A stretch of 64,000 nucleotides of DNA, taken from the NCBI GenBank assembly GCA_008360975.2, contig CM039196.1, positions 1 through 64,000 on the forward strand. Direction: 5' to 3'. The position numbers and the translations under genes are program-made. This document shows positions 1 to 64,000 of the stretch, piece by piece; position 1 is the stretch's first letter, and each line of letters opens with the position of its first letter. The stretch is from Lichenostomus cassidix. Its lineage: Eukaryota > Chordata > Aves > Passeriformes > Meliphagidae. The notes beneath the pieces were generated by a model. It ran no database searches, was not told the DNA's origin, and was given only the letters and a program-made list of their open reading frames with translations.

Positions 1-530
1 GCCACAAAAAAAACCACAAGTTATTTTAAAAACATTTTCTCCAAACCTTACTCCAAAAAAAATTCATCACCCAGCAAAAACTACATACTAAACAAAAATC
101 AAAATAAACTCTATTCCCATTTTTTCCATTCTTCTTCTTTTTCCTCATTTAAACCCCTTCTCTTCAATCTACTTTACCACCCAAACACCCAAAAAACCCA
201 AAAAACAACAAAACTCTCCAAAAAAACTCCACCCGGCCCCGGGTGGGGAACAAAAAAAAAAAAAAAACTATGTCTAAAAAAACCACTTTTTAATCAAATT
301 AAATAACTACCTTTCACCTTATTTTTTTCCCTTCCCCTGTGCCTTATAAAACACTCTGCGTAATTTTATTAAATAAATAATTTTTTCCTCACTTCCATCT
401 AAAAAATTCTATTAAAAAAAAAAAAAAATCAAAACCCTTCACTCTCAAAAAAAAAAAAAGTCGTATCATTAACCCAAAACACATTTATTGCCTGACCCCT
501 CCCTACCCTTTTTTTCTTGTTGCAGGACAC
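1..530. other. G-depleted, A/C/T-rich tract with a GC hairpin
   Basis: No gene is visible. The + strand is almost free of G: I count about 19 G in the first 480 bases, and seven of those sit in one short GC-rich hairpin at about 231-248, where CCACCCGG is followed by CCGGGTGG. C, A and T are all common, so this is a strand-specific skew and not simply AT-richness. Several homopolymer A runs occur (251-267, 414-428, 447-459). Base composition becomes ordinary from about 530 onward. Confidence 0.7.
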
Positions 531-2940
531 TACATTAATACCTGCAAAAAGAAAAAAAATGTACAAAGCCTTCCACATTGGGTAAATTCATATCATTTCT
601 TTCTCTTCTTTAGCAAGTCAAACCACCTGCTTCTACAGCACTTCTGAACTCCATTCTGACTCTTGGCAAGAAATTCTTACAGGCCTGACATTGTGGCTAC
701 AGCTCTGTGATGATCCACATGAAAGGTGGGTGCTTTCTTCAATTATCCTTTCTTCAATGCAACACTTCCTTTTTACTATCTATCTAGGTCATCTCCTTCA
801 TTTTCATAACTATATTCGGAAGGCACTGTGTACTGGGCATTGGCTATAAATGTCCACCCAGAAAGGTAGACAACAGCTTTGCTGCAAGGCAGATAATCTT
901 TTCAATATTCCTGCAAGAGCTGGCTTGCCTGCATTTGGTAATTATGGAACATGCTTCAGCTACTCCAGCAACAACACGTGAACAATTACTTCTTACTGAT
1001 AGTGAGGCTCAAAAACGACACTTCTGAAGCAACAATGCACTGCAGGCACCTGGACACATGTCCTTCCCTAAGGAAAAAAACTCAAAGTTCTTTCCCTCTT
1101 CCCTGGCTTGCTGGTACCAAGCACAGAAAACTGCACCTGAGGGAAGCTTGGAAGCCTGTATCCTCTGACATTTTGCACTTGGTTAGAGCTTTTTATTCAT
1201 ACCTCTGCATACTTCTGAAAATTACAGTTCCTCTTTTACAACATAGCCAATGTCCACACTTACCTAGAAAGAGGCACTGGGATTTGTTTTCTGTAAATTC
1301 ATTCAGGAAACTCCTTGTTCTTTCTCTCTCTCATTCATGGCCATAGTTTCCCAAAGAATATTTAGCAGGGCCTTTTTGCTTTGATACCCTCTATTTCATT
1401 TCCATTTCATTCTCTAAATTCTTTACATCCTGAAACTTTTTCTAGTACGTGGAAGAGCACAATCATAAATGGACAACAGAAAAATTGTAGAACTTCCCTA
1501 GCTCAAGATGTTGTTTTTCACTCTTTATCTATTTGCTCTTCCCATCTCATAGCTGCTCTTTTCCATGCACCTTTAAGGGCCTGCAATTCTCGCTGCTGCA
1601 GAAGGACTTGTGAACTGCTGCTTCCCTACCTTGCTCATCAGAGCACGGAATCCAGTCGGAAGGTGCCGGTCCGTCGGTGCGCAAACCACCAGGTATGGCT
1701 AGAAAGAGTAGAAAAAATTCATGAAATACTTTCCCTTGGAGAACAGTTCCCATGCTTTGCAAATCTGGGTTCATACATAGAAATATTGGCACATCAAGTC
1801 TGTATCAATTTCAATACAGAACAGCATCGCTTTAACTCTCGAAAACTGTAGGGTTTGGATGATGTTGCTACCACTTCCTACATTACAAATGTGGCTATGC
1901 GGATCTCAAAACTGGTACACATGTCTCCAAATATTTTATCTAATACTGGACAGTACATAAGGTGCTTAGCCTTATACCTGCACATGCTTATTACCTGTGT
2001 GTGAACTGCATACCACGTGCATAGCCTGCAGAAATACACTTCAGGATTAATTCTGATTCGTAAGGCTCCGTTACATGAGCCTTACAGAACTGCACCTCAT
2101 CAATTATCCATGTACAGAAATTTGGCTTTCAAATGGCCTAAGAGAAAAAAAAATAGTTTTGCTAACTCTTTCAATGCCATGTTAAAGGAATAACATATCT
2201 CATGTTGCTGAGGAAACAATAACTGCAATAACCATCCTCCCCTGTTCCCTGTATGACACACTGAAATATGGTTCAGAAGGTTTACTTCAACCACTGTAGG
2301 AAATGCCACACAGCTCACATGGTGGCCGATTCTCAGCCTCTGTTCCACTCACTGTACCATTCGGCCAGATCAGAGAGAAGCAAGTAAAAAAAAAAGTAAA
2401 AAAAGTTTAAAAAATATTATCCCAAAGGGAACATTTGCAGGTGGTGGTTGTACAATTGTTCCATCTGAACATGTGGGCAGCCCAGGCCACGCTTCTGATA
2501 GAACTGTTTGGTGTGGATGAACTCATGTCACTGTGACCAAAACATATGAGCAATACTTTGCTTCCCTTTATGCAATTAACACCTCTCTGGTCACCACAGT
2601 TCTGGTATTAGGTTAGCCTGAGATGCTGCAGTCTGACAGGGATCCTTCTCAAAACCTAGGGAGAAAACTCAGGTTTATATGTCAGCACCTTCACTGATGA
2701 CTTCTTTAGAATTCAGTGGCAAGACGTCATTCATCTATTTTTCTTATTTGCCACGTAAGCCACACAAGATATTTATTCTTTGAAATAGGACTCTGACATC
2801 TCTTCCCTGAAAAGGTTTTCATCATTGCTCATAAGTGTGATCTCCCTCCCTCTTCCTGCTGATCAAACCTGGCTCAAACCACTGCCTCTTTTCAACAGCT
2901 AGCACACACTGGGCACAACACACCCAGGAGTCCAAGGCCA
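531..2940. other. Non-coding AT-rich stretch with duplicated block A, copy 1
   Basis: No recognisable gene. The part at about 1360-1920 is homologous, in the same orientation, to about 4980-5500. Shared landmarks include the segment reading CTCTTCCCATCTCATA against CTCTTCCCATTTCACA, and the following run around GGGCCTGCAATT against GGACTGCAATT. The open frames here are short, start at arbitrary Met codons and match no protein family I know. Confidence 0.5.
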
Positions 2941-2949
2941 GCCTCAGGC

Positions 2950-4320
2950 CGACCTCCTAGCAGCTTCTGTCTGGCACAAATCCTGACATTTGCACAGCTT
3001 TACAATACAAAATCCCACATTTCCCCATGGGAACCTGGGGGCAACAATGGCTCTTTTCCATGGGAATGGCACATCACCACTCTCGTGTAAGATAGGCAGT
3101 TTGGAGGAATCCAAGTGCACACAGACCTCTGCTTCTTTACACCTTTCATCTGACAGGATTCCTGCAGCATGCACACTTTTCAGGTACAATACCACATTTG
3201 GAACCTGGCTGCAAACGGTGCCTCTTTTACACACGTAACAAACTTTTCCACCCTTCTGACCTGCACACCGTGGCAAATGCCTCCTCACATCGTAAAAACC
3301 ATCTGACAACACTTCATAACGAGCCTCAAGATACACTATATCGCCTCTGTGTTACCTCACTCCACTCAGTCAGGTTTTCTGGGAAAAAAAAAGGACTGTT
3401 TGAACCTTTTACAAACCTGCTGTGGGACTAAGAACACCAAGCTATACTGATAGCAATCATAACAATCCATTCTTTACATTCATTTCAATTATTCACTACC
3501 CACAACAACACCTGTAACTCCTGCTTCAGGACACCACATCTATAGAAATACTGCACTACTGATATTAAAGGAAGCGAGGACAATAACCACATCAAATCTC
3601 TTCTTCCCCCACAGCAATGACCGTGGCCACATCTCCTTTGCTCTACCTCGAGGACACGCTCTGGGGAGTACCTGACAGCATAAGAGCTCTCAAGAATCTT
3701 CACCACTGTCAAGACAGCCACTTGACCCCAATGAATGCAGGATCTCCTGCAAGGACTGATGCTGCCACCACTGCAGCTTCTCTGCTTCCACACGGGGAAC
3801 CCGGCAGAGCATGGCCACAACACCCTCTGCAAGCTGCAGCTGGCCACAGCAGGGCAGGGTGGAGAGGGAGGCAGCAGCACTTTGGGGAGGCGGCAAAGAA
3901 AAGCCAGGAAGAACGACCTCTGAGCCAGGACGAGGCCAAGGCCCGTGGTGGCAATGACAGCAGCAGTGGAACTCCCCAGCAGCAGTGGAACTCCCCAGGT
4001 AACGGGTGGCAGCAGATGCACCCACGATAATCAAAGCGCTCCGGCTAACTGACCTGGCGCCGGGTCACCCACGACCGTACCTCCAAACTGACCCACTGTC
4101 ACCACACCCTGCTGTCTAACTGCCCCAGCACCAGATCACCCACGGCCATACCTCCAAACTGACCGACTGTCACCACACCCTGCTGTGTTTGGCAGCCTGG
4201 TGCTTTTTTCCGTATCTAGAATGTGAAATTTCCAGACAAGGAGGTTGCTTTTTCAAAATTCTACATGTGAGGACGCTCCAGTGCTTTTCCTCAACATGAA
4301 AATTATGGCTTTTGGATTTT
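2950..4320. repeat. Low-copy duplicated block B, copy 1
   Basis: This segment is alignable in the same orientation to about 14893-16290, on the other side of the U2-like locus. Anchors include TTCAATTATTCACTACCCAC, CAGGACACCACATCT and CAATGACCGTGGCCACATCT, separated by diverged sequence with indels. Inside it, a sub-repeat containing ATCCCACATTT and CTGGCTG occurs twice about 180 bp apart. The two copies do not preserve a shared reading frame, so I treat this as a non-coding segmental duplication. An unrecognised repeat family is the main alternative. Confidence 0.7.
4043..4186. repeat. Tandem duplication of about 72 bp
   Basis: Two adjacent copies of about 72 bp are visible. Each contains TACCTCCAAACTGACC and ends CTGTCACCACACCCTGCTGT. 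They lie within duplicated block B. A separate 21-bp direct duplication (AGCAGCAGTGGAACTCCCC) lies just upstream at about 3959-4000. Confidence 0.8.
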
Positions 4321-4979
4321 CTTTATGCCCCTGACAATCTGCACACTTTTGGATTCTGGCTGCATCGGTCTGTGCGCTCTATGAAAAACATTCTACTGTT
4401 TGGACCTTCCGAGAAACGGAAATCTTCCACTATTTATGAAGCGATACAACGAAACCTTTTCTCAAAACTGTTTTCTTATTCCCACCCCCTAAACTTTTAT
4501 ATACTTACACTCATCTATTTACATTATATCTATTTGCACTTATTATAGAGAAAATACTTACAAATCCATTGACACTTACAGAACCTCTCCTAAGACACAA
4601 GCCACATATTTACAATGTTCAACTTGTATATTTTGACAATTCAATATCACGTCAGACTTCTACACTCTAACCTTACACATCTACTCATATCAAACCTCTC
4701 TTTACATTAATATCTAATATCTGATTAGACTTTGTACAGAACAGCTAATAGATCTATTTATTCTTTTTTTACATTTTGTCCTATATATCATCCTGCCTTA
4801 TAAGTTAAGCTCTTTAATTGGTTCATTTATATACACAACACTTGTGTTTGCACTTTAAAATCTTCTATCTGCTTTGGCCTTGCATGGACAAGCTTATGCA
4901 GGACACACATTACTCTTTCTCTCTCTGCCTCATCTGCATGCTGCCCCAAGGAAGATTTTACAATAGCATTTTCCTTTCC

Positions 4980-5500
4980 TTACCTACACTTTAGCTCCAT
5001 TTCATACCCTCCGTTATTCAAATCCTAATACTTTTCTTACTGCCTACAAGATCACTGTCATAAAGGAACAGCAGAAAAATGACAACACCTCCCTAGCTCA
5101 ACATTTCTTTTTCCTCTTTTCCTAATTGCTCTTCCCATTTCACATGTTGCCTTTTTAATGCATGTTTAAAGGACTGCAATTACCACTGCTCCAGAAGAAT
5201 TTGGGAAGTGCTGCTTCTCCCTCTGGCTCACCGTGGAACAAAATCCAGACGCGAGATGCCGCTCTGTAGCTGTAGAAAACCTCCGGGTATTCATACAAAC
5301 AATACACTAAATAAATGAAATTCTATGCCTTCAAAGAAATTCCCCATGTCTGTAAAATCTAACAAAATACATTAAAAAACTCTCCTGATCAAGTATGTAT
5401 CCATTTCAATGCTGAACAGACACACTTTGAACTTTTAAAAACTTCTGGCTTTGGTGCTACCCCTTCTTACATTACAAAAATTGCAAATTCTGACCTCAAA
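4980..5500. repeat. Duplicated block A, copy 2
   Basis: Homologous to about 1360-1920 in the same orientation, about 3.6 kb away. This suggests an old tandem duplication in which blocks A and B were parts of a longer unit. No coding function is apparent. Confidence 0.55.
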
Positions 5501-7430
5501 TCTGGGTTCTGGGGGATCACAGGCAACTATACCACGGCTGTCACCAGCCCAGATCCTACCTAGGCCCGTATGGGATATAGGTTCACCTTGGGGTTAGACA
5601 CAGCTGCCCTGGCAAAAATTCCTCCTGCAGGCACAAGATTACATGGCAGATGTTCTTAGGCACACTCTGAAAGCGGTGGGTTTGGATGGGACTCTGGGAT
5701 GTAGACGGCTGCATCACCAACTGCCCTCAATACCTCTCACTCATCCTTCCTTTCAGCTAACGGGCCACGGCCCCCCACCCGCTCCACAGCCCCCTACAGC
5801 CCTGTGGTGCCAAGTGCTGCCCTGGACAACACGACACCTGTCAGCTCTGGAGCCCAAATCCTGGTTTTGTAAGCCTGTGGTGGGACTCGGCAATAGGGAC
5901 TGGGGGCTGCACCTCTCCTGGGGTGACCTTCGGCTCCACTAACCTTGTGTGCTAACAATTCACATGGTAGCCAGGACTCTGCCCGTGGCCCATGGGTTCA
6001 CCCCCCATCCCGGTTAGGGCTCACTGCTCCATACCCCACCTGTCCTGGACATGCTCTCACTCCCCCAGCAGAGGCACTACCCTGGGGCTCTGCACCCTGT
6101 ACACATTTACCTGTATCTCTCTGACATCCCCTCCTATGCCACCGCCAGCAACCCGCCTTGGGACGGGGCTCTGTCTCCCACACCCTTCTCCCTTCTGCTG
6201 CTCCCCATGCCTCTCCCACAAATGTTTACTAATGCATTCTATTGCTGATCAAACAGAGAAATAATTAACACATTCACACTTTTCATTGGGAGTTTATTTA
6301 TTAAAGGAATCATGGGGAGTAATAAGCTAAAATAAATTGCATCAGCCTGCGCTTACCACGCAGCTTTTCCTTGCTTCATAAGGTGACGCTGAACTCTCTC
6401 AGCAGGACTAAAAAATCCAGCTCTCCAGTTTAATAAAAGCCACCTTAGACCCACTGGGCCCAAAACCGTAACAAATGGCACACTTCTTTTAGAGAGCTCT
6501 GCAACTACTCACGTTGGATACTGCTTTGGGGACTGCAACAATGACAGTCTTGCCATCCTGGCAAGCTCTGGCTCTGAACAGCCTGCTGCTGGCAGCTCCT
6601 GCAGCCAAAATTTATCCAGGCCGGTGATGATTGGCATCTTCAGCACCACCTTCATGCCACCCTAGGCAGCTGAACCGGGACACCCAGGACATTCCAGGCA
6701 GAGGTCCCTGCAGAACCATAAAAATCATTCAGTGCTTTGCAAAGCAAAGCTCAGAGGGATACAAGGCATTTTTCAGGAAAACCAACCAAAAACCCAGAAA
6801 TTTTAGTGACCGAAGAACACACTTTTTGGAATGCAACTGCAGCCCGGCTCGTACCGAACGCTACACCTATCCACACTTTTAAGGGTGTGGAAAATGCCTT
6901 CAAAAACAGCTTATCCCATGACCACCTCCCACTGACAGGATCCTTGGGGCAACTCTTATATTTTTGCATGTTCAACTGACAATAGGAAAACAGGACAGGT
7001 GTTTGGGATTTCTCTGAGCACAGTCTAGCAGCTCACAATACCCTTTGGGCTTTTACTTTGGTATTTTTATAACCTGGGGTTTCAATTATTTTCTGACCTG
7101 TGCTTGTCATGGGCCTGCAGCATCCTAGTCCAGCCTCTTGGCTTCATTTGCCTTCTTCCACCGCATTTATCCTAGCATGGAAACTGCTAAAAAGCACAAA
7201 ACAATGACACACGCTTCACACTTCAAACGCAAATAAATTACAATTACGAAAAATCTCGCTGCCACTTTTCTAAACTATTCATCACAGACCTTAGAAAAAG
7301 CAAAGGTGATCTGTCCCTGACAGGACCCCGCTGGGACACTGTGGTGGTTTTGATTGGCCCAAAACATCAGCGAAGTGTTTTTAACATCTAAGAGAAATTT
7401 GAGCCCCTCAGAAGCTGTTCTAGTAGGCCT
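5501..7430. other. Intergenic stretch, no feature recognised
   Basis: Short open frames only, none with recognisable domains, and no convincing splice-bounded exon. Base composition becomes more balanced than in the preceding AT-rich part. Confidence 0.4.
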
Positions 7431-7439
7431 AGGGAGGTG

Positions 7440-8640
7440 TCTGAGGGGTGGGGTGTAGCACAAAAATGGCTCCTGTGTGTCCGGAGTGCAAGTTCTGGAA
7501 GTTTTTACATCAAGTCCAGCAGAGCCAATCTCTGATGGCTCTGAAAGTAATAGACATGCTGCCGGCCAAGTTTGGGCCAATTAAAGGTGCTAGTTACGCC
7601 TCTGTGAAAACATATTTAAAAAAAAGTCAAAACAAAGCAGGCGCGCACTTCTTTCACTTTGTAGTTGGAGGAGGAGGAGGTGCAGGTGAAAATATGTGAG
7701 GGAGAACAGCATAGAAAGTGCCAAAGTCAGTGAAGAAGGGGGGAGAAAGAAGTGCTCCAGTGCTTCCGGCACCAGAGCTGAAACTTTCTGCTAGCCGTAA
7801 TAGAAACTATGGGGGAGTCAGAAATTCCTCCTGCAACCCATGAAATCTGTAAAGATGCAAAAATACACCCACAGCTCTCTCCAGAGGAGGAGGTAGATGC
7901 CTAAAAAAGACTGTAAACCAGTGGGAGTCTCATCTAAGAGTTAAAACTGCAAAAGGCCTTAACTGAGAGAGATAAGCCTTGCTCCTGGCATAGAAGCAGC
8001 CTAACCTCAGCTCGGGAGAGTCTGCACAGCACCTTATAGACAAAAAACTCATGTTACAACAAAAATTCGGGCGGGATGTTGCTCATGAGATTGGACGCAC
8101 ACCAAAGAAGTTCCTAGAGGACTGTCTCTCGTGAGAAGGACCCCTGGCTAAGTAGAAAACCTCTTTTCCTGATTAAACTAACCAGAAGACCCCTCAACCT
8201 GCCCCCTGTCTGTGTTGCTAGTTTGCAAAGAGAGAAAAAAGGGGGGGGGGTGAGTGCAGAGACTGCTTCTTAAGAGGGTAGGGGTGAGAGCAGAAAACTG
8301 TCTGAAGAGAGAGAAAAACAAGCAGAGATAAAGAGTATTTATAGTAGAAAAATTGTAGTAATGAGTAAATTTGAAAATCTGCTCTGTAAACTGAAAAGAG
8401 ACCCCACACCCTGCCCCCCCCCCCACCTGGCTCGTGGATTGTAGAGGAGGAAAGGGGGTGAATACTGTAAGTTCGTAAGAGGGAGGGAGGGGTGTGAACA
8501 AAATAATGTATAAAAATATATTTTTACCTTACATCTATCCTCCAATTCTGTTAAGTAATTAAACACTTTTTGCAACTTTAAGCTTAAAGCCTGTTTACCC
8601 TTTTTCGTGCGTCCTCCTGGCAAGGGTCCTGTCTCAAACC
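7440..8640. mobile_element. Probable degraded transposable-element remnant
   Basis: The layout recalls avian interspersed LTR-type repeats: a purine-rich run GAGGAGGAGGAGGTGCAGG near 7670, AAGTGCTCCAGTGCTTCCGG near 7750, a long purine-rich stretch with C/G homopolymers (8247-8257, 8412-8424), then an A/T-rich end near 8500-8590. No open frame or terminal repeats could be delimited. The assignment rests on general resemblance from memory and would need a repeat-library match. Confidence 0.25.
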
Positions 8641-8783
8641 CACAACAGACACCCGAGCAGGCTCAGCGGGGCGCGGGAAGGCAGGCGGCTTTGGGGACGA
8701 TTCACAGACACGCTGCCGCTGCCCGCAGGGACACAACCCGCACCGGCAGCTGCGGCTCCGCTCCCGCCCGCCCCCGCGGCCGC

Positions 8784-9223
8784 AATGCCTCCCCCGGCGC
8801 CTCCCCCGGCGCCTCCCCCGGCGCCTCCCCCGGCGCCTCCCCCGGCGCCTCCCCCGGCGCCTCCCCCGGCGCCTCCCCCGGCGCCTCCCCCGGCGCCTCC
8901 CCCGGCGCCTCCCCCCGCGCCTCCCCCGGCGCCTCCCCCGGCGCCTCCCCCGGCGCCTCCCCCGGCGCCTCCCCCGGCGCCTCCCCCGGCGCCTCCCCCG
9001 GCGCCTCCCCCGGCGCCTCCCCCGGCGCCTCCCCCGGCGCCTCCCCCGGCGCCTCCCCCGGCGCCTCCACCGGCGCCTCCCCCGGCGCCTCCCCCGGCGC
9101 CTCCCCCGGCGCCTCCCCCGGCGCCTCCCCCGGCGCCTCCCCCGGCGCCTCCCCCGGCGCCTCCCCCGGCGCCTCCCCCGGCGCCTCCCCCGGCGCCTCC
9201 CCCGGCGCCTCCCCCGGCGCCCC
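8784..9223. repeat. 12-bp GC-rich minisatellite, unit GGCGCCTCCCCC
   Basis: About 36 tandem copies of GGCGCCTCCCCC, almost perfectly homogeneous. I see two single-base variants: C for G near 8915, and CCTCCACC near 9065. The array ends about 255 bases upstream of U2-like copy 1. Because the unit is 12 bases and lacks stop codons, long open frames of Pro/Ala, Ala-Ser-Pro-Gly, Arg/Gly and Gly-Glu-Ala-Pro appear on both strands; these are artefacts. The minus strand has regular G5 runs separated by seven bases, so it fits the usual G-quadruplex pattern. Confidence 0.95.
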
Positions 9224-9479
9224 CTCTTTGCCGGGGCGGAACCCGAATGCGGACGGGAGGGAGAGCCAGGGGTGGGGCTGTGCGGATTCAACAGTCACAG
9301 CACAAACGGGCTGCTCGGAAGGGTGGCTGTGAGATTTGCGGGCTTCCAGGGCTCTGTGCTTGTGAGGCGCGGGCAGGGGAGCGCGGAATGCAGCGTGGGA
9401 GGAGCTCGGGAACAACGCGAGGGCGGTGGGCGAGTCAGGGGCGAGAGCGGCTGGGGACCGCCTTTGGAATTCCCTGTGT

Positions 9480-9666
9480 ATCGTTCCTCGCCTTTTTGGC
9501 TAAGATCAAGTGTAGTATCTATTCTTATCAGTTCAATATCTGATACGTCCTCGATGGGAGGACTTTATATTACAGGATTTTTGGGCTCGGGACTTGGATC
9601 CGGAGCTTGCTCCCTCCGCTCCGCGCGTGGTTCGGGTATTGCGGTGCCTCCGGGAACGGTGCACCC
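9480..9666 (+). ncRNA. U2 snRNA-like gene, copy 1 (best preserved)
   Basis: The 187-base segment aligns end to end with vertebrate U2 snRNA, the spliceosomal RNA that pairs with the intron branch site. It keeps ATCG at the 5' end, TTGGCTAAGATCAAGTGTAG, the branch-recognition GTAGTA (9512-9517), the stem IIa sequences TATCAG and CTGATA, the stem IIb arms GTCCTC and GAGGAC, an intact Sm site ATTTTTGG (9577-9584), the stem III tip GGAGCTTGCTCC, and a stem IV ending GGAACGGTGCACC. Differences from canonical U2, as I recall it, include weakened stem I pairing (TCGCC where GGCC pairs), loop IIb GATGG instead of TATCC, and many changes in stems III and IV. It could be a functional variant U2 or a young pseudogene. 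No clear proximal promoter element is visible upstream. Confidence 0.85.
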
Positions 9667-9684
9667 CGCCGGGGACCTCTGCTC

Positions 9685-9697
9685 GGTTAAAAACACA
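9685..9697 (+). terminator. Possible snRNA 3' box of copy 1
   Basis: GGTTAAAAACACA begins 19 bases after the RNA end. It resembles the vertebrate snRNA 3'-end formation signal (GTTT, short gap, AAA, then AGA) recognised by the Integrator complex, but lacks the final AGA. Copies 2 and 3 have an equivalent element at almost the same distance. Confidence 0.5.
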
Positions 9698-10440
9698 TTT
9701 AAACCCGAGTAAACGTGATTATCCGCAGTTAAGGGTAAACCGCAGCTCTCCGGACCCCTGAGAAGCTGCCAAAGCTCGGGCGGCTGTGATTCTCTCCTCC
9801 CTGCCCCTCGCAGGGTGCCGCGAAATGGCGGCGCTTCCCCCGTGCTTTTGCGTGCTATTTGGGTTAAACTCCGGGATCTCGCCGCTTTCTGAGGGGGTTT
9901 CCGATTTATATCAGGGTAATAGAGGACATTAATGTCATTTAAATGAATCTGGGAGGGGATTTGGGGCAGTTTTGTCACATAAACACGTGAAGGAGGTGAG
10001 CAGCGGGGCGGGGGAGCCGCACGGCTTTCTTTTTGCAGCTCTTTGACCGCGGATGTTTCTACGATGCAAATAAAAATCTCAATTCTTTTTAAAAACACCG
10101 ATTTTGTTTATTTGTAAAGTAAAAAAGGCGCAGAGCTTCATCACAGCCGCTTCGGCAGCGGCTGGGAGGTCCTGGGGTGACCTAGGAGATCCCGGGAGTC
10201 CCCAAAGCCGGAAAATTCCCTAAAGCCCCTCCCGACCTTCCCCGGTTTCCTCAGCAATTTTGGGGGCGATGTGACAATTTTGGGGGATTTTCGGGCATTC
10301 CCCGCGTCCTGCCCGGGATTTTCCTCCTCCCCTGCTCTTACCGCAGTCCCGAGGGTCCCTCTGCTGCCCCCGAAAAGCCTCAAAAAGGGGCAAGAAATCC
10401 CCGATGCCCGCTGTCCCGAACCCGCCCGGCAGAGCGGCGT
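9698..10440. repeat. snRNA spacer, copy 1 of a tandem duplication
   Basis: No gene is called. The spacer is homologous to 11592-12377 downstream of copy 2, so the duplicated unit includes the RNA gene, this spacer and the following octamer array. Shared landmarks are GGTGCCGCGA, a GATGCAAATAAA element (10063-10074), CCTAGGAGATCCCGGGAGTC and CAATTTTGGGGGATTTTCGG. The octamer at 10064-10071 overlaps AATAAA in both copies. Splice-acceptor-like pyrimidine tracts are present but no coding exon. Confidence 0.8.
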
Positions 10441-11152
10441 TGGCCCGAGCCGCGCCTCATGAGGGAATATGGAAATTAGAAGGGCATGGGCGGGGTTTGG
10501 GGGGCAGGAGTGGTTATGCAAATGAGAGAACGCCGGGAGGGAGTGGCTTCATGGGAGAAAGGGGCGGGGTTATGCTAAATAGATGCCCGCATGCACGAAC
10601 GGCATCTTGGGAGAAATGGGCGGGCTTATGCTAATTTAGATTACCTCATGCCCGAGGTGCATCCTGGGAGAAATGGGCGGGGTTATGCAAATCGGCATGA
10701 CCTCATGCCCGAGGTGCATCCTGGGAGAAATAGGCGGGGTTATGCAAATCGGCATGACCTCATGCCCGAGGTGCATCCTGGGAGAAATGGGCGGGGTTAT
10801 GCAAATCGGCATGACCTCATGCCCGAGGTGCATCCTGGGAGAAATGGGCGGGGTTATGCAAATCGGCATGACCTCATGCCCGAGGTGCATCCTGGGAGAA
10901 ATAGGCGGGGTTATGCAAATCGGCATGACCTCATGCCCGAATGGCATCCTGGGAGAAATGGGCGGGGTTATGCAAATCGGCATGACCTCATGCCCGAATG
11001 GCATCCTGGGAGAAATGGGCGGGGTTATGCAAATCGGCATGACCTCATGCCCGAGGTGCATCCTGGGAGAAATGGGCGGGGTTATGCAAATCGGCATGAC
11101 CTCATGCCCGAAGTGCATCCTGGGAGAAATAGGCGGGGCTATGCAAATCTAA
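10440..11152 (+). repeat. Tandem 57-bp snRNA-enhancer-like array 1
   Basis: About 12 units with a 56-57 bp period. The nine rightmost are near-identical, with perfect octamers ATGCAAAT at 10685 and every 57 bases to 11141. Leftward units decay: a perfect octamer at 10516, then ATGCTAAAT at 10572 and ATGCTAATT at 10628. Each unit contains GGGCGGGG (GC box), the octamer, the near-palindrome GGCATGACCTCATGCC, and TGCATCCTGGGAGAAAT, whose reverse complement matches the ZNF143/Staf SPH core CCCAGNATGC. The unit is 3 x 57/3 bases with no stop codon in several frames, so the long open frames across it are artefacts. The last octamer lies about 230 bases upstream of U2-like copy 2, the usual DSE distance. 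Confidence 0.93.
11126..11148 (+). promoter_or_regulatory. Terminal DSE-like unit of U2-like copy 2
   Basis: The last array unit ends with a GC box (AGGCGGGGC) and a perfect octamer at 11141-11148, about -231 to -224 relative to the copy 2 start. Vertebrate snRNA genes carry their DSE (octamer for Oct-1, GC box for Sp1, SPH for ZNF143) at about this distance. Position and content together support the DSE assignment. Confidence 0.7.
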
Positions 11153-11310
11153 GAACTCGCCGGCGAACGGCACCACGGGAAATTGAGTCGCGGTCACGAA
11201 TTTTTGGGGGATTTAAGGTTTAGCGCCCCAGCAGCGCGGGCGGAAAGGGGGGCAGGCGAGCGGGAAAGGGCCCGGGAAGAGCTGCGAAAGAGCTGGAGCG
11301 CGAAGAAATG

Positions 11311-11334
11311 GTCGCCGTGACTTGTGTGTGTGGA
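11311..11334 (+). promoter_or_regulatory. Proximal sequence element (PSE) of U2-like copy 2
   Basis: GCCGTGACTTGTGTGTGTGG lies at about -58 to -39 from the copy 2 start. It closely resembles the vertebrate U2 PSE as I remember it (CACCG, GACTTGAATGTGGAT). The PSE binds SNAPc to direct RNA polymerase II snRNA initiation. Position and sequence agree; the comparison is from memory. Confidence 0.65.
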
Positions 11335-11371
11335 TAGCGGGGTCCCGCCGGGAGCGCGGGAGGTGACCGGC

Positions 11372-11558
11372 GTCGGTTCTCGGCCTTTTGGCTGAAGTCA
11401 AGTGCGGTGTGTGGTGTTATCGGCTTAGTGCCTAATCCTTCCGCGATGAGAGCATCTGTCATTAATCTGATCTCACTATTTGAGAGTCGGACGGGGAGCT
11501 GGCTTCTTCCAGTCCGCGTATTGTCCCGGCATTGCGGTGCGTCCGCGCAGGGTGCACC
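11372..11558 (+). ncRNA. U2 snRNA-like copy 2, diverged (probable pseudogene)
   Basis: The segment starts GTCGGTTCTCGGCCTTTTGGCT and ends GGGTGCACC, so both ends of U2 are recognisable and the length (187) equals copy 1. Internally it has decayed: GTAGTA is replaced by GCGGTG (11404-11409), the stem IIa and IIb arms no longer match, and the Sm site is reduced to TATTTGAG (11477-11484). The stem IV region retains CATTGCGGTGC. The RNA could hardly act as canonical U2, yet PSE, DSE and 3' box remain recognisable, so transcription is possible. Confidence 0.75.
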
Positions 11559-11578
11559 CCCGTCAGGGACCTTTGCTT

Positions 11579-11591
11579 GGTTCAAAACAGA
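11579..11591 (+). terminator. snRNA 3' box of copy 2
   Basis: GGTTCAAAACAGA begins 21 bases after the copy 2 RNA end. It fits the vertebrate snRNA 3' box consensus well (GTTN, AAA, then AGA) and is the best match of the cluster. Confidence 0.65.
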
Positions 11592-12377
11592 TTAAAATCA
11601 GAAATAGTGGGAATTGTCGAAGCTGTCCCGCACTGTCGCCCACCCTTTTCTGTTGAAATAACGCTTCTCCGCTTCCCGAGCGGCTGCCAGGCTCGGGCGG
11701 CGGTGATTCTCTCCCTTCTCCCCTCGCAGGTGCCGCGAGACGGCGGCGCCTCCCGCGCGCACTTTTTTGGGTTAAACTCCGTGATTTCGCCGCTTTCCGG
11801 GTGAGTTTAAACCTTTTCTCAGGGAAATAAAGGATAATAATGCTGTTTAAATGAATCGGGGAGGGGATTTGGGCAGTTTTACCAAATAAATCCGTGAGGG
11901 AGGTGAGGAGCGGGGCGGGGAGCCGAGCGGGTCTCTTTTTTGCAGCTCTTCGATCGCGGGTGTTGCTACGATGCAAATAAAGATCTCGATTCTTTTTAAA
12001 AACACGGATTTTGTTTATTTGTGAGGTAAAAAAAGGTGCAAAACCTCAGCGGAGCCGCTTCGGCAGCGGCCGGGAGGTCCTGGGGGTGACCTAGGAGATC
12101 CCGGGAGTCCCCAAAGCCGGAAAATTCCCTGAAGCCCCCCCGGAACCTCCCCGGTTTCCTCAGCAATTTTGGGGGCGATGCGACAATTTTGGGGGATTTT
12201 CGGGCGTTCCCCGTGTCCTCCCCGGGATTTCCCCTCTCCCCTGCTCTTACCGCAGCCCCGAGGGTCCCTCTGCCGCCCCCGAAAAGCCCCAGAAAGGGGC
12301 GAGGGATCCCCCGACCCCCGCTGTCCCGAACCCGCCCGGCAGAGCGGGCCGGGCCCGAGCCGCGCCTCGTGAGGGAA
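11592..12377. repeat. snRNA spacer, copy 2 of a tandem duplication
   Basis: Homologous to the spacer after copy 1 (9698-10440) in the same order and orientation, including GATGCAAATAAA (11970-11981, with a perfect octamer at 11971-11978) and CTAGGAGATCCCGGGAGTCC. No coding gene; the open frames on either strand are GC-rich chance frames. Confidence 0.8.
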
Positions 12378-13530
12378 ATGCAAATGAGGAGGCTGTCGGC
12401 GGGGTTTGCGGCGGCGGCGGCTGGGGGGGAGGGGGGGAAGCGGGCGGGGGCGGGGTTATGCAAATCGGCATGACCTCATGCCCGAAGTGCATCCTGGGAG
12501 AAATGGGCGGGGTTATGCAAATCGGCATGACCTCATACCCAAGGTGCATCCTGGGAGAAATAGGCGGGGTTATGCAAATCGGCATGACCTCATGCCCGAA
12601 TGGCATCCTGGGAGAAATGGGCGGGGTTATGCAAATCGGCATGACCTCATACCCGAATGGCATCCTGGGAGAAATGGGCGGGGTTATGCAAATCGGCATG
12701 ACCTCATGCCCGAATGGAATCCTGGGAGAAATGGGCGGGGTTATGCAAATCGGCATGACCTCATGCCCGAAGTGCATCCTGGGAGAAATGGGCGGGGTTA
12801 TGCAAATCGGCATGACCTCATGCCCGAATGGAATCCTGGGAGAAATGGGCGGGGTTATGCAAATCGGCATGACCTCATGCCCGAAGTGCATCCTGGGAGA
12901 AATGGGCGGGGTTATGCAAATCGAGATGACCTCATGCCCGAATGGCATCCTGGGAGAAATAGGCGGGGTTATGCAAATCGGCATGACCTCATACCCAAGG
13001 TGCATCCTGGGAGAAATGGGCGGGGTTATGCAAATCGGCATGACCTCATACCCGAATGGCATCCTGGGAGAAATGGGCGGGGTTATGCAAATCGGCATGA
13101 CCTCATGCCCGAAGTGCATCCTGGGAGAAATGGGCGGGGTTATGCAAATCGGCATGACCTCATGCCCGAAGGGAATCCTGGGAGAAATGGGCGGGGTTAT
13201 GCAAATCGGCATGACCTCATGCCCGAAGTGCATCCTGGGAGAAATGGGCGGGGTTATGCAAATCGAGATGACCTCATGCCCGAATGGCATCCTGGGAGAA
13301 ATAGGCGGGGTTATGCAAATCATGGCATCCTGGGAGAAATGGGCGGGGTTATGCAAATCGGCATGACCTCATGCCCGAACGGCATCTTGGGGAAAATGGG
13401 CGGGGTTATGCAAACTAAATGAAACGCGGCGCGAATTGCAGTCTCGGTAAAGGGGCGGGGTCATGCAAATTAAAGCACAATCCCGCATGAATGGCGTCTG
13501 GGGAAACGAGGTCCGGCCATGCAAATTAGA
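12378..13530 (+). repeat. Tandem 57-bp snRNA-enhancer-like array 2
   Basis: Sixteen octamers spaced exactly 57 bases (12458 to 13313), then one after only 38 bases (13351). ATGCAAAC follows at 13408, and perfect octamers at 13463 and 13519 lie in diverged units. Another perfect octamer at 12378 precedes the core. Each unit repeats the GC box, octamer, near-palindrome and SPH-like motif of array 1. The junction after CATGCCC varies among GGTGC, AGTGC, ATGGC and ATGGA. The rare variant CGAGATGACC occurs at 12922 and 13264, 342 bases (six units) apart, which shows a higher-order repeat. Confidence 0.93.
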
Positions 13531-13950
13531 TCACTGCGCGCAGCGATCTACGCCGTCATGGCGGATGAAGGTCGGTCAGGCAAACTCGATTCCTTAGCGG
13601 CGCGAATGGCATCTTGAGAGCTTTATTGGGGGATTTGCAGAGTTTAGGCCTCGGTGCGCGGGAGGCGCGGGGGGGAAATGGGGTTTCAAGCCTTTCCTGA
13701 GTCCCCGAAAAAGACCTTTTTTCCATTTTTCCCCATTTATCTCCGCAGCTCCTCTCAGCCCCGGCTCGGCAAATCCAACCGCATGGTCCGAGCGGCCAAA
13801 AACCCGAGCGCGGCACCTTCGCCGTGCCTCTGCCGGCCTGTCCAGCCCCGCTGGCCGCGCCGAGAATCCATGAAAAAACTCCTGCAGCTCCCGAGCCTTT
13901 CCGCCTCTCCCGGAGCTCCCAGCGCCTGACGAGCTTCCCGCGCGGCCGGC
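13531..13950. other. CpG-rich spacer upstream of U2-like copy 3
   Basis: No gene called. It continues the degraded edge of array 2 (GCGCGAATGGCATCTTGAGAG near 13601) into unique GC-rich sequence. Open frames here have no recognisable family. Confidence 0.5.
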
Positions 13951-13973
13951 CGGAGCGGCGGGGTGATGCATAT
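13951..13973 (+). promoter_or_regulatory. Degenerate DSE-like element of U2-like copy 3
   Basis: GCGGCGGGGTGATGCATATT repeats the GC box plus octamer arrangement of the array unit with changes in the octamer (ATGCATAT). It lies about 190-205 bases upstream of copy 3. Support is positional; the octamer is not perfect. Confidence 0.4.
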
Positions 13974-14096
13974 TAGAGACACAGAGCACCGCCGTGATTT
14001 CGGGTCAGTGCTTCAGAAACATGTGCTGACAGCGCGGGAAAACAGCGGGATAGAGTCTCTAAATTGCTCGAAAGGAGGTGCGCGGCGGCGCGGGGG

Positions 14097-14121
14097 AGAC
14101 AGCGAGGTGTGTGTTTGTCGA
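14097..14121 (+). promoter_or_regulatory. Degenerate PSE region of U2-like copy 3
   Basis: The stretch containing GGTGTGTGTTTGTCGAGCGG aligns with the copy 2 promoter (GTGTGTGTGGATAGCGGGG), and both continue into CCGCCGGGAG. The PSE core is partly lost. The alignment shows common descent of the promoters of copies 2 and 3. Confidence 0.45.
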
Positions 14122-14157
14122 GCGGGGTGCCGCCGGGAGTGGGGGAAGGAGATTGTC

Positions 14158-14344
14158 ATCGCCGCTCGGCCGTTTGGCTAAGATCGAGTGTAGTGTTTAT
14201 AGTTATTTATTCGGTTTTGGGTACGTCTTTGACGAGAGGACTTTACGTTAAGCGGGTATTTGAGCTCGGGAGTTGGGTCCAAAGCTTGCTCCCTCGGCTC
14301 CGCACATCGTCCCGGTATTGGACTGCCTCCGGCAGCGGTGCATC
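14158..14344 (+). ncRNA. U2 snRNA-like copy 3, diverged
   Basis: Again 187 bases. It starts ATCGCCGCTCGGCCGTTTGG and keeps CTAAGATCGAGTGTAGTG, with one change in the branch-recognition motif (GTAGTG, 14190-14195). The stem IIa arms are changed, the Sm site is reduced to TATTTGAG (14257-14264), the stem III tip keeps AGCTTGCTCCCTC, and the stem IV region ends GCGGTGCATCC. Less decayed than copy 2, but the Sm site has only three consecutive U, so assembly into a normal snRNP is doubtful. Most likely a pseudogene or a non-canonical transcript. Confidence 0.75.
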
Positions 14345-14363
14345 CCCACCGGGGACCTTTCGA

Positions 14364-14377
14364 CTGCCAAACACAGA
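14364..14377 (+). terminator. Possible snRNA 3' box of copy 3
   Basis: CTGCCAAACACAGA begins about 20 bases after the copy 3 end. The AAA, three bases, then AGA part fits the 3' box; the GTTT part does not. Confidence 0.45.
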
Positions 14378-14440
14378 CTGAATGCATTCGGAAACACTAA
14401 ACATCACAAGTCTGTGGGTATTCCCCCCGCGAGTTCCTGG

Positions 14441-14524
14441 CAGGGGCTCGCTGTCATCCCGGAGCTCGCTCTCACGCCCGGTGTATCTTCCCGGCAATGC
14501 GGTGCCTCCGGGAACGGCGCACCC
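14441..14524 (+). pseudogene. U2 snRNA-like copy 4, 3' half only
   Basis: Begins near the position of the Sm site (CAGGGGCTCG) and covers stems III and IV: ATCCCGGAGCTCGCTC, then GCAATGCGGTGCCTCCGGGA and a GGCGCACC end. The stem IV part shares a 17-base identical run with copy 1. The 5' half with the branch-recognition sequence is missing. GAAAAAGCACAAGGAGA downstream (about 14547-14563) may be a degraded 3' box. The sequence after it shares GGTGCCGCGAA with the spacers of copies 1 and 2. Confidence 0.65.
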
Positions 14525-14564
14525 CGCACGGGGACATTACGGTAGTGAAAAAGCACAAGGAGAG

Positions 14565-14890
14565 AGCGGTTGCTTAACTGCTATGTATATTTGTCGCAAT
14601 ATCAGACGTTATTATGTGACAAAAGGTTTGTGGCGCTTCCGAAGGTGCCGCGAAGGCAGCGCTGTCGCTTGTGGATCCCGTCCGTCCTTCTGCCTCAGCG
14701 CCCGCAACATCTCGTGCCTTAGCCCCGCCTGTCCCAGGGGCTCTGTTATAGGGCGCTAATAACGGGGAGATTAATTAGTAGGTTACACTGAAAAGGGACA
14801 GCGCAAGTCTGCTTCTGCAGGTGCTACCGGAAATACCCGAATGGTGGAGAGAGCGAGGGTAAGTATGTCAATTCATAACCCACAGCCCTA
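14565..14890. other. Edge of the CpG-rich snRNA locus
   Basis: No gene. It keeps traces of the snRNA spacer (AAGGTGCCGCGAAGGCAGCG at about 14643) and then passes into AT-rich DNA. Confidence 0.4.
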
Positions 14891-14892
14891 CT

Positions 14893-15798
14893 TCCTGGCA
14901 GCTTCTCTCTGCAGTAATTCGCACCGTGCTCAAAATTTTAGGAGGCGCAATCCCACATTGCGCATTGGGCAACTGGCTGGGAACAATGGCTCTTGTCCAC
15001 ACAAGGGACAGATTTCCACCCTCATGTCTTGCAGGCACATTGGAAGAGCCTCTGGGAGTCCAAGCACAGACAGAGCTCTGCTTCCTGGCATCTTTCATCT
15101 GGGAGGAATCCTAGGACATTCACAACTTTAACAAGAGGAATCCCACATTTGGACCCTGGCTGAAAAGACTGCCTCTTTTACACAGGTGGGAAACTTTTAC
15201 ATCCTACTTTGCTGGACACACTTGCAAATACCACTTCACATTATGACAACCGTCTCACAACACTTCATAATAACCCAGAACATCAGGTAGATAACCTGTG
15301 TCTTACCTCAATACATTCAGGCAGGTTTCATGGAAAAAAACTCAGTTTCAACCTATTTACAAACGTGTTTGGTGGCATTAGGGACAGCAAGCTTTCTTCA
15401 TATAGGTCAGAGAAATCCTTTCTTTGCACTGATTTCAATTATTCACTACCCACAACAACAGTTATAACTGTTGGTTCAGGACACCACATCTGAAGAAATA
15501 TTGCAAGTATGATGCCAAAGGAAACAAAACCAATAACCACACAAAAACTTGTTATTCACACAGGACAATGACCGTGGCCACATCTCCCTCTCTGTAGCTG
15601 GAGTACAGACCTTGGGGAGCATCTCACAGCATAGGGACTTACAAAAGCTTCACAACTATGCTGACAAGCACTTGACTGCAACAAAAAATGCTTATAATAC
15701 GTATGTTAATCTTATTTTCTCTACCGCTTGACTTTTCAGGTGCTCCCCCTACCAGACCCCACCAACAGAGGACAATGCAGCATCTCCTGGAACAACTG

Positions 15799-15833
<35 letters not shown>

Positions 15834-16290
15834 GCCACCACCAACACTGGAGCCACTCTGCTTCCATTGAGGGGAGCCAGCACAGCACAGCCCCAGCACC
15901 ACCTCTGTGACACAGCTGGCCATGGCAGGGCAGGCTGCAGCAGAAGTGCAGGGAGGCAGGACAGGAAGCCAGGAACAACCTGTGATGTGGGCCCAACACT
16001 GTGACCAGCATCATGCTTGGGGATGACAAGCACAAGTGGAGCTCCCCAGGGTAGCCCCTGGCAGCTAATCCATGTGTTCCCAGTCACCCACACAGCACAG
16101 GATCACCAGCAGCCGTGCCTCTAAACTGCCCAAGTTTCACCACAAACTGCAGTACTTGGCAGTGTGGGGCCTTTTTCTTTTCTGCTATGTGAAAATTGGG
16201 ATGATGGGGGGCTGCGTTTTAAAATTATCCACTTCAGCATTTTTCCACTGCTTTTCCTGAGCATTACAGCTACTACTTTGGAATTTGGGT
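14893..16290. repeat. Low-copy duplicated block B, copy 2
   Basis: Same-orientation homologue of 2950-4320, sharing TTCAATTATTCACTACCCAC, GGTTCAGGACACCACATCTG and GACAATGACCGTGGCCACAT. Together the two copies bracket the snRNA locus. No protein-coding function was recognised. Confidence 0.7.
15799..15832. repeat. CTG trinucleotide repeat
   Basis: About eleven CTG units with one CCG interruption at the right end, inside duplicated block B copy 2. The corresponding place in block B copy 1 lacks the expansion. Confidence 0.9.
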
Positions 16291-16610
16291 TAGCCCACAA
16301 CAATGTGGAGAGTCTTGGATACTGCCTGCATCATTTCATGAATGACCCACACTGCACCTCTTTGCACACATCCAGTGCTCAGGAGATGCACTCACATTGA
16401 ACAAGTTTGCAAAAAACAGCCTTCCGTGGGAGAAACAACAGGTGACCGTAACCCCCATTTCCTACTACCCTGCACAGCTGCAGTAGGTACAACAGAGGGG
16501 CAGAAAGGTGTTTTTAAGGTTTTATTTCAATTCTATGCTCTTATTTGCTTAAAAATAAATTACACTAATATCTATACTTTGAACCTGTTTTGCCACTCCA
16601 CGCCACCGCC

Positions 16611-16762
16611 CTCCTCCTCCTCCTCCTCCTCCTCCTCCTCCTCCTCCTCCTCCTCCTCCTCCTCCTCCTCCTCCTCCTCCTCCTCCTCATCATCATCATC
16701 CTCATCACCCTCATCATCCTCCTCATCATCCTCATCACCCTCCTCATCATCATCATCTTCTC
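16611..16762. repeat. CTC/ATC trinucleotide microsatellite
   Basis: Pure CTC repeats from 16611 to about 16688, then mixed CTC and ATC units to about 16762. Open frames of Ser, Glu or Leu across it are repeat artefacts. Confidence 0.95.
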
Positions 16763-17520
16763 CCCCCTCCTCTTCTTTCTGGTGCATAATTCTCTCTCTG
16801 CCTTAAACTACTATTGTTTGCTTCTTTTAAGGATACAGCATCATTTCACACAGAAATTTGGTTTGCTCTTTGATTCCTCCATGTTGTTCTACACCACTGC
16901 TCTGGTTATGGGTATGAGAGAAAAAAGCACAATTCCTTTTTATTATTTGGAAATTGTATGAAACGTAAGTGTGATGCACCTCTGCAGAAGCAACACTGCC
17001 ACAGCAACTGCTGCCCATGTAACACCCCATGACAACAGCAGACTGGAGGACCTGGTGTCTTTGACATCTCATACGCATATTCATACACCATTTTCAAGGA
17101 CTCTCAGATGCCTAAATCATACAACAAAAAACCAAAACACAAGGAGGAAAAAAACAAAACAGGAACATCCTAATGCAGTGCTTGACATTGCTCCTGCCAC
17201 TCCAAACTCTTGGCAGAGGCCTGAAGTGGCCATGCAGCATCCTCCCTGCTCCAGCCCATCCTCTGCAGAACAGACAGACAGGCATGGCAGGGTCACAGAC
17301 AAATGCAATACACCTCGATCCCTCCCAAAACATAATCCCACCCAACACAGGAATTCCCAGAGCAGGAGCTTATATGGGCAGATTAGTCTGAGGCACTGGT
17401 CAGGTTGTGACTCCATCTCATTTCACTGCACCGCTCCTCAACCTGAGGTGAGGCTGCTAAGAGCCTGAGCAGCCAGCACCTCGCTAAAGGTGGCAGACTT
17501 GGTCCGGCACAGGACTGGGA
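16763..17520. other. Intergenic stretch between the snRNA locus and the MMP17 3' end
   Basis: Nothing recognised beyond short chance open frames. MMP17 is transcribed towards this stretch from the right and the snRNA genes from the left. Confidence 0.4.
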
Positions 17521-17524
17521 GAAC

Positions 17525-18184
17525 TCTTTGTAGGCACCCAAGATTTATTAGAGAAATCATTACATTACAATGACTCATATACAAAGATAAGCTGCAGTGC
17601 CTTATGAAAGGCAAAGGTGTTTCTGACCCATACAAACTGATGCAGGTTACCCGGACAACCTTGACCACAGCAGGCTTGACAGTTAAACGTCGATCACCTC
17701 GCACTTAGTCTTAGTGCAGTCACAGTTTCTTCTGTCTAGTACATCCAATGGGATGTGTACATAGTGTCCACACATAATTACCACTTCCTGCCTGCTGCCT
17801 TTCTGTCACTGTCAATCTCAGCAGCATCTCTTCTGCCCCCACTCCATCCCAGTGGCTCTCACCTCCCTTGTTTGCTGTGTTTAAACATCCAGACCAACAC
17901 ATCTTTATGAAGTGGTTATACATTCACCATGAGCCCGTTCAAATCTTTACCTGGATGGGGGAATAAGAAGGTGCAGAACTCAAATCTGTAATTAGACCTT
18001 TCAACTAAAATTAAAAGGAAAGAAAACCCTAAAACAAAAACACTGTCCATTTCTCACAGAGAATTCAAACCCTTCACTGGCATGTTCCTAGGAATGTTTG
18101 TTTTTTCTTTCTGCTTGCAACACTTAGCATCATGGAATTGTATCCTGGAGCACAACAGTGTTGTCCCACCGCTGAGGTGAGATG
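17525..18184 (-). other. MMP17: MMP17 3' untranslated region with polyadenylation signal
   Basis: Sequence on the minus strand after the MMP17 stop codon (18185-18187). The first good AATAAA on that strand is at 17544-17549, about 640 bases after the stop, so cleavage is expected near 17525. The exact end is inferred. Confidence 0.55.
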
Positions 18185-18510
18185 TCATAGGGCTGCACAG
18201 AGCACTGCTGCGGTCCACACAGACAGCACAAAGCTGGCTGTCAGTCTGGCTACAGGGTGAGGGCACAGGGATGGGGTGCCCGAGGTGCAGGAGCAGACCT
18301 CGTAACCGTTCTTGGAGCGGCTCTCGTTGTTCTGCCCCAGCCTAGAGCGAGCCCCGGTCCTGCTGCTGCCAGCTGCCTCAGGGGCATCAGCCTGCATGTC
18401 ACTGCACACCAGCCAGTCCCTGGCGATCGACTGTGGGTACCCAGGCTGCACCTCCAGCTCACTGTCCAGCACCTTCCAGTACTCCTTGCCCCTGAAGAAA
18501 TAACTTGCAC
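18185..18510 (-). CDS. MMP17: MMP17 exon 10: last hemopexin blade and GPI signal
   Basis: Acceptor TTTGCAG precedes the exon. It encodes [15 protein letters not shown], the cysteine of LVCSD that should close the hemopexin disulfide, a Ser/Gly-rich stalk, [11 protein letters not shown], and a hydrophobic tail ending [12 protein letters not shown] before TGA. The tail without basic residues after it is typical of a GPI signal rather than a transmembrane anchor. Enters in phase 1, completing the Gly of DGAS. Confidence 0.95.
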
Positions 18511-21500
18511 CTGCAAAGAGACAAAAACCCAAAGACGAGGTGAGCGGCAATAAGTGCTGTCGCAGGGGAAAGGCATAGGTAGGACACTTAGAGCAGCAGA
18601 CAAGCATTCACACCCCAACTGAGTCCAGGGAAGTGGAGGCATGTGAAATATGGCTGATTGTTATCAATATCCCCTCTTGTTACAGGAGGGATGACCCAGA
18701 GGGTAATGCTGTGCCTTGCCTGGCCAGGATTTATCACGACATCCAAGACCTAACAACAGTTGGATGTAGATGGTGGGGGTGTCACCTCTTCCATCCTGGC
18801 TCCTAGAGGAGATGCACCTCCTGGTATTCTGGGTGTGTCAGGTCAAGTCACCGTAGACTCACAACTGCACACACCACACACTACTCTCCTTCTGGTAATA
18901 GGGCACGGTAAGTCTGGAAACCCCACTACACGTGAATGACCTGGGATGTGTGCTGCTGACTCTGGGGTCACAAAAATAACCTGAGCCACACGGGCCCTGG
19001 GAACCTTCTGCTCTCAGATATGTGCTTTTCGCTCTGAACGAGCAAGCTGTGAATTCTCTAAGCTGCTGCCGTGCCAAGGACTGCCGTGCCCTGTGGGAAT
19101 GTCCATCTCGATAGCTTTCAAAATTCCCCTTGAAAACTCTCTGGAAGTAGCCTTCTCTGCCTGGCTTCATGATACCTATCACAATGTTAGGTAACCAGTA
19201 AATAAACCCTAGAAATGCAACTTCATTCTAAGTGAAAACCTGGTGGTAAATGTCTACTGTAACAAAATTTTTGTGCTCTTTTCAGGAGAAAGGAAGCACT
19301 GAAAAATCTCCTCCTCAAAAAGTAAGTCATAACTCTGGGGAAAACATCTTTAAAAGTACTTTCTGTCTGCACCCTCGTATGTCCAGCTAAAATCCTAGGA
19401 TGACAAAACCAGTGAGGAGCTAGCTAATCAGCCCATACTGTGTTCTTTTAATAAAGTGCAATAATTATCCCCTCACAATATTTCTGTTGCCTGTTTAAAA
19501 TTACAAACTCTTCCAGACATCACTGTGGGGAGCTCTCCCTGGAATCACACCTCCCCCTTCAGCTTACAGACACCAGGAACTGACAACCCAGGGGGAGCTC
19601 AGCATTTGTGTTGCTGGGCATGGTAGAAGGGGCTGGCTACACCACAGCGAAGCACTGATTTTCCCTGTTGTGCTTTTTTAAACTATCAGAGGGACTCACC
19701 ATCTGACCACCTCATGGCATCATCTAAAGGGCTGGGTATCCCCTTCCACAGGATGGCCTCTGAAGGATACCCGGGATCCATCCTCCGCTCATGATCGTCA
19801 TAGCGCCAGTACAGATTGTCCTTAAAGAAATAAGTCTTGTCATTGTGGGCCCAGGAGAAAGCGGCGTCGATTCCTCCCGGGGGCAGGCCAAAGTCCGAAA
19901 TGGGCCGCGGGTACCCTTCCTCCACGTTGTTGTCTTTGAAGACCCAGTATCTGTCCCCTGTGGAAAAGACACGAGCAAAGAACAAAATCACATTTGTTTC
20001 ACAGCCTAAAACACTACTTCTCCACAGATGAGCTGAGCTACTATTTTGTTATCTACTGCGTTGACATAACCTCAGGGCTGAGCTTCAGGCATGTAAAGAT
20101 GGGAATAAGAAGGGGTCATCCTGTGGCAGAACCTCTACCTTTCAATAGTTGCTTTTTTTCTGCCAGACTGTCCGTGGACATAGCCATGCTTTGCTGCTGA
20201 AAGCATGACCGTCCCAGTACAAAAGTACACTGACAGTGTCAATACAGTTGTCACTTTTATGTATTTGATGGAGGCATTTGCTTTTCTGGCCCCTGGATTT
20301 CTGCCTGATAGCCAAAGAAACAAACTTATGGGCAGCTTTTGTGGGCAAACTCAGCACCTTATGCCTGGTTCTTGGCTCCTCGGAAGCCAAGTGTAGTCCA
20401 CTTTGGAAGAGAAATCACCACTTTCTACAGCCAGATGTGCTGAGAGACCTGTGGATTATAAGGGCTATGAAGATGCACAGACTGGATAAATCCCATACGA
20501 GCGGCTCACTGCTCTTCAAGCTTCTTACATAGCCACCCCCTCGGCCTGACCTCGGGCAGGAGAGAACCATCAATACGGGTATTTTCCCCAACAAAAATGA
20601 AGCCTGACAGGACTGGGCCCTGGACTGTGGGAGAGAAATAAAATATACCCACAGGTCTCAATTTCTTCACAATTGTGTAACCACTGGGACAGACTTTCTT
20701 GTATTGCAACATCTCTTTGGGAACCTGCACCATCCTTTTAGGTATTGCATAGCCTATTTTAAGGATCACGCTTTTTCCTGCCTTACTTATCCACAGTGTC
20801 TAAAGAGGCCCTTAAATATGTGCCCATGTATCAGCAGCAGGACCCTAGAGGAAACGTAATTTATGTGCTTTGGTTTCTGTGCAGGGATCGATGAAACAGT
20901 GCCAGAGGGAGACAATGAGATGTACTTTAAAGCTGGAAAGAAAATTCTGACTTTATGTCAGGGGCTACACAGGACTAACACACTCAAATAATGCGTGACC
21001 ACAGAGTATTCTACCTAGCAGGGACAAGATGCCAGCTGTGACACATCTGGAATTTCAGCCTCACCAGCAGCTGGGAGGAGCCCCTGGGAGGAGCCCCCTG
21101 CTTGTCTGCTCATCCAAACCAGGGAGAGAAGGGAGGGAGGGAGAGAAGGGAGGGAGGGAGAGAAGGGAGGGAGGGAGGGAGGGAGGGAGGGAGGGAGGGA
21201 GGGAGGGAGGGAGGGAAGCAAGCAAGTTAAAGCCACTGCAGTCTGCAGACCTGACTGGGAGGGTCTGCTGCCCAGCATAAGGGGTGGCATGCTCCAGCTG
21301 GCCCCTTTCCCTCTGGGAAAGCAGATCAGGGCAGGCTGCCTAAGGCAGCTGAACATGCATGGCAGAGCCTTCCATACGCTGTTCTGCAGGCCGATGCACA
21401 GCTTTCTGTGCATCGGCAGGCCTCAGTGTGCCAGCGGTCCAGGAGGGTTTTGGCTGTACTTGGAAAGGCTTCTGCAAGCGTAGGGGCTTGTGTGGGACAT

Positions 21501-24500
21501 GAGCCATCTCTCTTGCCTGGCTGGGGGAACTGAAACCAAATTATTGCTTCCTGAAATGCTTGGCTCAGCACTTCTAAAACCAATAATTGGCCCACGTTTC
21601 AAGCACAACGGTCAGGAGACAAAAAGCAATTTCAAAACAGGAAGAATGGAGGGCTCCGACATATTTAGCACTTCAAGCACACGACCTCGATAAAATGAGA
21701 GTCACTGCTGGTCAAGGTCTTGGGTGACATTGAGTGCATGGGTGACATCTAACCAGCACGGGTGCATGCATGGTCTGCAGGGGACATTTGGATAGAAAAA
21801 AAGAGCTACTCAGATCCTCCACCTCTTCTGGAAAAAAAAGTACTGAGACTTTCTTTAAAAATAAAAACTGAGGATTGTACCACTTACTTTAATAAAAACT
21901 GTAGTAACATAAATATAATTATTGAAACCAAGGTTCTTCAGTATCATTTTTATCCCCCCCTCTGACTTCTTTTCTCAGCAGCAATTGCTACAAAGAAAAA
22001 AGGTCAAAGGAGGAACACAGGACCTGTGAGTGTGCATAGAAGTGGTTCCTGCTTGTGCTTCATTCCTGAAAAGATCACATTTTATTTACATTTGGCTGAA
22101 CTTTATCTTCAATGACATTTCCCTTGTTTTATGAGGAGCATGACCACTACCTTTGCCTTGCCCCTCTTGCCAGCTCCTTTCTCCTGGCCTTGCTCACAGA
22201 CAGCAGGTCTCAGACCTGCCCTTGAGATGCTTAACATCTGGCACCGCTGTCTCCTGCCTGGCACCAGGCTCCACACCTCCAGCACCATGTTTGTTCTCAC
22301 CTTTGAAGAAGACAATCTTGTGGTCGCTGGTTCGCTCGTATACTGCATCCAGGTTGTCCAGGTTGAGCGGCAAGCCCCGCCAGAAACGGTGGATCTGAGC
22401 CGGCTGGAGGGAGACCAAGTGCTTATTGCGAGTCAGTCTCCAGAAGTACTTGCCTGGAGGGACAGACTGGACATTACTGAACCACACTCAACCCACCTTT
22501 GCTGGGGGTTGAGTGATGAGTGGGCGGTGACAGCAAGAAGCAAAGCACGTGATGTGGCAGCCATGAATTAAGAGCCATGCTGCTTTCCAGCAGCTGCAAC
22601 TGCATTCTATTCCTGGCAATCATTAGAAGAAATTCCTTTTTTTTTTTAAATTTAAATAATGCCCTAGTCATTGCACTGGAGTTGCTATACTCCTGGCCAC
22701 AGTGTGAGGCTGCACCACTGGGGTGAGGCAGGAGAGAGGCGCCTTTCATCTCCTCCCACCCCTTCTGAACAGGATCTCCTACCAGATGGGGGGACCAGGC
22801 ACCAACAGCCTTAAGCAAGAGGGTCCAAAAAAACATCCCTGTTCATCCTCTCCTGGAGGAGCCACAGCTTCCTGCACACAGAATGTCCAGCTACTTTCCT
22901 GTTTGGAAATCTCTAGGATGTTACCATGTAACACAGAAATTGCTGAGGGGATTTATCATAATGACAAATGTGAGTAAGAAAATAGAGAAGGAAAAAAAAT
23001 ATCTGAATAAATCTAGAAGGGTTGAGTTGGCAAGGGAGGCACAATTAAGGAATTTGGTACCGTCTAGAGGTGCAAGATAATAGGCAGGGACTGCAATCCT
23101 GTGGAGTTTCCAGGATGAATGTACTGGTGGTGCCAGCAAACACGCTTCGACACCTGCGGCAGCACTGCCCCAGCTACAAAAGAGTATTTTGGGGAATTCT
23201 GAAACCTTTTGGATAATGGAAGAGAAAACACATTTATCCTTTGTGGGAAGGACGACAACTCTTTTCCTGCTAAACGAGACTCACGTGGGATTTCCTGAGG
23301 AGTCTTAATGGTTTTCAGGGGCAACTCTGAATCCACCTTTGCGCTGGCTCTGGGATTCTCAGCCTGACTTTTGGCAGCACATTTCATGCTGTGGTTTTGA
23401 CAGAGAGCTCCGCAGAGTGATATCAGCAAGACCAAGATTTTTAAGAGACAACTCTCAACTTTGTCTTCTATTTCTTATCGCCCATTAGAAATTATTGCGT
23501 GCTATTTGCATCTGGTCTTGTACAGATTTCCGAGCAGAGATAAGCAATAGAAACCTAAGATGCATCTTCAAATTTCTATTTCCCACGCGCTCAGCTCTTT
23601 CTCGAGATCTGCCAGATTGTGACACCAGCTTTTAAAATTTTATGGAAATTGGATCTTAGCCTAATAGAGCAGCAGGCAAAACTCTAACACTTTAACATCT
23701 GCAGAGAGGGAGTTTCATTCTAATTATAAGGATTTATATCATATTCTTGTTCTTCTGCTCCAGTTTGCCTATTTGCTCTATCTTACTGAAACATAAATGA
23801 ATAATACATTCCAATATGGTAGGAACTGCCATAATTACAGACTCCTTTAAAGAATGCAAAAAAACCTGAAGATTCAAATTTGGTGGCCATTTCACATTAA
23901 TGGAAACATATGCAATTAAATAAAGGTGATCTTTGCATCTCTAATTAGCAAGGCACTAGACAAGGCCAGATTTTCATTTTTCAGCAAGAAATAAAGCTCA
24001 GCTTATTTCCTTCTTTAGCAGATCGGTATGCAAGTGCCTCAACCTCATGGCAAACAAAAAGGGAAGCCTTGGTACATTTGACATTTCAACCCTTTGCAAT
24101 TGATGGGCTCAGGAGGTGAGCAGCAGCACCAAGGAACAGCTTGAGCTGTTGACTACTTTGGTTGGGTTTTTAGAAGACATCAGGAAAAAGAAAGAAAATA
24201 AAGCTGTTAAGTAGCAAGGAATTCTGAACATGACGGCCCCACTCTGCCCGGGCTTATGATTTGCCACGGCTCAGCCTGCTCAACAAAATGCTGCCGTTGC
24301 ATGGATGATCATCGCCCAAAGCAGGATCCGTGGGGGAATTAGCACGCAGAAATAATTTAAAAAACAAAATCACAACCCCATGGTTGTTTAAAAAGCTCAA
24401 TTTAAACCCTCCTCTGAGCAGCCAATGGGAACACGATGAAAGCCGAGTGTGAGGTCCTGCTGCCCCAAGATGTGGATGATGGCTTGAGGCAATCGCTTTC

Positions 24501-27500
24501 TTTATTTACAGGTAATTTTGATCCCAGCTGTGTTCCACGCTGTCCAGACTTTGTCTGCCTCTGGCAAGAGTGCCGCACACAACGTGCAGACGCATGCACT
24601 GGCCAAAGGTGTTTGAAACTTCAGGAGTCTACAGCGAGGCACCTACATCTAAGCAAGAAGTGATTCCAAAGGGCAGACGACCCACCATTACATTCAAAAC
24701 CACAAGGCTGTGAGCTCTAGGAAGCTCCAGTCCCAGTGACTTCGAAGCGGAAGAAGCTTCTTTCCATCTGGGGAGTCGGCTGGACCAGCTCAGAACAAAA
24801 TGCCTATCGAAGGATGGCGCACAGCACTACAGAGAATTTAAATCCCGCCCCAGAGCTGACATCCCTGTTCCTGGGTGCACAGGATGCTTCGGGGGCGGCA
24901 GTGGGGGCTGCGGGGAAAGTGCTGGGCTCTGGAAGGGGACGTGCAGCTGGCATCTGCTGATCCTTGCTCTTTACATTTGCTTTTTGGCCTGCAATAAATA
25001 TATCCAAAAATAGACACCAAGATGGATTTCTCTTTACTTTATCATTTTTCCCCTCCTAGACACAGATAGCCATTTATCCTGACACCAGTTCGTGTCTCTG
25101 AGTTTCCCTTCTTCACTGTGGCTTTTTGGAGTTGGAATCTGACCAAATATTGTTGTGCAACAGCCTCTATATTGTGCTTCCCTCAGGGCACAGTCAACAA
25201 CAAATTCTCTGGAGCGCTTTTGCTGTGCTTGCCCGTAACCCGAGTCTCACGCTGCGATACCCAGATGGGTTATACATGCCTGGATGCTGCCGCTTATCCC
25301 TGGGGCAAATGCTTCTGCTTCCCTGGTGGATGGTTTCGGGGTGGCCAAATGGTGGCCAGGGATGCAAAGAAATGCATGTGGGCCATTTTTATATCTTGGA
25401 AACATGGGAAAGGAAGCCAAGAGACTCCAGCCTACACAGGCTCTGCACAGCTGAGAAAGCACTGATGAGATCCTCATCAACAGCTGGGCACCCCAGGACT
25501 CCCAGCAAGTGTTTGCTGGCACGAAATGAGATGGTCCTCAATTGTGTCCACACTGTCTTTGAGAGATGAACTGCAAGCAGCATTAGGGAAGGTGAAGTAT
25601 GGGAGGAAAGGAAGGCTGGAGGGATCCAGGAAGAAAGCAGTGGAGCGCTGTTGCCACTCTGCTATCCTCAACTCAACCTTGATTTTGACTTTCATAGCAC
25701 AAATATCACATTTCAGTTCTTCACCCTGGAGGTCCGGTGTGATGGATCGGAGTAAAAACTGCTGTGCTGGATTGTCAGCGGTCTGGCCACACACTCAGGT
25801 GTGTGAGATGCCTCCCTGTGACTGTGGGAGCAGCTCACAAACCCCAGCCGGCTCATCCTCACCACCCACCCCAGTCTGTCCCACACTGCGCTGCTGCTGG
25901 TGCTGTCACATGCAAAGCCACCACAGGGTGACACAGGCACGGACCCTCACCTTTGAAGAAGAAAGCCTCTCCACGGATCTGGGCCACTGCATCGAAGTGC
26001 GTGTTGCACCTGTTGGGCACGTCCCGCCTGAGCCTGTGGAGAGAGGCACAGGTGAGCAGAGCTCAGGCAGGCAGTGAGAGGCTGTATCACCCCGATGCCT
26101 CCTTCCTATCCCACGCTCCGCATCTGCCCTGCACCTGGAGAACACTACAGGCTGTGCCCATCTGTCACTCCTCACGCTCAAGCCCAGCCACGCGCACAGT
26201 GATTTCCAAGGCAAGCTCAGGCAACACCCAGCCTGAAGACGGCTTGGGCTGACACCCCTGAGCCACCACGTGCCATTGCTGGGAGTCAAGCGAGGACACG
26301 CTCTACATCCACCAACTCGTGTAGCTGCTGAGGGATGAGCTGGCTTCCCATTCCCAGTGGCACAGTGTGGCTCGGCTGGCTGCCCCAGGGCAGCAGGACA
26401 TGTGGAAAACAGCCAAGCGGCCTCTCGCTCCAGCAGCTCAGGATGCTGCTGCTCCAGGGCTGAGCTCCAAAGTGCCACTGAGAGGTGACAGAGCTGCAAA
26501 GCAGAAAGCAGCTAAGCGTAAACAGAGGGACCTGGAGGAGCCATGTGATACCTGGTGAAAGCCACCTGGCAAGTGCCAGCTGAGATACTGAGCTGCTTTA
26601 ACAAGGCGGGTGGGGAACGCATGGTCCTTCACAGCGTGAAGGACCGAGAAAGCCCAAAGCCCGCAAAACAAATGATGACTGATGGAGGAACAAGGAGAGA
26701 ATGCTGGAACATGCACAGAAAAGCTGCTGTGGCTGACAGGGAAGCATAAATCTATTCTGCTGATAGAAAAATTGTGCTGGGCTGCCAGCACCAGCTTCAC
26801 AGACTTCTCTGGCCACAAAATGACACATATGGAGGCAAACCCCAACCACCATCCCAGCATACAAGGCAGGAGCAAGGGGTTGCCATGAACGAGTTTCCTG
26901 TCGCTCCTGCTGCTCACGTGAGATGGTGGCCACCCACAACAGCAGGGAGAGAGGCTCCCATATTTCTAAGTCCGAACATGGCGTTAAGAAGCCCGGTGGA
27001 CATGTGCCATTAGAAGCTACGCAGGGACAAACGTAACTAATGGCATTCTGCACGTTTAAACACAAGGACCGCGAGGTGCAGGTGACCTACTCCACCTCTG
27101 CCGCTCTCACTTGGGGCGCTACTGGTGTCTGGCAAAAATGCGTGTGACCGTCCCTTCCTGCCTTTTTGTTCGGTATCCCTTCTTCTCTTAACTGTCCTGC
27201 TATCCTGGTCAACAGCTATATCTAGCACTTCTGTTAATGAGGTCACGCCGCTTGCTTGATGACACTCGGGGTAAGCACCCTCTGCCAATGCTAACTTGCA
27301 TTGGAGTCAGGCTATTGGTCCACTTGTTCCAATATTCGCCCCCTCAGGTACATTAGGAAGTTGCTTACTGTGGAATGATTTAGTTGAATTATGCATTTGC
27401 AATTCAGGATACTGCTGAGCGAGGTTGATTAAGATTGCAGCAAGGATGAATTTACCTAAGGGTGATGGTGACAAATTTCCACTAATGCGAGTCACAAAAT

Positions 27501-30500
27501 TTGAGTCTTAGTGAAGTATTAGAGGTCCAGAGAGAAATACCAAAATGATAGTGAGCAGGCAAGATACTGATGAAGCAGAGCTTCACTAATACACATCCTT
27601 TGCAGGAAAGGAAGAAACTTGACTTACGGGACAGTGGAGCGGTTCTCTGGCAGCTCTGGCAGGATCGGATGATCATCTGTTTTGCTTACTTCAGGCTTGG
27701 CTGTGGGGGACACAGATTCCCTGACCCCTGTATAGAAAAGAAGCAGCAATGGGGAATACCATCCTCCCCACCAGCTCCCCTCACCACTGAAAACAGCTAT
27801 TCCAGTGTGTCCTGCCATGGCAGGAATAGGCTGTAGCTATGTGAGGGACACAAACATACCATAGAGTTGCCAGATCCGGACTTTATCCTCGTAAGGCAGG
27901 TCGTACTTCAGAGGATCCCCCACTGGACCTTGGTAGTAGGGTCTCATGATAGACTCTAAGGCAGAGATGTGGGTCAAGCCAATGGCATGGCCAAACTCAT
28001 GGACAGCTACAGCAAATAGGTCCATCCCATGAGCATCTGGAGATAAGGACAAAATTGAAATAAAAGTCACTATGTGCTGATAGCAACTGGGGGATTTGAG
28101 TGGCCTGGAAGGGATATAAGAGAAAATATAGTTAAATATTGGATAAAAAAGAAAGAAGAGCTTTGGTATAGTAAAGTTTGAAAAATAATTTTTTTTGCAG
28201 TTGGTGGCTGGACTGCATCATATGAAAATGGAAAGCAAGCCAGACCTTCAGCCTACACCAACCTGAGTATCACCCCTCAGATTTCCAGATCACTGTTGGC
28301 ACCTGAGAAAAAGCTGGACTGAGGGCTGAGACAGCGACCACATCACAACCATCTGCTGACTGGCACTCCAGTAGCTGGGCCACAGCAATCACTCCCTGTA
28401 TCTCATGCCTGCTGCAGCTGCTGACACAGCCTTTGCAATGCCCAGAACAACAGATTTCTGCCACCGTTAGCCAGGAGGTCATCACATCCTGTCACGATGA
28501 TCCGAGCCACGTGCCAAGGAGCCGGCGAGTGCCAGCAGTGCCTGCCTGCCCCTGGCGTTCTGCGGAGCTTTCCCGCCCGGCCTCGCGTGCTGCCACCCCG
28601 ACCGAGTCCATCCCTCGGCCTTTCTGTACACACACAAGTGCGGGAATGTTCCTCTGCTCATCCATCACCGACCTGCTCATCTTGCCTGCTGCCCTGACAC
28701 AGGTAGGTGACCACATCCAGCTTGTTTTTAGAGCATTTACCCATCTTCTCCTGTTAGATACCTTGTGTTGGCAGGGCTGTAGCTCTAGTGTCTGCTCCTT
28801 TGGGCACACACTTTGATCGTGACACACAATGAGCACGCACGACATGCTCCCTCTGGGCGTTAGGGAGGGAGAATTGCTGAAGATCAATACCTCCTTTGAT
28901 GACTTTTTTCCCCTCAGTCTGGCCTATCTCTACTATATACTCTTGCCCCAGATTTCCTTACTTACAATCCGAACTCCAGTGCCTCACACCACACCCACAG
29001 ACACAGCAATCCTATCTTCTCCGGAGCCTGAGACACTCATGTAAGGGTTAATGCTCACTTCCATACACACACCACCGATACCAAAGCAAAAAGCAAAAGA
29101 GGAGCCACTCCCAGCATCTGTCTGGGACTGATCCTGCTTGGTACATTCCCACCACCCGGCTCCGGACAAGCTGGGCCACATGTCCGTGCAATTTCTGCCC
29201 CTCTCTGCACAGCAACGTCCTGCAGAGCGATACCGGAGGGCAGCAATGATTTTACATGCGGTTCTTATAAAGATCATGATGTCAAGTATTGTAATAAAGA
29301 GGCAGAGAGGTTGGAAAGGTCCCTGTGGAGTTCACGGGAGTGTCACGTTCGCTGAGAATGGCTGGAGATGAAGGAGACGGTGCATGGAACTAGCTATGGC
29401 TCGTCCTGCAGAGTCCTTAGTGCTCCTCACCAGGTTTAGGGTGTTGGAGCAGGGAGATACCTTTTGCTGAATTTTGCCTTTTCCTTCACAACTATTATTT
29501 ACAGTGTCTGTAACCAGCCCAGATTTTTATAGCCTGTTCTGTTTTCCCTGGCCCTAGGAGAGAACAAGACATATGATCTCTGACATTTAAATGCCAGACT
29601 GACAACCTTGGGGATATTTTTATATCACCTACTGAGTTGCTGTTTTTGAATCAGGAGGGAGAACAAAATAAATAAAGGATGAAGCTCGAATAGCTCCAAA
29701 ATCTTCAAAACAGAGGGCAGCTTTTCCCTGTTAGGCTCATCCCCTCATCCCTCGGTGGTGCTCGGAGGGACGCTCCCCGTGAGAATGCCGGCCCTGAGCT
29801 CGCTCCTTCACACGAGTTTGTTTAATAATGAGCATTCCGGACCGCCAGCTGCCAAAATGACTCTATCACTAACCCATTCACTGTGGCAAACTACTGACCG
29901 CAGCACTTGCCTCTACCCTGTATGTCTGCAGATCAAAACTGCTTTTTTTTTTTTTGGCTTCCTCATAAGAGCCTTCGGTTGGGATTGCACAGCAGCAGGA
30001 AACAAGGAGCAGGTGTAATCCTGAAGGATCGGCCTGTCCAGACTCTTAACCTTCACCTCAAGACTTCCTCCAGCACCCCTAGTGAACATTCCTGCCTGAC
30101 AATGCTCGGGGATGGATGCAGGTCAGCCGGTGGGCGGGAAAGAGGTTATTAGTTTGTTTCAGAGAAGACAATTAGGTTTAAACAAAGTCATTAAGCTGAA
30201 GCAGCAGGATCCCTCTAGGAGGCAGGTGGAGGAGGTGGCATGACAAGTAAATTAGAGCTGGTGGCCACAGAGAACAAACTCTGTCAAAACACACCTGACA
30301 CGAAGGCTGGGGACCTGAACCCCACACAGATGGTTTTGCAGCTGAGGAACACTCGCTTCTGATAGTTCCTCTGCTTATTAAAACTCTGCTTTAGCCAGAT
30401 GAGATGAAGATAAAAAATAATACAACTGCAACTTGTAACCGTCCTGGTGCCAGGTAATAGACAGGAGGTGGCAGGAAAAAAATAGGCCTTTTTCCCAGCA

Positions 30501-33500
30501 CAACACAGACCCCTTTACAGGTAGGTCAGCTAACAGTATACTTTTAGGAAACCGGGACATGTGGCAGTGAAGCCACCCAAAAGATGCCAAAGTCAGAGAA
30601 TGCAGTCCCCATCCAAGACCTCCAGCAGCCACATATCCAATCTGCAACCTTCCGGGATGCAGAGGAGGTTATGACTAAGGTTGGGCGACGGGGAGCTCTG
30701 CAACTGTTGGCAGGATAAGGATAAACACGGAGATGCCATTGAGGCTTCCAGGAACACTGCCTGGGTTGATTTTGCCAGCAAGGCTGAGAGACCAATCGGA
30801 AGATGAAAATGGGATCCTGAAGACTGGGGTGAAGCTGTGGCAGAGGCTAAGTTGCTCCAGCCACCAGAGCAGAAAAGGGAAAATGTAAGCCCTTCTGTTT
30901 GGCTGCAGCTCTACCACCATGACCTACCTGATGATCGGAAGGTCCAATACTCATCATCGTCAAAATGAGTGTCCCCTGCCGTGTGATGGTCTCCAGGGAA
31001 AAAAGCGTGTGCCACTGTCCCACCAGGCCCGTCAAAGGGATAGCCATCATTGTGATCTGCCTTGGAGAAGTCTATCTGGATGTCAGCATTGTTTCCTGCC
31101 ACTTCGTGGAAATTCAGCGGGGTGATGTCACTCCAGACCTTCAGGGCATAGTACATCAGCGCTCGGACAGTGTCATGGCCCAGGTGGGACTCTTTTGGGA
31201 AGGTGCGAACTCTGAAATAGAACATAAAAAAGCACGGGTCAGGGGCATGAAAGATCTCCAAGAACCACTGGAACTGGCTCTGCAGGTGCCTGGTGCATCA
31301 GAGCCTCAGTGAGGCCTTCAGAGCTTCTGGTGTTTTCAGCCTGAGCTGGAATGGGAGAAAAGTCAATGTTTCCAGTATAACCCAACTTTGAAAATAAATT
31401 ACTAATATTGTTGATTTAATAGAGGAGATGAAAAGACAACGATGAAACAAGGCAGTTTGGCTTCTAAAGGAGTATATTTATGTAATCTTTCATTGACAAT
31501 TTTGACAAAAATATACACGCTTTCCAAGCAAATGTACTGTTGACTGAGTAATTATTGACAAAAGCCAGCTCTGATGGATAACTTCTGGCCAGTTCTATTC
31601 CAGTAATAACAGATACTTTATTTTCTGAGTGCCAGCACACCAAGCAAAGTGTTCATGAAATATTCACTGTTTGGCAGATTTTTAAAGGCTGAAGCAACAA
31701 TTAGGATCACCTCACTTGCCTTCCTGCATAATACAGCTGTGACAGCATCGCTCAGTAGCACGCCACTCCCCGTCACCGACAGGCAGTGATGATCTGACTA
31801 AATTTCAAGGAGTCATTACAGGTGTCAGAAGGGGATGTCACACCGCTCTCAAGCTCTTCCAGAGTAGCGATTTGAGTGCTGGGACACACCGGGGACCAGA
31901 AAAGGGGAATAGGAACAACTTACTTGCTGAGGCTGGGAGCTCTTGCTTTCATAAATATTCACATACATCCCATGCCCTCAGAGACAGGCAGCCCAAAGTA
32001 GGCACCACCTTCAGGCCAGGGCAAAACTAATCAGGGTTAAATCAAAAAGGGACTAATGAGAATAAGCAGAAATCTCAGAAACAGTTCCTCTGAAGCATTT
32101 GGGAAGCTCATCCTGGAGATGGTGGGAATGAGTCCATGAATCGGGCAAACGAGCAAAAATATTTCATATCTTTGCTTTTGCTATCCCTAAACTCTTTGGG
32201 CAAAGAAAAACCTTATTGACTAATAGAAATGACTTAACATACATGTAACACCATGTGACTGTAGGACTTAAAACACATTTGTAAAGAACACAGCACAGAG
32301 GTACGAACATAGGCATGGGATTAGAAAAGACAATTTTCAGGAAATATTTCATTTGTAGAAGAGACTGTGTCTGGATGTAATCTTCTACAGCACAAAGACC
32401 ACCCATATTCCAGATATTCATTAACTAGGTGTCTTCATCTTTTCTAGCACACCTCGGGACTTCGGTAAACCCTTTGCTGCTTTAATTTCTACAGAATAAG
32501 TCATTATATGTGTCAAACACATCATGTTTAGCCCAGGAATTATGACTTTTCTCCAAGATCATGGTGCCTAGGGCACAGGCTCACATTTGGGGACATTATC
32601 TGCTCTTTTCTCCTCAAGCCCTGCTCACCACATGACCTGTTTTCCTTTCCTTCTCTTTCCAGCTGTAGATAATAAATCAGACCTCCCTTATGCAAGGATG
32701 GATAAAAAACCCTGTCTAAAGAAACAAATATTATTAATATTCATCCCAAGACCTGACTCCAGAAACATTAGATTAAGGCAGGAACAGTATCAATACCTAT
32801 TTTACTCCTTATAAAACATCCTGCACCTCTGAGTTGACCCACATTTTATTAATATGCTGCAGGTGTAAGCGAAAAGTCCCTTATCCTTTATTCATTATCA
32901 CTGTCATTTTTAAAAAGAATCCCATCAAGGTTTCTCAATTCACCATCTCAGTTGATTGCTGGAGCTCTGCTAATTGTTTTCAATGAGATTAGGAAAAGAC
33001 TATTATGCTGATGTTTCTTGGCCTTGCATCACCCAATTCCACTGAAAAGGAGGCACATTTCTAACAGCATGCAGAGAAATAAGCTTCCTCATAACATATT
33101 TTTATTGGTTTGGTTTGATTTTTTTAGGTTTTTTGTAGTAGATGGTGCTTAGGTTCTCCATGGATAGAAGCACTCCTTTTTCTTAGATGTAAATCCCTTC
33201 TGAAACACCTCTTACAGAGCTCGGATCATGGGAAAAAGCCTGATGTAATTGGAGAGAAAGATGTCTGCTCCAGACACCCACTGCCAGGTAAGAGGGAAGG
33301 TGATAAGGAATGGGCTGCTCGGTCCCTCTAGCCACCCCACCAACACTGCCCTGAGGTGCAGGGTCAGTCACAGCCCTCTGCAAATCACACTCTGGGACAT
33401 CCTGAGGAGTGGCTATCCCTGTGGCGGATGAGAGGGAGCAGGAGGAAGCATCAGCCACAACACTGGAACTGGCAGGCGCCGAGCAGGATGTGGTGCCAAG

Positions 33501-36500
33501 TGGCACAACTGGATGCCAAGGAGAAAATCTCCCCTCCGAGTATAGAGCTCAGGCAGGCAGCAGCGCTGTCATGCAGACAAATGAATGCTGACTCTCACAC
33601 GGCGCTGCCAATCCTTCATGTGTTCACTTAGTCACCTCCTTTGCTCGTCCCATCCCAAACACACTTTGTGTCCAGGATGGAGAATAAGAAAAGACCTGAG
33701 AGCACTGATCTGCCTCTGTTTGCTGTGGAGGGGCACCCACACCTGTGGTTATTTTGCTTTCTGCGTTCCTTATTGGTTTTTGTCCTCCGAAAGACAAAAG
33801 TGGAAGAGTGTCAGTGACAGATGAGAAATCTATAGTTGCTTAATGAATGCACTCTTTCACTATCCCAGCCCTGAAACCGCAGACAAATAAAATAAATGCA
33901 GAGAACTACCGAACACAGCAGGCTAAGGACTACTTAAACCCACACTGATTTGTCTTCGAAGGGGAGGGAAGAGGACATAGTTGAAAGGGTGGATGCTTGC
34001 TGCCTTGGCAAAGGTGATTTTCCAGATGCCCACAGCCATCCGTGGCACAGCAGCCCTGACCCTGTGCTACCCTGGCAGTGCTGCAACCCCATTGTCACAG
34101 GAGGAAAGCAGTGGGTATTTGAACCCTCCATCACCCCTCTCCCAGCACTTAGACTACCACCCAAAAATGTTGCTTTTTTCGTTCTCCTGCGCTTTATCAT
34201 GCACAGAATAAAAGTCACCCCTAAGCCACTGTGCCTCCACGCACCTGTCTGCTCTCTGCTTCGGCTGCTCGGGGATTTTCCTACTAGGGTGCCAGTTGCC
34301 TGTGACAGGGGCATTATAATAATCCTAATGCAGCTCGACACTGACAGGTGACAGTCTGCCCTCCCTGGGCATCTGTTGCCCCCAGACATGGGGGACAAGG
34401 CAGTCTGGGCTTGAGATGGGAGGTCCCCATGGCAGGATGCCACCAATTAAAGGAGGGAAGCAGGAGGATCATGACCATTGTGGAGATGGGTGCACAGAAC
34501 TGGGGGTTGCACATCCTTCCCTTGACTGCCACCCCGCCACGCCTGAGTAAATCCACACCTGGGCGCAGGCGGTGTTGTGCCTCCCCTTGGGACTCAAGAA
34601 ACTCACGGTGATGGTGGGCACCGACTGACAGGTGTCACTGCTCCTCTGCCAGTGGGGTCTGCTCCTCCTCTGGCACCCCATGGCCTGAGCATTACAGTGT
34701 GAAAGACTGCAGCTCTGATGAGGTAGCACAAGGGAGTAGACCTTAACTACAGACAGATGAAAGCCAATTCAGTTCAGCACCAAAAGAAAAAAAAAGGGAA
34801 ATTTAAAAAGCTGAGCTTCCATGGCTCCCCCTGCCCCAGGGAGCTTGAAGCACGCAGAGACAGGGCATGGCCATGCCGAGGCACTTCCCAGCACTGCAGG
34901 GGAGACAGCAAGCGTTGGGAAGAAATGGAGATGCCAGCTGTGAACTCCCATTCTGTGGGGCATAACAAGAAGCGATAAAGCAAAATCAGCGAGTGAAAAA
35001 CCAGGCTGCAAACATGAGGGAAAGTGGCTGCAGGCAGCTCTGGTGCCGATGCCGGCAGAGGGCATTCATGGCACGCCATTCTCTTGGCAGCTGCCTTGGC
35101 ACCTGGGGAGAGCACAGGGAAAATAAAGTAATAACAAAAACAATCCCATGAAAAGAAGATTTATATACTGTAATATCCTAGAAACTTGGAGATGAGGCAC
35201 AGAAAACCATCTATTTCTGACGCTGTAATGTGATGCTACTAGGTTGTTACCAGGAGGCTCCAAGGTTGCGTTGTGAGCTGCACAGGATGCCACCTGTATT
35301 GTTTTGCTCCCTGAGCCTTCCAGTCCCACAGGCTGGTTGTACTTAAGGGTAAAAAGAAGAAACCTGAATCATCTGTACACCTATAAAATTTTGTTTGCCA
35401 AACACAGTCTTCTCAATCCTACAGCTTTGCTTACCTGTTTATTTCAGCCTTGCAATTGTTCAGGTTTTCCTTCAACTTTTAAATCCACGTCAGAGTAGCA
35501 CTTAGTTTCGTTTTCCTCTTTTAAAATCTTTAATCAATGTGTAGCAGGTAAGCGAGTAAAACTTTATGTATCTATGGGCCGATTTTCATGGTAGTTTCCA
35601 AAAAGCCAGTTTACTCTCAAGTGCTGGATGTAAATACTACATTGGGGTTTCTGTAATGCTATAGCCTTCTGCTGGCTTATACGACCTACACTCGTAAAAT
35701 ACAACCCTTTCTTGAAAAAAAGCCAAGATCTCAAAAAGGATCAAAGAATAAAAAGTAGAAATTACTTTGTCAGGAGATGGATTTCTTTTTATGCCTTACA
35801 TATAATATTGTCTCAGACTTTAACCCTTTTTTATGGCAATCCTTGCTGCAGCATCACAGTTTCCAAGGGCGTGGCAGGTGGGGGATATCCCAGGGCTGCA
35901 TCCACCAGAACATCCAGACTCCATTTCACCTCCACGCTTCTCTCCAGCCTGGAATTCAGGATACTGTGCCAGCACATCCAAAGTCCCGGTGGTAGCTGCA
36001 GTGCCGGTGCCCTGACCGTGCCGCCCAGCCACCACACCTGCCCTGCCATGGGACGCCACTCAGGTTTGTCAGGAGCTGTTGAAGTCAGGCTATGCACAAG
36101 CCATGCCCCTGCACTGGCTCTGGAAGCTCCCAGAACACAGGGGCAAGTTTTCTTTTTTTCCCCCAAAAGATTTTCTCCTTTCTAAAATGCAAAGTTTGTT
36201 CCTCTTTCCTCATCAAATCTGGGCAACATAGAGACAGGATGAGTTCTTAAACACAGGTGGCTTCATGACATGAGGCTGTTCGTGAACCAAAATTGTTTCA
36301 TACTGAAGCTGAATTATATTTATCTTTTCTCAAAATAAAGTCTCAAAGGAATCTGCTGGAACACAGACCAAACCTCTGCTAAGGCCATAGTTTCAACATG
36401 TGTTGACAGCAACAGCCAAGCTGAGATTTGTTATTGCAGTGGGAAGAGGACTCTCTCTAGGGGCTACGTCTAGGATCAAAGAGAAAGTTATTATTAATAA

Positions 36501-38973
36501 GGAGAGCTTTCCATAAGCTCCACATGTGTTTTCAGGACAGTGCAAGCATCTCACGCTGCACACTATTCTTAGAGGAACAATCACTGCAGAACACAGTATT
36601 TGAGGGAAGAAAAATGAGTCCCAAGAGGCACGAATCTCGGTGGGACAGGGATCAGTTTGCTTGCCAACCCTGACCTGCAGCGTAATTCTGAGAGCTGGCC
36701 CTGAACTTCTGTGTGTCACAGGTGCAGAGGGACGCACACATGTCACCCCCTGATACCGAGGCACTCCTCTGTGGTAAGAATTAGGAGAAAAGAAGTGACT
36801 TCTTATTACCTAGAAGATGCTCCTAACCTTTGTACATAGGTGGGGCAAGAGAGGAAACTTCAGCCTTGGCAGCTGCTTGCGAATGCAGGGAGTCCTAATG
36901 AACTCAAGAAAAAAGATGCTCTAACAACTGTTGCAACCCAGCAAAAAGCTCCCAGCTAATCCATCAGCCAAATCTGCACCATTCCCAGCCGTTGCTGAGT
37001 AGGTCCAAGAAGTCACTTCCGAGACTGTCAGGAGAAGAGTTCAAATAAATAGTCTATGGGGATTGGGAAGCACAGAGAGACATGTTTTAATGATCACGCT
37101 GAAACTCATCTCAAAGCCATATTTAACAAAGGTCTCTGTGGAACTGGTCCTTTGCTGCAAGATTTCAGCAGGGATAGACGAATTCCTACCTCCAGGACAA
37201 GTTCCTTTTGCTCCATTTGGTGACAGCCTGGGCAAATCGCTTCCTCCTGGTCTGTGCAATGGTGAGGTCAGGCAGAGAGCAGCGAGGGGTCTTCATCAGC
37301 TCCAGGGTGGCTTCATCTAGGGTTAGAGAAAAAACAAGAAATCATGGGAACGGTGGGTTAAGAAATCACAGGGGGATAAAGAGATCAGAAGTGAAGTGGT
37401 AAAAATAAACCAGAAGAGTAGAAGTCCACTGGGGGGTGGCACCAGCGCCATGCCCAGTTGTGGTGACACCTACAGAACACTGAGCCCTCTATGTCCCAGT
37501 ACGGCTCCCATCACCGGGCAGCAATTCCGACTGGCCACCTGTGGCCAGATTTGACTATATTTTAAAAGATTTAAAAAAAAAAATTCTGTTTTGTTCTCTC
37601 TTGATGGATTTCCCAGTATTCCTCTGGCAAGGAGAAACATTCACATGTAAATAAACTCCATCTCTGTTCAGCTATGAGCTCATTTGAAGAATGTCCACAT
37701 TCCTTCTTATTTATTTTTAAAAATTAATGAAAGCTTGAAATGTCCATTCTCAACAGCTGAAACACAGAAAAGTTCCATTCACTCCTTTCCCTGCTGACTT
37801 TGCCTCTTAAAAGTCTGTTTTCATGAACAAACCCACATCTATGACCTGCCCAGGGCACCAATCTCTCCCCCTCAGTCCGTTTCCAACATCCCCTCCAAAA
37901 ATGCAGTTTGAAAGGCCACCCCTGTTCCTGGGTCTCCTGCAGCTTGTGATGCAGTGGAACAGAAATAATTGCACGTGCTCAATTAAGAGCAGAAAAAGGA
38001 AGTTCCAGTGCTGGGATGCAGCTGCTGCTCCGGGGGACCAGCAGAGGGATGCTGGGGTGCTGGGATGGATGAGGACCTGCCTGCTAATTAGCTTCTTCTC
38101 CTTCATTGTGTTCTGAGCAGCGGAAGCACGCTGGCCCCGAGGCGGGAGGGTCATGGAGGGGAGCAGAGCAGGGAGGTGCCCTTCTGCAGGCCGCAATAAT
38201 GCTGGCTTTCTCGTTCTCTCAATGAAGGCATTGAGAGGAATGACCCCAGCCACACTGGGGCACTCGTGGCTCTGCGATCCCAGGAGAGCCTCAAAGGGCC
38301 TCCTGGCTCTATGCACTGTAGGAAGGAGCAAACAAAGTCGGGGTCATACAACATCATCCTTCTCTCTCGCCTGCCTGTGCCTCAGCAGCAAAGAACTCAA
38401 AATACCTACATATACAAATTGGGAGGCTTAATCAGGATTTTTGTTCAATTCAATTTGATGCTGCAGGTAAGGCTTTGAACGGCAAAACTTGCTCCCTTTC
38501 TCCACATGTATTTTTTACTTTTTTTTGTTGGTTTTTTTTTTACCTGGAATGCACCGAGAGCTATTTTAAGCACACTGAGAACCCCAAGAGTCTGTGGGTC
38601 TGTTGAAATAAGTGCTTGCCTCAGGTTCTTGAAAACACAAGGCAACAGAGCACCTGAGCCATGCAATTACTCTTACAGCTGCAAACTGGGCTGTCTGCTC
38701 CACCCATGTGAACATTTCATGGAGCTTTTCCAGATGCTGCTCCAGAACACAGTACCAAGTCTCTTCTCCCGCACAGACCTGCAAGGAGCCATCCCTGCCT
38801 CCCTCTGCACTGAGGAGAGGTGGGGTCATGAGCCACTGACCTAGGACTCCTGTGGCCTCAAGCCCCCCGAACCTCTGCATGGCAGTGATGGCTTTGGTGA
38901 GCTCTTCCTGCGTCTGCAGCTGCCCTGTGACAGGGTCCGGAGGAGGCAGATACCCAAATTTTGTCAGCCAGTC
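18185..38973 (-). CDS. MMP17: MMP17 (MT4-MMP), GPI-anchored matrix metalloproteinase, exons 2-10
   Basis: Nine exons on the minus strand join with matching phases into 546 codons plus stop: 38841-38973, 37190-37316, 30928-31211, 27860-28036, 27628-27727, 25951-26033, 22301-22453, 19700-19957 and 18185-18510. Human MMP17 is about 603 residues, so only the first coding exon (start codon, signal peptide) is missing from what I can see. Domain order is propeptide with cysteine switch PRCSLPD, furin site RRKR, zinc protease domain with [11 protein letters not shown] and Met-turn SIMRP, hinge, four-bladed hemopexin domain, and a hydrophobic C-terminal tail expected to direct GPI attachment. MT4-MMP is a cell-surface protease known from inflammation, vascular and ADAMTS4-activation studies. 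No frameshift or premature stop was seen, so the gene looks intact. MMP25 is the nearest paralogue, but the residue match to MMP17 is much closer. Confidence 0.96.
18511..19699 (-). other. MMP17 intron 9
   Basis: Donor GTGAGT and acceptor TTTGCAG; no repeat or RNA gene recognised. Confidence 0.85.
19700..19957 (-). CDS. MMP17: MMP17 exon 9: hemopexin blades 2-3
   Basis: 258 bases between acceptor TTTTCCACAG and donor GTGAGTCC. It encodes [20 protein letters not shown], then [18 protein letters not shown] and YWRYDDH, the repeated hemopexin signature (GIDAAF, Y-F-F, YWRYD). Enters and leaves in phase 1. Confidence 0.96.
19958..22300 (-). other. MMP17 intron 8
   Basis: Contains a GGGA-rich microsatellite (about 21120-21218); nothing else recognised. 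Donor GTGAGAAC. Confidence 0.8.
21120..21218. repeat. GGGA/GGGAGA microsatellite
   Basis: Simple repeat of GGGA with interspersed GAGA in the left half. Strongly purine-skewed on the + strand, which is the template strand of MMP17. Confidence 0.9.
22301..22453 (-). CDS. MMP17: MMP17 exon 8: hemopexin blade 1 to 2
   Basis: 153 bases between acceptor CCCTCCAG and donor GTGAGAAC. Encodes [20 protein letters not shown], then [20 protein letters not shown] and HKIVFFKG. Phase 1 at both ends, completing Gly codons at the boundaries. Confidence 0.95.
22454..25950 (-). other. MMP17 intron 7
   Basis: About 3.5 kb with no recognisable gene or repeat family. It includes an AT-rich stretch at 23450-24100. 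Confidence 0.75.
25951..26033 (-). CDS. MMP17: MMP17 exon 7: start of hemopexin domain
   Basis: 83 bases between acceptor CTCCACAG and donor GTGAGGGT. Encodes [20 protein letters not shown] and GEAFFFKG. The Cys of NRC is the expected disulfide partner of the Cys in exon 10. The first base completes the proline left by exon 6. Confidence 0.95.
26034..27627 (-). other. MMP17 intron 6
   Basis: Donor GTAAGTC; no other feature recognised. Confidence 0.8.
27628..27727 (-). CDS. MMP17: MMP17 exon 6: hinge
   Basis: 100 bases between acceptor TTCTATACAG and donor GTAAGTC. Encodes [20 protein letters not shown] and [13 protein letters not shown], a Pro/Ser-rich linker between catalytic and hemopexin domains. 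NRS is a possible N-glycosylation site, also present in the human protein. Confidence 0.94.
27860..28036 (-). CDS. MMP17: MMP17 exon 5: zinc-binding active site
   Basis: 177 bases between acceptor CTTATCTCCAG and donor GTATGTTT. It encodes [18 protein letters not shown] with the three zinc-binding histidines and catalytic glutamate, followed by [15 protein letters not shown] with the Met-turn, and KVRIWQLYG closing the catalytic domain. All catalytic residues are present. Intron 5 (27728-27859) is only 132 bases. Confidence 0.97.
28037..30927 (-). other. MMP17 intron 4
   Basis: About 2.9 kb without a recognisable gene or repeat. Donor GTAGGTC. Confidence 0.8.
30928..31211 (-). CDS. MMP17: MMP17 exon 4: catalytic domain, N-terminal part
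   Basis: 284 bases between acceptor TCTATTTCAG and donor GTAGGTC. Encodes [60 protein letters not shown], then [13 protein letters not shown]. These carry the structural zinc and calcium ligands of the MMP fold. The first base completes the Arg of SWR. Confidence 0.96.
31212..37189 (-). other. MMP17 intron 3
   Basis: About 6 kb, with AT-rich parts at 31.3-33.2 kb and 35.3-37.1 kb. No RNA gene or repeat family was identified. Confidence 0.75.
37190..37316 (-). CDS. MMP17: MMP17 exon 3: cysteine switch and furin site
   Basis: 127 bases between acceptor CTAACCCTAG and donor GTAGGAAT. Encodes [38 protein letters not shown] and NLSW. The Cys of PRCSLPD keeps the zymogen latent, and RRKR is a furin-type cleavage site, as expected for a membrane-type MMP. 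Enters phase 1, leaves phase 2. Confidence 0.95.
37317..38840 (-). other. MMP17 intron 2
   Basis: The donor is GTCAGT, unusual at the third intron base; the acceptor is CTAACCCTAG. No other feature recognised. Confidence 0.8.
38841..38973 (-). CDS. MMP17: MMP17 exon 2: propeptide
   Basis: 133 bases between acceptor CTTGTTTCACAG and donor GTCAGTGG. Encodes [40 protein letters not shown] and TGVL, the peptidoglycan-binding-like fold of the MMP propeptide. Starts in phase 0, so exon 1 must end with a complete codon. Confidence 0.95.
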
Positions 38974-39084
38974 CTGTGAAACAAGGTGAAGGGAAAATGA
39001 GAAAAGGAAAGGAAGAAAACAGAGACACAGGGAAAGATGCTCTGAAGGTCCTCTCCCTTCAATGCACCCTGATGGTTTGAGGGC

Positions 39085-39150
39085 ATAACCTTAATGGTTG
39101 GACTTTATGATCTCAAGGGTTTTTTCCAACTTCAAGGATTCTATGGGGGT
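39085..39150 (+). mobile_element. CR1 LINE 3'-end fragment
   Basis: GGTTGGACTTTATGATCTCA and TTTTTTCCAACTTCAAGGAT, then TCTATGG, match the conserved 3' end of avian/reptile CR1 non-LTR elements (GTTGGACTAGATGATC, CTTTTCCAACC, GATTCTATG). It is short, 5'-truncated and diverged, and lies just upstream of MMP17 exon 2. Confidence 0.75.
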
Positions 39151-42100
39151 GGCTTTTTTACCTTGACCTTCATGACACCAGGATTTTGTTTGGAAATAAA
39201 CTCGACCGTGAAGTCTCTGAGCCTCCTCTGAGCCACACAGTCATCCAAGACCTGAGGCAGATGACCTCAGCATTGACACAAAACTGAGCCCCCCCTCTCC
39301 AGCATTTCCACACTCCCTGGTTTAATCATCTCACTGCCAGTTGCCCTAAAGCATTTAGAGCCTGGTGTGAGTCTCTCTACCACCAGAAAGCAGCAGGGAC
39401 CTGTGGAACCACTGGACATCCCTCTTTCCCAAAGCCTAGGCAAGCACAGACATGTGCCAGTGGTCCCCTTGCCACAGGCGTCTCATTAAACCCAAACTGC
39501 CCATGTGATAGGAATTCATCTCTCAAAGGAAAATATATTTTTATGAAGATTTTTCTCTTTCTCTCTTCAGGCTAAAATTGACGGGAAAAAATGCTATAAA
39601 TCTCCTTCTTACAACTGCTTTTTAAATGTCTCGTGAATTATCTTTTTAATCCTTTCTTACCTTCCTTCTCTCTCCCTCCCTTCCCTCAGCAGAAGGATGA
39701 GCAAGGACTAAAAATATCTCATGCAGGGAATGCCATAAACACCTGCCCTCTATTTTCTTTATCTGTATCAAACATTGATCTGTTGAGCCTCTTGAAGACT
39801 GATATTGATCCAGCCTTCTACTGCAGTCAATACACCACAAATCTATGGTAGTCAGATTAGTGCCAGAAGCCACTACCTGCTTATTGCGACATTCTGAATG
39901 TCTCATCATTTAGTGTCACCTGCAGCCACCACCCCAAATGACACAGCGCCCCTAGCCCCTCTCTGGAAAATCCGACTAAATAGATTCACACTTACAGAGC
40001 TTTATGACAGATCTCCCCATGCTTGATGTGACTCTCCATTGGGAAGCACGGTCTGCTGTGCTGGGTTTCTCACCAGCAATTCATTCCCACCCTCCCTTCA
40101 GCTGCCTTATTTCAGTGGGATGGTGTGCTCGGGAAACAGCTTATATGGCCATTTGTTGTTGCTTAATGCAACTCCATTAGCCATCACCTTACTGGGAAAA
40201 TGTGAGCATTGTCACAGCCCTTTCTTGCTATCAGGCTTAAGGCCGGGCCCAGCACTATCCTCTCCCTCTCAAATTTGTCCCTTTGCATAGCCAAACCATT
40301 TGTGACAGAAATTAGAGATACAATTCATCTTTGACTCTTTGTGAGAAATCGGCCGTGACATGGAGGTCGGCAGCTGTCCCATCAATTGCTGAGGATGGTG
40401 GAGTTTAATTTGGTTTCTTCCCTGGTCAGGGAGACAGTGTTATTTATCCTGTAATGACAGTGGAGACACTGCCACACCAGAGACAGAGACAACTCGGCTG
40501 TCCTTGGAGTCTCCTGGCGGTGGAGGCAGCAGCAAAAGGCTTGGGAAAGCGACAGCAGAGGGATACCCAACAAAAGTCATGCAGGTCTTCTTTCCTTCTT
40601 AACCCCAAGAGACAGAGAAAGCACAAACACAAATGAACACCCCAAAGCAAATAGGGGGCTCTCTACATAAAAGATGGAATGAGTGGACAGATTTCACAAA
40701 TCCTTCACCTCATTTACCTTGCAAGCACCTATTTCCCTGCATATGATTTTTCATCTAGACCATCAAGTTTATCCTGCTTTACTCAGATCCTCCTTAGTTT
40801 TATTGACCTGTGTGGTATTGCTCTCATTCAGCTCTTTTCCAATGTACGGGTTCTGGCTGGTTTCCTCTCTCCTTGAAAGCAAAGCTGATTCATAACATTG
40901 AACTTTAACATTTCACCTTTGCTGTAGTAAAAAATTTCATGAGGGAAACCATAGCTGGCTTGGAGATGAGAAAGAACAGCAGGAATTGTCTGCATGCCCC
41001 CTGACAGTTTCTCAGATATTTTCCTGCCCTTAATAATGACAAAAGCTAAACTTATGTACTTCCATAAATAAGAATATGAAAACATTTTCCATTGAGATAA
41101 CATCAACACACGCCTTTCTTATTTCCACCTTATTTAATAAAAAAGCACTTTTTTTGCCAACTCTCATTAGCTTAAAATGTTTAAATGAAATTGAGATTTC
41201 AGCAGAATGCTAAAATTCTGTGAACGTATTTCTTGCCTGAGCTGGCACGATAAAAACCTTTCCTTAAAAGTCTGATATGCTAAATGAATCGACCTAATCC
41301 CATGAGAAGATTCAGCTTCAACAACTATTTCAAAAGTAAAAAAATTGCTTCCTCAAAAAAGTCAGATTAAGCCGATGTCTGACTATCTTCCAGCTCTGAG
41401 AGGAGCTGGGTACAAGTGTGGCTGCACTCCATGACTCATGCCATGCCCCAGGGTATGTACCTTGGTCTGAGGTTCACATGATCCCAACTCAATTTTTGTG
41501 GGGAAACATTACCAGCAAAGATGGGTCTGGGAGCCAAATCCACAATGAATGTTCTGATCCAGCTCCACCACTGAGCAATACAGAATGAAAGGCTCCCCAT
41601 TGGCTCAGGTCCAGGGAAAAAAAAAAGGAATAAAAAAGCAAAAAGAAAGAACTGCATGCCTGGCAGAAAAGTCCAAAACCACACACCCACTGCCCCTCCT
41701 CTCCACCAGATAAACACAGCTGCCAGCAAGAGCCGTAGTGCTGCTCAGCATGGTGCAGCAGCACACACATTGCCTACAAACCACAGCTGGGATGTTTGCA
41801 GACCAAACGCTGTCCCTTTGGGGGGCTGGAGGGCCCCCTTGCCCCACTCTGGATGGTGGGACTTGCACCATGTGTCACCTGGTTGGCTAAAAATAAACTG
41901 CATTTTTTTTTCTCATCTGGGCTACCATCCATAATGGGGAAAAGCCTGTTTCTTGCCTCAGAAAAAACGTTTAATGGAATCCAAAACTACAGATTTTTTT
42001 CACTTTTATTTTTTTCATTTGGAGAAGCACAAACATTTAAGAATGCAGTCCTCCCCTCTGCAAACAAGCTCTGCTTCAGTTTTCAACTTTTTTGCTCCTT

Positions 42101-45100
42101 AAGTCACTTGAATGGAATATTGGGGAGCAGTCAGGGACTGGAGCTTTCCAGGGTCAAACGATCACCCAGAGCAAAGCACTGGCTCCAGCATTAGTGAGCA
42201 CTCTGGTATTACTTATGCAGAGACAATTTTAGATTAAAATGGCAATTTCATTTCTTTCATCTCTCCACTTCCTTTGTATCAATACCCTTTTGTCCTAGAA
42301 CATACTTACCTGCTTAATTTTAAAATAGACTTAGATATTGCCCCTCTTTTATGGAAGATTTATGAGCTCTGTAGGTCTGCTTTTACAAATATTAATATTA
42401 TATAAGATGATGGGCTTATTCAACTAACACAGGCAAAAGAAAGACTCAGTCAGCAAGTTTTCTTCCTGATGATTTTTCTTCAGAGTGGTAGGTTGCATTT
42501 ATAGGAAGACAAACTAGTTCATTATAACAAGGAGAGGATAAACAGGATAAACAGCAAAACAGAAATCAGGATAAGCAGAAAATTCTACTCAAGCTGGCTC
42601 CACACTTCTGCTTGCTCTTGTCCTATTAAAATGATCATCTTTCTAAACCTTAGGTTCCAAAAGATCAGGTTGTTTTTCTTTTTCTCTTTGTGTTGCATAA
42701 ACAGAGAAGAAAAACCAGCCTTAATCCCGCAGAGGTTGTAACATCCCCTTTGCTCTGGAATAGAGGCTATTATCCTCAGCGTACCCAGCCAGTTGCCAAG
42801 CCGAGAGAAGAGCAGAGCTTTACTACAGTCCCTGGCAGATTTGCGGATCTGACCTTGATCTTTGCACCGCTATCCCAGACTGGTTTCATCCCCATCCCAT
42901 TAAAGCTGAAAGAAGAAACTGGGGTGAAATTGAGGACACTGCTGGCATGGGTACAAGCGGGACCCCCAGTGCTCTGCCTGAGGATGTCGGTGGTGATACC
43001 CATGGGCTCCTCTCCCCGGTCCATGTCATGGCCACCAACATTGCTCCAGACACCTCTTTGCAGCCAGTGATTAACACACCTCCAGAAACAATCTGTATGT
43101 GCAACATGCACCAAGAAGATCTAGTATGTCCCAGTTTCCAAATCTTCGGGGCAGTCTGAGGCTTGAGGAGAAGAAAGTTGTTTTCCATTTAAAAGATCCC
43201 TTTTATTTAAATTCTTTGGAAAGCTTTACCAAACCGCACCTTTTCTCATTAAACAAGTGGTGAGTCAGTTTCATTAATTTAAAAAGGGTCCAGTCATGGC
43301 TGGGAGGTTAAACACTTACCCTGACCTGAACTTGACCCTTAGCTTTCTGGCAGGGGCACCCTGCTCCTTCCCCACCATGCCCCGTGCCCTGGGCTGCAGC
43401 AGGAGCACAAACCATCCCACCACTCTTCTCCACACCACAGCTCCTGCCTTCTATGCTGGCTAACCGCACAGAAACAGGCTTTGTTTTGGTAGGGTTACGC
43501 AGGGGCGAGAGGATTTTGAAAGCTCCCTTTCCTGCCAGAAGTCCCGTTATACCCTGGGTGCAGCCATGCTTCACACACAGGGGGAGGAAAACCCAGACAT
43601 ACTATTCAACAAAATTAGTGACCCAGATTACTAAAATAAAGCTACAACTCAAACATCCGGAACTAATTTCCAAATTACACTTTGCTTTATCTGTGCAGCT
43701 ACCATTAAATAGGGTGGAAGCTTTTAAAATAATTTAAATTTTTTTAAAACATCACCAACACCACAAGCTAGATTAAAGGAAATTGCTTTGGGCTGTTTGA
43801 GCTTTTCTTCTAAGTTATCGAAGATTTATAGTATTACAATTTTTACAGTCATTTTCCTGAGATCAAAAGACCCCAGGAACAACACCCGTTAATTAGAGCA
43901 ACACATATGGTGCTGCAATACTCAGAGGAGCATGTTCCTGCACTGGAACGGCCTCTGGGCCCCACAGAGCCAGCACTTCCCTTCCAAAGGTTGCCACGCA
44001 CCTCTCTAATGAGCTATCGCATGCACGCAATCAGCTGATTAATTCACTAGGAGAAAACACTGCAGTTTGGATTATAACCAGGGTTTTGGCTGATGGCACT
44101 GCTGAACTGCCGGGACCAGTTTCATTAGCTACCATCAGAGGAGTTGCTTGAATCCAAACAGCTCTTTAATTTGAGCAAACGTTGTTCACAGAATCCAGGG
44201 TGGAAGTTAATGCAGCTGCTAATGACTTCCTCTCCCTACCCTTTGCTTTAAATATTCCATTAGTAGAACAGCCAGGAACTGGATGCAAACTTGGCTGCCT
44301 GTGGGTCCTGTCAGACATGGCCAGGTCTAGCATGTAACCTCAAATGCTCATTTGAACAGCTTTGCTCACCTTACCACTCTCCGGGGTGTTGGGGGCAGGA
44401 TGTCTTTCGCCAGGCAAAGTGGGAACAGAAGAGAGCTGTGGTGATTTAGAGAGAAGCTGCATCCACTGTGCAAGAGATGTTACAGAAGGTGTAAGCATCT
44501 TTTTGGTTGGACGGATACTCAGAGCCTTCCCAGAAACACAGATGAAATCAAGAGATGTTGTAAAAGCAAAAGGAAATTCTCTGCAGACCACAGAAACAGC
44601 CTTATCAACCCCTTTGAACTGAAGATCAAAGAACCAATTCCTACCCATAGAAGGCGGCAGAGCAGTGCAGTGCAGCACAGTGTTTACTACAGATGGCTTA
44701 GATTCCTTTTCAGAGTACCAAAAAGTGACAAAACATATAAACAAGATACAGTTTATTCTGCATTTTCAACATAAATGTGTGTTTTTCTTGGTGGAGATTT
44801 AATAGGGAGTCCTTCAATCACTGGACGTTTTCCAGTGCATCCTAAAAATTTCCACTTGAAGTCAATGAACAATGCCAAAAAAAAAATCTGTGCGTAATTG
44901 AAATTCCACATGAACATCAAAAAGCCATTTCAACAGTAATAGTTTTTTGTTTTTAAATCAGTCCTAGTTTTGCACTATGCTGCCTGTCATGATGAAGCAT
45001 TCTTTCTCAACATTGAGTTATCTGGGAAGGAAAAGAAGAAATACCTAGTGTATAATGGTCTGTTGAACTGTGATGGGAAGTTAGGTAAATAACTGAATTA

Positions 45101-47266
45101 GCATCCTTTTATCTTGCTGCAGAAATAGCTCTAAACCTTGTAACTCATGGCTGGGTTTATGAAAATAGCCCTGCTACACTGTGCAGGTGCAGTTGGAGGC
45201 TGCTTGTGGCAGGCACATGAGGCTCTTACCTGGTAGTGCCATGTCTCAGTGACACATGCCTGCAAACAGATCCTGTGCTGAACAGCAACCTTGGGACCTT
45301 GGTTCTCCGTGAGTACCCTCAGAACCACTCACTACAAACGAAAATGCCAGAACTTGCGTGAGAAATAAAACCGCAGTGAGTTCTAGTTCTCTGGTGGGCC
45401 CAGAGGCCAGTAACATCACTGGAAAAGAGCTAAGCAACCTCAGTGCTCTATTCGTTTGAGAAGCACAATAAGCAACTACCATTGCAACATATGGCTCATA
45501 AATACCATAGTATCAGAGCTTGGACGTGCTTTCAAACCCACTGTAGAGCATCTGTGCTGCTGCTACCCATGCTGTGCCTGGCTTTTCATCAGTCAGTGTA
45601 GTAGCTGTTGGGTTAATTCACAGGCTTGCTCTAGCTCCATTTACACAGGATGAACCATGAATATGGTCTTGACTGATGAATCCAGGTTGGATGAACAGTG
45701 GCTAAACAGAGTAGAGGAAAACTCAACTCCAGTGTAGGAGATGGAGCAACAGGAATCCACAAGACCCACCAGTCACCACTCTTGAAGTGGCTGCAGATGA
45801 TCTGTGATGTTCACAGCTCACACAAAACCCCAGGACAGGCAGCACTGGATGCTGGCTCCTTCTGTGCATGTGCCCAGATATGGGAAACCATTGCCCCTGT
45901 CATCCCCCCTTCTCTACCACCATCACCCACTGTTGTGCTCTGAACAGGTATGACAGGATCAAATCTAACCTCAGATCTGCTGTGACAGGGCTAAAATAAA
46001 GTCACCTGACACAGTGCTGACAACATTTGTAAGCCCAGAACTCCTCTCCCCACGTACCCACCCGCAATCCACACGTAGCCAGGGAAGAGCTTTCCCTACT
46101 TGACATGGCACAATAAATCACAGTGAGCGATTGCCGCATCCATGAAATTAAATCCTCTCTCTATGAAGAAATGTGAAAACCGAGACTTTGTAAATTTGGG
46201 GTCTTCTGGGCACAGGACAGTACTACCTGTGGTTTCATGGAGAATTTTTTACAAGGATCATCAGAGTCCAAAGCTGCCTGAGGGCTGCTGTGAGCAGAGC
46301 CAGCCGGACAGTGCTCCTCAGGAAACATCTGCTGGAGATGGACTGAGGGAACAGAACATGCATTGACCTTCCTCTCCCCATGCTCCTCCACCCTGTCCCA
46401 TCCATACAGCAGGGAGGACAGCTGCTGTGGCCCATGTCCAAGGGAATTACAGCATCAAGGGGCTCCCTGAGCCCTCTCAATCACTGCAGTGAGGACACCT
46501 GCCTTGCATGAGGTGGGGAGGCTCTGTCAGCACACAGATGTTTGGACTTCTACTTGAAATCTCCACGCCTCCCAAGTAGGGTTGACATAGGACTATTGAC
46601 ATCACCCACACAGACTGTGCAGAGAACTTCCAAACACTCCTACATTCCTGCTGGATTGAGACCAAGATGAGCAAAACAATGATGAGTTTTTTTAAAAGAA
46701 GTACAAATTGTGCTTTACCAAAAAAAGAATACTCAGGGAGGATCTCCTAAGGGGTGACATGAGAGGTCCTGATTTTGCTTAATGAGTTTAATGAGCGTGC
46801 CCATCTCATCAGACCTGAACAGCACATGGCTCATGGTATATAGGGAAAGTCAGTACCACACTGATAGGACAATGCAGTTAATATTCTCTCCTCGTCTCAC
46901 AGTGATGAGCTCCTATTCCTTTGCTTTCAGTCATTAAACAAAGCACATCTGGCAGCGATCTGAACAGACCGCTATACATCAAAACAAATCCTTGCTAACT
47001 CCATTTACCAGATCCTTTGTTAGGACAGTGTCTTCTCCAGGATGGACTCCAGACCTGCCTCCTTGCAGTATGAGCAGGAACACCAGAAATTGCCGTGGCC
47101 TGTTCACGTCCTTGTTTAGAACTCTCAGCCTTTATCCCAGCCTTTAGAGCTGAACCTCCAGCACGGCTTAACTGGTTCCCCATTTGCAGCAGCCAACATT
47201 TTGCCTTGATGAATCAGCTCAGCTGCACATCTTTCTTTCCATCATTAGTTCACAGATCAGTGCCTG

Positions 47267-47312
47267 CCTTCCTTCCTTCCTTCCTTCCTTCCTTCCTTCC
47301 TTCCTTCCTTCC
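47267..47312. repeat. TTCC tetranucleotide microsatellite
   Basis: About eleven uninterrupted TTCC/CTTC units. Confidence 0.95.
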
Positions 47313-50250
47313 ATTCCCTCATAGCATCACACTTCCCACCAGCTAGCTAGACTTGGTAGCCTATTTCAAGATAACCTCAGGACACAGGCTGCCTGTTTAA
47401 ATACGCTTGCAGCATGGCTCAATATCCCTTTGAACAGACTGTAGAAATTCTCCAGTCCTATGCAAACTGGGAATTCAAATTCTGTTATTACCACGCTCGG
47501 TGCTAGGACTGTTCCAAGGACGGCTAACAGCAGCTGCAGTCCTTGTATTTACCACAGAGGCTTTCAGATCAGGACTTAGCTGCACCTTCCCATTTAGTTT
47601 TTAGCAATGAAAATATTGTGATGTTAAGAAATCCATAAATCAGAAGTTGTGCCGGGGTGTGAAATAGAACATCCATTTGCGAGAGAATTAAGCTCTACTT
47701 ATGTCTCCTGTCCCCAGATCTATGTGACTATAGGAACAAAATATTTACTTTCTGGCTGGCCTTGTTGCTTTCTCCAGTCTCTTTAAAGCAGTGGTATTAC
47801 AATGAGCTTTTCTTGTTGATAGGTTCTTTCTATTAGCCGTACAAGTGTCTCAAACAATTATTGATGCTGTGGGCAACTGGTGAACAGAAAAAAAGAGAGT
47901 CTTCTGGCTTCACAAGCAAGGCTGTTAAACCAGAGGAAGCAATCATATCACAATTCTCAGGTGACCAGCCCTCAGGTGAAAACACCAGAAACTCTGCAGA
48001 AGTACTTCAGGAGCACCCCACAGACTGCATGAGCTGGAAGGAATTACCCATAGATAGAAAAAAAAGCCCTGTATCACCACAGCGTATGGAACAATTTGCA
48101 AAACATGACCCCAAAAAACCCCCTTTAATTATTAAAACAAACTAACTGAAAAGAATAATTTAACCTGTTATGACCAGTCCAGAGCATTTTCCTGTGGCTA
48201 CTGGATTACTCTGCTTTCAGTGAGAATTGGTGTTAATCATAACCCAGGACCAAAGCAGCTTTGCAGAAAACAACCAGAACAGAGATGACGCCAAATAAAT
48301 CCTCAGATTACACTCCTCCCCAGAGGGATTCAAATTATACAGTGCCTGACTTTGGCAAATGAGCTGAACCGTTCAACACAGAACTTGCTTTTAGCAGCAC
48401 TTCGCTCACCTCAAATGCTAATTTTAGGAATAATAACTCTGCCCATCTGTAAAGGGTGTTATTTCTTTAGGTATTACAAGTCATGCCGAATTATGCAGCA
48501 CCAGTTGTGTACATACCAGACCACCACAGCTGGGCAGACAGCAACAGCCACTCCTGCACGAGAGTGAGAGTCAAAGACATGGGTCCCAGCCCCTCTCCTC
48601 ACCAATGACCTGGGAATCCCTGCAGCTATGCAAGTCTCTCTGAATGCTGGGACCCTCAGCCACTACTCACAGCCATGGTTCACTCCCTCCCACCTGCTTC
48701 CAGGGTGTATCCTGGGACAGTTTCCCACATCTCCATCCCTTCTGGCTGCTGTTCCCACACTACCTGTCCCTGGGATGTGGGCACTCTCTGGATGGAAGGA
48801 TGAGAGGACTGTTGTTTAAGTCCTACACAGGTAGTTCAGAAGAAAAAGATCTAAACCCCACCTCCCACCTGCAGTAATAAGAACTTCTGTCTGCCCAGGA
48901 CTCATCTTGGAGTGGCTCTGGAAGTATTCCCAGAAGGTCCCGCCAGTTTCGGAATATTTCACACCAGTTTGGGCAGCTGGATCCAAACACAAACATGCCT
49001 GCAAGTGTCCCTGGCTGAAATATTATCAGCAATTGGCACATTTGGAAAGTATTTTGTTTTGCCTGAGACCCCGCTGTGCTTTGGGCAGCTTGGGACAAGA
49101 GGGAAATGGAAGCCACTGACCCTGCAGGCTGCATTGAGGACACTTAGTCAGGCACACGCATTTTGGAGGGTGCTCAAGATCATCTCCAGGCTCTTGGATT
49201 GAAGCCAGAGGTCTTCAGAGAAGCTCTCATCCAGTGCAGTCCCCCAAAACTGATGCTTGGCAGGGGGGAAGCAGGCTTAGCTGAGAATCACCTGTGAACA
49301 ACCATGTCCCTTATTAGTTCTCGTTCCTGGCTCCAATCACAAGCTGCAAGAAGCCTCAGAGGTGCCTGTTGTGACTGATGGCACCAGCCACAGCAGCCAC
49401 TTGGTCAGAGGCAACAACTTATGCAGGCTGCAGATAATAAATAATATTTCTATGGCTTTGAATGTTCCCTTGAAGAGCACCGGTACAGACTGGTGGTGTG
49501 ACTCATGTCTATTTGAAAAGACAGCGAACTGGGTAGCCATGTGCTGAAGGACAGACTGTTGTGACATACCCTTACAAAGCTTCAAACCCCTTCGAGAGAC
49601 TGGTCCCCTGAGGGCTGTGGCATCCCTGCGGCACCTGCCAGGCACCCTGACCCTGCAGTTTCTGTCAGGTGCCTCAGTGCCACGTGCCCGTGGCCACAGG
49701 GTCACCCTGCTGCCAGTTTCCTCCTTGCCCGTCTGCAACCTCTAAATTCTGTGTTATTTTTTACATGGGCTTGGATAAGTGGGGTGCAATGGCATCCCAA
49801 AGCTGTTGGGCAGGGATGAGCCCGTGTCACCGCAGCTATGCGCAGCACCTCAGATCCAACCCTTATCTTAATTACAGCAGTGTCTCTTCACTCACTACAG
49901 TCCTGATCACACAAATGGAGGAGGTGGAAATTAAAGCCAGTGCCTGTGATTTTACACATCAAAAGCCACTCCGTGCTGGTGATAAAGGCACCGGCTGCCC
50001 CCACCACCCTTTAGCTTGCATCTCTGCACACCCCCTCCCAGCATGCTGACAACAGGCACGGTTATGCACGAGGATCATATGTCACCCCACTGGGTGGAAA
50101 ATGATGAAAAAAAAAGACAGATTATAAAACTTAAATATTGAAAAAGCTCTAATGGGAAAATATCCCCAGTCTTCTGTGGCCTCTCTGTGGTGTTGATACA
50201 GCGTAACACAGCTGGAGGCATCCCCTACCTTTCTACATGTAAACAAACAG

Positions 50251-50279
50251 AATATATATCTCTATATATATATATATAT
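50251..50279. repeat. TA dinucleotide microsatellite
   Basis: AT-alternating run with a short CTCT interruption near 50259. Confidence 0.9.
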
Positions 50280-53200
50280 CTTAGAGGTGTTTGCAGTGCA
50301 GACAGGTATGGAGATTAAAGGGTTTCAGCATCCCAGCAATGCATCCTGTTCTGGCAGCCAGGTAAAAGGATCCCATCTGACTGCCCCAGCACTGCTGGTC
50401 ACCCAAACCCATCCCTGACTTGGTTTGACTTTTGCATCATAACCCCTATAGCATAAACAAAAAAGGAAGATTAATGTTTTTATCTTGCTGAATCTTCACG
50501 TAAGTACATTTACCCTTCGTAAGGGCTGCGTTTGTTGGTGGTGACAGCAGCACGAGGCAGCTGGCTCCAGTTATAGGCAGCCGCTACTCCATGCTTGGGG
50601 GATTTATGCAAAAATTCAACTCCCGGTCCTTTCCCAAAATCCATTCCAGCAGGACCAATACAGACTATCTTTTCATATCAATCAAACTCATTAAATGGAA
50701 AGATCTCGTATTCCTACGTAAGCAGAATATGAAATGCAGAGAAACTCCTGGAAGAGAGCATCCTGCATAGCAGAGTAGAAATCCATCTGGTAAATTGGAT
50801 ACACTTAGTCATGCCAGGTTTGTTTTCCCTTTTCCTTTTTTTTTTCTTTTTTAAAGGCCCATATATTTTTACTTCTTCAGCTTCATGACACAAGGTCTGT
50901 CAACACATTTGATTGAAAATGTCAAAGTGGCCATCTGTGTCATGTCACAAGCAGACTTCTCCTCCTTGTGACACCAGGACAGCTCTTCATCAGAGACATG
51001 CCCTGGCATGTTTAGTGTGCCACTGCTCTCTTTGGCCATATCTATCATGTACCATTTGTTAACTATATGGGAGCCAACTGTGCAGACCTGCTGTCTCCTG
51101 CCCTAAATACCACAAGAACAATCTCATCTCCTACTAAACCTTGTTCAGGAATGCGATCAGCATCACCCTGCCACTGCAGAGTCTATAGGTACTTCCAGAT
51201 GGACTACACAAACTGCCCACAATTTGCCGACATACGTATTTCCAAAGCTGGGAGACACACGGGGGTGAGAAGCCGTGTGTGAAGGCTGCAGCACCCTGGG
51301 GCTCAAGGACTTAGAACAGTGATAGAAGAGAAAATGTTATGGAGAAAGGCCGGCAAAATCCGCCAGAAAGGTCAAAGACCACAGAATGTGCATGTCCTCG
51401 GTGGGACCAAAGCAAAGCACCACATTCTGCTGACTGCATGGTATAGGGTTTTGCCTTGACCACCAACGACCTTGTTCGGAAATGCAGGTAATTAGTTTCT
51501 TCCCCCTAAGGAGCAGGGTAAATCCTGTCCTTCTTTCTGCTTTGCTTACAAAAGGGAGGATGTTTCTGTGCTCAAATGGAATGTGGCACAGGAGAGCCAT
51601 AAAAATATCAGTAAGTAAGTGTTACTCTCCTCTTTAACACAGGAATGAGACAATTTGACATTTCCAGGTACCTGCCGCTTTCTACAGCTCCAGCCCTGCC
51701 TTTTAGAAGATGGTTTGGGGTACATCCAGCAAGGGTACCACAGAGAGCTTTCAAACAGCGTTAAGCAGGTTAGATAATGAGACCTGTCTAGCTGTGATAA
51801 CCAATTAGGTTTGTTCTGTGCAGCGTTTGTTATTTTGGGGGTTTTCTCCTACATGCCACAGCCACTGATGTAGACATTATCCTTTATTTTCTTCCATGGG
51901 AAGGGCACAAGCATCTGGGTGTGAGCAGATCTGCTGCTGCTGCGGTGCAATTAACCCACTTTGGCAGACAGCTGTCCCCAAGCAGGGCTGTGACAGCAGC
52001 CACCAAGGCAAGACATGGCCCCTTTCTCAAATAAAATGTGAGCCCAGATCTATCGGACAAATTGGAGGAGGAGCACTGCACTGCAATGGGATGGAACTGA
52101 GGCTCCTCCCCACCTGCCCCTGGAGAGAGGAGAGAGGAGAGTCCTGGTCACGGCAAGAAGGGCAAAAGCTAGAAGATTGTATTTTTCTCTCACTTCCGTG
52201 GCTATAAAGTGTCTTTCTTCTGGAAGGCCAGAACTGTGCACACTCGAGCACTGCCACTGCCACAATCTTCACTTCATGGGCTGGGAGGTTTTGTGAGGAA
52301 CGGGGCAGGCAAAGAAAGTGTGAAATCTCAGCTCCTCTGAGACCAGTGCAAAACTCCCACAGCTCAAAAGGAGTCAGGATTTCTCCCCCCCATGTGGCCA
52401 CCCAGGCCTGAAGAGTCACTTTCCTCCTCCTTTACCCCAGCTTCAACTATGGCCACAGCTTGCACCGTGTGGGAGTACAAACATGACAGCAAAAGGCATC
52501 CTTTGATGGAGGGCTGGATGGAGAGGAAAGAACACAAGAAAATCTATTCAGATTGTTCTGACACAATTTAATCTCACTAAAAGCCACAACCACAAAGGCA
52601 GCCACAGGCAGATGCCCATAGTAACCCCGGCAGGGCCTGTTTTAATGGATCTTTTGTTTGCTCTACGTGTAAGTGAGCACATTGTATGCCATCATCTTGT
52701 ACTCATCTTGTACAAGAAGCATTAAAGCGGCTTCCCAGCTCTCAGGACATGAAAAATACATACGACAGCTTGGGGGGCCATGCAGTGGGGCACTGGCGTA
52801 GGCAGGCACCGTCAGGTCACCCCCAAAGCCTGGCATGTGGAAAAGCAGCCTGCAAGGTGGGTTAGGAGGTGCAAGGAGAAGGCAAGAACAAAGCATGGCT
52901 CACACTTATAAAGACATCACAGACTGCTTGGTAAGAGAAGGCAAGTGTCAGCCAAGAGAAAAGACACCCCGACAAAGATCTGGCCGAACAGAAAACTGCG
53001 GCAGTGACCTGCATTCCAGGGATTACTAAAACAAGTGGAGGTCCAAGAAGGAACTGGTGCTGGGATCAGCCTCACCTCCATGGATGCTGCCAAGGCTGTG
53101 TAAGCCCACTACTTCCTGCTGTCCTCCAGGCCTTCGGTAGGCAGGGGCAGGCACATTGCAAGAGCCTGGGGGCTTCCCATGGTGTGCTGTGCCCGCACAG

Positions 53201-56200
53201 GATCATCACTGGTGCAATTATTGCCCCAGCAGCAACAGCCCATGTGCAGCATCCAAATCCCACCTGGCTTGCCAAGTGCTCCAGGGTGACACTGCCCACA
53301 AAGCCATCACGATTCTCACTGGGAGCCAGGTACTGTCACACAGGCATGTGGATCCTTGCTCCCTCACCTTTGCACCCACTGCACCCATCCTCTTGCCCAT
53401 GTCCAGAACATCAGAGATGATCCCTGCCCACTTGAGCAGCCCAAGGAAAGCATTTCCAAAAATAAATCCGCCACTAGAGCAAATGAAAACTATTAGAGGA
53501 AAGAAAGCAAGGTCTTTGGACAAGAGAACTTCAGTAAAACAGCAGGGTAAATTCGAGACGTATTTGATCTGAACAGCAAGAAAAATCATGTAAGTGTGTG
53601 GCTTCAGCCTCCTTTTGCTGCTGGAGGCTCCACTGGCTCCCCAAACACAGCATCAGCAAGCAGGGCTGAGCACACACCTGGACAGTACAGGCAGGATCTG
53701 GGCATGTATCAGCCATCCCAGCAGCAGGGACCCGAGGAAAGCAGAGTAAAGCAAAAGTAAAGCCAAAATTCGTTACTACTTGGGTAGATGAAGCTGTGGG
53801 GAATGACGTGGTGGGTAAGCGGGGAGCATCCAGGGATAGAAGCCCTCCCTGGAGCCCCAACGAGTAAGTGCATTTTAATGTCACATACAGGAGGACTTTA
53901 CAGCAAGGCTCCCTTGGAAACACGTCTTGTAAGGAAAGGTTAAAGCTTAAATTATTCTCTGTGAACACAGAGGTTCACAAGTCTTTTATGTACCTTATAG
54001 TACTGGAAGCCGGAAGGGCAGCCCCACGTGGGGTCTGGCACTGGCAGGACTTTGGGCTTCGAGGGAAAACAGAAAGTTTGCAGGAAATTATATTTCTTTG
54101 TATTTGCACACTTGCCACAGTGTGGGCGCCAGCTGGGACCAGCTAGAGAAGTGGCAAGACCACATTTTTTAATTAAAGATCTGGCTGAGTATGCTGTTAT
54201 TCAAGCTCATTTTGTGGCTTTTCTGGCCGTGAGTCTCCAAGGTACCCCAGGGCAAATCAAAGCAGCATCCTCAGACACTACCCTTCTCTGTCCGCCTTGG
54301 TTTGTTAGAGGAACTGAGCGGCGCAACGTGGCCAGACAATCTCCGGGGCTCCGTACCCAAGAAGGGCACTTGTGGGGCCATGATCCCTACCTCACCACTC
54401 GCAGAAGACCTGCCCCACAAGAGCAGGACATTGCATTTTCCATTACAGGTACAGGATGCTCCAGAGTAGTGTTTAAGGAGGTTTTGGTCCAACTTCTTTC
54501 AACACCCACTGCCCGTCAGCCACATGCCTGCAGAGAGAGCTGCCTATCATAAGCAAATTACTCCCAGTCTAGCCTCCTGTTCAGTGTCTAAGCTCTACAC
54601 CATGCCAAGAAGCAGACTGGTTAATAGACAAGGAGAAAATATTTACCGCTTCTCATAAAGGGATGTCTGAACCCCTCAGTGCACCCTCAGAAAGCTAGGA
54701 GCACCTTGAAACCTGAAACAAGAATACACTAATGAAGGGATATGATAAAAACAGCTTATTAAGCAAATTCAAGACTTTGTCCTTCTGCCTTGTCATATGA
54801 TGTCACACGCTCCAAGACCAGAGACTGGGGAGAAGGGGGAAGACGGGACCACTGTCCTCAAGTGACCAGCCAGGGCCCTACTCAGGGCAACTCTGCAGCA
54901 TCTCTAGCAACAGCAGGAGCCTAATTCAGACAGGGGGAGGCTTCAGGGGCTGATTACTCAGCCTAATAAGTTAGTTGAGATGCTGAAGCAGCTACATAAA
55001 GAAGATACAGTTATGTATCATTTTAATTATGCATATAATGGCTTTATCTTTTTGTTACTTTATTTCATTATTGAAAACCTTTTTTCACATATACATTTTA
55101 ATTCTCAAATCCAGTCACAAGCAGAACTATTTATAAATAATTTAATGCACAACAAGGCACCAATTCTTCCAAATGCAGCAATCCTGGAATGAGGCCACTG
55201 AAAACTCTCTCAGCATCTGATACTTTAATGTCATACCACCAGTATTGCACCCAGAAGATAGCAATATACAGCTCCTCCAAGCTATACAGGCTCATTTAGA
55301 AGCCATAGCTGAGGGGCTTGTGCAAGAAAAACATCTCTTGGTGATCATCAAAATACACAAGAAGTCTTTGCATGCACCAAAGCAAGGAGAGCCTGCCACT
55401 GAGTTGGTAACACCAGCTTGTGAGCTGCACAGAGAGAAAGGAAAGAAACCTCCAGCTGCACAGTCCTCTTTGCCCTGGAGACCCATAACCAGCTACACAG
55501 ATTGAGCTGGGTAGAAACTTTCCCTTACCAAAGCCCTTCGGCACCACAACACCGCATTTAGAATGGAGAAGTTACAGCACATCAAACCACACCAACCAAA
55601 GCAGAAGGTCTCGAGCACTGAGAGCAGCTGCTGAGTACCAGCATCCCTGCAAAATAAACCCAGGAGAGCTGAAGCGAGACCCTCATGTCCCAGGTGTACC
55701 TGGAGGAAACACTGCTAGTTATCCTCACTCACAATCAATGTTTGCTTAGCAGACAAATTTTTCTAATTATGTTTGTCAGTTTTTCTAATTACACAAGATA
55801 TGACGCACACCACCTTAATTTTTTGTGTGTGTGCCTCCTTTTTTCCTTCCAATAGAATGAAATTTAAAATAAATTCATCTGTGCAGGCTCTACCCCAGTG
55901 GAAGTCAGACTTTCACTACAGGTATCCATGCAGCCAGGCTATTACATTATACTTTTTCATTGCATTTATTCCCCCAGTGAAGCTGCATTAAAAATGTATA
56001 GGTTAAAACAACAGATAGCTGGAGATGGAAGCCTGTGCTGTGTTTTGTTGGGTTTTTCCCTCTCTCTCGGTCCTGTTACAGTGAGCATTTGTGTCTAAAG
56101 CCCAGTGAAGTCCATGGGAATAAGCAGGTGCTTAAGTTTTATCCATGTGAATAAATCAGTTGTTATCAGAGAGAGTGCATATTTTACTGATTGCTGAATC

Positions 56201-56391
56201 AGTGCTTTTAAGCTATCAAATTGTATCAGCCTGATTGCCATCACAGAGAACCTTTCTGCTTTCCCACAGCTGAGGCAAGACCTCCTTAAACTGATAATTT
56301 TTGTATTACTCAGAGGGAGAGGTGTGGAGAGCTTCTCTGAGCCCCTGCTTCCACCAACTCTGTGCTCTGTCCTGGGCTCAGGTAAAGGGCT

Positions 56392-56864
56392 CTCTAAGTA
56401 TGTGAGCTCAGCTCCTTGTCCCCGTTCAAGCCTGGCTCGAGACCCTGCACCCTTCCCCCGGTTATCCAAGCCAACACATCGCCCCACTCCCAGCTGCTAC
56501 CCAGCAACTTCCAGTTCTTTGGAGCATCCCAAGGTGATGTGCTGGGGACCTGGCTGGCTATTAGTTTTCTCTTTAGAGTTTCAAGGCTACCCTGGGGAAG
56601 GGGAACATGCCAAATTGGTTTTATCTGTTATTCTTGCAACCATCCAGGAAAAGAAACATTTGTTATTCTGTGACAGATCCCTGTGGAGGCTGTTCAAGCA
56701 TCCTACCTGCTGCACAGCGGATCTGGCAATTTTGCCAGAAACTCTGCTTTGAAGGGGTTTGCAACATTAATTAAATTTCTGCCATTATATCTCTTGGCTC
56801 CGAATAAGATCTGAGCCTCTCTCAGTATGTGAGTTCAGCTCCTTGTCCCCGTTCAAGCCTGGCT
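56392..56864. repeat. Direct repeat of about 47 bp in two copies
   Basis: The segment containing CAGCTCCTTGTCCCCGTTCA occurs at 56392-56438 and again at about 56818-56864 with about two mismatches. A 16-17 base unit AAGTCTGGCTCCCAAC is then tandemly duplicated at about 56870-56901. Confidence 0.85.
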
Positions 56865-57036
56865 CTGAACAAGTCTGGCTCCCAACAAGTCTGGCTCCCA
56901 ACACTGAATTCCCTCAACATAACATCAGAAATACAACACTGTTCCTCCTCAAAAGGAAATTAATTCAGGACTGCCAGGGTTCAGACATGGTATTGGTCTA
57001 GATAACCTACAGGCTGAGAGATGATCGCAGAGCTAC

Positions 57037-57054
57037 AAAAAAAAAAAAAAAAAA
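57037..57054. repeat. Poly-A run
   Basis: Eighteen consecutive A. It could be the tail of a short retrotransposed copy, but no target-site duplication was found. Confidence 0.7.
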
Positions 57055-58359
57055 TGTCCTTGCCCAAATAACTGATTCCTCTAAAGACACAAGCAAAAAC
57101 TAGTATCTGTGATCACACAGACAGGCAGGATGCAGAAGGAACAGCAAGTCACAGCAAGGACTCTGGACGAATTCCACACAAAGTTCCCAGAACTCTGTCT
57201 GACTTTCACCTCTGATGATGCACAGCCCCTTTCTGGGTTGTCACTGGTGACCTACCTGACACAGCCGGGCTTTTGTAGACACTGCTTTCCAGGAAAGCAT
57301 GGAAGAGATAAGAGTCTGGGAAATGCAGGAGACAAGTTGGTTCTAATAGTTAAAATTCTTTAGACATTTAAAAGAGGCAGCTTTTTAATGATATTAATAA
57401 ACTAAATAGAAGGCAAACATGGAGAAGATAAGGAGAACTTGAACTCGGGGGAGCTGCGGAAAGGAGGCTCCTGGGCAGCGGAGCCAGATCCACTGCCAAG
57501 GCTGTTCCTGCAGCAGAGGTGGGAGAAGGGCACGTGGCTCACCAGAGCCCCACAGGGCTGGGAAACCAGAACAGAGGATGGAAAACAGACTGACAGTGCT
57601 GGGCTGGCATTTCCTACCCAGCACAGCACCATTTCTGCCAGCTCTTACAAAGAGGCCTGGGAATGAGGCGGGAGGCAGGGTCGGAAGCCACTTGGCACCA
57701 GCAGGTTTGGCTCCAGAGCAGCCATTCACCACCATTCCTTGTAGACAGAACTGCTGAGTGAAACTCAGGGCTGAGGTCTGTGAAGGCGAGAGCCGGCGCA
57801 TTGGCCCTGTGGTCCCGGGCATGTTCACCCACTGACATTTTTGGAAGATGACCAATGCAGTGCAACGCCTTCCCAAGGGAAGCGGCAGAGCTGCTGCAGT
57901 TGGGTAACAGTGGGTCTGTGCCTGCCCTGAAGCTACAGGGAACAGTGGCAGGCTCAGTGATGGTTCAAGAAGAAAGTTTGTGCTGCTGCTGATAAAGGTG
58001 TTTACTACGAGGGAAAAGGTAATTACTGCAGAACAAGAGCAAGGAGGTGCAGAGGCACTTGGGTAACTTTATCCACTTAAAGCACAGACAGCTGTCACCA
58101 TACAGGGATTCGGCCACCGAAGATGCGCACAAGGTGCAGGATTTGAGACCTGGGAGCCCGTGCGCTCAGGCTCAGTTAATACGATCTCCCACAGTGGCCA
58201 TACCATTGACAGCAGTGACAAAGTCTCTCGGGCAGCAACTGGAGGTGGCGCGGCGCAGCCCCAGGGGAGTAGCCAGCACTTCTCCCTGCTCCCACAGGTG
58301 TGTTTCCAACCACCGCTCCCAGCTCAGCATCAGCATATTTTTTCGGATATTTTCCCAGT

Positions 58360-58470
58360 TTCCACAAGAGGGCACCGGCACGACACCGATCCGGTGTCCC
58401 CCGAGCGGCGCCGCCCGGTACCTTCCCCGGGGCGGCAGGAGGGGAGGGAGCCGGGGCCGAGGTCTCGCCA
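58360..58470. other. Small isolated GC/CpG-rich patch
   Basis: The only CpG-dense segment right of MMP17 exon 2 (ACCGATCCGGTG, GAGCGGCGCCGCCCGG). It could be a regulatory element or part of an unrecognised first exon. A donor-like AAG/GTACCG exists on the minus strand, but no upstream signal peptide or suitable start codon is visible in that frame. Confidence 0.3.
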
Positions 58471-61400
58471 GGGTTTTGTCCGCAGAAGAAAAGCGGCTGA
58501 TGCACATCTCCCAGGAGATCTCGGCTCTGGAGCCGTGACTCACCACGACATCTGCTATTGCAGAAATAAACCACTTTTGCTCAAAAAGGCGATTTTCTGG
58601 AACAGCTCTGCCAACACAGAGGGGCTGCAGAGAGGGGAACAGACGTTCCTTCGGGGGGTACGGAAGGGCTCCCACTGGCACCTATCTCCTCCAACCTCCA
58701 CATCCCCGTGCACAGACCGGGCAGGGACCATGAACCCTCGGGAGCTGCTTGTCTGGGGAAAAGAGATTTGTCTGAAAGGCCCATTGGGCTCCTGGCAAAC
58801 CCGGATGCAGGGAAAGACTTTGCTGGGAGGACATACACCAGTGAAAATAAACCCCTGTTCTATCCCCAGTAATAGAAATGTGAACGAGAAACACACAAAA
58901 GCCATCCAAGTTCAGTCTGGACTGGATACCCTTCACAAAGGAAGATTTTGACTCTGAGACCTGCTGCCCAGAGCTCAGGTGCCTTTCATGGAGTGATGAA
59001 GAGGCTTGGTCAAGAACTACACCTCGTGCCACAGAACCTGGCAGATCAGGCACTTGACACTGTGGACTTTAGGCAGAGAAAGAAAATTTCAGTATCTTCT
59101 TGGGTAAGTTTTTAACCCAAGCGCGCATGTAGAAAACTGTTCCAATCAGCGTTGTCCTGTTCACTGCCCGTACAGGACCCTGGAGCGTGACAGTTGATTT
59201 CCTCTAAATTATCTTGATCTTTGTGAACACTGAGTGATTGTGTACCAAAGCAAGAGGTGTACCAGAAATGCCAAAAGAGCAACAGATTGTCTGACAGGCC
59301 TGTCATTTTTGTCATGAAATATGACATGCATCCCATCTGAGAGGAAGGACTGGATTGCTGTACACTTCAGTGCCAGCTGAGGCCAGGCAACATTCCTCAT
59401 TTTGGAGTCTTATTTATCAGACCTGGAGGATGCATTACTGCAGGATTAAAAAAAAAGTGGCAAAAGTCTCAAACCATCTAACTCTCTTTAGTTGTGCCTT
59501 TATATAAAACGTGTTGCCATTTCACAGGTGCGTCTGTGAGGAATTTCCCTTTTGTGAATCCAATTTCCTATCACTTTTGAACAAAAATGCATCTGTGACA
59601 TGGAGGATGCAAAGGTAGAGACAGCATGGCTCGGTACAGAGCAATGGGGAATTTTCCAAGCAGCATCAAAATGGAGAACAAACAAGACAACCAAAAGCCA
59701 ATTCAATGCAGAGAATTTATCAAAGGAGAAAAATGCTTCCTGAGCATCATCACTGATTGTCCTTCTATAGCAGACGTGCCAGAGGGACACTATGAGCATG
59801 ACAGAGGAACAGAAATGGCAAAGGAAACACAAGTAACAAGGTGAGAACAAGCCTAAGGGCTCGTGGGAGCTCCTGTGCTCCCCACCACAAGCCTTGTCAA
59901 AGACACAGCCTTGACCAAGCGCCAGCCAGGACGTAAGTAATGTGGAGCGGACGTAATATCTCCAGAGGAGATAGCATGTGGTGGACTCAAGGAAAACAGA
60001 AGAGACTGCTTTGTTTTTTTATTGCTCAGTAATAAATGAGACCTGACACCTTTTCCCAAAGACAGAATTCATCAACTCCAGAGCTGCAGGTAATTAGATC
60101 CAGAGTCATAGTGGGATTGTCTCTAGCATTCATGGTATCATTTTGCTCCCTGTGCTTTCATTGGGATCCTATAACTGAACTTCCAAGGAGCTACAGAAAG
60201 ACAAAAGTAGTATTCACTTGTGTTACACCTTTCATCCCAGCAGTCATCCAAGTTTTCGGCAATTACAGTTGTGGAGGAGCCCAGCAGAGCCACCCAGCAG
60301 CCCAGCAAAGACACAGTTTCCATTTGCAGGGAAACAGGAAAATTTGTCTCCTGAGATGTACTTCAGCAACAGTATCAGCAGCAGCACTTCTGCAGGTGAC
60401 AGCATCACACTGAGAAAAGCAAATCTTCATGAAGGGTTGACTGATACCTAGACAAGTCAAGAACAAGCACTATAGCCTACGACTTGCAGTATTTTGGCAA
60501 GTCTACAGCTGCCAATCAAGTGGATGCCTCCTCAGAAGGTTTCCAGGTTTTCCTCTCAAAAGAGATCCCGTGAGAACCCTTTCCTCACACACTGGTCTTT
60601 TTCATCTTTTTATCCCTTTTGGGACCCCTCAAGGGTTCAGCTCCTCCCTTGGTCCCAACACCATTCTCAGAGCTGCTTCCTCAGCTCTTGGACAGTGAAA
60701 TCCCCAAAGCCTGCAAACAGCCCCTGAAGTTTCCTTTTGATCTCTTGGTAGTCTGCCATCTCCAGCCAGAGACATTTGGTGGAAAAAAAAAAATCCAGAG
60801 CCAGGTGGTTTTGGATGTGAGCCCTGGGGAAGCTGCATGTGGGTTAAATGCCTGCACCATGGCGCATGAGAGGCAACCTCCACAAATTAGGACAAACCTG
60901 CGGGTGAAGCAGCCCAGATCTCTTATCTCCCACTTCTATTTTGAATGAGGAAGCCTTTTGTCCCGTACCCTTAAACAAGGATGTGTGTACCAAGCTGTGT
61001 GAGACACACCTGGGTTTCAGAGCGCACCCAGGATGTAACAGAAGCGCCAGCGCTGTCAGATGATCTTTGGCAGCTAGGAGCTGAATCACAGAGATACCAG
61101 TTGGGGTTTGTTAAATAACAAGACAATATAATCTAAACATGGACATCACCTTCAAACAAGGGCCCTGTGACACGGGAAAAATTGCTTTTGTCAACTCAAA
61201 AGATCAGTACTGTCAGGATAAAATAATATGTGAGACGGTGTAAAGAACTCTGCCGTCAGAAACAGGCAGAAACTTCCTCTTTTTAAAACAATATGAAAAA
61301 AATCCTGAATAGACTGCCACTTCCCAAGTCACCGTATTTGGACTGTTGTCACCAGGAACTGTAAATAATCTCTAGATTTCTTGGAAGAACAGTTTTCTGT

Positions 61401-64000
61401 GCACGTGGTGTATTCCGATGCAGGATATTCCTCAGATTTAATTGGATTCTTTTCAATTAAATCATCATGGCCAATCCAAAAGCCGGAATCCCATCTGAGG
61501 ACCACACTCCTCGGTGAATGTCAGCAAACCCGTTGTCAAAGGCAGTTTCTCATTCTGATCTAAAAATCTCCGGTTCTTCAGCAGCTCCTTCCCCTCGCCC
61601 CCATGTCTGCTTTGTTTTGCACTGGATTTAACTTTGCATATGCGGTTTGGTGTGGGTTTTTTTAATATAACATCAAATCTCTTAATTCTCTGACCCAGAA
61701 AGCAGAGACAATCCTCATAAAAATCTGGGACAAAGAAGACACAGCTGGCACGTGTGCAGCAGCAAGAGATTCCGAAACTCCCAAATCTACCCATTTAAAG
61801 TGATTTTGATTAAAGAAAGCATTTTGAGAACTGTTGCTGTCAGATCTCAGGTTATTTTGCTTTCAAGTGGTGCTCTAGTCTGAGCAAGACACTTTTAAGA
61901 GTGACGATGTGGTGGCCCATGTTAATCATCACCGAGGATGGGACAGCTTTTCCCTCCCATGTTGTCACCTACACAGGGCCAGCCAGGACACAAGACCCAC
62001 AAAGGCTACACATCTGCTCCCGCAGCAACCAGAAATAAAGGTTCCCTGAGCCACAGCATGACCTTTCCCGGAGCCACACAGCCCCATTCCTGCAGCACTT
62101 TTGCCTATGAGTAAATAATGAGAAATTAGTGCATCGCCCTGGTGATGAGTCACAGCGAGCGGCCGCTGACACTAATGAACCTGCCAGGACAAAAAGAGAG
62201 CCAAGCCCCCTAGTTTGGTGATGACATCACCCATGTGATACCCATGTCACCTCTTGTCCTCCACAGAGTCAACACAAACGGTCCCAACTGGTGAGACACA
62301 TCTGGCACCAAACCAGGAGAGCCCCATCCGATGCCGGGCAGGGATGGGAATGCATTGCATTTGGTGCTGCCTCTTTGCACGTTTAATTTAATGAGGAAGA
62401 ATAAACAAACAGCCAGGCTGAGTCACAGAGGCAGCAATCTCCCTTCACCCCAGGAGATTTTAGGGGCAAAAGGATGGGGTGGAGGTACAGCCCCACTGCA
62501 TGCTGCCTCCAGGGAAGGGGGGGCTGCTAGCCAGGAACATCTTCTACCCCTAACACAGCACCAAGGATGAAGAGTGAGGCCAGCGTGGGAGCTCACTGCT
62601 CCATCCCCAGCACCAACCATGAGGAAGTTGCTGGTGACAGCAGGGTTTCACCCACTAGCTCTGGACACTTCCCCAGGGCACAGTTTCATTAAAGAGAGTA
62701 ATTTGGCCTGACTACCCTGGGTAATTCCCACGGCTGGGGCCACAATAGCAGCCAAGCCCAGGAGGAAATTGCATTACTGAACATGGAGGTCTCAAATCTG
62801 AAAGGGAAGGAGCAGTTCACACCAACCAGGGCTTTAATACCAGATTAAATGCTTTCACAGCAGCCCGGCTGTTTGAAAGCTTCCAGCCAGCCTTTTGTCA
62901 GTTTGCATTGTAGTTTGGATTCAAGAGGTACTTTAAAATGTAACCAACAGCACTTCATTTTATTATTTTTTTAATATGGTAGCTTAGCTTTCTTGAAAGG
63001 AATTCATGGACTTGGGATGGGCACTGTTCCATATGGGAAGGCATGAAGTGCATTAATGGCAGAGGGGCCAAGCAAAGCTCCTCTCTCCAAAGCTGTTTAG
63101 GGAATCTATTGAGCATTCTGTCCTTAAAGACTTGCCATTTTAGAAGGCTGAATGAAGCTCCAACTGGAATTATCAATTTTTAATTTCCCCATTAGCAGAA
63201 ACAGAAGAAGTATGCTACTTTCTCCTGATACAGGGAACAGCCTGCATTCATACAAGGATTTTACTTTAAGAGGCTGATTATCCCAAGCCTTGAACCAGGA
63301 GCTAAGCCATGTCTGAGGGACGTGCCTCACTGGGTACTTAAACAGAGACATTTAGGAGAGTTCTTGGCTGACTCTGGGCAGATGGGAGTAGGAGGGCAGC
63401 GGGACCAGGATGTGGGACGTGGGCACCTGGCAGTGACAGCAGCAGGATGGTCCTACCCTGCTCAGGGGTGGAAAAGCACCCCAGAAACAGCAATGATGAG
63501 TCGTGGGCAGGCTTCTACTCTGAAATTTGGCACTTGGGAGATGCAGGGCACACACTCATAGGAAACTGCTGCTCCTCCTGTCCCTCCAGTCCATGACATG
63601 GGGAAACAGAGGAACGTCTGTCTCTCCCCTTGCCCACCACAGCCAGCCAGGGGAGGGGGGGACACAGCCTGGAAGGGCTCTGTGCCACCTCGCTTTGCCC
63701 ACAAATGCATCCTTGTCATTCAAATGAGAAGCTGCCACAAAGGCGAGGGCCCTGCCCTAAACAAAGAGCCACTTGGGATAAGGCAGAGGGGGACGCGGGT
63801 CCCTGGTCTCCACTGATGAATGCAAATGCCTCCAACCCCTGGGAACAACTTCTCTGGGAACAACACAGATGGGGCTTTGTGAGCAGGAGGCTGAGAGAAG
63901 ACTCATACGAAAGCCCCCAGGAATGCCTAGCAATCCCCAGCTGGAGAAACGCCTTGGGGGCATACATAGACCTTCCCTCTCACCCCTGGCCACAAAGTCA
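58471..64000. other. Non-coding stretch, nothing recognised
   Basis: Only chance open frames. No repeat family, RNA gene or exon could be supported. Confidence 0.5.

Follow-up and report, generated by a model that had tools for sequence, protein, structure and literature searches.

The window analysed here, a 64-kb stretch of Lichenostomus cassidix DNA, is the beginning of a contig. Its outermost part (positions 1-14879) is a contig-end segmental duplication found with blastn, and all of the arrays and U2-like genes of the window lie within it. Among the matches listed, other contig ends share the main segments of this duplication with about 80-99.5% identity, and its inner edge at 14879 is found again in at least five other loci. 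CpG observed/expected is 0.75-1.02 over 8.4-14.9 kb but 0.16-0.29 in the surroundings.

U2-like genes and 57-bp arrays

Three U2-like genes, one each of types I, II and III, flank the arrays, and all of the genes, arrays and elements placed below are on the plus strand. The type I gene (9480-9669; Rfam U2 125.8 bits) retains the Sm site and the branch-point sequence and has no array of distal enhancers (DSEs); a motif check found no recognisable PSE before it. Upstream, near the expected place of its DSE, Tandem Repeats Finder reports a 12-bp minisatellite, GCCTCCCCCGGC, in 36 copies (8787-9221), which is present on contig C13 too. The type II gene (11372-11562) scores 41.2 bits, just below the 46-bit cut-off for Rfam U2. 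Its RNA body is strongly decayed, with 54 of 187 positions changed and the Sm site gone, and its PSE-like element (11315-11330, at position -57) has one mismatch in 16 to that of an intact U2 gene. In the alignment, a 3' box-like stretch (11580-11602) follows this gene, matching at +223 the pattern AAARNNAGA, which we take to be the 3' box motif. The type III gene (14158-14348; Rfam U2 79.0 bits) has also lost its Sm site. It has a single, unmultiplied DSE-like element, GGCGGGGTGATGCATAT (13956-14012), with an array some 640-700 bp upstream of the gene. Its four PSE mismatches are not proof of decay, since the PSEs of two intact genes (L052 and L051) differ at 5 of 16 positions. A fragment of a fourth U2-like gene, comprising its 3' part, lies at 14459-14525 (nhmmer, 28.7 bits; repeat D7). 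From inspection by eye, spliced transcripts of the plus and the minus strand around 9800-10450 were considered as a possibility.

The sequence-only reading had described two tandem 57-bp arrays here, and Tandem Repeats Finder bears this out, with 10.5 copies at 10552-11149 (93% match) and 15.3 copies at 12448-13321 (94% match). Degenerate edge units stretch these to about 10506-11187 and 12448-13565. Array 1 (10506-11187) thus comprises about 12 units that combine a GC box with an octamer and an SPH-like core and become degenerate towards either edge; its last octamer, at 11141, lies 231 bp before the next U2-like gene. Array 2 (12448-13565) comprises 15 full units, one unit with a deletion (the 38 bp of 13303-13340), another full unit and about three degenerate ones. 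The sequence GGGCGGGGTTATGCAAAT, allowing up to two mismatches, has 30 matches in the window, all on the plus strand and all within the two arrays, compared with none in 100 shuffles. All three motifs had been claimed for every unit. They are indeed seen, but the three perfect strings occur together in only 16 of 32 units: GGGCGGGG is perfect in 23, ATGCAAAT in 29 and CATCCTGGGAGA in 22, and units lacking a perfect string mostly carry AGGCGGGG, GGAATCCTGGG or ATGCTAA instead. The 24 intact units of the window have a mean identity of 94.7%, and units are as alike between the two arrays (94.8%) as inside array 2 (94.1%).

The arrays are no local curiosity. They were found on at least 20 contigs, for the most part close to a contig end, and a reading of the window as a local oddity was dropped for this reason. 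The numbers are lower bounds, as about three quarters of 197 matches were listed and the best 40 of 102 array candidates were scored; the same holds for matches to the U2-type promoter, where the best 40 of 51 candidates were scored. A multiplied DSE between U2-like genes, as first proposed, is what the window holds, but this description is incomplete, given the other contigs and the array that stands before an intact U2 gene. The unit does occur genome-wide, though not away from U2 genes: among the matches listed, a U2-like gene lies beside the array on 18 of 20 array contigs, and on the remaining two, C21 and C26, the array is accompanied by matches to the U2-type promoter. Arrays differ between contigs in unit variants and in size, from 2 to 19 octamer-anchored units over all arrays scanned. 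This variety on at least 20 contigs, together with the array at an intact U2 gene, makes false expansion or false duplication in the assembly highly improbable. Copy numbers are nevertheless those of the assembly, and over an 830-bp segment two pairs of contigs hardly differ (C68/C76, 829/830; C105/C31, 830/830), which may mean that haplotypes or misplaced sequences are among the copies.

Identity of the 57-bp unit

By its sequence, the 57-bp unit can be identified as the distal enhancer of a U2 snRNA gene. This identity, already proposed from the window, is confirmed by the seven intact U2 genes found in this genome (Rfam U2 184-189 bits), which show the GC box-octamer element; they were taken from the best 46 of 58,126 candidates scored, and their counts are lower bounds. 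In six of the seven, the part of the promoter that was read contains one such element, with an SPH-like core, the GC box at about -237 and the octamer at -227 to -230, and the intact promoter of L051 aligns without gaps to an array unit over 53 bp. The seventh gene, at C74:199911, has six tandem units in an array ending at -232, and its promoter is 90% like that of the window. The rule of one element per snRNA gene is therefore broken by one intact U2 gene with six units as well as by the type II genes with 3-14.

Conservation within the unit can be followed across 312 units, called by overall similarity from 13 loci. Column variation is 1.0% in the octamer, 3.0% in the GC box, 5.5% in the SPH-like core and 8.3% in the spacer. 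The GC box and octamer columns vary less than the spacer (p=0.004); for the SPH columns, no greater conservation than in the spacer was found (p=0.48). In one study, ZNF143 was reported as undetected on human RNU2 promoters (PMC3499247), which counts against the explanation that we favour below.

These figures bear on the possibility of neutral satellite growth, in which a DSE multiplied by chance, the block was spread by exchange between subtelomeres and by gene conversion, promoter and flanks were homogenised, and heterology blocked conversion within the U2-like bodies. Unit identity is hardly lower between contigs (93.4%) than within them (94.4%; 288 of the 312 units), the edge units are decayed, array sizes range widely and a different minisatellite stands before the first U2-like gene, all as such growth would produce. 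The lower variation of octamer and GC-box columns relative to the spacer speaks against it. We regard neutral growth as the chief alternative and a possibility to be taken seriously, if a rather doubtful one.

Decayed U2 copies near contig ends

Type II comprises 21 U2-like genes, each with 3-14 array units in front. In 20 of them the last octamer lies 230-232 bp upstream of the start, as set by the U2 model; in the other it lies 288 bp upstream. The PSE, expected at about -57, is kept in all 21 with 0-4 mismatches in 16, and in all of them a 3' box core lies between +206 and +223. The Sm site, however, is present in none, and the GTAGTA branch-point recognition sequence in two; the idea that type II genes are working U2 genes was dropped on these grounds, and their RNA is predicted to be non-working. 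Scores above 46 bits are reached by 17 of the genes (46.9-122.5), with the window copy among the four that fall short.

Sequence divergence between type II copies is concentrated in one stretch. It is 27.6% from -15 to +210, compared with 8.0% in the 5' flank and 3.8% in the 3' flank (21 genes; three near-identical copies were kept in this set and excluded from the 18-gene divergence set and the helix analysis). The edges of this variable stretch fall where the edges of the pre-snRNA are expected. In close type II clades, variable sites number 56 of 663 in the body and 47 of 1746 in the flank, compared with 19 of 441 and 73 of 1145 in types I and III, and the body excess differs between the two groups (Fisher p=1.8e-6). 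In nine copies that lack a proximal array, the body excess is not significant. In this HKA-like contrast, the excess of type II over types I and III derives from the comparison with the 3' flank (p=1.6e-7); measured against the 5' flank alone, it loses significance (p=0.10). Of the three close clades, the two-gene clade II-c has no significant body excess (p=0.16 and 0.089), and array size shows no relation to body divergence (rho 0.20, p=0.39). No convincing strand asymmetry emerges from the independent body changes: of six tests, one (A>G vs T>C) gives p=0.048 and the other five are null.

The 3' flank of type II genes is not part of the promoter and has no assigned function, yet its conservation equals that of the promoter; homogenisation could thus account by itself for the kept promoter. 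This again fits neutral growth. The persistence of the body excess in recently separated copies of two of the three clades, where heterology is low, argues against it, as does the end of the variable stretch at the expected pre-snRNA edges. A variable stretch of about the length of the RNA could also reflect selection for diversity, with type II genes yielding useful diversified RNAs. In 18 type II genes, slightly more helices are kept than simulated (single-changed pairs, 93 vs 80 +/- 7; double-changed pairs, 12 vs 8.5 +/- 2.7). Such a role is very unlikely for RNAs that have lost the Sm site in 21 of 21 genes, carry an altered branch-point sequence in 19 and show 2-10 disrupted pairs per gene among the 42 canonical ones.

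Among the matches listed, 22 of 27 contigs of known size carry a U2-like gene or an array no more than 68 kb from their end, with arrays on at least 13 of these 22. The near-end copies face inward in 22 of 22 cases (p=4.8e-7), and in 13 of 13 on contigs with listed arrays (p=2.4e-4). This test takes one listed hit per contig, leaves aside C15, C17, C18, C22 and C25 (length unknown) and seven short contigs, and does not count the intact U2 genes of C74 as the end copy of that contig. TTAGGG repeats lie 45-65 kb outside the U2-like gene on C9 and the array on C21; with 100 of some 4,000 places listed, telomere proximity is shown for these two contigs. On C5, the end TTAGGG is at the opposite side. 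A pericentromeric location as a general reading was dropped in view of C9 and C21.

The arrays may instead act as a transcription-factor sink or a chromatin element that keeps subtelomeres open, the U2-like RNA being incidental. A promoter kept before a dead RNA, a CpG-rich island amid CpG-poor sequence, the TTAGGG repeats outside C9 and C21 and a second array further out on C13, with 47-bp units and YY1- and NRF1-like motifs, would all suit such a role. We nonetheless consider it unlikely, as the arrays of 20 of 21 genes keep a distance of 230-232 bp from the U2-like start, which points to ordinary promoter use.

Interpretation and known systems

Many decayed U2 copies are likely to be still transcribed, and we consider it probable, though well short of assured, that the arrays are multi-site U2 enhancers that drive transcription of dead U2 copies and that this transcription mutates them. 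Array position, the promoter kept before a dead body, the low variation of octamer and GC box, the divergence excess of the body and the CpG richness of the block speak for this; the results on array size, strand asymmetry and SPH columns speak against it. Enhancer multiplication may have begun at a real U2 gene and then spread between chromosome ends, with unequal exchange and gene conversion keeping the units similar. The arrays would be predicted to recruit Oct-1, Sp1 and perhaps ZNF143, and these factors would lead RNA polymerase II to transcribe the downstream U2-like genes in the snRNA manner. Bodies that are no longer needed could mutate faster if they went on being transcribed in the germline, through transcription-associated mutagenesis, and this would give the sharply bounded hypervariable stretch from -15 to +210. 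Hypermutability has been described for human snRNA genes (PMC11338827, PMC12165836). More tentatively, many chromosomes may carry at their ends a promoter without a product, in which the multiplied enhancer and intact promoter are kept for transcription or factor binding itself and the body, burned through by transcription-driven mutation, records germline promoter activity.

The genome offers one enhancer in naturally graded doses, with intact U2 genes that have one unit, one that has six and dead copies that have 3-14. Since the enhancer is equally far from the start in nearly all of these, the effect of its dosage in snRNA promoters can be tested directly. If the bodies reflect transcription-driven mutation, they are a clean natural record, with similar promoters, unconstrained products and sharp edges, and promoter-poor paralogues serve as built-in controls. 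Promoter elements also appear here to travel as subtelomeric repeats.

No description of tandem DSE arrays was found in titles and abstract openings of the open-licence papers listed, part of a body of literature that older snRNA work mostly lies outside. Another avian subtelomeric tandem repeat, in chicken and quail, is transcribed to non-coding RNA (PMC4301066); it is set beside the present arrays by description, and the opening of its abstract mentions no snRNA enhancer. The arrays have the motifs of the vertebrate snRNA DSE (Oct-1, Sp1, ZNF143/Staf), in the order and at the place (about -240 to -186) seen for the single DSE that each of six intact U2 genes has. They differ from it in being tandem, with 3-14 units before type II genes and up to 19 elsewhere, and in the octamer, which is ATGCAAAT in the arrays and ATGCAGAT in those six genes. 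In the human RNU2 macrosatellite, U2 units a few kb long stand in tandem and evolve in concert, whereas here the near-end genes are decayed and the enhancer inside each unit is multiplied. Spacer enhancer repeats of rRNA genes, such as the Xenopus 60/81-bp and mouse 140-bp repeats, are likewise multiplied upstream promoter elements before multicopy genes, but they use RNA polymerase I and UBF, in contrast to the RNA polymerase II snRNA-type promoter, the many contig ends and the dead products seen here. Finally, the human subtelomeric 61-29-37 repeats, which are TERRA promoters, are CpG-rich, lie near telomeres, contain transcription-factor sites and may keep human subtelomeres open; the U2-like genes described here differ from them in facing inward, away from the end.

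Array units and the promoters of intact U2 genes

The two arrays of a 57-bp unit (10506-11187 and 12448-13565) are flanked by three U2-like genes and one gene fragment. With up to 2 mismatches allowed, GGGCGGGGTTATGCAAAT, which joins the GC box to the octamer, occurs 30 times, on one strand only and nowhere outside the two arrays, and was absent from shuffled sequences in the same search. The sequence-only reading had given every unit a GC box, an octamer and an SPH (ZNF143/Staf-type) core; all three strings are exact in 16 of 32 units and not in the others. Mean identity is 94.7% for the 24 intact units, with likeness between the arrays equal to that within the second. In seven decayed edge units, 54/56 octamer, 47/56 GC box, 58/77 SPH and 101/168 spacer positions match, counts that are biased towards the octamer, by which these units were chosen. 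Motifs are assigned to factors (Oct-1, Sp1, ZNF143, PSE/SNAPc, 3' box) by what is generally known of snRNA promoters.

The same reading took the arrays to be an amplified distal enhancer (DSE) of a U2-like gene, and here the intact U2 promoters bear it out. The genome (1.10 Gb, 514 contigs) is probably that of a bird, since it has at least 150 matches to the avian-keratin family. Searching it with a U2 model gave 46 scored matches, seven of which appear intact, all on contig C74 (184-189 bits); promoters were examined for all seven. Six have one DSE, with a GC box at -237 to -240 and the octamer ATGCAGAT at -227 to -230. The SPH-type core GCATCATGGGA is exact in five of these promoters, and the remaining one differs from it by one base. 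Four of the six promoters were covered to -318 only, which is sufficient to reveal any second 57-bp unit. At the intact locus L051, which has an additional solitary GC box at -364, GC box to SPH core span 53 bp and align with the array unit without gaps. On sequence grounds, the origin of the array unit in a U2 DSE can be considered as good as shown. In PMC3499247 the DSE is described as an octamer plus a ZNF143 site, and ZNF143 is given as undetectable at human RNU2. Relative to type II genes, the best conserved upstream part of L051 and a second intact locus, L052, is the PSE-start interval (about -45 to -26, 85-90% identity).

The seventh intact gene (C74:199911-200101) has six units at a spacing of about 57 bp. 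Four were found by pattern; the other two, seen by eye, have altered octamers. Tandem Repeats Finder reports 3.6-4.3 copies here. Its final octamer-like site is at -232, the sequence upstream of its units resembles window 10060-10500 by eye, and over 165 bp its promoter shares 90% identity with the promoter of the second U2-like gene in the window. Because these six units and this promoter likeness occur at an intact gene, a genuine U2 gene was probably the birthplace of the array and the ancestor of the window genes, a direction that we infer.

Decayed gene types and the contig-end block

Decayed U2-like genes fall into three types. Type II, the internal genes with an array directly upstream (window copy 11372-11562), comprises 21 genes in 13 loci, with arrays of 3-14 units and the final octamer 230-232 bp upstream of the start in 20 genes and 288 in one. 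All 21 retain the PSE (0-4/16 mismatches) and the 3' box core (+206 to +223), none has an Sm site and two have the branch-point sequence. Type I (five copies; window 9480-9669) is the mirror image, with RNA elements retained (Sm site and branch-point sequence both 5/5) and no recognisable U2 promoter: the PSE has 7/16 mismatches and one of five copies has the 3' box. Just upstream of where the DSE of the window copy would lie is a 12-bp minisatellite, GCCTCCCCCGGC (8787-9221, 99% match), also found on contig C13. Type III (four full copies; window 14158-14348) is without Sm site, branch-point sequence and 3' box core, and its PSE (4/16 mismatches) is no worse than that of one intact U2 gene (5/16). 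The window copy has one DSE-like site. Arrays more distant from a gene, mostly ahead of type III, reach 19 units.

A 171-bp array query gave 197 genome matches, on at least 20 contigs among those listed, and 39 of the 46 scored U2 matches, among those listed, are diverged. Taking one listed hit per contig on 27 contigs longer than 1 Mb and of known length, 22 have a U2-like or array hit no more than 68 kb from an end (median distance 16 kb), all 22 oriented inward (p=4.8e-7). Arrays occur among listed hits or their neighbours on at least 13 of these 22, inward in 13/13 (p=2.4e-4); the nine with a U2-like gene only, among matches listed, are C2, C3, C4, C5, C8, C9, C10, C16 and C69, C16 having a type II promoter match as well. 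Interior hits fall on C6, C27, C70, C76 and C105. Since 830-bp U2-like segments are nearly identical between C76 and C68 (829/830) and between C105 and C31 (830/830), the interior C76 and C105 copies may be haplotype duplicates or assembly misjoins. Among matches listed, TTAGGG lies close to the end of C9, 65 kb outward of its U2-like gene, and close to the end of C21, 45.5 kb outward of its array; on C5 it lies at the end opposite to the gene's.

The window covers bases 1-64000 of contig C18, and up to 14879 it forms a block common to other contig ends, its main segments about 80-99.5% identical. The inner edge at 14879 is sharp, recurs in five loci (L034, L036, L038, L040 and L047) and marks a fall in CpG ratio from 1.02 to 0.16. 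Because CpG observed/expected is 0.75-1.02 across 8.4-14.9 kb vs 0.16-0.29 in the surroundings, low germline methylation of the block is suggested. Inside the breakpoint lies a matrix metalloproteinase gene (about 18200-39100, minus strand), presumably MMP17-like, one exon of which was compared with solved structures. Distal to the block, C13:1-1562 (L031:1-1562) has a second array of sites that look regulatory, in which a 47-bp unit is repeated about 27 times over two runs; this locus has 26 copies of AAAATGGCG and 28 of CATGCGCA, which we take to be YY1-like and NRF1-like motifs. NRF1 regulates human telomere transcripts. The paralogous spacers at 10030-10402 and 11937-12311 are 91-92% alike in their main parts and, by eye, carry AATAAA (poly(A)-signal-like) on both strands and GTAAGA (splice-donor-like) on the minus strand; convergent transcripts from them are possible.

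Constancy of the array sites

Across 312 units, called via overall similarity alone with up to 16 mismatches, departures from consensus by column are 1.0% in the octamer, 3.0% in the GC box, 5.5% in SPH and 8.3% in the spacer. The GC box and octamer are less variable than the spacer (p=0.004), the difference between SPH and spacer is not significant, and spacer columns 26-32 (ACCTCAT) vary about as little as the octamer. The palindrome GGCATGACCTCATGCC has 18 exact window copies, at 10694-10709 and in 17 other units. Our reading, drawn from sequence, is that the arrays would act as enhancers and that type II genes would be transcribed. Its chief rival is neutral satellite growth with gene conversion, which gains from a unit identity between contigs (93.4%) close to that within contigs (94.4%). 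Because units are nearly equally alike between and within contigs, homogenisation between chromosomes is part of the explanation, which weakens any claim of selection on the sites.

Divergence of type II RNA bodies

In the 210 pairwise comparisons of the 21 type II genes, RNA bodies diverge by 27.6%, vs 8.0% for 5' flanks and 3.8% for 3' flanks, with divergence climbing at -15 and dropping at +210. In 13 of the 17 close pairs (body divergence <8%) bodies differ by 4.8-6.9% vs 0.4-2.8% for flanks; the remaining four are near identity along their full length. Three close clades have 56/663 variable sites in the body vs 47/1746 in the flanks, an excess individually significant in two clades and not in the third alone. 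For types I and III (nine genes) the counts are 19/441 vs 73/1145, and the contrast with type II is significant (p=1.8e-6), also with the 3' flank alone (p=1.6e-7), but not with the 5' flank alone (p=0.10). Selection for diversity is unlikely because type II RNAs are without an Sm site; their helices are retained only slightly better than simulated. Neither strand asymmetry of the body changes nor array size added support for transcription-associated mutation. Such mutation of unconstrained type II bodies would fit, because human snRNA genes have been described as hypermutable, and high transcription or R-loops have been proposed to account for this (PMC11338827, PMC12165836).
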